Below are positions 1 to 39,876 of a DNA stretch of 39,876 nucleotides, in pieces. Location of the stretch: assembly GCA_021849615.1 (NCBI GenBank), contig JAJZSQ010000015.1:452-40327 (forward strand). The letters run 5' to 3'. The DNA comes from Pseudomonadota bacterium (GTDB lineage Bacteria; Pseudomonadota; Gammaproteobacteria; Steroidobacterales; Steroidobacteraceae). The notes beneath the pieces are model-generated. The model saw nothing but the letters and a program-made list of their open reading frames with translations. It was not told where the DNA came from and searched no databases. Numbering within the stretch: the stretch's first letter is position 1; each line of letters starts with the position of its first letter. Position numbers and translations under genes: made by a program.

Positions 1-495
1 GAGCTCTACGTCAAGCTCCGTGACGATCCTTCGGTCGTGAACGTGGCGACGGTCGCGGTGGACCAGCTGCCGGCCCCGCACAAGGCGGCGACCGGGAAGG
101 TCCGCCCTGCGGCGCGTAAGAAGTCACCGCAGACGGCTGCGCAGACGAAGCGGGCGAAGAAGACGCCGGTGGTGCAGACGTCTGTGCCGAAGATTCCGTC
201 GCCGAAGACCTCTGAATCCAAGAGTTCTGGAACCGAGAAGGCACAGAACGCTGCGAACCCGTCACTCAGTGTCCCGTCCTCGCATGCAGTGCGGCGCGCG
301 GGAGTCGCTGAAGGCGCGCGCGCGTCCGCGGTTGCGCCGTCTGGCGCATCTGCGAAAACGCCGGCACCTCAAGCGGCGCCTTCAGGAAAGCGCGCATCAA
401 ATGAGTCGGCGACGCTGCCGAGTCCGGCGCCAGCGCGCGCAACGCCACCCACGGTACCTGCGCCGCAGACGTCCCCTCCGGCAGGATCGAACTGA
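1..495 (+). CDS. C-terminal part of an unrecognised Ala/Pro/Lys-rich protein (5' end outside window)
   Basis: The frame is open from the first base, so the gene begins upstream of the window; it stops at TGA 493-495. The first visible residues (ELYVKLRDDPSVVNVATVAV) look like the end of a folded domain. About 130 residues of low-complexity sequence follow, rich in Ala, Pro, Lys, Ser and Thr, with many AKK/KRA-type basic patches. Such tails are typical of disordered, nucleic-acid-binding or cell-wall-associated extensions. I do not recognise the family. Antisense frames over this stretch are also open because of the GC content, so the low-complexity tail alone is weak evidence; the folded-looking beginning and the choice of strand are the main support. 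Confidence 0.45.
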   Translation, partial: ELYVKLRDDPSVVNVATVAVDQLPAPHKAATGKVRPAARKKSPQTAAQTKRAKKTPVVQTSVPKIPSPKTSESKSSGTEKAQNAANPSLSVPSSHAVRRAGVAEGARASAVAPSGASAKTPAPQAAPSGKRASNESATLPSPAPARATPPTVPAPQTSPPAGSN

Positions 496-622
496 ACGGT
501 TGCCCTCGCGGGCGAGGAGCGCCACTGAACGCCATGCGCGTTCGTGACTTGCGCATCGACCTGCGGCGTGATTCACCGATGGTTCCGGCGCCCTGACACC
601 TCCGCGGACGCACTTGGTCTGC

Positions 623-900
623 TCAGGATACGTCCGTCAGGGCGGCCGTTCGTGCTGCGTCCAGACACTTCAGAAGCACTTCGAGATCATCCTCGCAGGT
701 TTCGAAGGACGTGATGCACGCCCGCAAACACGGGCTGCCCGCGCGGCGTGGCGACGGAAACCCACGCCGATGCTTCCCGAATGACATGCTCAGCGATACT
801 GCGAATGAGTAGGGCACGGCGCTCCCCATCAAGCCGGGGGGAGAAGCAGATGGGGGGCAGCTCCGTCCGATTGTCGATCCGCCAGTGCTCCTCAGGGAAT
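623..900 (-). pseudogene. Remnant of a PLP-dependent decarboxylase C-terminus (frameshifted)
   Basis: Read on the minus strand, about 900-740 encodes a segment including NRTELPPICFSPR and ASAWVSVATPRGQPV. A one-base frame change near 735 continues it as LRACITSFETCEDDLEVLL, ending at TGA 625-623. In the joined order this resembles the last ~90 residues of group II pyridoxal-phosphate decarboxylases (aromatic amino acid/glutamate decarboxylase fold), where a 'LPVVCF' strand, an 'AWIS' strand and an 'LRACIT/SNFRT' strand occur in that order. No sign of the lysine-bearing PLP-binding half is found upstream (900-1196), so this is a truncated and frameshifted relic. The family assignment rests on recalled motifs, not a search. 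Confidence 0.42.
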
Positions 901-1196
901 CGCGCGCACTCGCGTGCTCAGCGACCCGCCGAATCTGAATTCGCTGGAGCAGCAGGCTGCGGCGAAATTGTACGCTTTGAGCTGCAAACCCCTTCGCGCC
1001 GAGACCTTGGTGGTCAGCGCAGATCGGCTCGCCGTGTCCGAGAAGAGGCTCCAGCAGCATATGGCCGCGGCGCGCACCCGTAGGTGTTCTCTGGCTCCCG
1101 AGTGACGTTCCCCGCCGTGCGAGCCGGAGAGTGCTGGCGTGCGCGCCGAGACGTCTGGCCGTCCGGCGGCGACACCACCGGACGGCCTGCGCTGTC

Positions 1197-1715
1197 TCAG
1201 ACCATCGTCATCGGAATGCCGGCGAGATAGTCGCGCTTGCCGAGCTCGACGCCCGAGTGGCGCAGAATTCCGTACGCGGTGCTGATGTGGAAGTAGAAGT
1301 TCGGCAGCACGAAGTGATTGAAGTAATCCACTGCGCGCATCTTCGCCTTGTTCTCGCGGCCCATCGGAAAAATCACCTCACGCTCGGCGGAGCTGTCGAT
1401 CTTGGCCCTATCGAGCGTCTTGACGAAGGCGATCGTCTTGGCGATCCGCGCTTTCAGCTCTGCCATCGTCTGTTCGGTGTCTTCGTGTTTGGGGGGCTCA
1501 ATGCCGGCGAGCCGTGCGCCGCCGTTCTTGGCCGCGTCGCAGGCGATCTGCACCTGCCGGGTGAACGGGAACATGTCCGGGAACAGTCGCGCGTTGAGCA
1601 GTATCGCCGCATCGATTTTCTTCGCCGCGGCATAGGCTTCCGCCTTGTCGAGCATCGAGGAGAGTGCGTTGAGTCCGATCTCGAACGATGAGAGCGCTGC
1701 GTTTGACATCGACAT
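1197..1715 (-). CDS. DUF1993 domain-containing protein
   Basis: A 172-residue protein matching the DUF1993 family in length and in its features: a helical N-terminus (SFEIGLNALSSMLDKAEAYA), LLNARLFPDMFPFTRQVQIA in the first third, and a C-terminal YFNHFVLPNFYFHISTAYG segment with conserved His and aromatic residues. DUF1993 proteins are small soluble helical-bundle proteins distantly like the DinB fold; their biochemical role is not established. The start is an ATG at 1715-1713 preceded by GAGG about 8 bases upstream; a second ATG two codons later is a possible alternative. The gene is isolated, with no same-strand neighbour close enough to form an operon. No membrane segment or signal peptide is visible. 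Confidence 0.85.
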   Translation of the reverse strand: MSMSNAALSSFEIGLNALSSMLDKAEAYAAAKKIDAAILLNARLFPDMFPFTRQVQIACDAAKNGGARLAGIEPPKHEDTEQTMAELKARIAKTIAFVKTLDRAKIDSSAEREVIFPMGRENKAKMRAVDYFNHFVLPNFYFHISTAYGILRHSGVELGKRDYLAGIPMTMV

Positions 1716-2373
1716 GAAATGACCTCGTTGTGCAATGCGTGATGGGGAGTGCTACGGGCGCCGCCTGTGCTCCGCAACGGGCGAGGCTCCTGTCGCTGCG
1801 TAAATGATGCCTCTGCAGATGTGACGCTTCCGTGCACTCTGCGACGAGCCGAGGCGCCGCTGCGACGGTGTTCAAGCCGTACGTGAATTCTAGATCGTCC
1901 CTTCCTGAGCTGCATGACAGTCGCGCGCAGGCGGGGTCTTCGCGGCGAGATCTGCCGCGCCGCCCGATGGCAGGACCTGGAGAGTTCGATTCCGATGGGG
2001 GTGCGAGTTCATTTCGATCAAGGACATGCGCGAAGCGACCGGCACTAACCGCGGTGTGCGACGCTGGCGCCCGCCGCCGCCGCGGCGGCGGGCGATGAGG
2101 TGCTCATCCGGCGCATTCTGCTGCGTCCGATCGCGACCCGAATCAGGACGCCATCAGGGTGATGAAACCGACGCTCACATTCAGCCGAGGCGGCATCGAG
2201 CGTGTGCTGACCCGCAGTCGCGCGGCTGTCGTTCTGCATTGCGCCGCCGAGGTCATTACAATGGCCGCCGGGGAGAGCTTCTGGCAGCGGTTTGCGGCGG
2301 GGGTTGCGCGGGCGTTCGGTTGTCCGGGGCGTATCGCTGCGGGCGCGGCCACCTTCATAGAGAGGATGGCGGG
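1716..2373. other. Intergenic stretch between DUF1993 gene and galM
   Basis: No convincing gene is found in these 658 bases. Open frames here have no recognisable domains and no good ribosome-binding sites. It holds a GC-rich perfect palindrome at 2068-2094 and a TACAAT hexamer at 2257-2262 that could be a -10 element for the downstream epimerase gene, although no good -35 lies at the right distance. The sequence is otherwise unremarkable. Confidence 0.5.
2068..2094. repeat. Perfect GC-only inverted repeat
   Basis: Thirteen-base arms (CGCCCGCCGCCGC and its complement) flank a single central C. It consists only of G and C and is built from CCG/CGG triplets, so it may be slippage-derived low complexity rather than a site. 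It is not followed by a T-run and is about 280 bases upstream of the next start codon, so I do not call it a terminator or operator. Confidence 0.4.
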
Positions 2374-3537
2374 ATGCGACACATGTACTACGCCGTGGCG
2401 GCCACGGCACTCCTGGGGGCTTTCGGAACGCAGACGAGTTACGCGGTGACGGCGGCGAAGGCGGTCTTCGGACACCTGCCGGACGGCAGAGCCGTGTATG
2501 CGGTTACGCTACGCAATCGGCAGGGGATCACGGTTCGCCTGCTGACCTATGGCGCTCGCGTGCAGGAGATCCTCACGCCGGATCGCAACGGGCACTTCGC
2601 CGACGTTGCGCTCGGCTACCGAACGCTGAGCGGCTACCTCAGCAAGGCCGATCCATACTTCGGCGCCAGCGTCGGGCGGTTCGCGAACCGGATCGCCAAG
2701 GGCCGCTTCACGCTGAATGGTCACACCTATCAGCTGCCCATCAACGACGGTCCGAATTCGTTGCACGGCGGCACGAAGGGGTTCGACCGGAGGTTGTGGA
2801 CGGTGCTCGCCGTCCACAGCGGCCCGTCACTCGGCAGCGTCACGATGCGCTACGTCAGCCCGAACGGCCAGGAAGGCTATCCCGGCACGCTCACCGCGAC
2901 GGTGACCTACGCGCTCTCGAATCGCGACCAGCTCTTCATCCGGTATCGGGCCACGACCAGTGCCCCGACCATCGTGAACCTCAGCAACCACACCTACTGG
3001 AACCTTTCGGGCGAGGGCTCCGGCAGTATCCTCAATGAGCGGCTCATGATTCCGGCGGCGGACATCACGCCGACGGACGCGACGCAGATCCCGACGGGCG
3101 TGATCCGGCCCGTGGCAGGCACGCCATTCGACTTTCGCACGCCCAAGGCCATCGGACGCGACATTCTCGACGGCCACTCGCGCCAGCTGGTCTTCGGCCG
3201 CGGCTACGACATGAACTGGGTATTCGGCCGCGGGCCCATTGCCGGATTGCGTCTGATGGCGCGGATCGTCGACCCGGCCTCGGGTCGCGTGCTCACGTTG
3301 CAGTCGAATCAGCCCGGACTGCAGTTCTACAGCGGCAATTTCCTCAACGGCACGATCGTGGGCACCTCCGGGCACATCTATCGCCAGGGCGATGCATTCG
3401 TGCTCGAGCCACAGATCTTCCCGGACACGCCGAATCACCCGAACTTCGGCTCGGCGCGGCTGAACCCCGGACAGGTCTACCGCAACACCATCGTGTATAC
3501 CTTCTCGACCACGCCGGCCGCCGCGGCGAGACGGTGA
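2374..3537 (+). CDS. galM: Secreted aldose 1-epimerase (mutarotase)
   Basis: Interconverts alpha and beta anomers of galactose or glucose. The 387-residue product has the galactose mutarotase motifs in order: GRFANRI, NDGPNSLHGG, the NHTYWNL motif with the acid-base His at about residue 206, RGYDMNWVF, and EPQIFPDTPN with the catalytic Glu at about 345. The first ~25 residues (hydrophobic run ending TSYA) form a Sec signal peptide, so the enzyme should act in the periplasm. The frame is open further upstream, but ATG 2374 is chosen because AGAGG lies just before it and the signal peptide starts there. The next genes on the same strand are a KDPGal aldolase and an SSS sugar transporter, so it probably prepares the correct anomer for uptake. 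Confidence 0.93.
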   Translation: MRHMYYAVAATALLGAFGTQTSYAVTAAKAVFGHLPDGRAVYAVTLRNRQGITVRLLTYGARVQEILTPDRNGHFADVALGYRTLSGYLSKADPYFGASVGRFANRIAKGRFTLNGHTYQLPINDGPNSLHGGTKGFDRRLWTVLAVHSGPSLGSVTMRYVSPNGQEGYPGTLTATVTYALSNRDQLFIRYRATTSAPTIVNLSNHTYWNLSGEGSGSILNERLMIPAADITPTDATQIPTGVIRPVAGTPFDFRTPKAIGRDILDGHSRQLVFGRGYDMNWVFGRGPIAGLRLMARIVDPASGRVLTLQSNQPGLQFYSGNFLNGTIVGTSGHIYRQGDAFVLEPQIFPDTPNHPNFGSARLNPGQVYRNTIVYTFSTTPAAAARR

Positions 3538-3581
3538 GGCACGCAGGACGGCGCGGCCCGCGGCCCGCAGGGGGCAGACTT

Positions 3582-3609
3582 TTGAGTTAAAGCAGATTAA
3601 TCTTATGAA
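3582..3609 (+). promoter_or_regulatory. Candidate promoter of the aldolase-symporter operon with an internal palindrome
   Basis: TTGAGT (3582-3587) and TATGAA (3604-3609) are 16 bases apart in the only AT-rich patch of a GC-rich gap. The spacer ends with the perfect palindrome AGATTAATCT (3594-3603), well placed for an operator. The resulting transcript would have a leader of about 140 bases before the aldolase start. Hexamer matches are four of six each, so this is an inference. Confidence 0.42.
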
Positions 3610-3757
3610 TAAGGCGGGGGCAGCTCTCCGGCACACCGGATCCCCGCCGTCCTTTCCAAGCCGTCGCGACGAACGCTCGCCCTGAGAGTGCTCGGAGCGT
3701 GCCGCGTGGGGTCCGTTGAGCCGCGCACGACGCTGCGGATATTGCAGGGGTCATGAC

Positions 3758-4402
3758 ATGACGATGAAACATGGGGTCGGCGCGGCTACCCCGCCGGTGA
3801 TCGCCATCCTCCGCGGCGTGACGCCGACCGACGCGATCGACATCGGCGCTGCGCTGATCGACAGCGGGATCCGCATGCTCGAGGTGCCGCTGAATTCCCC
3901 GCAGCCGCTCGAGAGCATCGCGCGGCTGGCCCGCACGTTCGGCGAGCAGGCACTGATCGGCGCCGGCACCGTGCTCACGGTGCGGGACGTCGAGGAGGTC
4001 GCTGCTGCCGGCGCGCGGCTCGTGGTCTCGCCGAATACGGATCCGCAGGTTATCCGGCGGACGGTGGAACTCGGGCTCGACAGCTTTCCGGGGTTTTTCA
4101 CCGCGAGCGAAGCGTTCACGGCCCTCGGGGCCGGCGCTACGCAGCTGAAGCTTTTCCCGGCCGTCACCGTCGGCACGGCCTATCTGAAGGCATTGCGCGA
4201 AATTCTGCCCCGCACGGCCGGCGTTTGGGCGGTCGGCGGCACCGGTGCGCATGATCTTGCCGATTGGCTCGAAGCCGGCGCCGCCGGTATTGGCGTTGGC
4301 GGCGCGCTCTACAAGGCCGGAGATGCCGCGCCCGTCGTGCGCGAGCGCGCGCAGGCCCTGCATGCGGCCTGGGCGCGGCATCTGGCGACCCGGCGCGCCT
4401 GA
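3758..4402 (+). CDS. dgoA: 2-dehydro-3-deoxy-6-phosphogalactonate aldolase
   Basis: Cleaves 2-keto-3-deoxy-6-phosphogalactonate to pyruvate and glyceraldehyde 3-phosphate, the last step of oxidative (DeLey-Doudoroff) galactose or galactonate breakdown. The 214-residue class I aldolase has IAILRGVTP near the N-terminus, EVPLNSPQ with Glu42, IGAGTVL, VVSPNTDPQVIRR, and the Schiff-base Lys131 in QLKLFPA, followed by the GxGGALY phosphate loop. 'EVPLNSPQP' and 'PNTDPQVIRR' are closer to E. coli DgoA than to KDPG aldolase Eda. ATG 3758 is chosen over an upstream in-frame TTG because GCAGGGG sits 8 bases before it. The symporter starts 10 bases after its stop, indicating one transcript. DgoK and a galactonate dehydratase are not in the window. 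Confidence 0.9.
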   Translation: MTMKHGVGAATPPVIAILRGVTPTDAIDIGAALIDSGIRMLEVPLNSPQPLESIARLARTFGEQALIGAGTVLTVRDVEEVAAAGARLVVSPNTDPQVIRRTVELGLDSFPGFFTASEAFTALGAGATQLKLFPAVTVGTAYLKALREILPRTAGVWAVGGTGAHDLADWLEAGAAGIGVGGALYKAGDAAPVVRERAQALHAAWARHLATRRA

Positions 4403-4412
4403 AGGGGCCGAC

Positions 4413-6116
4413 ATGCATCCGAAGGCGATCGACTGGATCATCATGGGCACCTACTTCGCGGTGGTGCTCGGCATCGGCGCGGCGCTGAAGCGCTCGATGC
4501 GCACCAGTACGGACTTCTTCCTCTCGGGCCGTGCCATGCCGGCCTGGATCGCCGGGCTTGCGTTCATCTCGGCGAACCTCGGTGCACAGGAAGTCATCGG
4601 GATGGCCGCTTCGGGCGCCAAGTACGGCATGGCCACGAGCCAGTTCTACTGGGTCGGCGCCATCCCGGCGATGGTGTTTCTCGGGGTATTCATGATGCCG
4701 TTCTACTACGGCTCGCGCGCCCGTTCGGTACCGGAGTACCTGAAGCTGCGTTTCGATGAGAAGACCCGGGGACTGAATGCCATCACGTTCGCGGTGATGA
4801 CGGTGTTCTCCTCCGGGATTTCCCTGTACGCGCTCGCGCTGTTGCTGCGGTTGCTGCTCGGCTGGGACTTCAACACGAGCGTGTCGCTCTCAGCGCTGAT
4901 CGTGCTGGTGTACATCTTCCTCGGCGGGCTGACCTCGGCGATCTACAACGAGGTGCTGCAGTTCTTCCTCATCGTCTTCGGGTTCGCCCCTCTGGTGCTG
5001 ATCGGTCTGAAGGATGTCGGCGGCTGGCAGGGCCTCGTCGCCGGCCTACACACGGTGGCGCGCGCTCGCGGCTTCGCGCCGGATGCGTGGCTGAGTACCT
5101 GGGGCGTGATGGGCAGCCCGCATGAGAACCCCATGGGCATCGACTGGTTCAGCATGGCCATGGGGCTCGGGTTCGTGCTCTCCTTCGGCTACTGGTGCAC
5201 GGATTTTCTGGTCGTGCAGCGGGCGCTCTCGGCCGAATCGATGGACGCGGCACGGCGCACGCCGCTCATCGCCGCGATCCCGAAGATGCTGTTCCCCTTC
5301 CTGGTGATCCTGCCGGGCATGATCGCCATTGCCGCCACCGTGCACGGCGGGGCGAGTGGATTGACGCTGCCGCGCCAGGCCGACGGACACCTCAACTACA
5401 ACATGGTCGTCCCGCTGATGCTGGGGCGATACTTTCCAAATGGCATGCTCGGGCTTGGCCTCACGGCGCTGATGGCGAGTTTCATGACCGGCATGGCGGG
5501 CAACGTCACGGCCTTCAATACGGTGTGGACCTACGACATCTACCAGGCATACCTGCGGCGCGAGGCCTCCGACGCGCACTACCTCACGGTCGGGCGCGTG
5601 GCGACCGTGGTCGGTATCGCGCTCTCGGTCGCAGCGGCCTACGTGACGAATCGATTCAACAACATCATGGACCTGCTGCAGCTGCTGTTCGCGTTCGTGA
5701 ATGCGCCGCTGTTCGCCACGTTCCTGCTCGGCATGTTCTGGAAGCGTGCCAGCGGCCACGGTGCGTTCGCGGGACTGCTGGCCGGAACGGCGGCGGCGGC
5801 CGTGCACCACGGGCTGACGCTGCCGGCGGGCGCCGCCCCCGGCATCAAGGGCGGCTGGATCGCCGTGATGCATCTGTACCCGAGTCCGATGGCGCAGAAT
5901 TTCTGGACCGCGATCTATGCGTTCGGCGCATGCTTCCTGGTCACGGTCGGCGTCAGCCTCGCCACCCGGCCGCGGCCCGAGCGGGATCTCGTCGGGCTGG
6001 TGTATTCGCTCACGCCGCGCCAGCCCACCGGTGCGACCCGCTGGTACCGCCGCCCGGCCGTGCTCGGGGCGTGCGTTCTCGGCGCCGCCGTGGTGCTCAA
6101 CCTGCTGTTCTGGTGA
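4413..6116 (+). CDS. Sodium/sugar symporter, SSS family
   Basis: A 567-residue integral membrane protein of the solute:sodium symporter family (LeuT fold), with about 14 hydrophobic segments. Recognisable features are TDFFLSGRAMPAWIAGLAFISANLGAQEVIGMA at residues ~30-65, typical of the SGLT branch, RSVPEYLKLRFDEKTRG after the third segment, and a long loop before the FGYWCTDFLVVQRALSA stretch found in vSGLT-like sugar transporters. It is likely to import galactose or a related sugar with Na+ across the inner membrane. GAAGGGG precedes the ATG. Its position between a KDPGal aldolase and a small membrane protein, with a periplasmic mutarotase upstream, supports galactose as substrate; this is inference, not seen in the residues. 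Confidence 0.9.
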   Translation: MHPKAIDWIIMGTYFAVVLGIGAALKRSMRTSTDFFLSGRAMPAWIAGLAFISANLGAQEVIGMAASGAKYGMATSQFYWVGAIPAMVFLGVFMMPFYYGSRARSVPEYLKLRFDEKTRGLNAITFAVMTVFSSGISLYALALLLRLLLGWDFNTSVSLSALIVLVYIFLGGLTSAIYNEVLQFFLIVFGFAPLVLIGLKDVGGWQGLVAGLHTVARARGFAPDAWLSTWGVMGSPHENPMGIDWFSMAMGLGFVLSFGYWCTDFLVVQRALSAESMDAARRTPLIAAIPKMLFPFLVILPGMIAIAATVHGGASGLTLPRQADGHLNYNMVVPLMLGRYFPNGMLGLGLTALMASFMTGMAGNVTAFNTVWTYDIYQAYLRREASDAHYLTVGRVATVVGIALSVAAAYVTNRFNNIMDLLQLLFAFVNAPLFATFLLGMFWKRASGHGAFAGLLAGTAAAAVHHGLTLPAGAAPGIKGGWIAVMHLYPSPMAQNFWTAIYAFGACFLVTVGVSLATRPRPERDLVGLVYSLTPRQPTGATRWYRRPAVLGACVLGAAVVLNLLFW

Positions 6117-6122
6117 GGCTTC

Positions 6123-6326
6123 ATGGGACTCGATATCCGTATCCCGGTCGGCGCCCTCTTTAGTCTGCTCGGCCTGCTGCTCGCCGGTTACGGTCTGTAT
6201 GGTGGGGCCGCGCTCGCCCAGCGCTCGCTCGGCATCAACATCGACCTGGGGTGGGGCGTGGTGATGACCTTGTTCGGTGCGACCATGCTGCTGTTGGCGT
6301 GGCGCGCACGCGTACGCCGCCGTTGA
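6123..6326 (+). CDS. Small two-helix membrane protein downstream of the symporter
   Basis: A 67-residue protein with two clear transmembrane helices (about residues 9-30 and 42-60) and a basic C-terminus (WRARVRRR) that should stay cytoplasmic. It begins 6 bases after the symporter stop, with TGAGG as ribosome-binding site, so it is almost certainly co-translated. Its size and place suggest an accessory or stabilising subunit of the transporter. I do not recognise a named family and no catalytic residues are apparent. Confidence 0.75.
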   Translation: MGLDIRIPVGALFSLLGLLLAGYGLYGGAALAQRSLGINIDLGWGVVMTLFGATMLLLAWRARVRRR

Positions 6327-6344
6327 GGGACCCCGATCGGCGTG

Positions 6345-7247
6345 TCAGGGCACCTCGTCGGTCCGCGCATAGCGGCCGGGGGACATGCCGACCCGCCTCG
6401 CGAATGCCACGCTGAACGTGCTCGCCGACCGGTAGCCCAGCCGCTGGGCAATTTCGGTGATGCCGAGTTCGCGCCGGCGCAGCAGCTGTTTGGCCTTGGC
6501 CATGCGCCAGGTGAGCAGGTAGTCCATCGGGGCGGTGCCGAGCGCCTGGGTGAAGCGCTCGAAGAACGCCGAGCGCGACAATGCCGCCGTCGCGGCAAGC
6601 TGCGCCACCGTCCAGGGCCGGCCCGGGTGCTCGTGCATCTGGCGCAAGGCGGCGGCGAGGCGCGGATCGCCGAGGGCGCGCAGCAGCCCCGGGGATGCCG
6701 CAATCGATGTGCTCGAGCGCAGCGCCTCGATCAGCAGCACCTCGAGCAGCCGGGTGAGGATCACGTCGCGGGCCGGACGCTGCGCACGGGCTTCCTCGCT
6801 GACCCACTGCACCAGCGCCCCGACCCGCGGCTCCCCACGTACCAGGACCTGTTGCGGCAGCAGGGATACGAGCAACGCCGCATCTGGAGAGTGGAACACG
6901 CCGTGTCCGACGATGAAGCGGGCATCGGGAGGGTGGTCGGGGGGCCCGAAGCGGTGCTCCCCGTTGGGCAGGCGAACCGGGTCGCAGGCCGTCCCCGCGT
7001 CCGGTGGTTCGATGCTGCGGACCGTGAACGCCTGTGCCGCCGGAATGAGGACGAAATCGCCCGCGATGAGCGTCAGCGGCTCGCGGCCGTTCACGGCCAG
7101 CACCGTCGAGCCCTCCAGGAGGGCGCAGAAAAAGGGATGCTCCGGTTCGGTCCGCTGCACCTGCCAGCGGCCTGCGGCGCTGACTTGCTTCGACAGTCGT
7201 ACGCTCGGCCGCAGGAGCGTCACGATGTCGGCGAGAGGATCTATCAA
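6345..7247 (-). CDS. AraC-family transcriptional regulator with cupin N-terminus
   Basis: A 300-residue regulator. Residues 1-190 form a cupin-like sensor domain of the 'cupin_6' type (FFCALLEGSTVLAVNGREPLTLIAGDFVLIPA). Residues ~195-295 contain two helix-turn-helix units with the AraC signature (WTVAQLAATAALSRSAFFERF, then GITEIAQRLGYRSASTFSVAF) and the final GMSPGRYAR. This subgroup usually controls an adjacent divergent oxidoreductase gene. Here the divergent neighbour is a short-chain dehydrogenase whose start codon is 99 bases away, so that gene is the likely target. The ligand is unknown. The ATG at 7247 matches the usual start of the cupin domain. Confidence 0.9.
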   Translation of the reverse strand: MIDPLADIVTLLRPSVRLSKQVSAAGRWQVQRTEPEHPFFCALLEGSTVLAVNGREPLTLIAGDFVLIPAAQAFTVRSIEPPDAGTACDPVRLPNGEHRFGPPDHPPDARFIVGHGVFHSPDAALLVSLLPQQVLVRGEPRVGALVQWVSEEARAQRPARDVILTRLLEVLLIEALRSSTSIAASPGLLRALGDPRLAAALRQMHEHPGRPWTVAQLAATAALSRSAFFERFTQALGTAPMDYLLTWRMAKAKQLLRRRELGITEIAQRLGYRSASTFSVAFARRVGMSPGRYARTDEVP

Positions 7248-7346
7248 GGCCGGACTCTTTGCAATGAAATATGGACTATAAATGGTAGCGCGTCCGGATG
7301 CCCCCGCCTATCGTGCGGCCTCCACCGTCAGTGCTCAGGAGACTGC
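7248..7346. promoter_or_regulatory. Shared divergent promoter region, AraC regulator / SDR
   Basis: This 99-base gap separates two divergent starts. An AT-rich patch at 7255-7285 includes TATAAA at 7277-7282, a plausible -10 for the rightward SDR gene; no good -35 lies 16-18 bases before it, as expected for an activator-dependent promoter. An AraC-type operator should lie here, but I see no clear repeated half-sites. Confidence 0.4.
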
Positions 7347-8087
7347 ATGAAGACGATTCTCATCACCGGCTGCTCGTCAGGGTTCGGCCTGGAAACGGCG
7401 CGCTATTTCCTCGAACGCGACTGGCGCGTCATCGCCACGTTGCGCAGGCCTCGGGAGGATCTGCTGCCGCGCAGCGAGCGGCTGCGCATGCTCGCGCTCG
7501 ACGTCACCGATCCGCACAGTATTGCTGCGGCCGTGCAGGCGGCCGGACCGATCGATGCGCTGGTCAACAACGCGGGCATCGGCCTGCTAAATGCACTGGA
7601 AGGGACGAGCCCGCAGGCCGTGCGCGAGCTGTTCGCCACCAACACGCTCGGCACTCTCGAGATGACCCGCGCCGTGCTGCCGCAGATGCGCACGCGCCGT
7701 TGCGGAGTGATCGTCAATGTGACCTCTACGGTTACGGTGCAGCCGCTGCGGCTGCTGTCGGTCTACACCGCCACCAAGGCGGCCGTGAACGCCTTCACCG
7801 AATCATTGGCGCTTGAACTCGAGCCGTTCAATATTCGTGTGCGGCTGGTGCTGCCCGGACGGGCGCCGGACACCCGCTTCGGCGAGAACGCCCGCGCCCG
7901 GATGGCGGACGGGATCCCCGAGCCCTATGCGGCGTTGGCGCAAAGTGTGTTCGAGTCCTGGAGTGCATCGGGGCCCGTGACCCGTGCGATCGATGTCGCC
8001 GAGGCTGTGTGGCGTGCGGTGAATGATGCATCGTGTCCGATGCGGCTGCCGGCGGGCGCCGATGCTCAGCTGAGCGTTCAGGCCTGA
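7347..8087 (+). CDS. Short-chain dehydrogenase/reductase
   Basis: A 246-residue classical SDR. The cofactor loop TGCSSGFG is at residues 7-14, with NNAG in the fourth strand. The catalytic Ser is in NVTSTVTV and the Tyr-x-x-x-Lys pair is in VYTATKAAV. No acidic residue follows strand 2 in the usual NAD-selecting position (IATLRRPRED has Arg-Arg), which suggests NADP(H) preference. Many close relatives annotated as SDR oxidoreductases beside AraC/cupin regulators have unknown substrates. The start ATG has CAGGAG about 6 bases upstream. The gene is divergent from the AraC regulator and convergent with the PAS protein gene downstream. Confidence 0.88.
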   Translation: MKTILITGCSSGFGLETARYFLERDWRVIATLRRPREDLLPRSERLRMLALDVTDPHSIAAAVQAAGPIDALVNNAGIGLLNALEGTSPQAVRELFATNTLGTLEMTRAVLPQMRTRRCGVIVNVTSTVTVQPLRLLSVYTATKAAVNAFTESLALELEPFNIRVRLVLPGRAPDTRFGENARARMADGIPEPYAALAQSVFESWSASGPVTRAIDVAEAVWRAVNDASCPMRLPAGADAQLSVQA

Positions 8088-8184
8088 CTCTGCGCTGCGC
8101 GGCTTCTGATTGCACGCCTGGGGTCTCGACGCGTGCAGATCCGTCAGTTCGCCTCGCGGGAGGGTCGCGTCGAGTCGCCCGCTC

Positions 8185-8580
8185 TCAGGCGTCGGTGGCG
8201 TGGCAGTGCGCGTGCGCCGTCGGCTCGCGCGGCTGCATGATGACCACGGTGAATGTCAGCAGTCCGCGCTGCACCGGGCTGAGACTGATGTCCACGGGGA
8301 TTTCAGCGCCCGAGTGGTTCAGGGCGAGCAACGGCAAGCCGGTGCCCATTGGCCGGCTGCGCCGGTGATCGGTGAACCGCAGTCGCTGGCCGATGTGCGC
8401 GAGGCGGATCCGTTCCGGCAGCAACGCCTCGACACTCTGGCCGCACAGCGCCTGCGGGGTGTGGCCGAGCAACTGCTGCACCGGCTCGCTGACGAACACG
8501 ATCGTTCCCGATTCATCGACGATCAGTGCGGCCGCCTCCGGGTTCGGCAGCGCGCATTCGAAATGTGCCGGCAGTTGCAT
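8185..8580 (-). CDS. Stand-alone PAS domain protein
   Basis: A 131-residue protein that is essentially one PAS domain: PEAAALIVDESGTIVFVSEPVQQLLGH at the start, then GQSVEALLPERIRLAHIGQRLRF, and LNHSGAEIPVDISLSPV near the end. No output domain (kinase, GGDEF or HTH) follows; the C-terminus is a short His/Ala-rich tail. Single-domain PAS proteins usually act as sensors or protein-protein adaptors. The chaperone gene cbpM ends 88 bases upstream on the same strand, so it might be read from the cbpA promoter. No ribosome-binding site is obvious before the ATG. Confidence 0.75.
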   Translation of the reverse strand: MQLPAHFECALPNPEAAALIVDESGTIVFVSEPVQQLLGHTPQALCGQSVEALLPERIRLAHIGQRLRFTDHRRSRPMGTGLPLLALNHSGAEIPVDISLSPVQRGLLTFTVVIMQPREPTAHAHCHATDA

Positions 8581-8667
8581 CGCAGGCGAAGATTATTCGC
8601 CGAGTCCGGCCCGCGCTGAAGTCGGTACAAGTGCGTATGCACGGCTGGCGCCGCCGCGCGTCGCCGC

Positions 8668-8991
8668 TCAGGGCGAGAGCAGTTGCTCGAGACGCTTCAG
8701 CTGACGCTCCAGGGTCTGCTGCGATTCCAGGAGCTCCACGGCCAGTGCGGCCCCGCTCACGTTCACGCCAAGATCGCGCATCAGCCGCCCGGCGAGCGCC
8801 AGGCGCGGCAGCGCCGCAGCCGGCAGCAGCCACTCGGCCGGGGCGGTTCCCCGCGGCGTCACGACGCCGAGTTCGGCCAGCTCGGCAATCGCCGTGAGAT
8901 CGAGCCGGCACAGCGCGCAGATCTCCCCGGCGCCGATCCAGTCGGTCTCGCTCACCAGACACACCTCGTAGTGCTCCACGGCTTCGCTCAC
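8668..8991 (-). CDS. cbpM: Chaperone modulator CbpM
   Basis: A 107-residue MerR-like helical protein of the CbpM family, which in E. coli binds the J domain of CbpA and inhibits its co-chaperone and DNA-binding activity. Visible features: EICALCRLDLTAIAELAELGVVTPRG (winged-helix-like element, residues ~23-48), then LARRLMRDLGVNVSGAALAVELLE and a C-terminal coiled coil with heptad Leu residues. The start is GTG 8991-8989, only 4 bases after the cbpA stop, which sets the frame and implies translational coupling. An upstream in-frame ATG at 9063 would overlap cbpA by 68 bases and adds an unrelated Arg-rich extension, so I reject it. Confidence 0.85.
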   Translation of the reverse strand: MSEAVEHYEVCLVSETDWIGAGEICALCRLDLTAIAELAELGVVTPRGTAPAEWLLPAAALPRLALAGRLMRDLGVNVSGAALAVELLESQQTLERQLKRLEQLLSP

Positions 8992-8995
8992 GGCG

Positions 8996-9958
8996 CTATC
9001 TCCCGAGATCGGCGCGCGGGTCGAAGGTCCCGAGCTTCGCGCGCATTTCTTCGTACGCCGCACGCGCCTGCGGTGAACTGGCCGGCGGCACGACGATCTT
9101 CAGCTGCACGTAGGCATCGCCCGGCGGCTGTCCCGGCAAGCCGCGGCCGCGCAGACGCAGCTTCTGCCCCGACTGCGCGCCGCTCGGGACCTGCATGTCC
9201 ACCGGGCCGCCGAGTGTCGGGACGGTGATCGTCGCGCCGAGCGCGGCTTCCCAGGGCGCGATCGGCAGCGTCAACGTGACGTCGCGTCCCTCCAGCTGAT
9301 AGAGCCGATGCGGCCGGACATGCACTTCGAGGTACAGATCGCCCGCACGGGCACCGCCGGCGCTGCGCTCGCCCTGGCCGGCGAGGCGGATCAACTGTCC
9401 ATCGGTGACGCCTGCCGGAATGCTCACGCGCACCGTGTGCGCGCGCACGTCGGGCGAGCCGTCCGCCTTCACGTCGGGCCGCTTCAGCTCCAGCGTGCGC
9501 GTCCCGCCGCCAAAGGCCTCCTCGAGGTCAATGTCGATGCGGGCATGATGATCACGGCCCTGGCGCGGGGCGCGTCGGGCGCCGCTCCCAAATGGACTCG
9601 CCCCGCCAAACAGCGAGGAGAAGAAATCGCTGAATCCCTCCCCGTCGAACCCGTGTGCCCCGCCAGCGCCGGGGCGCGCCCCGCCGCTGAACTCGAAGCC
9701 GCTCGCCCAGTCCGGCGGCGGACGGAACTGCTGCCCGGATTTCCACTCGCTGCCGAGCTGATCGTAGGCGGCGCGCTTTTCCGGGTCCTTCAGGACCTCG
9801 TAGGCTTCCTGCACTTCCTTGAACTTCTGCTCGGCGTCCTTTTCCTTGCTCACGTCAGGGTGGTACTTGCGGGCGAGCCGACGGTAGGACTTCTTGATCT
9901 CCTCGGCCGTGGCCGTCCGGGCGACGCCCAGAAGCTGATAATAATCCCGGTATTCCAT
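8996..9958 (-). CDS. cbpA: DnaJ-class curved-DNA-binding co-chaperone CbpA
   Basis: A 320-residue class II J protein. Residues 1-70 form the J domain ([21 protein letters not shown], with the HPD triad in YHPDVSKEK). A Gly/Phe-rich linker (about 75-125) contains [15 protein letters not shown]. Two C-terminal substrate-binding beta domains (about 135-305) include [20 protein letters not shown] and [10 protein letters not shown]. There is no DnaJ zinc-finger region, which separates CbpA from DnaJ. It stimulates DnaK ATPase and binds curved DNA in the nucleoid in E. coli. The ATG at 9958 is the natural start; the frame remains open much further upstream but only antisense to trxC. It forms an operon with cbpM. 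Confidence 0.93.
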
Positions 9959-10079
9959 GTGCGACGCAGCCCTCGCAGAATCGATAGAGGATACGCTGAG
10001 CGCAAAGATGGGGGCGATGGCGGCGAAGCCAAGGGTCGGGGCGCTTGAACCCGGCCGGCCGCGGCCCCATGTCCCGCTC

Positions 10080-10535
10080 ATGAACACCGAAACCCCCGTG
10101 GCCGATGCTCTGCTGGTTGCCTGCCCCCACTGCCACTCGCTCGTGCGGGTGCCCGAGGCGCGTGCCGGGGAGCACCCGAAGTGTCCGCGCTGCAAGTCCC
10201 CGATCCTCAGCGGGGAGCCCGTGGCCCTCGATGCCGGCGCATTCGCCGCGCACGTCGAGCGCGCTTCGCTGCCCGTGTTGGTGGATTTCTGGGCGCCGTG
10301 GTGCGGCCCGTGCCGCATGATGGCTCCCGTGTTGGACCGCGTGGCCGCGCAGCGCGCCACGACGCTGCGCGTCGGCAAGGTCAACACCGACGAACAGCAG
10401 CTGCTGGCCGGCCGTTTCGCCATCCGTTCCATCCCGACCCTGATTCTCTTTCGCGGCGGCCAGGAGCTCGCGCGGCAGTCCGGCGCGGTGGACGCCGCCA
10501 CGCTCTCGCGCTGGCTCGATCAGGCGTTGCGCTGA
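10080..10535 (+). CDS. trxC: Thioredoxin 2 with N-terminal zinc finger
   Basis: A 151-residue cytoplasmic thiol-disulfide reductase. Residues ~14-42 carry two CxxC pairs (CPHC and CPRC) that bind zinc, the hallmark of TrxC versus TrxA. The thioredoxin domain follows, with active site [16 protein letters not shown] and the cis-proline loop [13 protein letters not shown]. The ATG at 10080 is chosen because it gives the usual short N-terminus; the in-frame extension to 9957 would overlap the start of divergent cbpA. In E. coli trxC is induced by oxidative stress through OxyR; no OxyR site is evident in the 121-base gap. Divergence from cbpA places two proteostasis functions side by side. Confidence 0.94.
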
Positions 10536-10569
10536 ACGGCGGGCGCGGGGGCGCCGAGCGGGGTAAGGG

Positions 10570-11373
10570 TCAGGAGACGCTCTCGGCGCTGTAGCGGGCG
10601 AGCAGCCCGGTGCGCAGCGCGTAGCGGAACACCCGCACGAAGAAATATCCAGCCAACGCGACGTCGAGCAGGGCGAGCGCTGCGCCCGGCAGCAGGGCCG
10701 CGGCGGGCAGCGGATGACCGGCGAGGATCGAGCGCATTCCCTGGAACACGTACGCCGGCGGCAGCCCCCGGGCGATGAGCTGCATCCAATGCGGCAGCGT
10801 CGCGAGCGGATAGAACACCCCGACGAACGGCGAGATGAGTGCCGGCAGCGGCCACACCAGCCACTCGGAGGCCGGGCCCAAGCGCAGCACCAGGGCGCTG
10901 GCGAGGATCCCGAGCGCGATGCCGAAGCAAAACAGCACCAGCAGGAACGGCAGCAGCATCGCCCCCAGGGAGAAGAACGAGAGCCCGAACACCGCAGTCG
11001 CCAGCACCAGCATCACCGCCAGCCCGATCGCGCTGGTGCCGATGCTGGTGATGACCAGTCCGGTGATGTACTCCGGAGTGGTGAGCGGGGTTGCGAACAG
11101 GTTGAGGAAATTTCGCGACCACACGTCCTCGAGGAATGCGGTGCTCACTCCCTGCATGATGCGGGTGAAGAAATCCCACAGCAGCACCGCACCGAGGAGA
11201 CTCGGGATGTAGTTGAAGCGGCCCGCGCTCATCGTGTTCAGGTAGCGCGTGATGAACCCCCACACCACGATGTCGATCGCCACCCAGGCGAACATCGGCA
11301 GTGCCCGGACCGGGCTGCCGCGGATCAGGTAGAACTGGCGCAGCAGGATCCCTGCAATCGGGCGCAGCTTCAT
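10570..11373 (-). CDS. ABC-2 type exporter permease
   Basis: A 267-residue inner-membrane protein with six hydrophobic helices, the ABC-2 permease pattern (related to NodJ, DrrB and polysaccharide exporters). Visible segments include GSPVRALPMFAWVAIDIVVWGF near the N-terminus, the long LLGAVLLWDFFTRIMQGVSTAF helix pair, and the ABC-2 signature-like region SPFVGVFYPLATLPHWMQLIARGLPPAYVFQGMR. Its ATG overlaps the TGA of the ATPase gene by four bases (ATGA), so the two are translationally coupled into one transporter. The substrate cannot be read from the sequence. The gene is convergent with trxC, 34 bases apart. Confidence 0.88.
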   Translation of the reverse strand: MKLRPIAGILLRQFYLIRGSPVRALPMFAWVAIDIVVWGFITRYLNTMSAGRFNYIPSLLGAVLLWDFFTRIMQGVSTAFLEDVWSRNFLNLFATPLTTPEYITGLVITSIGTSAIGLAVMLVLATAVFGLSFFSLGAMLLPFLLVLFCFGIALGILASALVLRLGPASEWLVWPLPALISPFVGVFYPLATLPHWMQLIARGLPPAYVFQGMRSILAGHPLPAAALLPGAALALLDVALAGYFFVRVFRYALRTGLLARYSAESVS

Positions 11374-12188
11374 CGGGTGCGTTCCTCTGCGCTCAGCGGC
11401 TCGCGCGCCAGGCGGATGAACAGCGCCTCGAGCGTCTCGGCGCCATGCTCGGCCGGCAGCCGGCGCGGATCGCCTTCGAGCAGAATCCGGCCGCGCGACA
11501 GGAACAGCACCCGGTCGCAGACTGCCTCGACCTCGTACATGTTGTGCGAGGTCCACAGGATGCCGCAGTCATCATCGGCCGCGAGACGCCGGATGCGCTC
11601 GCGAATCGTCTGCGCCGCAGAGGGGTCGAGGGAGGCGGTCGGCTCATCGAGCAGCAGCAGCTGCGGCCGATTCAGGACGGCCTTGGCGAGTGCGACCCGG
11701 GTCTGCTCCCCGGAGGAGAGCACGCCGCACTTGGTGTTGCGCAGCGTGTCCAGATCGAACTGCCGCAACAGCGCCTCGAGGCGCGCCGCCAGATGCGGGA
11801 TGCCGTAGATGAGTGCGAAGAACCGCAGGTTCTGCTCGACCGTGAGGTTGCCGGGCAGCGCCGCATACACGGCCGCGAAGTTCGCCTGTGCCAATGCGCG
11901 CGAGCGCTGCTCGGCCAGATCTATCCCCGCGATCCGGATGTCCCCGGCACTCGGACTGAGCACGCCGAGGATCATGTTGATCGTCGTGGTCTTGCCAGCG
12001 CCGTTCGGACCCAACAGACCGACCACTTCGCCACGGCGCACCTCGAAGGAGATGCCGTCGACCGCGGTCAGTGCGGCGTATGTCTTGCGCAGCTGAGCGA
12101 CGCTGAGGGCCGGATGCGCCGCGTCGTCGCGGCGGGCGGTAATGGCGGCGCTCTGCGCAGCGGCGGGGTCAGGTGTTCGATCGTGCAT
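11370..12188 (-). CDS. ABC-2 exporter ATP-binding protein
   Basis: A 272-residue nucleotide-binding subunit. Walker A is GPNGAGKTTT; the Q-loop region is in ANFAAVYAALPGNLTVEQN, where the usual Gln is not evident and AVYAALPGN occupies that region. The signature is LSSGEQTRVALAKA, Walker B LLLLDEPTASLD, and the H-loop WTSHN. The closing region EVEAVCDRVLFLSRGRILLEGDP is typical of ABC-2 exporters. The ATG at 12188 is chosen; the frame stays open further upstream with low-complexity, unlikely sequence. It pairs with the overlapping permease gene. 'LSSGEQTR' instead of 'LSGGQ' is a known variant in NatA/DrrA-like relatives. Confidence 0.9.
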   Translation of the reverse strand: MHDRTPDPAAAQSAAITARRDDAAHPALSVAQLRKTYAALTAVDGISFEVRRGEVVGLLGPNGAGKTTTINMILGVLSPSAGDIRIAGIDLAEQRSRALAQANFAAVYAALPGNLTVEQNLRFFALIYGIPHLAARLEALLRQFDLDTLRNTKCGVLSSGEQTRVALAKAVLNRPQLLLLDEPTASLDPSAAQTIRERIRRLAADDDCGILWTSHNMYEVEAVCDRVLFLSRGRILLEGDPRRLPAEHGAETLEALFIRLAREPLSAEERTR

Positions 12189-12697
12189 CGTCAGCTGCGG
12201 TGTCCAGGGTGGGAGCGGACGTATCGACGGGCAGTGCCGCGACGCGGGATCGGCATCGGTGCTCGCCACCGCGGGACCTGTACGAGGGCCGGTTGCTACA
12301 GCGGCCGTCGGCCATCGCATCTCGGCCGGGGCGCGGGGTGCAGGCGCCGGAGCAGCTCGCGGGCACACCCCCCGTCGCGGGGATCCGCCGCAACTTCGCC
12401 CGCCTGCGGACCGGGCCGCGTCACGATGGCATCGCTCATTTTCTCGCTCCCACTGAGTGCCCATCGCGCCGCCAGTGCGCGGTGCCGCTGACCGGGTTTC
12501 CGCGCCGCTGAACGGCCTCGCCGGGACGCGCGCCGCCAGTGCCGCGCACGGCTGTCAATCTATCGAGGCGTCCGCAACGAATCAAGCCGCACGGGCGGGG
12601 TGCCGAGCATTGCGGTTGCGGCGTGCACGGCGCCGTGGTACATCGTTTTGCATCGAGGGAACGGGCCTAACACACCGAACGGGGCCCGAGTCGTGCC
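12189..12697. other. Intergenic stretch between ABC exporter and CPBP protease
   Basis: These 509 bases between two divergent genes contain no recognisable domain in any frame. The only item with translation signals is a possible 47-codon gene on the minus strand (12296-12439), listed separately. The rest is GC-rich sequence with scattered short frames on both strands. Confidence 0.5.
12296..12439 (-). CDS. Possible 47-residue peptide gene upstream of the ABC exporter
   Basis: An ATG at 12439-12437 follows GGGAGCGAGAAA, a fair ribosome-binding site with GGAG about 8 bases away. It opens a frame of 47 codons ending in TAG 12298-12296, on the same strand as the exporter genes and 107 bases before the ATPase start. 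The product begins MSDAIVTRPGPQAGEVAADP and has two Cys, an amphipathic RELLRRL segment and an Arg/Pro-rich end. It resembles no family I know. In GC-rich DNA such frames arise by chance, so this is only a candidate. Confidence 0.25.
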   Translation of the reverse strand: MSDAIVTRPGPQAGEVAADPRDGGCARELLRRLHPAPRPRCDGRRPL

Positions 12698-13573
12698 GTG
12701 CAGGAATCACCCCATCCACGATCCGAGGTCACGAGCGAGGCGGTGCCGGGCGCCTACGGCCGACTGCTGCCGTTCCTGGCGCATCCGGTCCTGCGGGACC
12801 GCCCGCGGCGGCGGCTCACGGCGTGGACCTGGTTCGGCTGGCTGAGCCTGCTGCTGGTGCTCGGCTTCCTCGGCGGCCGGTTGGATGATCTGCTGGTGCA
12901 CTGGTTCGGGTGGCGCATCGCGCCGGACACGTTTCAGGCCTATCTCGTCACGCACCCGTCGCTGGCGGCTGCGGCCATCGTGCTGGTTGCGCCGCTGCTC
13001 GAGGAGCTCGCCTACCGCGCGTTTCTCTCCACAGCCCCGCCCGCGGTGTTCATCGGGCTGGCGTTCTTTCTCTGCTACACCTTCCTCGGCATCCGCATCA
13101 ACCTCGAGCATCCCCGTGCGATCAGCACCATCCGCCACTACTTCGCGCCGTTCTGGGCGCTCGTGCCGGCGAGTCTGGTGAGCCTCGCGCTGTACGTCTA
13201 TGCGCGCGAGGCGGTGCTGGGGTTCTTCCGGCGCCATGGCATCTGGGTGTTCTGGGTGTCGTGCGTGCTGTTCGGTGTGGAGCACGCCGAGGTGTACTCC
13301 AGCACCCTCACCTGGTGGGCCCTCGTGCTGGTGCTGCCGCAGTTTCTCGTCGGGGTGGGGCTCGCCTACATCCGCATCGCCTTCGGCTTGCGCTGGAGCA
13401 TCGCGACGCACCTGGCCTATGACGGCTTGATCGTGTCGGCGTCTTGGACCTACCTCTCGACGGCGAGCGGAACGCCGTTGCGCGAGGCCGTCGGGCTCGT
13501 CCTGATGCTCCTGGTGGCGTTGATTCTGGTATACGGGCTCACTGTGACGTGGCGGGTCGTGCGCAACCGCTGA
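12698..13573 (+). CDS. CPBP-family intramembrane metalloprotease
   Basis: A 291-residue membrane protein with about eight hydrophobic helices and the three CPBP (Abi/Rce1-like) motifs: EELAYRAFL (EExxxR) at ~residue 106, FGVEHAEV (FxxxH) in the middle of a helix at ~189, and HLAYD (HxxxD) at ~236. These Glu and His residues form the intramembrane active site in this family, which includes prenyl-protein proteases and bacteriocin self-immunity proteins. The start is uncertain: GTG 12698 is used, and a second in-frame GTG 18 codons later would still precede the first helix. The substrate is unknown. Divergence from an ABC-2 exporter could mean a peptide-processing link, which is inference. Confidence 0.85.
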   Translation: MQESPHPRSEVTSEAVPGAYGRLLPFLAHPVLRDRPRRRLTAWTWFGWLSLLLVLGFLGGRLDDLLVHWFGWRIAPDTFQAYLVTHPSLAAAAIVLVAPLLEELAYRAFLSTAPPAVFIGLAFFLCYTFLGIRINLEHPRAISTIRHYFAPFWALVPASLVSLALYVYAREAVLGFFRRHGIWVFWVSCVLFGVEHAEVYSSTLTWWALVLVLPQFLVGVGLAYIRIAFGLRWSIATHLAYDGLIVSASWTYLSTASGTPLREAVGLVLMLLVALILVYGLTVTWRVVRNR

Positions 13574-13635
13574 GCGCGCGGCCGCAGTGCCGGCGATTGC
13601 AGCGCGGAGCGCGATCGAATGCCGCGCTGCCGACG

Positions 13636-13667
13636 GGCCCGCCGCACCGGATAAGGTGCGGCGGGCC
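13636..13667. terminator. Bidirectional hairpin between convergent genes
   Basis: A perfect 13-base-pair stem (GGCCCGCCGCACC and complement) encloses the 6-base loop GGATAA. It sits 63 bases after the CPBP stop and 22 bases before the stop of the convergent beta-propeller gene. No long T-run follows on either side, only GGTTCC on the plus side. Position and stability make it a likely shared terminator. Confidence 0.6.
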
Positions 13668-13688
13668 GGTTCCTGCCGGCCGGACGTC

Positions 13689-16600
13689 TCAGAGCAGGCG
13701 CCGCCCGGCGGCGCTCGCAGCCTGCAGCCGCTGTTCGCCCTGCTGAGCCTGCTGCTCCAATGTGTTGAAGGCGGCGATCTGCGCCGGATCCGGTGCCCGG
13801 TAGTCGAGCCCGATGCTCGACTGCAGGTAGGCGAGGAAGCTGCGCAGGCGCATGTTGTGCATGACGTCCCCTTCGCTGGAGCGCACGTGACGCTGCACCA
13901 CGGCGTGCACTGCATCATGCAGCGCCTTCATCGCCGGGGCTGCGGCCGCGGCGCTGAGCTTGTGCTCGGCCACGGCCTTGGTCAGCTGCCGGCGCAGCAG
14001 GATCGCCGCGTTGATGTCCCGGTCGAGCACGTCCACGCTGCGGTGCAGCGCGAGCTGCAGTGCCAGGTGCTGCTTGAGGATGGCCGGCGTGGTGTGCACG
14101 CGTGGATCGAGTTTCACGTCGAACGACTGCCGGTACACCTGATTCCCGTAGTGCAGCACCACGGTGTAGCGGCCCGGATTGACCAGCGGTCCGCGTGCAC
14201 TCGCCGAGAGGCCGTCGGTGACCTCCGGGGGCTCCCAGCCGATCACTTCCGTGGCCTGCGCATAGCGCAGATTCCACTGGAAGCGATTCAAGCCGGGCGT
14301 CACCGCCGTCATCCTCTGCAGCGCCAGCTGTTTGGCCTGCGAGGGCTGCAGGTTGTCACGCACCGTGGCGGGCAGCTTCGGGGTGTGCTTGGGCTTCAGG
14401 TGCAGCGTGTAGTGCGCGACCGGCTCACCGTGGACATTCACAAACGCCACGCTCACCGGGGTCTGCCCGTGATAGCCGGCCGGGAGGTGGAAGAACACCG
14501 TCGCACCGAACGGCGGGTTCGTGCCTACCGACTCGCGGTGTTCGGCGCCGATGTCCTGGCCGTAGGCGTGCGTCAGCCACGCAGTTTCTGGCGCGTACAG
14601 GCGCGTTGCGTCGACCGACGGCGGTGCCGAGTGCGTCATCTGTTCGAGCATCGGTACGTCATCGAGGATCCAGAACGAGCGGCCGTGGGTCGCGGCGACC
14701 AGTTCGCCTTCGCGCGGGTCGAAGGCGAGATCGCGCACCTGCACGTGTGGCAGGTTGACGGCGAGTGCCGTCCAGTGAGCGCCGCCGTCGAGGCTGGCGT
14801 ACACGGTGTTTCCGGTGCCGAGTACGAGCAGCTGCGGGTCCGCCGGATCCTGCTTCACGACGAACACGTATTGATCGTTGGGCAATCCCTGGGTGAGGGT
14901 CGTCCAGTGGCGCCCATAGTCCGTCGTCTTGAACACGTACGGATGGTAGTCATCCCACATGTAGCGCGAGGCAGTGAGGTAGGCCGTGCCGGGCGCGACG
15001 TGCGAGGGCTCGATCGAGGTGATCTCGGCCCAGCGGGTGAGCTGCGGCGGGGTCACGAGCTGCCAATGCTTGCCGCCATCGACGGTGACGTGCACCAGTC
15101 CGTCCTGCGAGCCGGCCCAGATCACGTGGGCGTTCAGCCGCGACACGGCGAGCGCCGAGATGTCCGGGAACACTTCCGCGCCGGTCTGATCGAGGTTGAT
15201 CGGGCCGCCCGGCGGGCCCTCGGTCGCCAGGTCGTTGCGCGTCAGGTCCGGGCTGATCACCTTCCAGGTACGCCCGTGATCGTGGCTGACCATGACGTAC
15301 TGAGAGGCCAGGAACAGCTCGTGCGGGTCATCGGGAGAGAAGAAGATCGGATGCGTCCAACCGAAGCGGTATTGCATCCGCGCGGCATCGCCGCCGTCCA
15401 TGTAGAGCGGGGAGGGACTCACTGAGCGGCGCATCCCGGTCAGCCGGTTGTAGCTCTGCATGACGGTGTAGTAGTCGCTGCCGTAGGTGACGTAGCGGCT
15501 GTCGGGCTTCGGGGCGACGAACGAGCTCTCTCCGAGCGCGACCGAATGCCAGGCTGACACCGGGATCGCCCCGTCGATCGAGGCGCTGGGTCCCTCGAAG
15601 GAGCCCTCGTCCTGCTGCGCGCCGTAGACGTTGAACGGGAACGCGTCATCGAGTGCGACGTGGTAGAACTGACCAGTCGGCTGGTTGTGCTCGGTGCTCC
15701 AGGTCTTGCCGCCGTCGGTTGAGACCGTGGCGCCGCCGTCGTTGCCGACCAGCAGGATTTTCGGGTGGTGCGGGTTGATCCAGACGATGTGATTGTCGCC
15801 GTGGCGCATATGCAGCAGCGAGAAGGCTTTGCCGCCGTTGCGCGAGACCCAGACGCCGTCGACGTTCGGCGCGTACATCGTGTTCGGGTTGGTGGGGTCG
15901 ACGTAGATCGACATGTAGTAGAAGGCTCGCTGGCGCAGGCTCCAGCTGCGGTTGACGCGCGACCAGGTCGCTCCGCCGTTGGCCGAGCGGAATACCCCGC
16001 CATGCTTCGCCTGGATGATGGCGTAGACGATGTTGGGGTCGCTGGCGGCGACCGATACGCCCATGCGCCCGAGCAGACCGTGCGGCAGGCCCGGGTTGTG
16101 CGAGAGATTCGTCCAATGCGTGCCGCCGTCGGTGCTCTTGTACAGTCCGCTGCCCGGGCCGCCGTCGATCAGCGTCCAGGGCGTGCGCTGCGCCTGCCAC
16201 ATCGTCGCGTACAGCACGTTCGGATCGTGCGGATCCATCACCAGATCGATCGCGCCGGTCTTGGCGTTGACGTAGAGCACCTTGTGCCAGGTCTTGCCGC
16301 CGTCGGTCGATTTGAAGACGCCGCGCGCAGAGCCGGGCCTGAAGACATGGCCCATGGAGGCGACGTAGACGATATTGGGGTTGTGCGGGTCGACGACGAT
16401 GGCGCTCGTGGTGCGCGTGTCAGAGAGGCCGGTGTACTTCCATGTCTTGCCGCCGTCAGTCGATTTGAAGATGCCGTCACCGGTCACCATGTCGTTGCGG
16501 ATGTCCGCCTCGCCGGTACCGACGTAGATCACCTTGGGGTTCGAGGCGGCCACCGCGATCGCTCCGACGCTGCCGCTCGCGGACGTCCACTTGCCGTCCG

Positions 16601-16874
16601 TGATGTTGTGCCACCGCACCCCGTAGTCCGTACTCTTCCAAACGCCGCCGTCGACAGCGCCCATATAAAAAACGTTGCGCTTGCCGTCAACGCCGGCAAC
16701 TGCCACGACGCGACCACCGATGTCAGGTCCGATGTTCCGCCAGGTGAGCTTGCCGTTGAGGAACTTCTGCAGCGGGGCGGCGTGCGCTGCCAGGGGCAGG
16801 CACATCAGCGCCGCGACCGCGACGAACAGGGATTTGCCGCGGACGAGCCGCGAGTCGGCATCGACGTGGAACAT
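13689..16874 (-). CDS. Large secreted beta-propeller protein (VPS10/sortilin-BNR type)
   Basis: A 1061-residue exported protein. Residues ~1-33 are a signal peptide (SLFVAVAALMCLPLAAHA). Residues ~40-770 consist of repeated blades with the BNR/Asp-box pattern: GVWKSTDYGVRW, GIFKSTDGGKTWKY, GVFKSTDGGKTWHK, GLYKSTDGGTHW, GVFRSANGGATW and ATVSTDGGKTW. This is the layout of proteins annotated as glycosyl hydrolase or VPS10/sortilin domain proteins in Xanthomonads and Acidobacteria. The last ~290 residues form beta-rich and helical regions without a clear family match. Catalytic activity has not been shown for most members, and the name 'glycosyl hydrolase' should be treated with care. AGAGGTGATC precedes the ATG. 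Confidence 0.88.
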   Translation of the reverse strand: MFHVDADSRLVRGKSLFVAVAALMCLPLAAHAAPLQKFLNGKLTWRNIGPDIGGRVVAVAGVDGKRNVFYMGAVDGGVWKSTDYGVRWHNITDGKWTSASGSVGAIAVAASNPKVIYVGTGEADIRNDMVTGDGIFKSTDGGKTWKYTGLSDTRTTSAIVVDPHNPNIVYVASMGHVFRPGSARGVFKSTDGGKTWHKVLYVNAKTGAIDLVMDPHDPNVLYATMWQAQRTPWTLIDGGPGSGLYKSTDGGTHWTNLSHNPGLPHGLLGRMGVSVAASDPNIVYAIIQAKHGGVFRSANGGATWSRVNRSWSLRQRAFYYMSIYVDPTNPNTMYAPNVDGVWVSRNGGKAFSLLHMRHGDNHIVWINPHHPKILLVGNDGGATVSTDGGKTWSTEHNQPTGQFYHVALDDAFPFNVYGAQQDEGSFEGPSASIDGAIPVSAWHSVALGESSFVAPKPDSRYVTYGSDYYTVMQSYNRLTGMRRSVSPSPLYMDGGDAARMQYRFGWTHPIFFSPDDPHELFLASQYVMVSHDHGRTWKVISPDLTRNDLATEGPPGGPINLDQTGAEVFPDISALAVSRLNAHVIWAGSQDGLVHVTVDGGKHWQLVTPPQLTRWAEITSIEPSHVAPGTAYLTASRYMWDDYHPYVFKTTDYGRHWTTLTQGLPNDQYVFVVKQDPADPQLLVLGTGNTVYASLDGGAHWTALAVNLPHVQVRDLAFDPREGELVAATHGRSFWILDDVPMLEQMTHSAPPSVDATRLYAPETAWLTHAYGQDIGAEHRESVGTNPPFGATVFFHLPAGYHGQTPVSVAFVNVHGEPVAHYTLHLKPKHTPKLPATVRDNLQPSQAKQLALQRMTAVTPGLNRFQWNLRYAQATEVIGWEPPEVTDGLSASARGPLVNPGRYTVVLHYGNQVYRQSFDVKLDPRVHTTPAILKQHLALQLALHRSVDVLDRDINAAILLRRQLTKAVAEHKLSAAAAAPAMKALHDAVHAVVQRHVRSSEGDVMHNMRLRSFLAYLQSSIGLDYRAPDPAQIAAFNTLEQQAQQGEQRLQAASAAGRRLL

Positions 16875-17157
16875 GCGCGATCACCTCTTGGCAATGGGTG
16901 CACGGAACGCGGGCGAAGCGGATCGGATCAGCTTAACGGACTGCCCAGAGGCCCGCAACGAAGCGGCGGATGCGACTTCTACCGGTAGCAGCGCCGAACT
17001 GCGGCCCCGTGTCGCAGGCGCGATCACAGGAGTCTTCCCCGCGGTGAACCGATGCGCGGCCCGGGGGCACCGCGAGGGCGGCGGCACGAGCTGCGTTGCG
17101 CAGTGTGCCTCGCTTGCGGGGGCCTCGGCGTATACTGCGCGGCTGCAGGGTGCCCCT

Positions 17158-17652
17158 GTGTCGACCGTGAGGTCTGTGGTGAGCGCTCGGTCCCGCATGT
17201 TCTGTGCAGTGGCGCCGTGGGCCTTGCGCGGTCTGTCCGCCGCAGCGGGAGCGATACGGGCTCCGCCGCCCGCGCCGCTGCCGTTTGCCGCGCCGGCGCG
17301 GCTGGGACCTGCCGATCGGATCGTCGTCACCGTGCGTATCGACGAGGAGGGGCCGTTCCATTTTCTCGTCGACACCGGTGCCGACAGTTCGATGGTCTCC
17401 CCCGGACTGGTGCGCGAATTGGGGCTGACTACCCACCGGGACGGCAGCGAGCAGCTGCAGGGCACGACAGGTATCGAGCGGCTGCCGTCGGTGGTGATCC
17501 GGCGTCTGCGGGTCGGGAGCATCGTCCAGCACGGTCTGCGCATGCCGGTGAGCGACAGTCCGGTCATGGTCGGGCTCGATGGAATTTTCGGCCCGGCGCT
17601 GCTGATCGGCATGAATGTGCTCGGGACCGCCCGCGCGCTGATCCTCGAGTAA
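17158..17652 (+). CDS. Short retropepsin-like aspartic protease domain protein
   Basis: About 164 residues. An N-terminal basic stretch plus hydrophobic run (to ~residue 35) looks like a weak signal or anchor, followed by an Ala/Pro linker. A retropepsin-like fold then starts: HFLVDTGADSSMVSPGLVRELGL has the catalytic DTG (Asp72) of clan AA proteases, and VVIRRLRVGSIVQHGLRMPV and LDGIFGPALLIGMNVLG match the later strands and the flap-following glycine motif. It ends directly after the first 'GMxVL' strand, where many relatives continue into further strands or a second lobe, so it may be truncated. The start is uncertain; GTG 17158 has GCAGGG upstream, and ATG 17197 is the alternative. Dimerisation would be needed for activity. 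Confidence 0.62.
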   Translation: MSTVRSVVSARSRMFCAVAPWALRGLSAAAGAIRAPPPAPLPFAAPARLGPADRIVVTVRIDEEGPFHFLVDTGADSSMVSPGLVRELGLTTHRDGSEQLQGTTGIERLPSVVIRRLRVGSIVQHGLRMPVSDSPVMVGLDGIFGPALLIGMNVLGTARALILE

Positions 17653-17874
17653 CCGTGCGCCCGGGTCTACCTGCTGACCATGCCCCCGGCTTCGCTGCAC
17701 ATCACGCACGAGTCCTGAGCCCGACACGTGCGGGCAGTGTTCTGATTCCGGTACAGCTGCGGGGCAGCGTGCGCTCCGGCCGCGCTGCGGCGATTCGGCG
17801 GTTGTTGCGCGCCCGTCCGTGCCGCAGTATGCCGGGCGCGCCCGAACCGGCCGCTGTTGTCCGAGGAGACGCTC

Positions 17875-18192
17875 ATGATCAAAGTCAGCGTGATGTATCC
17901 GAATCAGCCGGGCGCCCGCTTCGATCATGCGTATTACCGCGATCGGCACATGCCGCTGGTGCAGCGGCTGATGGGGTCGAGCTGCCGCTACTACACGATC
18001 GACAAAGGGCTCTCCGGCGCAGCCGCCGATGCCCCGGCGATCTATTTGGCCCTGTGCCACATCTTCTGCGACTCGGTGGACGCGTTCGAAGCCGGTTTCG
18101 GACCGCATGCCCAGGAGATCCTCGCCGACATTGCCAACTACACCGACCTCGCGCCAGTCATCCAGATCAGCGAAGTCGTGGTCGGCCACTGA
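17875..18192 (+). CDS. EthD-family protein
   Basis: A 105-residue ferredoxin-like alpha/beta barrel protein of the EthD family. The signature is MIKVSVMYPNQPGARFDHAYY followed by RDRHMPLVQRLMG, then an AIYLALCHIFCDSVDAFEAGF strand-helix and a final ISEVVVG strand. EthD was found as an auxiliary protein required for ethyl tert-butyl ether oxidation; most family members are small soluble dimers of unknown reaction. GAGGAGAC is ideally placed before the ATG. The gene stands alone, with about 220 bases upstream and 500 bases downstream to its neighbours. Confidence 0.9.
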   Translation: MIKVSVMYPNQPGARFDHAYYRDRHMPLVQRLMGSSCRYYTIDKGLSGAAADAPAIYLALCHIFCDSVDAFEAGFGPHAQEILADIANYTDLAPVIQISEVVVGH

Positions 18193-18690
18193 ACGGCCGC
18201 CGGTCTTGACCCTGCGCTTCGCCGTGTCGAGCGACAGGCGCACGGCCCCTGTTCGTTAGGGTCGCGCATCGGAACCGAGCACCGCGCACTCGATCGACTC
18301 GCTCGGCGGGGTTGGGTCGCGGCACTGCGTTCTGCATGCTTCGCGTCCGGCCCGTTCAAAAATGGCGGCGTCCATGTGACCGGGGGTCTGAGGCCCTCAT
18401 GCGAACCGATGCAGATCCGGGGTCTGGCCATCGCTGGCCGGCAGGCGTCCGCTTGTTCGGTGAGTCGCGCCGCCGGGCTCGATCACCGCCCGGTTCCCAT
18501 TGCGGCCTGACTCTCCATATGCATGCCCCGCATGCCGCGGCGCCCGCCGGTCAGCGGACTGCGGCTCGGCGGGGAAAAAGGTCGCTGTTCTGCGCGCGGT
18601 GCTCTGCGGACGGACAATCGGAACAATGTTCCGGCGCGCTGGCTGCACAATGCACGCTGGGCAGCGGCGCACTCGGGGGGGCATGGGGCG
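18193..18690. other. Intergenic stretch before the DUF1864 gene
   Basis: I see no gene in these 498 bases: frames on both strands are short or Arg/Ala-rich, without domains. The one clear element is a perfect 15-base palindrome at 18619-18633, listed separately. Confidence 0.5.
18619..18633. promoter_or_regulatory. Perfect palindrome, possible operator of the DUF1864 gene
   Basis: CGGAACA-A-TGTTCCG has 7-base arms around one central base and lies 58 bases upstream of the DUF1864 start codon. The length and form suit a dimeric regulator such as a TetR- or LysR-type protein. No such regulator gene is adjacent, so its binding protein is unknown. Confidence 0.4.
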
Positions 18691-19866
18691 ATGAGCATCA
18701 GGGCGGAGGCATTCGAGCACTGGATCCGCACGGCCTTCGTGGATCTCAACACCGAACTCGAGGAGCGCTACTTCGCGCAAGCTGAGCGCGGTCAGGTGGC
18801 CGGCGTCGGTGAGGATCTTAAGACTGCGCTGCGGGATGAAGGTCTGGTTTTCGTGCGGGCGCTGCTCAAGGAGGGCAATACCGGCGAGGGGTTCGAGAGC
18901 GCGTTCGCGGTCCTCGGCAACGTTGGGATGTACCTCGCCGCGCTGCGCCGCCACGAGCTCACGCACCCGGCGCAAGAGGAGCGCTCGCCGTTTCCCGAGG
19001 CATCCGCGCTGGCCCTGCACGTCGGTGCATCGCTCGGGATGGCGCCGCGTTTCGCCACCAGTCATCTGGCGACGCGTAACCGCGCCCGCGCCGGGGTGCG
19101 CAAGAGCTTCACCCGACTGCACGATGAGTTCCTGTTCATTGACGAGAACACCCGCGGCATCCTCGCACTGCAGCTCGCTGCCGATGCCCTGACGAGTATC
19201 GTGCACCTGGGGGTCTCCAGTCCCGTGGCGGACGGGATGTTCGCCGCGGCGCGCCGCTGTCTCGAGGAGGTTCTCCTGATCAATGAGCGGCTGATGGCGC
19301 AGCTCGACGTCGAGCGCTTCTTTTACTCCGTGCGGCCCTACTACAAGCCCTATCGGGTCGGGCGCCAGGAGTACCGTGGGGCCAACGCCGGGGACTTCTC
19401 CGGCATCAACGAACTCGACCTGCTGCTCGGGGTGTGCCGCGCCAACGATCCCTATTACGCGCAACTCCTCGTGGACAAGATGTTGTTCATGCCGCCGGGC
19501 GATCAGGCGCGGCTGCGCGAATGCATGACGTACCAGAGTCTGCTCGATGAGTTGCTCGAACTGCTGCCGGAGTACCGGCACGCAGACTGGTTCGAGCGCA
19601 ACGCACGCGCCTATCTCGAACTGTGCGAGCTGTTCGCGCGTTACGCAGCGCAGCATCACGACGGGTTGGTTCGACGATTCATTACGGAGCCCGCCGCGCG
19701 GCTCGGTCCGCAAGGGCTCGAGGACGTCACGGCCAGCGGTCCACCGCTGCCGGTGCTCCTGCGCGCGCTCGAGGTATTACGCGATCTGCGCTGTGCGGCC
19801 AAGCGCAGCGATATCGTCACGCGTCATGAGGATCTCGAACGGCTGCGCGCCGCGGTGGTCGGTTGA
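18691..19866 (+). CDS. DUF1864 / PrnB-like protein of the indoleamine dioxygenase superfamily
   Basis: A 391-residue, mainly helical protein. The stretch around residues 205-245, with YYKPYRVGRQEYRGANAGDF then SGINELDLLLGVCRANDPYY, is the strongest signature of the DUF1864 family that contains PrnB, the heme enzyme that rearranges 7-chlorotryptophan in pyrrolnitrin synthesis and belongs structurally with indoleamine and tryptophan dioxygenases. Other prn genes (prnA, prnC, prnD) are absent, so pyrrolnitrin production is not implied; the substrate is likely another tryptophan- or indole-type compound, which is inference. ATG 18691 follows a weak GGGG ribosome-binding site. A palindrome lies 58 bases upstream. 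The family call is from recalled motifs. Confidence 0.68.
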   Translation: MSIRAEAFEHWIRTAFVDLNTELEERYFAQAERGQVAGVGEDLKTALRDEGLVFVRALLKEGNTGEGFESAFAVLGNVGMYLAALRRHELTHPAQEERSPFPEASALALHVGASLGMAPRFATSHLATRNRARAGVRKSFTRLHDEFLFIDENTRGILALQLAADALTSIVHLGVSSPVADGMFAAARRCLEEVLLINERLMAQLDVERFFYSVRPYYKPYRVGRQEYRGANAGDFSGINELDLLLGVCRANDPYYAQLLVDKMLFMPPGDQARLRECMTYQSLLDELLELLPEYRHADWFERNARAYLELCELFARYAAQHHDGLVRRFITEPAARLGPQGLEDVTASGPPLPVLLRALEVLRDLRCAAKRSDIVTRHEDLERLRAAVVG

Positions 19867-20272
19867 GGCGTCGGGCGAAGATGTGCATCGCGGTGCAAGG
19901 GTTGCAGTGCCTTCGCGGGACGCCTCGGCATGGTGTGCGCAGCTCCTTGGCGGGGCCCGCACGCCGCCCCGCCGGACAACAACCTGTATGTCAGTCTCCA
20001 ATTCCACGATTCGATACAGGATGTCGAACGGCGTGTCATTGCGCTGGCGAGGTGTCGTCAGAGGCATCTGCCCACCGGATGGGCGCTCACTCTGCCGCCG
20101 CCGGGCGGTGGTTCCACGGGGACAATCGCGTGCGCACCAATCTAGCCGTGTTGTCCGGCGCGGCGGGCGCCCCTTACAATCTTGCGCTTCGCGTAGCGCC
20201 GGGGGCGTGCGGCCCCTGGGTCTGCGCGGTGGCGCGCGTCTCAGGAGGCGGATCTCAGTATCCGGACACAGA
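19867..20272. other. Intergenic stretch with promoter of the RAM-domain gene
   Basis: These 406 bases have no gene I can support. A minus-strand frame containing NDTPFDILYRIVELETDIQV looks protein-like locally but dissolves into Arg/Pro-rich sequence. The 3' part carries a good promoter (20151-20180) and an AGGAGG at 20243-20248. Confidence 0.45.
20151..20180 (+). promoter_or_regulatory. Promoter of the Lrp-type RAM protein gene
   Basis: TTGTCC (20151-20156) and TACAAT (20175-20180) are separated by 18 bases. The -10 matches five of six positions and the -35 four of six. Transcription would begin near 20187 and give a leader of about 85 bases that includes the AGGAGG at 20243-20248. Confidence 0.5.
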
Positions 20273-20545
20273 ATGGTTACCGCGATCATACTCATGAACG
20301 TCGAACCGTCGCACACCGTCGAGGTCGCGCAGACGCTGAGCGAGATGAATGGGGTCTCCGAGGTCTACTCGGTCGCCGGGCATTTCGACCTGGTGGCCGT
20401 TGTTCGCGTCCGGGAAAACGAGATGCTGGCCGACCTCGTCGCGCAACGCATCCGCACCGTCTCGGGCGTAACGCGAACCGAGACGCTCATCGCCTTCCGC
20501 GCCTTCTCGCGGCACGACCTCGAGAGCCTGTTCAGTCTCGATTGA
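20273..20545 (+). CDS. Stand-alone Lrp/AsnC ligand-binding (RAM) domain protein
   Basis: A 90-residue protein that is one complete RAM domain without the helix-turn-helix of Lrp/AsnC regulators: TAIILMNVEPSHTVEVAQTL, then VSEVYSVAGHFDLVAVVRV, then GVTRTETLIAFRAFSRHDLE. This fold forms dimers and octamers that bind amino acids or other small effectors, and such single-domain proteins may tune full-length Lrp proteins or act as sensors. The ATG at 20273 gives the usual N-terminus of the family. Oddly the perfect AGGAGG (20243-20248) is 24 bases away, too far for normal use; only weak purine sequence lies closer. Confidence 0.9.
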   Translation: MVTAIILMNVEPSHTVEVAQTLSEMNGVSEVYSVAGHFDLVAVVRVRENEMLADLVAQRIRTVSGVTRTETLIAFRAFSRHDLESLFSLD

Positions 20546-20562
20546 ATCCGGCCCCGGGGCGC

Positions 20563-21657
20563 TCAGGACTCGGCACGTTCTGCCGCGACCACCCGGTTGC
20601 GGCCGGCGTCCTTGGCCCGGTACAGCGCGACATCCGCGTCCTGGATGAGCAGTTCTGCGGTGCAGCGCGGGTGAGCCGCTGACCGAGTGACCACACCGAT
20701 GCTGATGGTCAGATCGCGATGGTCCCAGCGAGCAGCCTGAACATCGGCGCGGATGCGTTCGGCGAGCGCGCGGGCCCCGTCACCATCCGTCGCTGGCAGT
20801 ATGACCACGAACTCCTCCCCGCCGTAGCGTGCGACGACGTCCGACTCCCGCGCCGCAGCGCGGATCACTTGCGCCAATTGGCGCAGCGCCTCATCACCGA
20901 TCTGATGACCGAAGTGATCGTTGTACGATTTGAAATAATCGGCGTCGATGAGCAGCAGCGAGAGCATTTCACCCGAGCGCTGACTGCGAGCTACTGCATG
21001 GTTCAGCTGCTGGGTGAGCGCGAGACGATTGTAAAGACCGGTGAGCGGATCGGTGATCGCCTGAGCATGCAGCTGCATGTTCAAGCGGCGCAGCCGGCTC
21101 TGGTATTCCTCGAGTTCGTTCTGGTAAGTCAGGGCTGACTCGAGCGCCGCCTCCAATGCCCGGTGCATCGAGCGCAGCTTCAGCTGCGCGGCGGCCTGTC
21201 GGGCGAGCGCCAGCAGCGCCGCGCGCTGGCGCGATTGGAGTCGCCGCGGCCGGTGATCGAGCACGCACAGCGTGCCGAGCGCACCGCCTTCGTCGGTGAC
21301 GAGCGGGGCGCCGGCATAGAAGCGGATGCGTGGGCCGTCGAGCACCAGGGGATTGTCGGCGAAGCGCTGGTCCGCTGCGGTGTCCGGCACTTCCATGATT
21401 TCACCGGGAACCAGAATGGCATGGGCGCAGAATGACAGTTCGCGCGCCGTCTGCTGCAGCTCCGTGCCGTAATGCGACTTGAACCACTGTCGGTCCGCGT
21501 CGATCAGACTGACGAGCGCCATTGGCGTATCGCAGAGCGTCGCAGCGAGCAGTGTCAGGTCATCGAACGCCTGCTCTGGGACGGAGTCGAGGATGGCGAG
21601 GATGCGCAGTGCCTCGAGACGTTCCCTCTCGTTGTCCGGGGCCGCCGCGCTCTTCAT
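20563..21657 (-). CDS. GAF-GGDEF diguanylate cyclase
   Basis: A 364-residue cytoplasmic protein that should make cyclic di-GMP from two GTP. Residues ~20-160 form a GAF domain of the kind with SLIDADRQWFKSHYG and SFCAHAI. A short helical linker with coiled-coil character (165-195) leads to the GGDEF domain (about 200-360). The active site is GGEEF (279-283), intact, and the upstream RESD (270-273) fits the RxxD inhibitory site, so product inhibition is expected. The start ATG at 21657 overlaps the stop of a nine-codon leader frame with a much better ribosome-binding site. It lies downstream of the MHYT-GGDEF-EAL gene on the same strand, 278 bases away. Confidence 0.93.
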   Translation of the reverse strand: MKSAAAPDNERERLEALRILAILDSVPEQAFDDLTLLAATLCDTPMALVSLIDADRQWFKSHYGTELQQTARELSFCAHAILVPGEIMEVPDTAADQRFADNPLVLDGPRIRFYAGAPLVTDEGGALGTLCVLDHRPRRLQSRQRAALLALARQAAAQLKLRSMHRALEAALESALTYQNELEEYQSRLRRLNMQLHAQAITDPLTGLYNRLALTQQLNHAVARSQRSGEMLSLLLIDADYFKSYNDHFGHQIGDEALRQLAQVIRAAARESDVVARYGGEEFVVILPATDGDGARALAERIRADVQAARWDHRDLTISIGVVTRSAAHPRCTAELLIQDADVALYRAKDAGRNRVVAAERAES

Positions 21658-21680
21658 CCGCTCGTGGCCGCTTTACGCAT
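21654..21680 (-). CDS. Eight-residue leader frame coupled to the GAF-GGDEF gene
   Basis: ATG at 21680-21678 with an excellent ribosome-binding site (AGGAG, six bases before) opens a frame encoding MRKAATSG and a TGA. That TGA (21656-21654) overlaps the ATG of the GAF-GGDEF gene (21657-21655) as ATGA. The cyclase ATG has only a weak ribosome-binding site of its own and is out of frame with the leader. This arrangement predicts that cyclase translation depends on re-initiation after the leader. Confidence 0.5.
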   Translation of the reverse strand: MRKAATSG

Positions 21681-21733
21681 GAGGTGCTCCTCTTGCAGGT
21701 CGCCTTCAGAATGCTAGCAAAGACCTCGGTCTG

Positions 21734-21751
21734 TGCGACAGTGTTGTCGCA
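21734..21751. promoter_or_regulatory. Inverted repeat upstream of the GAF-GGDEF gene
   Basis: TGCGACA-GTGT-TGTCGCA: 7-base perfect arms with a 4-base centre, about 75-95 bases upstream of the cyclase start. It could be an operator or, as RNA, a leader hairpin. No T-run follows, so it is not a terminator for the upstream gene, which ends 185 bases away. Confidence 0.4.
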
Positions 21752-21935
21752 AGCCGACGACGTGAGCGTTGACTTGCGGGTTGTATTGCGCCGGCTCGCG
21801 CCCGTGGGTTTCCGTGACCCCGTTGCTCTCACGATCCGTTCTGTCCCGGGTGCCCGACACGCGGGAGAGCACGCGGCCGTGCCGGAGGCGTTGGTCGGAC
21901 AGGTCGAGTCGGATCCGGACCGTTCCTGCGGCACG

Positions 21936-24083
21936 TCAATCGTCATTCGACGCAAGCAGCATCCCGCCCCAGGTCGGTCGGCGCAGCCGGGTGCTGGTGG
22001 CGGCGCTCTCCCCGACCCCGAGCCCGGCATGGGCACGCAGCTTCGATTCGAGGGAGGCGGCGCTTGCCGGCCGGCCGAACAGATAGCCCTGGTATTGATC
22101 GCAGCCGAGCGCGGCCAGACGGGCCAGCTGCAGCGGTGTCTCGACTCCCTCGGCGATGACCTTCATGTGCAAGCTGTGCGCCAGCGAGATGATGGCGTGC
22201 ACGATCACACCAGTCTGCGGATCGTCGTTCATCTCGCGCACGAAGCTGGCATCAATCTTGAGCCGGTCGATCGGGAAGCGCCGCAGATAACTCATGTTCG
22301 AATAGCCGGTGCCGAAATCATCGACCGATACCACCACGCCCATGCGGCTGAGCTGCTCGAGGATGGCCACCGAGGACTGCGCATCGGTCATGACCGCGCT
22401 CTCGGTGATCTCCAGCTCGAGCAGCATCGGCGGCAGCTGCTGCGCATCGAGCGCCGTGGCAATGGTGTGCAGCAGGCCACTTTCCCGAAACTGCAGTGCG
22501 GAGAGGTTGACGGCCACGCGCAGTGGCAGACCGTCGTTCTGCCACCGGCGCGCCTGGCGACAGGCTTCCTGCAGCACCCAGGCGCCGATCGGCAGGATGA
22601 GGCCGGTTTCCTCGGCAATCGGAATGAACGCGAGGGGTGGGATGTAGCCGCGTTCGGGGTGGCGCCAGCGCAGCAGAGCCTCGACGCTGCTGACGCGTCC
22701 GCTCACAACGTCGACCCGCGGCTGGTAGTGCAGCTCGAGCTGTCCGCGCTCCAGGGCTCGGTGCAGGTCGCTCTCCAGGCGCAGGCGTTCCTGCGTGAAG
22801 CCGTTCATGTCCGCGGCGAAACACTGCCAGGTCCGCCCGCCGCGCCGCTTCGCGCTGTACATGGCTTCGTCGGCGTGGGCGAGCAGCGTCTCCTGCGCGT
22901 CGGCGTCGCCCGGGTGCAGACTGATGCCGATGCTGGTGGACACCAGGACCTCGAGGCTGTCGAGGCGCAGCGGCTTGCTGAGTGCCTCGATGATGCTCTC
23001 GGCAATCTGGCCGGCCTCGGCGCGGCTGCGCACCTGGCGGGCGAGCACGAGAAATTCATCACCGCTCATACGGGCGACCGTGTCGCCCGAGCGCACCGCG
23101 GCGCGCAGTCGGCGCGCCACCTCGCGCAGCAGCTCATCGCCGACGCTGTGGCCGAGGGAATCGTTGATCAGTTTGAAGCGGTCGAGGTCGAGCGCGAGGA
23201 CGGCGAATGGACCCAGGCCGGTGCGCGCATCCATCAGGGCCGTCCCGAGACGCTCGAGGAAGGCCGTGCGGTTCGGCAGACCGGTCAGTGCATCGTGCAG
23301 AGCCTGATGTCGCAGCTGCGCGTTGATCTGACGCAGCCGGCCTGCATGGGCCCGGGCGCGGGCGGCCAGCTCGGTGGTGTACAGATCGCTGATCAGTGTG
23401 CAGGCGAGCACGCCGCCGGCGGCGAGCGCGATGGTTGCGGCGCACCAGAAGCTGTCGAGCACCAGGCCGCCGCGGCTGGCGGCTCCCGGCACGAAGTGTG
23501 CGGCGGCCATGCCCAGATAATGGGTGCCGCTGATCCCCAGGCCCATCAGCACCGCGCCGCCGAGGCGTGAGAGCGGGTGTGCGCTGTGGTTCCCCCGCAG
23601 CCGGAACGTCAGGCCCAGCGCAAGGCCCGAGGCGAGGATGCCAAAGAGGATGGAGGCGCCGACCCACACGGGGCGGTAGTGAATCGCGGGGGTGATGTCG
23701 ATGGCCGCCATGCCGAGGTAGTGCATGGCGGCGATGCCGCCGCCCATCACGAGGGCGCCGAAGCCGAGTCGGCGCACGCTGAGCCGCCCGACTGCCGCAA
23801 TGCGGATCGCGCCCCAGGAGGTCAGGATCGCCACCAGCAGCGACAGCAGCGTCACGGCGACGTTGTAGTGCAACTGGATCGACATCGACATGGCGAGCAT
23901 GCCGATGAAGTGCATCGACCAGATACCGATGCCGAGGACACAGGCTCCCCCGAACGTCCAGAACCGACGCAGGGGCCGGATCTCGTCGGTCACGCGCGCG
24001 GCGAGTCGAAATGCCGTGTAGGAGACGAAGACGGCGACCGCGACCGACAGCGCGACCAGCCAGCTATTGAATGTGGTGTGCAT
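21936..24083 (-). CDS. MHYT-GGDEF-EAL membrane protein, probably a c-di-GMP phosphodiesterase
   Basis: A 715-residue inner-membrane protein. Residues 1-~240 hold seven transmembrane helices with three MHYT-type motifs (SMHFIGM, AMHYLGM, GTHYLGM), a proposed copper-dependent sensor for oxygen, CO or NO. The GGDEF domain (about 262-425) reads SGDEF with Ser340 in place of the first Gly, and so is probably not a cyclase, though it may bind GTP. The EAL domain (about 437-680) keeps VEALLRW, DDFGTGYS, KIDASFV and EGVET, so the metal-binding and catalytic residues appear complete. The expected net activity is c-di-GMP hydrolysis. It is transcribed toward the GAF-GGDEF gene and divergent from tex. 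Confidence 0.92.
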   Translation of the reverse strand: MHTTFNSWLVALSVAVAVFVSYTAFRLAARVTDEIRPLRRFWTFGGACVLGIGIWSMHFIGMLAMSMSIQLHYNVAVTLLSLLVAILTSWGAIRIAAVGRLSVRRLGFGALVMGGGIAAMHYLGMAAIDITPAIHYRPVWVGASILFGILASGLALGLTFRLRGNHSAHPLSRLGGAVLMGLGISGTHYLGMAAAHFVPGAASRGGLVLDSFWCAATIALAAGGVLACTLISDLYTTELAARARAHAGRLRQINAQLRHQALHDALTGLPNRTAFLERLGTALMDARTGLGPFAVLALDLDRFKLINDSLGHSVGDELLREVARRLRAAVRSGDTVARMSGDEFLVLARQVRSRAEAGQIAESIIEALSKPLRLDSLEVLVSTSIGISLHPGDADAQETLLAHADEAMYSAKRRGGRTWQCFAADMNGFTQERLRLESDLHRALERGQLELHYQPRVDVVSGRVSSVEALLRWRHPERGYIPPLAFIPIAEETGLILPIGAWVLQEACRQARRWQNDGLPLRVAVNLSALQFRESGLLHTIATALDAQQLPPMLLELEITESAVMTDAQSSVAILEQLSRMGVVVSVDDFGTGYSNMSYLRRFPIDRLKIDASFVREMNDDPQTGVIVHAIISLAHSLHMKVIAEGVETPLQLARLAALGCDQYQGYLFGRPASAASLESKLRAHAGLGVGESAATSTRLRRPTWGGMLLASNDD

Positions 24084-24401
24084 GGCGCTCCGATTTCATG
24101 CGCGCATCCTAATGACGCTCGCCGGGCGCGACGTGAAGCGCGTCGCAGCTGCACGCAGGCAACGCGGCGCTGCCGCGGCACGCGCCTTGCGGCTAACTCG
24201 TTAATCCTGTGAGAAATTTTGCCCTCTAGGGTTGCGGGGCCAGAGGTCCGCATACGTACAAGTCCCGACGCGCGCAGGGGGGCGCGGGAGGTCTCGGTGC
24301 CGGGCGCACTAGGCGATTTGCGGCGCCCGACGCAAGACTTGTTGTGGGGCGGCCGATTGCGCATAGTGCGGCCTCCTTCGGCCGACCCCTCCCCACCGCT
24401 G
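24084..24401. other. Divergent promoter region between MHYT gene and tex
   Basis: No gene is seen in these 318 bases. The centre has an AT-richer patch (24195-24230, including GTTAATCCTGTGAGAAATTTT). Near the tex end, TTGTTG and CATAGT stand 17 bases apart around 24339-24367, a weak promoter candidate for tex. No clear ribosome-binding site precedes the tex ATG at 24402. Confidence 0.4.
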
Positions 24402-26777
24402 ATGCTGTCCATCGAATCCCGTATTGCCGCGGAACTTGCGGTCCGTCCGCCGCAGGTTCTCGCCGCCGTCGCGCTGCTCGACGGCGGCGCCACTGTCCCG
24501 TTCGTCGCCCGCTACCGCAAGGAGGCCACCGGGGGCCTCGACGATGCTCAGCTGCGCACGCTGCAGGAGCGTCTGGTTTATCTGCGCGAGCTCGAGGAGC
24601 GGCGCGCGGTCGTGCTGAAGAGCATCGAGGAGCAGGGCAAATTGACGCCCGAGCTGCGCGCGAACGTCGAGGCAGCCGACACCAAGCAGCGGCTCGAGGA
24701 TTTGTATCTACCCTACAAGCCCAAGCGGCGCACCAAGGCGCAGATCGCGCGCGAGGCGGGCCTGGATGTCCTCGCCGCCGCGCTGCTCGAGGACCCGCGG
24801 CTTGATCCAGAGCGCGAGGCAGCCAAGTACCTGCGCGAGCCGTTCAGCACCGAGCAGGGCGAGAACCCGGGTGCGCCGGACGCCAAGGCGGCGCTGGAGG
24901 GCGCCCGCCAGGTGTTGATGGAGCGCTTCGCGGAGGATGCAGCGCTGGTCGGCGCGCTGCGCGAGCACCTGCGCGAGACGGGCTGGGTGGTCGCGAAGCT
25001 CGAGGCGGGCAAGGAAGAGGCAGGCGCGAAGTTTCGCGACTACTTCGACTATCGCGAGCCGTTCAAGGCGATTCCTTCGCATCGGGCGCTCGCGCTGTTT
25101 CGCGGGCGCAAGGAGCAGGTGCTGCAGGTCGTTCTGAAGCTGCCCGAGCAGCTCGAGTCCGACGGTGCGCCCGCACCCGCTGCCGAGGTCACCTCCTGCG
25201 AGCGCAAAATCGCCGCCCGCTTCGCGATTGCCGATCAGGGACGAGCGGCCGATGCGTGGCTCGCCCAGACGGTGCGCTGGTGCTGGCAGGTGAAGCTGGC
25301 CTGGCAGCTCGAGGGCGAGCTGTTCGCCGAGCTGCGCGAAAGCGCCGAAGCCGAGGCGATCTCGGTGTTCGCACGCAATCTGCACGACCTGCTGCTCGCC
25401 GCGCCGGCCGGTCCGCGCGCGACGATGGGGCTCGATCCGGGTCTGCGCACCGGAGTGAAGGTCGCCGTCGTTGACCGTACCGGTAAGGTGCTCGATACCG
25501 CGACGGTCTACCCGCACGTGCCGCGCAATGATTGGGAGGCGGCGCTGCAGGTGCTCGCGGCGCTCTGCCGCAAGCATTCGGTCGATCTGATCAGCATCGG
25601 CAATGGGACGGCGTCCCGCGAGACGGACCGGTTGGCCGCCGATCTGATCAAGCGTTTTCCCGATCTGAAGCTCACCAAGATCGTCGTATCGGAGGCCGGT
25701 GCCTCGGTGTACTCGGCATCCGAGCTCGCATCGCGCGAGCTGCCGGAGCTCGACGTCAGCCTGCGCGGTGCGGTGTCGATTGCGCGGCGCCTGCAGGACC
25801 CGCTCGCCGAGCTGGTCAAAATCGATCCGAAATCGATCGGCGTCGGTCAGTACCAGCACGACGTCAACCAGAGCAAGCTCGCCCGTTCACTCGACGCGGT
25901 GGTCGAGGACTGCGTCAACGCCGTCGGTGTCGACGTCAACACCGCCTCCCCGGCGCTTCTGGCGCGCATCTCGGGCCTTTCGGCTACCCTGGCCGAGTCC
26001 ATCGTGCGCCACCGCAACGAGCACGGGGCGTTCCCGAGCCGCGCGGCGCTGCTCGCCGTGCCGCGTTTGGGCGCAAAGACGTTCGAGCAGGCTGCGGGCT
26101 TCCTGCGCGTCAATGACGGTTCGAACCCGCTTGACCGCTCCTCGGTGCACCCGGAGGCCTATCTGCTCGTCGAGCGCATCCTCGAGGATCTCGGCAAGCC
26201 ACTCGCCCAGGTGATGGGCGACGCCGGCACGCTGAAGCAGCTCGATGCCAACCGGTACACCGATGAGCGCTTCGGTCTGCCGACGGTACGCGACATTCTG
26301 CGCGAGCTCGAGAAGCCCGGCCGCGATCCGCGTCCGGAATTCAAGACCGCGGTATTCCACGAGGGTGTGGAGGATCTGAAGGATCTCACGCCCGGCATGC
26401 TGCTCGAGGGCGTGGTGACCAACGTCACCAACTTCGGCGCATTCGTCGACATCGGTGTGCACCAGGACGGTCTGGTGCACATCTCGATGATGTCGCACCG
26501 GTTCGTGAAGGACCCGCGCGAGCTCGTCAAGGCGGGCGACGTGGTCAAGGTCAAAGTGCTCGAGGTCGATCTGCAGCGCCGGCGCGTCGCGCTCACCATG
26601 CGGCTCGATGAGGCTCCGTCGCGCGAGCGCACCGGCGGTGCGCCGCGCGCGAGCGGGGGAGCGGATCGGAACCGCGGCAACTCGCGATCCGCTCCGCGTG
26701 CCCCTGCGGCTCGCGCCGCCGAGGCGGGCGGCAATGGCGTGATGGCCGAGGCTTTGGCCCGCGCGCTGAAGCGCTAG
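24402..26777 (+). CDS. tex: Transcription accessory protein Tex
   Basis: A 791-residue nucleic-acid-binding protein, full length for Tex (usually 730-790). Domains in order: Tex N-terminal helical region with [17 protein letters not shown] and the [20 protein letters not shown] segment (residues ~30-125); YqgF/RuvC-like domain from [17 protein letters not shown] (~341) to ~460; helix-hairpin-helix region with [18 protein letters not shown] and [16 protein letters not shown] (~505-575); S1 domain with [20 protein letters not shown] and GLVHISMMS (~660-735); and an Ala/Arg/Gly tail. Tex affects transcription and RNA stability and is conserved across bacteria. The ATG at 24402 gives the standard N-terminus ([12 protein letters not shown]); an upstream TTG in frame is rejected. 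It is convergent with the Rieske gene, 22 bases apart. Confidence 0.95.
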
Positions 26778-26799
26778 CGACGCACGGCGCTGCGCCGGC

Positions 26800-27759
26800 T
26801 CACGTGGGCGGTGCAGCGCACGTACTGCCCTTCAGCGCGCTGAAGTAATAGTGACGAAAGCGCAGCGTCGCGCGGTCGGTGGGGACGGAACGGTCGGCGC
26901 GCGCCGGTGGGATCTCCGGCGGCTCGGAGGATTCGACGATGGCGCGGTCCTCCCCGGCGATGCGCCGGTTGGCGCGATTGAACAGCCCATCGAGCAGTGG
27001 CGAGCGCGCGAAATTGCGTGCGGCGCTCAGCAGGAGCTTGGTGCGCCGTTCAGCCACCGGAATGCAGGCCACCGCCAGCGTCAGCTCACGGCCGGGCACG
27101 GGAATGTGCAAATTCATCTGGTTGGGCCGGCGAAAATCGAGCATGCCGGGGCGCACCTGCCCGTGCAGTGCCGTGCGAACACGCCATCCCCACTCCTGCG
27201 GCTCGATCAGTGTCTCGAGACGCTCCCCAAGCAGCGCCACGAGGTCCTTGCCGATGGTGCGCCGGTGCACGAAAGGCAGGTGCGGCCAATCGAGCATGTT
27301 CTCCATCGCACGGGTCCAGTGCGTGTTCCAGGTCATCTCGATGCCGCTGATCCGGGTGCGGGTGCCGAGCAGTGCCTCATGCACGGACGGGGGCTGCGGT
27401 GGCGGATCGCCCGTCGAGGTGTGGATCCAGATCTGGCCAGCGAGCTCGGCAGCAGGCACGGCGAGGGCGGCGAGGCGCTCGCGGCGCACGTCGGGATTCC
27501 AGGGAACCTCGACGCACTGTCCGGAGCGCGCGAAACGCCAGCCGTGAAACGGGCACTGCAGGCAGCCGTCCACCACGGTTCCCAGTGAGAGCGCCACGCC
27601 CCGGTGGGGGCAGCGGTCGAGCAGGGCCGCGGGCGCCCCGTGCGCGTCCCGAAACAGCACGAGCGCCGTGCCGGCCACCTCGATGCGCAGGGGGCGGGTG
27701 CGCCCCAGCCGCGAGCTGAACGCGACGGGGGTCCAGACCTGGGCGAAGTCCTGGAACAT
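26800..27759 (-). CDS. Rieske non-heme iron oxygenase, coupled to the B12-type regulator
   Basis: A 319-residue oxygenase. The Rieske [2Fe-2S] motif is CPHR-x14-CLQCPFHGW (residues ~46-70). The mononuclear-iron site in the second half is ENMLDWPHLPFVHRR, giving the Asn/Asp-x-x-His-x4-His arrangement of Rieske oxygenases. Such enzymes use a reductase and O2 to hydroxylate or demethylate aromatic, terpenoid, steroid or tetrapyrrole rings; the overall form (short C-terminal domain, single alpha subunit) is VanA- or PaO-like. The ATG at 27759 comes 5 bases after the regulator stop with AAGGGG as ribosome-binding site, so translation is coupled. No reductase gene is adjacent. The substrate is unknown. 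Confidence 0.9.
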   Translation of the reverse strand: MFQDFAQVWTPVAFSSRLGRTRPLRIEVAGTALVLFRDAHGAPAALLDRCPHRGVALSLGTVVDGCLQCPFHGWRFARSGQCVEVPWNPDVRRERLAALAVPAAELAGQIWIHTSTGDPPPQPPSVHEALLGTRTRISGIEMTWNTHWTRAMENMLDWPHLPFVHRRTIGKDLVALLGERLETLIEPQEWGWRVRTALHGQVRPGMLDFRRPNQMNLHIPVPGRELTLAVACIPVAERRTKLLLSAARNFARSPLLDGLFNRANRRIAGEDRAIVESSEPPEIPPARADRSVPTDRATLRFRHYYFSALKGSTCAAPPT

Positions 27760-27764
27760 CCCCT

Positions 27765-28706
27765 TCACCCCGCGTTGGCAATGGGACTTTGGTGTTCGGC
27801 CCGGTACTCGGCGATCACCCGCGGCAGCTGCTCGAGGCGGGTGATGAAGCGCACGCCCGGGAGGCGGCGGCGCAGCCGGGCCCAGAGTGCACCGCCGGCC
27901 CAGATTTCGATCCGCTCCGGCAGCCGGTCCCGCAGGTCTGTGAGCATCTCGAGTGCGGCCTTCTGCCGCAGCGCCTCGCTGAAGGACAGGCCGACGACGT
28001 CGATCCCCTTCTGCCGCGCTGCCTCGCTGATGTCCCAGGCGGGCGTCTGTACGCCTAAGGAGACGCAGCGTATGCCTTCGACTGCCAGACACGCCTGGGC
28101 CATCAGCAGTCCCAACTGGTGTTCCTCGCCCGGCAGTGTCGTCAGCATCACGCTGGGGCCGCGCACCCCGGGGTAGATCGCCCCGATGCCCTGGCGCAGC
28201 TGGTGCTGCATCTGTTCGGTGTAGAGGTGCTCCTGACTGATCGAGAGCTGGCCGAGCGACCACGTCTCGCCGACCTTGAGATTCATCGGCGCCGCGAAAT
28301 CGATGACGAAGCGCTGAAGTCCGAGCCGCTGCAACGTCAGGGACAGATGCGAGCGCAGAGCGGCTTCGTCATAGGCCGCCAGGAGCCGCAGCGTCGTGTC
28401 GAGCCGCTCGCCGTCCTCAGAGCGGGCGCCCTGGGGGGGCATCCCGCCCTCGTCCGATGCCCGCGCGAGCAGCGTCTCGAGTGGTGCGCCGACCAACTGG
28501 CCCGGACGCAGCCCGCGGTCGAGCAGGCGGCTGATCAGCCGCAGCTTGTGCACCTGGTCTTGCGGGTAGAGGCGCTCGCCGTGCGCATCGCGCCGCGGGA
28601 GTGGAAACCCATAGCGACGCTCCCACACCCGCAAGGTGTCCTTGGAAAGCCCCGTCTCGCGCTCCACGGCGCTGATCGACGCATCGGGTAGCTGATGGAT
28701 GGGCAC
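27765..28706 (-). CDS. MerR-type regulator with B12-binding domain (CarH/LitR-like photoreceptor)
   Basis: A 313-residue light-sensor-type repressor. Residues ~9-75 are a MerR helix-turn-helix (ISAVERETGLSKDTLRVWER with RYGFP). Residues ~105-175 are the helical cobalamin-cap domain, with the diagnostic Wx9EH motif (W149, E159, H160). Residues ~180-290 are the Rossmann B12 domain with ExHxxG (E194, H196, G199), where the His is the expected lower ligand of cobalt. In CarH, adenosylcobalamin drives tetramer formation and DNA binding, and light breaks it. The residue after Trp149 is Ser, whereas from memory Thermus CarH has His there. GTG 28706 is chosen, with AGGA upstream; a TTG at 28721 would lack a ribosome-binding site. 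Confidence 0.9.
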   Translation of the reverse strand: MPIHQLPDASISAVERETGLSKDTLRVWERRYGFPLPRRDAHGERLYPQDQVHKLRLISRLLDRGLRPGQLVGAPLETLLARASDEGGMPPQGARSEDGERLDTTLRLLAAYDEAALRSHLSLTLQRLGLQRFVIDFAAPMNLKVGETWSLGQLSISQEHLYTEQMQHQLRQGIGAIYPGVRGPSVMLTTLPGEEHQLGLLMAQACLAVEGIRCVSLGVQTPAWDISEAARQKGIDVVGLSFSEALRQKAALEMLTDLRDRLPERIEIWAGGALWARLRRRLPGVRFITRLEQLPRVIAEYRAEHQSPIANAG

Positions 28707-28709
28707 AAA

Positions 28710-28720
28710 TGTCCTGGACA
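28710..28720. promoter_or_regulatory. Operator box 1 in the regulator-folE2 gap
   Basis: TGTCCTGGACA is a perfect palindrome around one base. With the following AAAA it matches box 2 at 13 of 15 positions. It lies 4 bases upstream of the folE2 -35 hexamer and covers the ribosome-binding region of the regulator gene. TGGACA within it is repeated as TTGACA exactly 10 bases further on. Confidence 0.6.
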
Positions 28721-28724
28721 AAAA

Positions 28725-28753
28725 TTGACAGAGCTCACTTTCAAGCCTATTGT
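28725..28753 (+). promoter_or_regulatory. folE2 promoter
   Basis: TTGACA (28725-28730), a perfect -35, is followed after 17 bases by TATTGT (28748-28753), four of six to the -10 consensus. Transcription would start near 28760, giving a leader of about 47 bases. Operator boxes lie immediately upstream of the -35 and just downstream of the start point, as expected for repression. Confidence 0.65.
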
Positions 28754-28771
28754 TTCAGCGAAAAGTCATTT

Positions 28772-28782
28772 TGTCTAGGACA
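28772..28782. promoter_or_regulatory. Operator box 2 in the regulator-folE2 gap
   Basis: TGTC-TAG-GACA sits inside the longer inverted repeat TTTTGTC-TAG-GACAAAA (28769-28785). Its centre is 62 bases from that of box 1, close to six helical turns, placing both boxes on the same DNA face. It lies within the transcribed leader of folE2. Confidence 0.58.
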
Positions 28783-28806
28783 AAAAAAGGTTTACGAGGA
28801 CGCTTC

Positions 28807-29631
28807 ATGAATGCTGCTGCCCGTTCTGTTCTGGCCGATGTTCAAGCCAGCCCCGACACCCGCAACATCCGCATCAACCGGGTGGGCGTGAAAGGCTTGC
28901 GGACCCTGCTGCGGGTACGCCAGGCGGACGGCGGCGAGCAATCCACGGTGGCCCGGCTGGACATGTCCGTCGGGCTCCCGGGCGAAGTGAAGGGGACCCA
29001 CATGTCCCGCTTCGTCGAGATCATCGAGGCCAATCCCTCCGCGCTCGATCTGCCGGCGCTGCTGGCGTTGCTGCAGCGGATGCTCGCGCGGCTCGGAGCC
29101 GACCGTGGCGAGATCGCTCTGGCCTGCACGTACTTCATCCGCAAAGCCGCGCCGGTCTCGGGCGTGGAGAGCCTGCTCGATCATGAAATCCTGATGCGCG
29201 CCGTACACGACCCGCACGGCGGAACGCGAGCGACGCTGCAGGTGTGCGTTCCGGTGACGAGTCTGTGCCCCTGTTCAAAGGAAATTTCCGAATACGGTGC
29301 GCACAACCAGCGCTCGCACGTCACCATCGAGGCGCAGCTGAACGCGCCGATGACGATCGAGGAACTGGTGCGCATCGCTGAGGAAGAGGCGTCCTGCGAA
29401 GTGTTCGGGTTACTGAAGCGGCCGGATGAAAAATTCGTCACCGAGCGCGCCTATGAGAATCCGAAGTTCGCCGAAGATCTCGTACGCGACATCGCCGTGC
29501 GTTTGAACGCCGAGCAGCGGATTACGCGCTACCGCGTGACAGCGGAGAACTTCGAGTCCATCCACAACCACTCGGCGTTTGCCGAAATCGAGCACGAGGC
29601 GTCCGCGACCGATCGTCTGCACCTCGCCTGA
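28807..29631 (+). CDS. folE2: GTP cyclohydrolase IB (FolE2)
   Basis: Converts GTP to 7,8-dihydroneopterin triphosphate, the first step of folate and pterin synthesis, with a metal other than zinc if needed. The 274-residue product has RINRVGVKGLRTLLRV, then VGLPGEVKGTHMSRFVEII, the signature TSLCPCSKEIS (candidate metal/catalytic Cys154), HNQRSHVTIEAQ, and FESIHNHSAFAEIEHEA near the end. All are typical of the COG1469 family. GAGGA is six bases before the ATG at 28807. In many bacteria folE2 is under Zur control; here no Zur-type site is seen, and the gene instead faces a B12-type regulator with paired operators, suggesting light control. Confidence 0.95.
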   Translation: MNAAARSVLADVQASPDTRNIRINRVGVKGLRTLLRVRQADGGEQSTVARLDMSVGLPGEVKGTHMSRFVEIIEANPSALDLPALLALLQRMLARLGADRGEIALACTYFIRKAAPVSGVESLLDHEILMRAVHDPHGGTRATLQVCVPVTSLCPCSKEISEYGAHNQRSHVTIEAQLNAPMTIEELVRIAEEEASCEVFGLLKRPDEKFVTERAYENPKFAEDLVRDIAVRLNAEQRITRYRVTAENFESIHNHSAFAEIEHEASATDRLHLA

Positions 29632-29634
29632 TCG

Positions 29635-29656
29635 CGCCGGCGCCCAGGCGCCGGCG
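29635..29656 (+). terminator. Hairpin directly after folE2
   Basis: A perfect inverted repeat with 10-base arms (CGCCGGCGCC and complement) around CA begins three bases after the folE2 stop. No T-run follows, so it is at best a terminator of the non-canonical GC-rich kind or an mRNA-stabilising stem. Confidence 0.42.
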
Positions 29657-29915
29657 GCGTGCACCGCCTGAATGCCGGCCGCACGGCCCCGGCTGGCGCG
29701 CCGCCGGGCGGGGGCGTAAGGTAAGTCCACATGAGGGAGGGGGCTTGGACAACCTGTGCGCGGGTTCTCAGGGCGCCGGGGCGTGATGCACCGTGTCGCT
29801 GCACAGTACCTGCTGAGCGAAGGATTCGCGTCGCAACACCCGACTGCGGTCACCAACGGCGTACCCTGCGGGGACGCGCGTGTGATCTTCGCGATTGAAC
29901 GGAGTGCAGGTGCCG

Positions 29916-32729
29916 ATGCGTTGGACGACGGAACGCAAGACGCAGCTCGCCTTCGCCTGTGCTTTGGCCTGCGTGGTGCTGATCGGGGTCGTTTCCGTGC
30001 TCAGCCTGCAGCGCCTGCGGCGCGATGCCGCCTGGGTCACGCACACCGTCACGGTGCTCGCCGATCTGCGCGAGCTCCAGGATGGCATCGAGACGGCCGA
30101 GTCCGACGAACGCGACTTCCTCATCACCCAGAGTCAGGCCGATCTGCACGACTACCGGGACGCCGCGAAGTCCATCGAAAGCGGCTACGGACAGCTGAAG
30201 CGCCAGACGGCCGATAACCCGCTCGAACAGCACCGCCTGGTACGGCTCGCGCCGCTGCTCGCTGCCCGCATTGCCGGCCTGAGCGACCTGCTCGCGCTGC
30301 GGCGCGAGCAAGGGTTCCGCGCCGCGCAGCGCCAGCAGGTGCTGGCGCGAGAGCATCGCACGGCCGCCGAGCAGATCGACCGGATCATCGGCCGGATGCG
30401 CACCACCGAGCGCACGTTGCTCGCGGGCCGCGAGGCGACCGCCGCGCTGCGTGCGCACCTGACCGAGCAGACCGTCGCAGTCGGCGGTGCACTGGCCATC
30501 ATCATCACCGCTCTGGCGCTCTGGGCGCTGCGGCGGGACTTCGCCGGGCGCCGCCGCGCTGAGACCGCGGTGCGCCAGCTGAACGCCGAACTCGAGAATC
30601 GCGTCATCCAGCGCACCGATGAGCTGGCCCGCGCCACCGCATCCGTGCAGGCCAGCGAGCGGCGGCTGCGCGCATTCGTCAGTACGACCTCGGATGTCGT
30701 GTACCAGATCGCGCCGGACTGGAGCGAACTGCGCGCACAGCGCGCCGATCGCGACGGCGGGGCGCCGCCGGTGGCGACCACGGAATGGCTCGAACGGTTC
30801 GTCCATCCCGAGGATCGCGAGCGGGTGCGAGCGGCCGTCGCCGAGGCGCTGCGCACCGGCGGGGTGCTGGAGCTCGAGCATCGCGTCCGCCGAAGTGATG
30901 GCAGTGTCGGGTGGGTGGTGTCCCGGGCCGTCCCGCTTAAGGACGGCGCGGATCGCGTGGTCGAGTGGTTCGGCGCCGCCAGCGACGTGACCGAACGCAA
31001 GGAGGCGCGCCTGAAACTCGAAGCGCAGCTCGCGCGACTGAACCTGCTCGGCAGCATCACGCGGGCCATGGGCGAGCGCCAGGACGTGCACAGCATCTTC
31101 CAGGTCGTCATCCGGACCCTCGAGGAGCACCTGGCGCTCCATTTCTGCTCGATCTGCCGCTACGACGGCGCGGCGCATCGCCTGATCGTCGCGCGTGTCG
31201 GGGTGCAAAGTGGAGCGCTCGCGCTCGAATTGGCGCTCGGGGAGAATGCCAGCATCGATACCGGTCAGAACGGCCTGTCACGCTGCGTGCAGGGCGAGCT
31301 GGTGTATGAGCCGGATCTGGTGGCGCTCGATGCGCTGTTCCCGCGCCGCCTGGCCGCCGGTGGCCTCGGGTCGCTGGTGGCGGCGCCGCTGCGCTTCGAG
31401 AGTCAGGTGTTCGGCGTGCTGCTCGCCGCGCGGCGCGAGCCACGCAGCTTCTCGAGCGGAGAGTGTGAGTTTCTGCGGCAGCTCGCCGAGCACGTTGCGC
31501 TCGCGGCGCAGCAGACGCAACTGCACGAGGCGCTGCAGCGCGCCTACGACGATCTGCGTCAGACGCAGCAGGCGGTGCTGCAGCAGGAACGGCTGCTCGC
31601 GCTCGGCACGATGGCGAGCGGCATCGCGCACGACATCAACAATGCGATCTCGCCGATCATGTTGTATACGGACATGCTGCTCGAGGACCGCGAGGTGCCG
31701 TCCCGGGCCCACAAGCCGCTGCAGGTGATTCAGCGTGCGGTCGAGCAGGTGGCGCATACGGTGGCGCGTATGCGCGAGTTCTACCGCATGCGTGAGCCGC
31801 AACAGCGACTCACGCCCGTCGACCTGAATCAGCTCGTCACCGACGTGCTCGACCTGACCCGTGCGCGCTGGAGCGACATGCCGCAGCAGCGCGGCGTCGT
31901 GATCGAGCTGCAGACCGAACTGCAGCCGGAGCTGCCGCGCGTGCCAGGCGTCGCCAGCGAGCTGCGCGATGCGCTCACCAACCTGGTGTTCAATGCCGTC
32001 GATGCGATGCCGCAGGGCGGACGCTTGCGGCTGCAGACGCGCTTGCTGACGCCGGCCGCAGCGAGCGGCGGCGCGCGAGGATACGTGCAGCTGGCGGTGA
32101 CCGACTCGGGAGTAGGCATGGACGAAGAGACCCGCAGCCGCTGTCTCGAGCCGTTCTATACGACCAAGGGTGAGCGTGGCACCGGCCTCGGGCTGCCGAT
32201 GGTCTACGGCGCCATGCAGCGCCACGGTGGTGAAGTAGAGGTCGCGAGCGTCCTCGGCAAAGGAACCTGCGTGACGCTCAGCTTCCCGGTGACGCGCGAC
32301 GACGCCGGAGGCGTGACCGGGATCAATGCCGTCGAGGTGGTTCCACCCCGATGCATTCTGCTCGTCGATGACGATCCGATCGTGATGCAGTCGACCCGAG
32401 AGACGCTGAGTGCTGACGGCCATGCCGTTACCATCGCCGACGGAGGTCAGGCCGGCATCGACGCGTTCCGCTGCGCGTTGAGTGCGGGGCAACCCTACGA
32501 CGTCGTCATCACGGATCTCGGCATGCCGCAGGTCGATGGCCGTCAGGTGGCTGCGGCCGTCAAGAGCGCCCGTGCGCAGACGCTCGTCCTGCTTCTGACG
32601 GGCTGGGGGCGCCGGCTGGTGGAGGAGGGAGAGATCCCGCCGCACGTGGATCGGGTGCTCACCAAGCCGCCGCGTCTGCACGAGCTGCGCGCGGCATTGG
32701 TGCCGCCCGGCGATGCGCCGGCGGCCTGA
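29916..32729 (+). CDS. Hybrid sensor histidine kinase (CHASE3-PAS-GAF-HisKA-HATPase-REC)
   Basis: A 937-residue membrane kinase. A first transmembrane helix (about 12-32) and a second (about 187-205) flank a periplasmic CHASE3-type sensor (ELQDGIETAESDERDFLITQ). Then come a PAS domain with C-terminal PAC (about 240-365), a GAF domain (about 385-530), a dimerisation domain with the phospho-acceptor His572 in SGIAHDINNAI, an ATPase domain (N-box LVFNAVDAM, GTGLGLPMVYG) and a C-terminal receiver with the phospho-acceptor Asp867 in VVITDLGMPQVDG. No HPt domain follows. ATG 29916 is chosen because GCAGG precedes it; an upstream TTG is in frame. Its stop is 4 bases from the stop of a convergent REC-EAL gene, a likely partner. 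Confidence 0.93.
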   Translation: MRWTTERKTQLAFACALACVVLIGVVSVLSLQRLRRDAAWVTHTVTVLADLRELQDGIETAESDERDFLITQSQADLHDYRDAAKSIESGYGQLKRQTADNPLEQHRLVRLAPLLAARIAGLSDLLALRREQGFRAAQRQQVLAREHRTAAEQIDRIIGRMRTTERTLLAGREATAALRAHLTEQTVAVGGALAIIITALALWALRRDFAGRRRAETAVRQLNAELENRVIQRTDELARATASVQASERRLRAFVSTTSDVVYQIAPDWSELRAQRADRDGGAPPVATTEWLERFVHPEDRERVRAAVAEALRTGGVLELEHRVRRSDGSVGWVVSRAVPLKDGADRVVEWFGAASDVTERKEARLKLEAQLARLNLLGSITRAMGERQDVHSIFQVVIRTLEEHLALHFCSICRYDGAAHRLIVARVGVQSGALALELALGENASIDTGQNGLSRCVQGELVYEPDLVALDALFPRRLAAGGLGSLVAAPLRFESQVFGVLLAARREPRSFSSGECEFLRQLAEHVALAAQQTQLHEALQRAYDDLRQTQQAVLQQERLLALGTMASGIAHDINNAISPIMLYTDMLLEDREVPSRAHKPLQVIQRAVEQVAHTVARMREFYRMREPQQRLTPVDLNQLVTDVLDLTRARWSDMPQQRGVVIELQTELQPELPRVPGVASELRDALTNLVFNAVDAMPQGGRLRLQTRLLTPAAASGGARGYVQLAVTDSGVGMDEETRSRCLEPFYTTKGERGTGLGLPMVYGAMQRHGGEVEVASVLGKGTCVTLSFPVTRDDAGGVTGINAVEVVPPRCILLVDDDPIVMQSTRETLSADGHAVTIADGGQAGIDAFRCALSAGQPYDVVITDLGMPQVDGRQVAAAVKSARAQTLVLLLTGWGRRLVEEGEIPPHVDRVLTKPPRLHELRAALVPPGDAPAA

Positions 32730-32733
32730 TCGG

Positions 32734-33846
32734 CTAGACGCTCAGGGCCGGCCGCCCGAATAGATAGCCCTGCAGCAGATCGACGCCGAGCCGCCGCGCG
32801 GTCGTGGCTTCAGCCTCCGTCTCGATGCCCTCGAGCACCACGCGGCTGCCGGTGGCCTGCGCGAAGCGGGTCAGCAGCTCGACCAGGCGTTGTTTGCGCT
32901 CCTCGCGGTCGATGTTGCGCACGATGCTCATGTCGACTTTCAGGAATGCCGGCTGCAGCTCCGCCAACACGGCAAGGGAATTGTACCCGGAACCCAGATC
33001 GTCGATCGCGATGCGAAAGCCGGCCTGCGAGAGCCAGAGGATGGCGGCCCGCCAGTCGGTCTCCTCCAGCAGGTTGCTGCGCTCGGTGATCTCGATCACC
33101 AGTCGATCCGCGGCGGCGCGCAGCGGCTCAAAGCGGCGCTTCACCGCCGGCAGATCCGCCAGCTCGCGCGGGTGGGCGTTGATGAACAGCAGCAGTCCCT
33201 GCGGAAGCTTGTTCAGCCAGTCCGCGGCGGCGAGCGCGATCCAGTCGGCGAGCGGGCCGAGCATGTCGTGTGTCTCGGCCGCCCCCAGCACTCGCAGCGG
33301 CGTGTTGAGTGTGGGGTGGCGGCTGCGCAGCAGCGCCTCGTAGCCGTGCAGGCTGCCGCTGTCGGCCTCGATGAGCGGCTGCACGGCGAGCTGCAGCATG
33401 CGGCTGCTGAGGCAGGCGTCGAGCTCGCGGCGCTGCTGTTCCAACACATCCTGTTGGGCGCGTCCGTAGATCTGCTCGAGCCGGCCGCGCTCTGCGAGGG
33501 CTTCCTCCAGCACGTTGAACAGTGCCTCGAGACGAAAGGGCTTGGCGACCAGACGGGAGACTTCGCCGCGGTTGACTGCGCCCATGACGACTGGAAGATC
33601 CAGCGAGCCTGACATCAGTACGCGCACGCAGCGCGGTTGCGCCGTTCGCAGCTGGCGCAGGATCTCGAGTCCATCGGGCGGCGGCAGCTGGTAGTCGACG
33701 ACCGCAGCATCGTAATGCTCCGCCGAGATGCGGCGCAGCGCCTCGGGGCCGTCGCCGGCTTCCTCGACGTCACAGCCCCTGTGCTCCATCGCGGCCCGCA
33801 GAACCGAACGGAGGTTGTTGTCGTCATCGACGACCAGAACACGCAT
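32734..33846 (-). CDS. Response regulator with EAL c-di-GMP phosphodiesterase output
   Basis: A 370-residue soluble protein. Residues 1-120 are a receiver with the acidic pair VDDD and the phospho-acceptor Asp51 in AVVDYQLPPP. A helical linker leads to an EAL domain (about 140-365) with GYEALLRSR, AIDDLGSGYNS, KVDMSIVRNID and LEGIETEAE, so the catalytic metal and base residues look present. It should cleave c-di-GMP to pGpG when phosphorylated. GGAGAG precedes the ATG. It is arranged tail-to-tail with the hybrid kinase gene, with only 4 bases between the stops, which suggests linked function but separate promoters. TATAAC lies about 35 bases upstream of the start on the minus strand. Confidence 0.93.
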   Translation of the reverse strand: MRVLVVDDDNNLRSVLRAAMEHRGCDVEEAGDGPEALRRISAEHYDAAVVDYQLPPPDGLEILRQLRTAQPRCVRVLMSGSLDLPVVMGAVNRGEVSRLVAKPFRLEALFNVLEEALAERGRLEQIYGRAQQDVLEQQRRELDACLSSRMLQLAVQPLIEADSGSLHGYEALLRSRHPTLNTPLRVLGAAETHDMLGPLADWIALAAADWLNKLPQGLLLFINAHPRELADLPAVKRRFEPLRAAADRLVIEITERSNLLEETDWRAAILWLSQAGFRIAIDDLGSGYNSLAVLAELQPAFLKVDMSIVRNIDREERKQRLVELLTRFAQATGSRVVLEGIETEAEATTARRLGVDLLQGYLFGRPALSV

Positions 33847-33965
33847 CGTGCTCTCCTAGTCCGTCGTCAGACGTTAGTTATAGGCGCACGCCCCCGGCGG
33901 CGTCAAATTTGGACGCCCGCAGCCGTGATCCCGGTCGCGCCTTTGTTCCTGCCGGCCCGCGCACG

Positions 33966-34661
33966 TCAGGCGCTGGTGGACATAAATACGCCGGATTTAC
34001 GGTTGAACAAGGCCGTGAGCAGCACGGCGCGGACCAGGCAGCCCTTGTCACTCGGTTGGGTCTTGATGACATGGGCGACCATGTCGATGCCGAGTGCTTC
34101 GATGCGCACATTGCGCCCGGTGCGCAGGGCAACTGCAGTGTACAGGCTCACCCCGCTTGCCGACAGGTCGCGCAGCACTGCCGATATCGGGGCTGCATCG
34201 GGCGTGGCGTGTACGGTGACGCGGTTGTTCTTCTCCACGCGCGGCGCGGAGCGCCGGCCGAACGGCTCACGGCCCTTGGTCAGTTCCGGAGCCACCGGCG
34301 CGAGCGGACTGGCGCAGCGGCGGCAGCGGGTGTTTGCCTCGATGCGCACCGGGACCGGCGCGGCACAGAACGGGCACATGCCCGCAGTGCGCGCCGCCGT
34401 CTGCCGCACCTCGCCGTCGCTCGGGCGGTCGCGGGAGGACAGGGGACGCCGACGGCTGTCGTCGTAGGCTTTGCGTTTGACCGGGTCGCGCAGCACCTGG
34501 TAGGCCTGGTTGATGCGTGCGGCCGCCTCGGTATTGCCCCCAAGGTCCGGGTGGGCGCGCAGCTGGCTCATCAGGCAGCGGTAGACTGCCGTGATCACCT
34601 CGGGCGGGGCCTCGGGCTGAACGTAGAGGATCCGGTACAGATTGCGTCGTTCGTGCTTCAT
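33966..34661 (-). CDS. J-domain / zinc-ribbon / PilZ fusion protein
   Basis: A 231-residue protein with three parts. Residues ~5-68 form a J domain (NLYRILYVQPEAPPEVITAVY, HPD in RAHPDLGGN, then INQAYQVLRDPVKRKAYD). Residues ~93-122 have two CxxC pairs (CPFC and CRRC), a probable zinc ribbon. Residues ~132-231 match PilZ: RSAPR (the RxxxR c-di-GMP loop), then DLSASG (D/NxSxxG) at the start of the barrel. So the protein may connect DnaK-type chaperone activity with c-di-GMP. It is on the same strand as the REC-EAL gene, ending upstream of it after 119 bases. J-only and PilZ-only proteins are common; this combination is uncommon to my knowledge. Confidence 0.85.
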   Translation of the reverse strand: MKHERRNLYRILYVQPEAPPEVITAVYRCLMSQLRAHPDLGGNTEAAARINQAYQVLRDPVKRKAYDDSRRRPLSSRDRPSDGEVRQTAARTAGMCPFCAAPVPVRIEANTRCRRCASPLAPVAPELTKGREPFGRRSAPRVEKNNRVTVHATPDAAPISAVLRDLSASGVSLYTAVALRTGRNVRIEALGIDMVAHVIKTQPSDKGCLVRAVLLTALFNRKSGVFMSTSA

Positions 34662-34921
34662 TCGGCATTAAATCGGCTGCCGCGCGCGGGACTTAAGACC
34701 GGTGCCCGAACATCCCCGGGGCACGGCGGGCCTGGGGCCGCAGCCCGCCGGTCTGCCGTCACCGTCAGAGGAATAACTATCGCACACAAGGCGCTGCGGG
34801 GGGCGTGTCCCGGAGGCGCCAATCGCATATTCTTGCCGAAGGGCCTGCGGGGCGGGGTGCGGCTGCCTCGGGGGTCGGCGCAGGACTCGGCCCTCATCCA
34901 GAACGAGAGACGGAGTGCACC

Positions 34922-35767
34922 ATGACCACGAGCGCCGCAGAACACTTCAAGGGCAAAGTCGTGCTGATCACCGGGGCGTCCTCGGGCATCGGCGAGGAGA
35001 TGGCGCTACAACTGTCGCGCGCAGGGGCGCACCTGGCGCTCGCGGCTCGGCGCACCGACCGGCTCGAGCAGCTGCACGGGCAGATCCTCGCGGCCGGCGG
35101 CACCGAACCTCTGATCATCGCCTGCGACGTCACTCGTGACGAAGATCCGTCGCGCGCCGTGGCCAAAACGATCGCGCGCTGGGGCCGACTCGACATCGTC
35201 ATCGCCAACGCCGGTTTCGGCGTGGTCGGTGCCTTCGCGCAGTTGTCGCTCGAGGACTATCGGCGGCAATTCGAGACGAATGTGTTCGGCCTGTTGCGCA
35301 CGCTGCAGGCTGCGCTGCCGGCGGTGCTCGAATCGCACGGCCAACTGGTCCTGCTCGGCAGCGTGGCCGGGTGGACCGCCTCGCCGGGAACCTCACCCTA
35401 CGCGATGAGCAAGTTCGCCGTGCGCGCGCTCGCCAACGCCATTACCCCTGAGCTGGCGTTGCAAGGCGTGCGGGTGACGCTGATCAGTCCGGGGTTCGTC
35501 GAGAGCGACATCCGCCGCGTCGACAACCAGGGCCGTCTGCATGCCGAGGCGGCCGAGCCCATTCCGCGCTGGCTGGTGATGGCGCGCAGTGAGGCGGTGC
35601 GGACCATGCTGCACGCCATCGCGCGCGGGCAGCGCGAAGTAATCATCACGGGGCACGGCAAGCTGTTCGTCTTTCTGGAGCGATTCTTCCCATGGGTTCT
35701 GCGTGCCGCGGCGCGCCGCATGGCCGCCACGCGCGGCGGGTACCGGACGGAGCCGAAGGCCGAGTGA
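34922..35767 (+). CDS. Short-chain dehydrogenase/reductase
   Basis: A 281-residue classical SDR. The cofactor loop is TGASSGIG (residues ~17-24). AARRTDRLEQL after strand 2 suggests NADP(H). NAG is in IVIANAGFG, and the catalytic residues are in LGSVAGWTASPGTSPYAMSK (Ser, Tyr, Lys). The C-terminus (VFLERFFPWVLRAAARRMA) is amphipathic and may touch the membrane, as in DltE- and YqjQ-like SDRs. GGAG stands about 8 bases before the ATG. The stop TGA overlaps the GTG start of the following WYL-regulator gene (GTGA), so the two form an operon. The substrate is unknown. Confidence 0.9.
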   Translation: MTTSAAEHFKGKVVLITGASSGIGEEMALQLSRAGAHLALAARRTDRLEQLHGQILAAGGTEPLIIACDVTRDEDPSRAVAKTIARWGRLDIVIANAGFGVVGAFAQLSLEDYRRQFETNVFGLLRTLQAALPAVLESHGQLVLLGSVAGWTASPGTSPYAMSKFAVRALANAITPELALQGVRVTLISPGFVESDIRRVDNQGRLHAEAAEPIPRWLVMARSEAVRTMLHAIARGQREVIITGHGKLFVFLERFFPWVLRAAARRMAATRGGYRTEPKAE

Positions 35768-36471
35768 GCCGCACCGCGCGGCTGTTCGAGCTCCTCGATG
35801 CACTGCGCGCGCACCGGCGGCCGGTCACAGCAGCACAGCTCGCCGAGGGGCTCTCGGTGTCGGTGCGCACCGTCTACCGCGACGTCCAGACGCTCATCGG
35901 GCTCGGCGCGCCGATCGACGGCGGGGCCGGGTTGGGCTACGTGATGCGCACCGGCTTCTTTCTGCCCCCGTTGATGTTCAGCGAGGAGGAGCTCGAGGCG
36001 CTGGTGCTTGGGGCGCGCTGGGTGCGCGAGCAGGGGGACACCGGCCTCGCCCGGGCGGCCGAGTAGGCACTGGCGAAAATCGTCACGGCCTCGCCGCGCG
36101 ACCTGCGCGAGCGGATCGCCGAGACCGGGCTGTGGGCGCCGCGCCGAGGAGCCGATGCCGGCGGGGGAGCTGCGCTCGGCGCGCTGCGCGAGGCTATCCG
36201 CCGCGAGCGTAAATTGCGGTTCCGATACGTGGACGCCACCGGCGCGGCGAGTGAGCGACAGGTCTGGCCGATTGCGCTCGCCTTCTTCGAAGGGGTGCGT
36301 GTCCTGGCGGCCTGGTGCGAGTTGCGCGGGGACTTTCGTCACTTCCGCGCCGATCGGATCGGGCAGCTCGAGCCGCTGAGTAAGCCTTACCCGCGGCCGC
36401 GACGCGAACTCGTGACGCAGTGGCGCACGCAGTTGCGCCAGCACGCCCCGAGGGGTCCAGAGGGCTGCTGA
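35764..36471 (+). pseudogene. WYL-domain transcriptional regulator interrupted by an in-frame TAG
   Basis: Read from GTG 35764, the frame encodes an HTH_11 DNA-binding domain (RLFELLDALRAHRRPVTAAQ, then SVSVRTVYRDVQTLIGLGAP) and the first half of the linker up to LARAAE. TAG follows at 36064-36066 (codon 101). The same frame then continues without any further stop to TGA 36469-36471: ALAKIVTASPRDLRERIAET, an ALREAIRRERKLRFRYVDATG WYL segment, and LAAWCELRGDFRHFRADRI. The residues on both sides of TAG match the usual 'RAARDALAKI' stretch of YafY-type regulators. One base change from a sense codon (for example GAG or CAG) explains it. It is a recent pseudogene, a sequencing error, or a read-through case; the 100-residue product would keep only the HTH. 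Confidence 0.85.
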
Positions 36472-36534
36472 CGGATTCTGTCAGCGTCTGATCGCATCCT
36501 TGAACTCCGTTCCACAAGCCAAACGAGTTCTCCG

Positions 36535-37152
36535 CTGCGTCTTTATCATCACCCTCTCGCGTTCAACGCCCGCCGCGCCGTCATGGCCGCCCTCGAACTC
36601 GGTGTGCCCGTCGAGTTCATCGTCGTCGATCTGAAGAACGGCGAGCAACGTCAACCGCCGTTCCTGCAGCTCAATCCCAACCACCGCGTGCCGGTGCTGC
36701 AGGACGGAGAGTTCCTCCTGTGGGAATCGCATGCGATCATGCAGTACCTCGCCGAGCTCACGCCGGGACAGCGTCTGTATCCGTCTGAGCCGCAGCCGCG
36801 GGCCGACGTCAATCGCTGGCTGTTCTGGAGCGCCTACCATTTCTCGCCGGCCGTGCGCGACCTGTATTTCGAGCGCGTGATAAAGTCCCTGCTCGGGCGA
36901 GGCGCACCCGACCCGGGCGTGATCGAGCGTGCCGAACTGCAGATGCGCGAGCTCGCCGCGGTTCTCGATCAGCATCTGGTGCAGCGGCGATGGCTGAGCG
37001 GGACCACTCTGACCCTGGCGGATCTGGCGATCGCCGCGCCGTTGGGCGTCTGGGCGGCTGCCCAGTTGCCGATTGGTGAGTGCCCCGGCCTGCGCGCGTG
37101 GCTCGAGTGCATGCAGGCGCTGGAGTCCTGGCGCAGAAGCGCTGCAGCCTGA
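36535..37152 (+). CDS. Glutathione S-transferase with non-canonical start
   Basis: A GST of about 205 residues. The thioredoxin-like N-terminus begins LYHHPLAFNARRAVMAALEL, with FLQLNPNHRVPVLQDGEFLLWESHAIMQYLA completing the glutathione site, and the helical C-terminal domain has WLSGTTLTLADLAIAAPL. The family's first residues correspond to 36535, where the codon is CTG (CTG CGT CTT TAT). No ATG, GTG or TTG in frame lies between the upstream stop at 36469 and ATG 36583, and that ATG would delete the first beta-strand and active-site helix. Either CTG is used or the start has been lost. Its neighbour upstream is the TAG-interrupted WYL regulator; downstream it is convergent with a second GST. 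Confidence 0.75.
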   Translation: MRLYHHPLAFNARRAVMAALELGVPVEFIVVDLKNGEQRQPPFLQLNPNHRVPVLQDGEFLLWESHAIMQYLAELTPGQRLYPSEPQPRADVNRWLFWSAYHFSPAVRDLYFERVIKSLLGRGAPDPGVIERAELQMRELAAVLDQHLVQRRWLSGTTLTLADLAIAAPLGVWAAAQLPIGECPGLRAWLECMQALESWRRSAAA

Positions 37153-37166
37153 ACCGACCTTGATGC

Positions 37167-37195
37167 GGCGCACCGGCGCAGCGCGCCGGTGCGCC
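37167..37195. terminator. Bidirectional hairpin between convergent GST genes
   Basis: A perfect 13-base-pair stem (GGCGCACCGGCGC and complement) with loop AGC occupies the 47-base gap between the two stops. TCTCTT follows on the plus side. The position between convergent genes makes it a likely shared intrinsic terminator. Confidence 0.65.
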
Positions 37196-37199
37196 TCTC

Positions 37200-37820
37200 T
37201 TACAGGTGCAGCGTGGTGTCGTCGAACGGCGCGGCGAGGAACTCGGGCTGCGCCTCCGCCCACTCGGACAGCGCGCGCAGCCGCGGATGGGCCTGCGCCT
37301 CGAGGGCCTCCGGTACTTTCTCCTGCGTGAAACGCCAACTCACCGCTGCGCCGATCGTTGCGGCGGTGAGTTTCGGCGCGGCGCCGAGCACGGGAGTCTC
37401 GGCTTCGAGTGCCCGGTAGGCGGCCCGCAGCTGCTCGGTCACGCGCTGCAGCCACGGCTCGTATTGCTTTTCGCTCGGACGCATTTGGCGCTCGTACACG
37501 ATCTGTACGGTCTTCTCGCAGGCCGCGAGTGACAGGCCCACGGCGCGCAGCGCCGCGGCGCGCGCGGCCGGCTCAGCCGGCAGCAGCGAGCGCGGGCGCG
37601 CCAGGCTCTCTGCGTAATCCAGGATGAGCGTCGAGTCCATCAGCATCGTGCCATCGTCGCATACGAACGTCGGCGCCTTGACCACCGGGTTGATGGCCTT
37701 GAACTGCTCGTAGGTGCGGAATACCGACAGGGAGCGGTGCGTGTATGGCAGGCCGAGCGCCTGCAGCGAGATCGCTACGCGGCGGACGTACGGCGAATCG
37801 AGCATGCCGATGAGGTGCAT
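37200..37820 (-). CDS. Glutathione S-transferase
   Basis: A 206-residue GST. The N-terminal thioredoxin-like domain starts MHLIGMLDSPYVRRVAISLQ, with Ser9 and Tyr11 in the place of the usual active-site Ser/Tyr-x-Pro; KAINPVVKAPTFVCDDG has the cis-proline, and MLMDSTLILDYAESL has the glutathione gamma-glutamyl contact Asp-Ser. The C-terminal helical domain (about 85-200) lacks a strongly conserved sequence. It is different from the adjacent convergent GST (about 20-25% similar by eye), so this is not a recent duplication. It starts ahead of the DUF3887 gene's 3' end by 19 bases on the same strand, so the two may form an operon. Confidence 0.9.
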   Translation of the reverse strand: MHLIGMLDSPYVRRVAISLQALGLPYTHRSLSVFRTYEQFKAINPVVKAPTFVCDDGTMLMDSTLILDYAESLARPRSLLPAEPAARAAALRAVGLSLAACEKTVQIVYERQMRPSEKQYEPWLQRVTEQLRAAYRALEAETPVLGAAPKLTAATIGAAVSWRFTQEKVPEALEAQAHPRLRALSEWAEAQPEFLAAPFDDTTLHL

Positions 37821-37839
37821 CAGGGCGCTCCGGGTGCGT

Positions 37840-38247
37840 CTACTGAATGGGCACGACGCGCAGACCCGAGATCTGGTGCGCGTGATCGAAGAACACGGCG
37901 AGACCTACCGTCTGCCGTTTGAACATGGTGTGCACGATCACCATGGGGTGGCCCTTGAAGTTCATCTTGTCGCTGCCGACGGTCTTGGCGTAGGGCCCGA
38001 AGTGCTTTTCCATGAATTGCCAGAGCGTCTGCAGCTTTGCGGGCGTGGCGTGTGCGCGCATGGTGGCGTTGAAGTGCGTCTCGGCCTGGGCAAACTGCCC
38101 GGCGGCCAGCTGATGGATGAAGGCGGTGGCCTCGGCGCGTCCGCCGGCAGGCGCGGCGGCCCGGGCCGCCGTCAGCGCGAGCGGCGCCAGCAGGGCGAGC
38201 GCACAGGCGCTGCGCAGGACGTTCAGTTTTCGGGTCGTGCGGAACAT
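37840..38247 (-). CDS. Exported DUF3887 domain protein
   Basis: A 135-residue protein with an N-terminal signal peptide (residues 1-30, hydrophobic run with ALALLAPLALTAARA before the cleavage site). A single DUF3887-like domain follows: EATAFIHQLAAGQFAQAETH, then FNATMRAHATPAKLQTLWQF, then the beta-strand VIVHTMFKRQTVGLAVFFDH. The domain belongs to the broad NTF2-like/SnoaL-like fold and often occurs fused before alpha/beta hydrolases; here it stands alone and is periplasmic. ATG 38247 is chosen because AGAGGA is 7 bases upstream and the signal peptide begins there; an upstream ATG at 38310 would overlap the DUF58 gene. The DUF58 stop is inside this start region (38273), so translation is closely linked. 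Confidence 0.85.
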   Translation of the reverse strand: MFRTTRKLNVLRSACALALLAPLALTAARAAAPAGGRAEATAFIHQLAAGQFAQAETHFNATMRAHATPAKLQTLWQFMEKHFGPYAKTVGSDKMNFKGHPMVIVHTMFKRQTVGLAVFFDHAHQISGLRVVPIQ

Positions 38248-38272
38248 GGCGTGTCCTCTGTCGGCTGACGGA

Positions 38273-39562
38273 TCAAACCCGCCGCTCGCGGCGGAAACGT
38301 TGATAGGCATCGAGCACCGCGCGGTCGAGCTGCTCGGGGCGCTCGATGAGCGTTGCGGCCCCCAGGGCCCGCAGCGCCCGCACGTTGCCCGTCAAGGTGC
38401 GATGGTACTCGTCGGCGGCCAGCGCGCGATAGGGCGCGAGCGCATCGGCGGGCACTGCCGAGGGCAGCGCCGCGATCGCGGGATTCTCCAGCCCGCAGAT
38501 CAGCGTGAAGTGTTTCGGTCCGAGCAGCCGCACCGCTTCGCTCAGCTCCTCGATTGCCGTGTCGAGCACATCGGTCAGCAGCACCACCAGCAGGCGCCGC
38601 GGTGCCGTGGCGCGGATGCGGGCGGCGGCGAGCGCCGGATTGGCCTGACCGGGGAGGACGGTGCATTCGGCGAGCAGACTGCGGATGCGCGTGACGGCCG
38701 TTGCACCCCGCGCCGGCGCCAGCAGCGTCAGCGGCCGCTCGGCGAACAGCAGCAGGCCGACGGCGTCATCGAGTTCTGCAGCCCGCTGCGCCAGGCGGGC
38801 CGCGACATTGACGTACAAGCCCAGCCGGTCGATCGGGCCCGCCGCGAGCGCTGAGGCGCGCCCCACGTCCACCGCGAGCAGGATCTCCAGGCGGCGCTCC
38901 TCGGCGAGCTCGCGGCTGACGAGCTGGCCGCGGCGGGCGCTCGCCTTCCAGTCGATGGCGCGCAGGGAGTCGCCGTGGCGGTATTCGCGCAACTGCAGGA
39001 TCTCCGAGCTGCCGCCCCCGAAGTGCGTCGCCGTGCCCTCGCCGGCGGCGTTGCCGCTGATGCGTTCCGGGCGGCCGATCAGATCCGGGATCACCGTCGC
39101 GGTGTACTCGGCGAGCGGGTGGGCCGGCCACCACGCCAGCTGCAGCGGTCCCGCGACGCGCAGCGCGGGCAGGGGCCAGCGGTAGCGGCCCAGGCGGCGC
39201 GGTTCGGCGCGCAGCTCAAGTGCGACGGTTTCTCCGCGCGCCAACCGCAGCGGCGCGATGCGGGTCTCGGCGGCGAACTCCGCCGGTGCCTGCAGCGCCG
39301 CCTGCGCCCGCACCAGCGCGCGCCCTTCCTGGACGAAGAGGAACTGCAGCGTGCGTTCGCGTCCGAGTGGCCAGCGTTCCGGCCCCAGCAGGCGCAGTCC
39401 GACGGCTTCGCCGCGCATCCGCAGGCTCTCGTAGGTCAACCCGAGCAGTACCAACGCAGCGGGCAGGATCCACAGCCGCCCGAATGCAGGATCCCATTGC
39501 CCGAGAATGCCGAGCAGTCCGGTCAGCAGGATCAACAGCAGGGCGTTGCGCTGCAGACTCAT
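38273..39562 (-). CDS. DUF58 domain protein (MoxR-associated)
   Basis: A 429-residue protein with two transmembrane helices at the N-terminus (about 6-45), followed by a soluble beta region and the DUF58 core. The signature is LREYRHGDSLRAIDWKASAR then RGQLVSRELAEERRLEILLA (about residues 195-235), leading to a von Willebrand A-like part with DVGRASALAAGP in place of a canonical MIDAS (DxSxS is not complete). DUF58 proteins are encoded beside MoxR AAA+ ATPases and are thought to act with them in chaperone or metal-insertion functions at the membrane. The MoxR-type gene ends 16 bases upstream on the same strand. TM residues and the motif are seen directly; function is known only by association. 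Confidence 0.93.
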   Translation of the reverse strand: MSLQRNALLLILLTGLLGILGQWDPAFGRLWILPAALVLLGLTYESLRMRGEAVGLRLLGPERWPLGRERTLQFLFVQEGRALVRAQAALQAPAEFAAETRIAPLRLARGETVALELRAEPRRLGRYRWPLPALRVAGPLQLAWWPAHPLAEYTATVIPDLIGRPERISGNAAGEGTATHFGGGSSEILQLREYRHGDSLRAIDWKASARRGQLVSRELAEERRLEILLAVDVGRASALAAGPIDRLGLYVNVAARLAQRAAELDDAVGLLLFAERPLTLLAPARGATAVTRIRSLLAECTVLPGQANPALAAARIRATAPRRLLVVLLTDVLDTAIEELSEAVRLLGPKHFTLICGLENPAIAALPSAVPADALAPYRALAADEYHRTLTGNVRALRALGAATLIERPEQLDRAVLDAYQRFRRERRV

Positions 39563-39578
39563 GGATATGCAGGGCGTC

Positions 39579-39876
39579 TCAGCGCGGCACCGGCACTCGC
39601 TCGAGCAGTGTGCGCACCAGCTCGCGTCCGGTCCGGCCTTCGAGCAGCGCTTCGGGCGTGAGCGTCAGTCGGTGTGCGGTGACCCAGGGCGCGACCCGCT
39701 TGAGGTCATCGGGCGTGACGAACTCAGCGCCGCGCAGGCCCGCCGCGACGCGTGCGGCGCGCAGCAGGGCGAGGGCTCCGCGGGTGGAGAGCCCGAGCGC
39801 GATCTGCGGGTGCTCGCGCGAGGCCTGCGCCAGCGCGAGCGCGTAGTCCCGCAGTTCCGCGGACACGTGCATGGCA
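39579..39876 (-). CDS. MoxR-type AAA+ ATPase, C-terminal part (5' end outside window)
   Basis: The visible ~99 residues are the C-terminal lid region of a MoxR/RavA-type AAA+ ATPase: ELRDYALALAQASREHPQIA, GLSTRGALALLRAARVAAGL, FVTPDDLKRVAPWVTAHRLT and LTPEALLEGRTGRELVRTLL. The GxSxRxxxxLL element is the sensor-2 region with its Arg. The Walker A and B motifs lie beyond the window. These ATPases work with DUF58/vWA proteins, and the DUF58 gene is immediately downstream. The frame is open to the last base; an internal ATG at 39872 is not the real start. Confidence 0.9.
   Translation of the reverse strand, partial: AMHVSAELRDYALALAQASREHPQIALGLSTRGALALLRAARVAAGLRGAEFVTPDDLKRVAPWVTAHRLTLTPEALLEGRTGRELVRTLLERVPVPR

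Follow-up and report, generated by a model that had tools for sequence, protein, structure and literature searches.

The window, the whole stretch of 39,876 nucleotides that was analysed, carries a CarH-like regulator gene and a folE2 gene in divergent orientation, and the gap between them holds two copies of a candidate operator box and two predicted promoters:

26800..27759, minus strand: Rieske/VanA_C-type oxygenase (Pfam), starting 5 bases past the regulator stop
27765..28721, minus strand: CarH-like MerR/B12-binding regulator (ORF list, Pfam, motifs and fold)
28709..28721, no strand: putative operator box R, ATGTCCTGGACAA, with one mismatch to the consensus (core match)
28725..28753, plus strand: predicted folE2 promoter, TTGACA-17 bp-TATTGT (consensus scan)
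28749..28777, minus strand: predicted regulator promoter, TAGACA (in box F)-17 bp-AACAAT (consensus scan)
28771..28783, no strand: putative operator box F, TTGTCTAGGACAA (core match), containing the regulator -35
28807..29631, plus strand: folE2 paralogue encoding the GTP cyclohydrolase FolE2, 274 aa (PF02649, NCBIfam)

The open reading frame of the regulator is listed from a TTG at 28721 (318 aa), and a GTG five codons in, at 28706 (313 aa), is likely to be the true start because it is preceded by AGGA. Residue numbers given here follow the 318-residue reading and are five higher than those of the initial annotation (its W149 is W154), which had the coordinates of the gene right and had also recognised its CarH/LitR motifs (MerR helix-turn-helix, Wx9EH and ExHxxG), in agreement with Pfam and the alignment. 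Its distance of about 100 bases to folE2 also holds, with 100 bases counted from the GTG to the folE2 ATG (28807).

The regulator matches the Pfam families MerR_1 (2e-14) and B12-binding (1.6e-9; PF02310, residues 190-281), and B12-binding_2 at 1.7e-4 with 22.2 bits, slightly below the 23-bit cut-off. The DNA-binding RxWERRY motif lies within LRVWERRYGFP. Signatures of CarH homologues are Wx9EH and ExHx2Gx41SxV/Tx22-27GG (PMC8156234, in excerpt), of which the former is present as W154, E164 and H165, invariant in 33 aligned rows, and the latter as E199-x-H201-xx-G204, x41, S246-F-S248, x27 and G276 G277, the V/T position being occupied by Ser. The closest solved sequences are those of Thermus thermophilus CarH/LitR (1e-27), and a Foldseek search with the AlphaFold model (mean pLDDT 86, pTM 0.66, from an alignment of 33 rows) placed T. 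thermophilus CarH (TtCarH) first, at 2.7e-17. The cobalamin domain of the model superposes on the leading CarH rows at 2.4-2.6 Å across 192-197 residues, and the full-length rmsd is about 15-21 Å, which means that the model does not reproduce how the two domains are placed relative to each other. The score against the NCBIfam CarH equivalog is 124.8 bits, far from the cut-off of 400, which makes the regulator a relative of CarH, not an equivalog. Unlike class II LitR, in which the four-helix half is all that is left of the B12 domains, it retains PF02310. Motifs and modelled fold thus support its assignment as a CarH-type protein that would bind B12, and a cobalamin adenosyltransferase is encoded in the same genome.

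The regulator differs from TtCarH in the residue directly after the Trp, which is Ser after W154 where TtCarH has His. The 80 related loci used for comparison are the best 80 of at least 555 regulator matches, from named genome records, and so sample the near clade, not the whole family; across them this position holds Met (26), Ala (24), Leu (10), Ser (9), Ile (5), Thr (3) or Val (3), and His in 0/80. The Trp, the Glu of EH, the Glu and His of ExH, the Gly and both residues of GG are present in 80/80 of these relatives and the His of EH in 79/80, H165 being, besides the lower ligand, the sole other His conserved at 79-80 of 80. Among 11 more distant regulators (L025-L035; ten from the same bacterial family and one from the order), W-H occurs in eight and E-R replaces E-H in seven.

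In the light state of TtCarH, the cobalt is capped by His132, directly after the Trp, and an H132A variant is reported to be mostly tetrameric in light, an earlier report quoted in the same paper giving disassembly (PMC10442372, in excerpt). A His after the Trp serves as upper bis-His ligand in many, not all, CarH proteins (PMC9304148), and is therefore not strictly defining. In photocobilins the light state is a water- or hydroxide-bound Co(III) with no bis-His ligation, and the dimer contact is still lost (PMC10979010, in excerpt). Because TtCarH H132A was reported as mostly tetrameric in light, the absence of a His132 equivalent could, by analogy, weaken the light response of the regulator. 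It had been suggested from the sequence that the Ser after the Trp may alter the light-state cobalt ligand, which fits the absence of the known ligand His here and in 80/80 relatives. The bis-His switch is the standard account of how CarH converts light into DNA release, and a clade with the other B12 contacts and without this His provides a natural experiment on the need for that ligand.

The putative operator has the 13-bp consensus TTGTCCWGGACAA, two copies of which lie 62 bp apart between the regulator and folE2, with box R immediately preceding the folE2 -35 and overlapping the regulator start region. The window contains just two copies of the operator core, TGTCNNNGACA, and this gap holds both. 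In relatives, the core lies at most 400 bp upstream of the regulator helix-turn-helix in 76/79 loci and is present in 30/30 of the folE2-linked ones; since the core had been derived from the window, its rate elsewhere in those loci serves as control, at 0.024 per kb in their remainder against 3.4 per kb upstream of the regulators. The box centre is A in 55 and T in 53 of 108 sites. Two boxes stand 60-80 bp apart in 19/79 loci, 63 bp being the commonest distance (ten loci), and when the 24 aligned box pairs are taken in the direction of the regulator, the far box is T-centred and the near box A-centred. The recurring 62-65 bp spacing may follow from the geometry of divergent promoters that overlap at their -10 elements (28725-28777).

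Whereas characterised CarH proteins have tandem 11-bp direct repeats (nnnnTnnACAn) as their operator, the conserved unit here is the inverted repeat TTGTCCWGGACAA, a difference that is not strictly defining. A tandem 11-bp pair lies near only nine of the 79 related regulators, and such repeats are not supported as the main operator. In the window, TGGACA of box R and TTGACA of the -35 are 10 bp apart, and TnnACA is found 11 bp beyond the A-centred box in 7 of 52 relatives' boxes. Upstream of the 11 more distant regulators, tandem 11-bp repeats occur in five and the inverted box in none. Several spellings of the box, searched for in open-licence papers, matched only papers that are unrelated by title.

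Two sigma-70-like promoters were predicted by the consensus scan in 28650-28850, where shuffled sequences gave 0.1. Their -10 elements share five bases, and that of the regulator, AACAAT, is weak. In relatives, the T-centred box supplies a -35 (TNGACA) with a 17-bp spacer (54 boxes, including that of the window), the mean -10 score being 4.54 at a spacing of 17, against a background of 1.57 and 3.37 at the next best spacing of 22. TTGAC is found within 14 bases after 24 of the 55 A-centred boxes of relatives and is absent after the other 31, and TANNNT follows 17 bp on in 20 of those 24 cases. TNGACA inside the A-centred box was also considered as a -35 and rejected, since no spacing was prominent and the signal is a separate TTGAC beyond the box. 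Because the T-centred box supplies a -35 and TTGAC adjoins a part of the A-centred boxes, repression is likely to proceed by covering or crowding the -35, and the conservation of boxes and promoters supports a model in which folE2 would be controlled from the shared gap. No Rfam RNA, riboswitches included, reached its gathering score in 26000-30500, and zinc control of folE2 by Zur was rejected, as a Zur palindrome was unmatched in the window at up to three mismatches.

The regulator and folE2 also lie divergently in 30 of the 80 related loci, which were not selected for folE2, and the arrangement is thus confirmed as more than chance. In 17 of the 23 linked loci from outside the genus, folE2 and the regulator ORF are over 500 bases apart, often with another gene in the gap, for example a glutathione-peroxidase-like one, so direct control of folE2 is clearest within the genus. 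The Rieske gene probably forms one operon with the regulator, because only 5 bases separate the two, and is probably co-transcribed with it. Of the 14 genus loci L010-L023, nine have a Rieske match adjoining the regulator, partial in two cases, and among loci L045-L116 such a match is present in L050 alone, itself a member of the genus. Solved relatives of the enzyme include dicamba O-demethylase and methylxanthine demethylases. Five of the contigs that carry the locus (L045, L047, L049, L054 and L099) are titled Bordetella parapertussis MAG, and these labels look doubtful.

The product of folE2 matches PF02649 at 3e-88 (296 bits) and the NCBIfam FolE2 equivalog at 269.9 against a cut-off of 215, and its active-site-region motifs SLCPCSK and GAHNQRSH are identical, letter for letter, to those of a solved FolE2. 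The genome (3.19 Mb, 87% complete) contains two FolE2 genes, the second on contig C175 with 57% identity, and no PF01227-type FolE was found in it. The idea that this folE2 is the sole GTP cyclohydrolase gene, by which dark repression would amount to folate starvation, was rejected on account of the copy on C175.

Within the genus, the regulator-folE2 pair is present in 12 of 58 genomes, all 12 of which have two folE2 matches, the second being partial in one (G020, profile positions 29-260). The other 46 never have two full copies: two pieces were found in G036 and G024, and one match or none in the rest. PF01227 FolE was found in none of the 12 genomes with the pair and in 31 of the 46 others. 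A further 27 genomes behind the related loci represent 18 of the linked loci from outside the genus, chosen from 23, and nine of the 50 unlinked loci; every one of the 18 genomes with the pair has two folE2 matches or more, and the nine without it have one (seven genomes) or none (two). A tree built on 82 rows unites the linked folE2 copies of the genus in one group (100/99); the branch that contains this group (100/96) also takes in three unlinked copies and eight linked ones from other genera, and the other folE2 copies of the genus fall separately (100/99). Because the linked and the other copies group separately, this folE2 is, by its position in the tree, nearer to the regulator-linked kind of Betaproteobacteria and not a recent local duplicate. 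A single subfamily of linked FolE2 is not supported, since linked copies from outside the genus are scattered and three unlinked copies fall in the same wider branch as the present copy.

It had been expected that the regulon would extend elsewhere in the genome, with operator copies near phr and folate genes proposed as a check. A search that allowed one mismatch found the box in this genome (87% complete) only in the regulator-folE2 gap, which goes against that expectation; the reversed pattern, used as control, gave 11 forward matches, so the search was able to hit. One photolyase gene was found in the genome, matching the solved DNA photolyase 4u63 at 8e-148, and TGTCNNNGACA was present neither in the 6.6 kb around it nor around the other folE2 on C175. 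With no box near the photolyase, a coordinated repair regulon is not seen in this genome. The exact box occurs in 11 of the 58 genus genomes, in ten of them at the regulator and in one, G038, elsewhere. The site in G038, which has no regulator match, is at C37:15540 (L128, L172). Among the 27 related genomes, 16 have the exact box and 11 do not.

The gene clusters found in the 80 loci comprise an FAD oxidoreductase (54), DUF1365 (50), a CFA-type methyltransferase (39), folE2 (30), a glutathione-peroxidase-like protein (28) and a photolyase-related DPRP (10), counts in which one representative per cluster was named by Pfam, a few mistaken joins are possible and some loci end at contig ends. The genes beside the box were also examined at 14 further sites fetched from related genomes. 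At one of these (L240) a photolyase starts 5 bases from the box, and elsewhere the adjoining genes encode lipocalins (L244, L246), a fasciclin (L248), an SDR (L251), amine-oxidase-type flavin oxidoreductases (L238, L247), DUF3429 (L238), a LytTR regulator (L243) and ABC1 (L250). The ORFs of L241 resemble those of L238, and no convincing gene start was seen beside the box at L239, L242 and L249. Judged by their annotation, the genes beside the box in relatives support a photo-oxidative context. Near-identical short ORFs lie beside the box in G148 (L244, 2611-2927, plus strand; L245, 2099-2500, minus strand), near contig ends; they begin like the regulator helix-turn-helix and then diverge, and may be a remnant or an assembly effect.

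A photolyase above the family cut-off is present in 16/16 regulator-positive genus genomes, three of which have a partial regulator match, and in 18/42 of the others (Fisher p 4e-5, uncorrected for kinship). In G034 (L169), genes for the regulator, a Rieske protein, an ECF-like sigma factor, an RskA-like anti-sigma factor, a photolyase, a fatty acid desaturase and an FAD oxidoreductase are clustered without a linked folE2, and in L170 (G055) and L171 (G039) a partial regulator match lies near a photolyase.

Together, the computed motifs, predicted fold, boxes, promoter signals, paralogue pattern and genes beside the box in relatives make it probable that the regulator is a light-operated, adenosylcobalamin (AdoCbl)-dependent dark repressor of a two-way promoter that supplies extra pterin; B12 binding, light response, repression and the purpose of the pterin are what we infer from them. 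In the dark, AdoCbl-loaded regulator would sit on both boxes and silence folE2 and its own gene, with box F covering the regulator -35 and box R abutting the folE2 -35 and overlapping the regulator start. In light, the adenosyl group would be split off, the oligomer would loosen and the DNA would be released, allowing transcription of the extra FolE2 and of the regulator-Rieske operon, and autoregulation would reset the switch. The additional GTP cyclohydrolase would raise pterin and folate in light while the separate FolE2 covers normal growth, and the pterin might serve as folate antenna of the photolyase, replace photo-oxidised folate or provide something for the Rieske enzyme. In the open-licence papers searched, neither light nor B12 data turned up for any member of the clade.

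A different reading, to which a small probability is given, is that the regulator senses cobalamin and not light, so that the AdoCbl level sets folE2 and links folate to B12-dependent methionine synthesis. AdoCbl is required for repression by CarH (PMC8156234, in excerpt), the genome encodes a MetH-sized B12 protein along with the adenosyltransferase, and the absence of the light-state His would fit such a sensor as well. However, the photoprotective-looking genes beside the box in relatives, photolyase among them, and the presence of a photolyase in every regulator-positive genome of the genus argue for light, and the adenosyltransferase occurs in 56/58 genomes, so the regulator is not predicted by B12 use. 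It is less probable still that photoreception was lost in the clade, leaving a B12-independent repressor that is freed by a partner, as CarA is by CarS or class II LitR by a short LOV protein. Both provide precedents for release by a partner (PMC8156234 and PMC9758184, in excerpt) and the missing His132 equivalent is compatible with lost photoreception, but the Trp is intact, unlike in CarA, and the Rossmann B12 motif is kept in the 80 relatives, unlike in class II LitR.

Very improbable is a chance neighbourhood in which the regulator controls only itself and the Rieske gene. Two genus loci, L022 and the truncated L023, do keep the regulator and Rieske gene without a folE2 match, but the recurrence of divergent folE2 in distant species, the box and TTGAC-17-TANNNT signal pointing at folE2 in the genus and the folE2 copy-number pattern all speak against it.

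The regulator shares the MerR domain, Wx9EH, ExHx2G..S..GG, the predicted fold and an operator overlapping a -35 with CarH of T. thermophilus and class I LitR, and differs from CarH in its probable target, which is folE2 here and carotenoid genes there. Class II LitR of Pseudomonas (PplR, PmlR2) has a light-inducible GTP cyclohydrolase gene in its regulon too, but keeps one of the two B12-binding domains, whereas the regulator here retains the B12-binding PF02310. Light-inducible genes of P. putida include FolE, and folE of P. mendocina is induced 1.6- to 3.3-fold by light (PMC9758184, in excerpt), a review giving folE2 for P. putida (PMC8508746, in excerpt). The precedent of light-induced folE2 through LitR-like proteins in Pseudomonas, named in the initial annotation, is thus broadly borne out by these excerpts, with the qualification that it acts via class II LitR. 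The RpoE/ChrR singlet-oxygen regulon of Rhodobacter likewise holds folE2, photolyase, CFA-type, SDR and fasciclin genes, kinds of gene that also occur with the regulator or beside the box in relatives, and FolE2 is one of seven proteins whose levels rise in both species (PMC7074977, in excerpt); control there is by a sigma factor and anti-sigma factor, and here would be by a B12 repressor. The excerpted text of a Vibrio cholerae MerR/ChrR paper (PMC5241685) contains nothing on a cyclohydrolase. Photocobilins differ in also using biliverdin and in controlling enzyme domains, and are not MerR DNA-binding proteins.

The sensor family, the operator-over-promoter logic and a light-linked GTP cyclohydrolase are already known. 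A search of the open-licence literature did not find a clade lacking the bis-His ligand together with an inverted-repeat operator and a further FolE2. It is tentatively proposed that Beta- and Gammaproteobacteria have, in this clade, a large subclass of B12 photoreceptors with no bis-His ligation, a 13-bp inverted-repeat operator and a photo-oxidative regulon that includes a recurrent dedicated FolE2, and that in the genus this regulon may have shrunk to a stand-alone light-to-pterin switch based on a single pair of divergent promoters that overlap. Pterin supply would then be a recurrent light-linked function, under LitR in Pseudomonas, RpoE/ChrR in Rhodobacter and this regulator elsewhere, served in the present case by an additional copy of the enzyme.

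On its far side, folE2 is adjoined by genes for a CHASE3-PAS-GAF hybrid histidine kinase (29895-32729, plus strand) and a REC-EAL protein (32734-33846, minus strand), and more GGDEF/EAL genes lie at 20563-24083.
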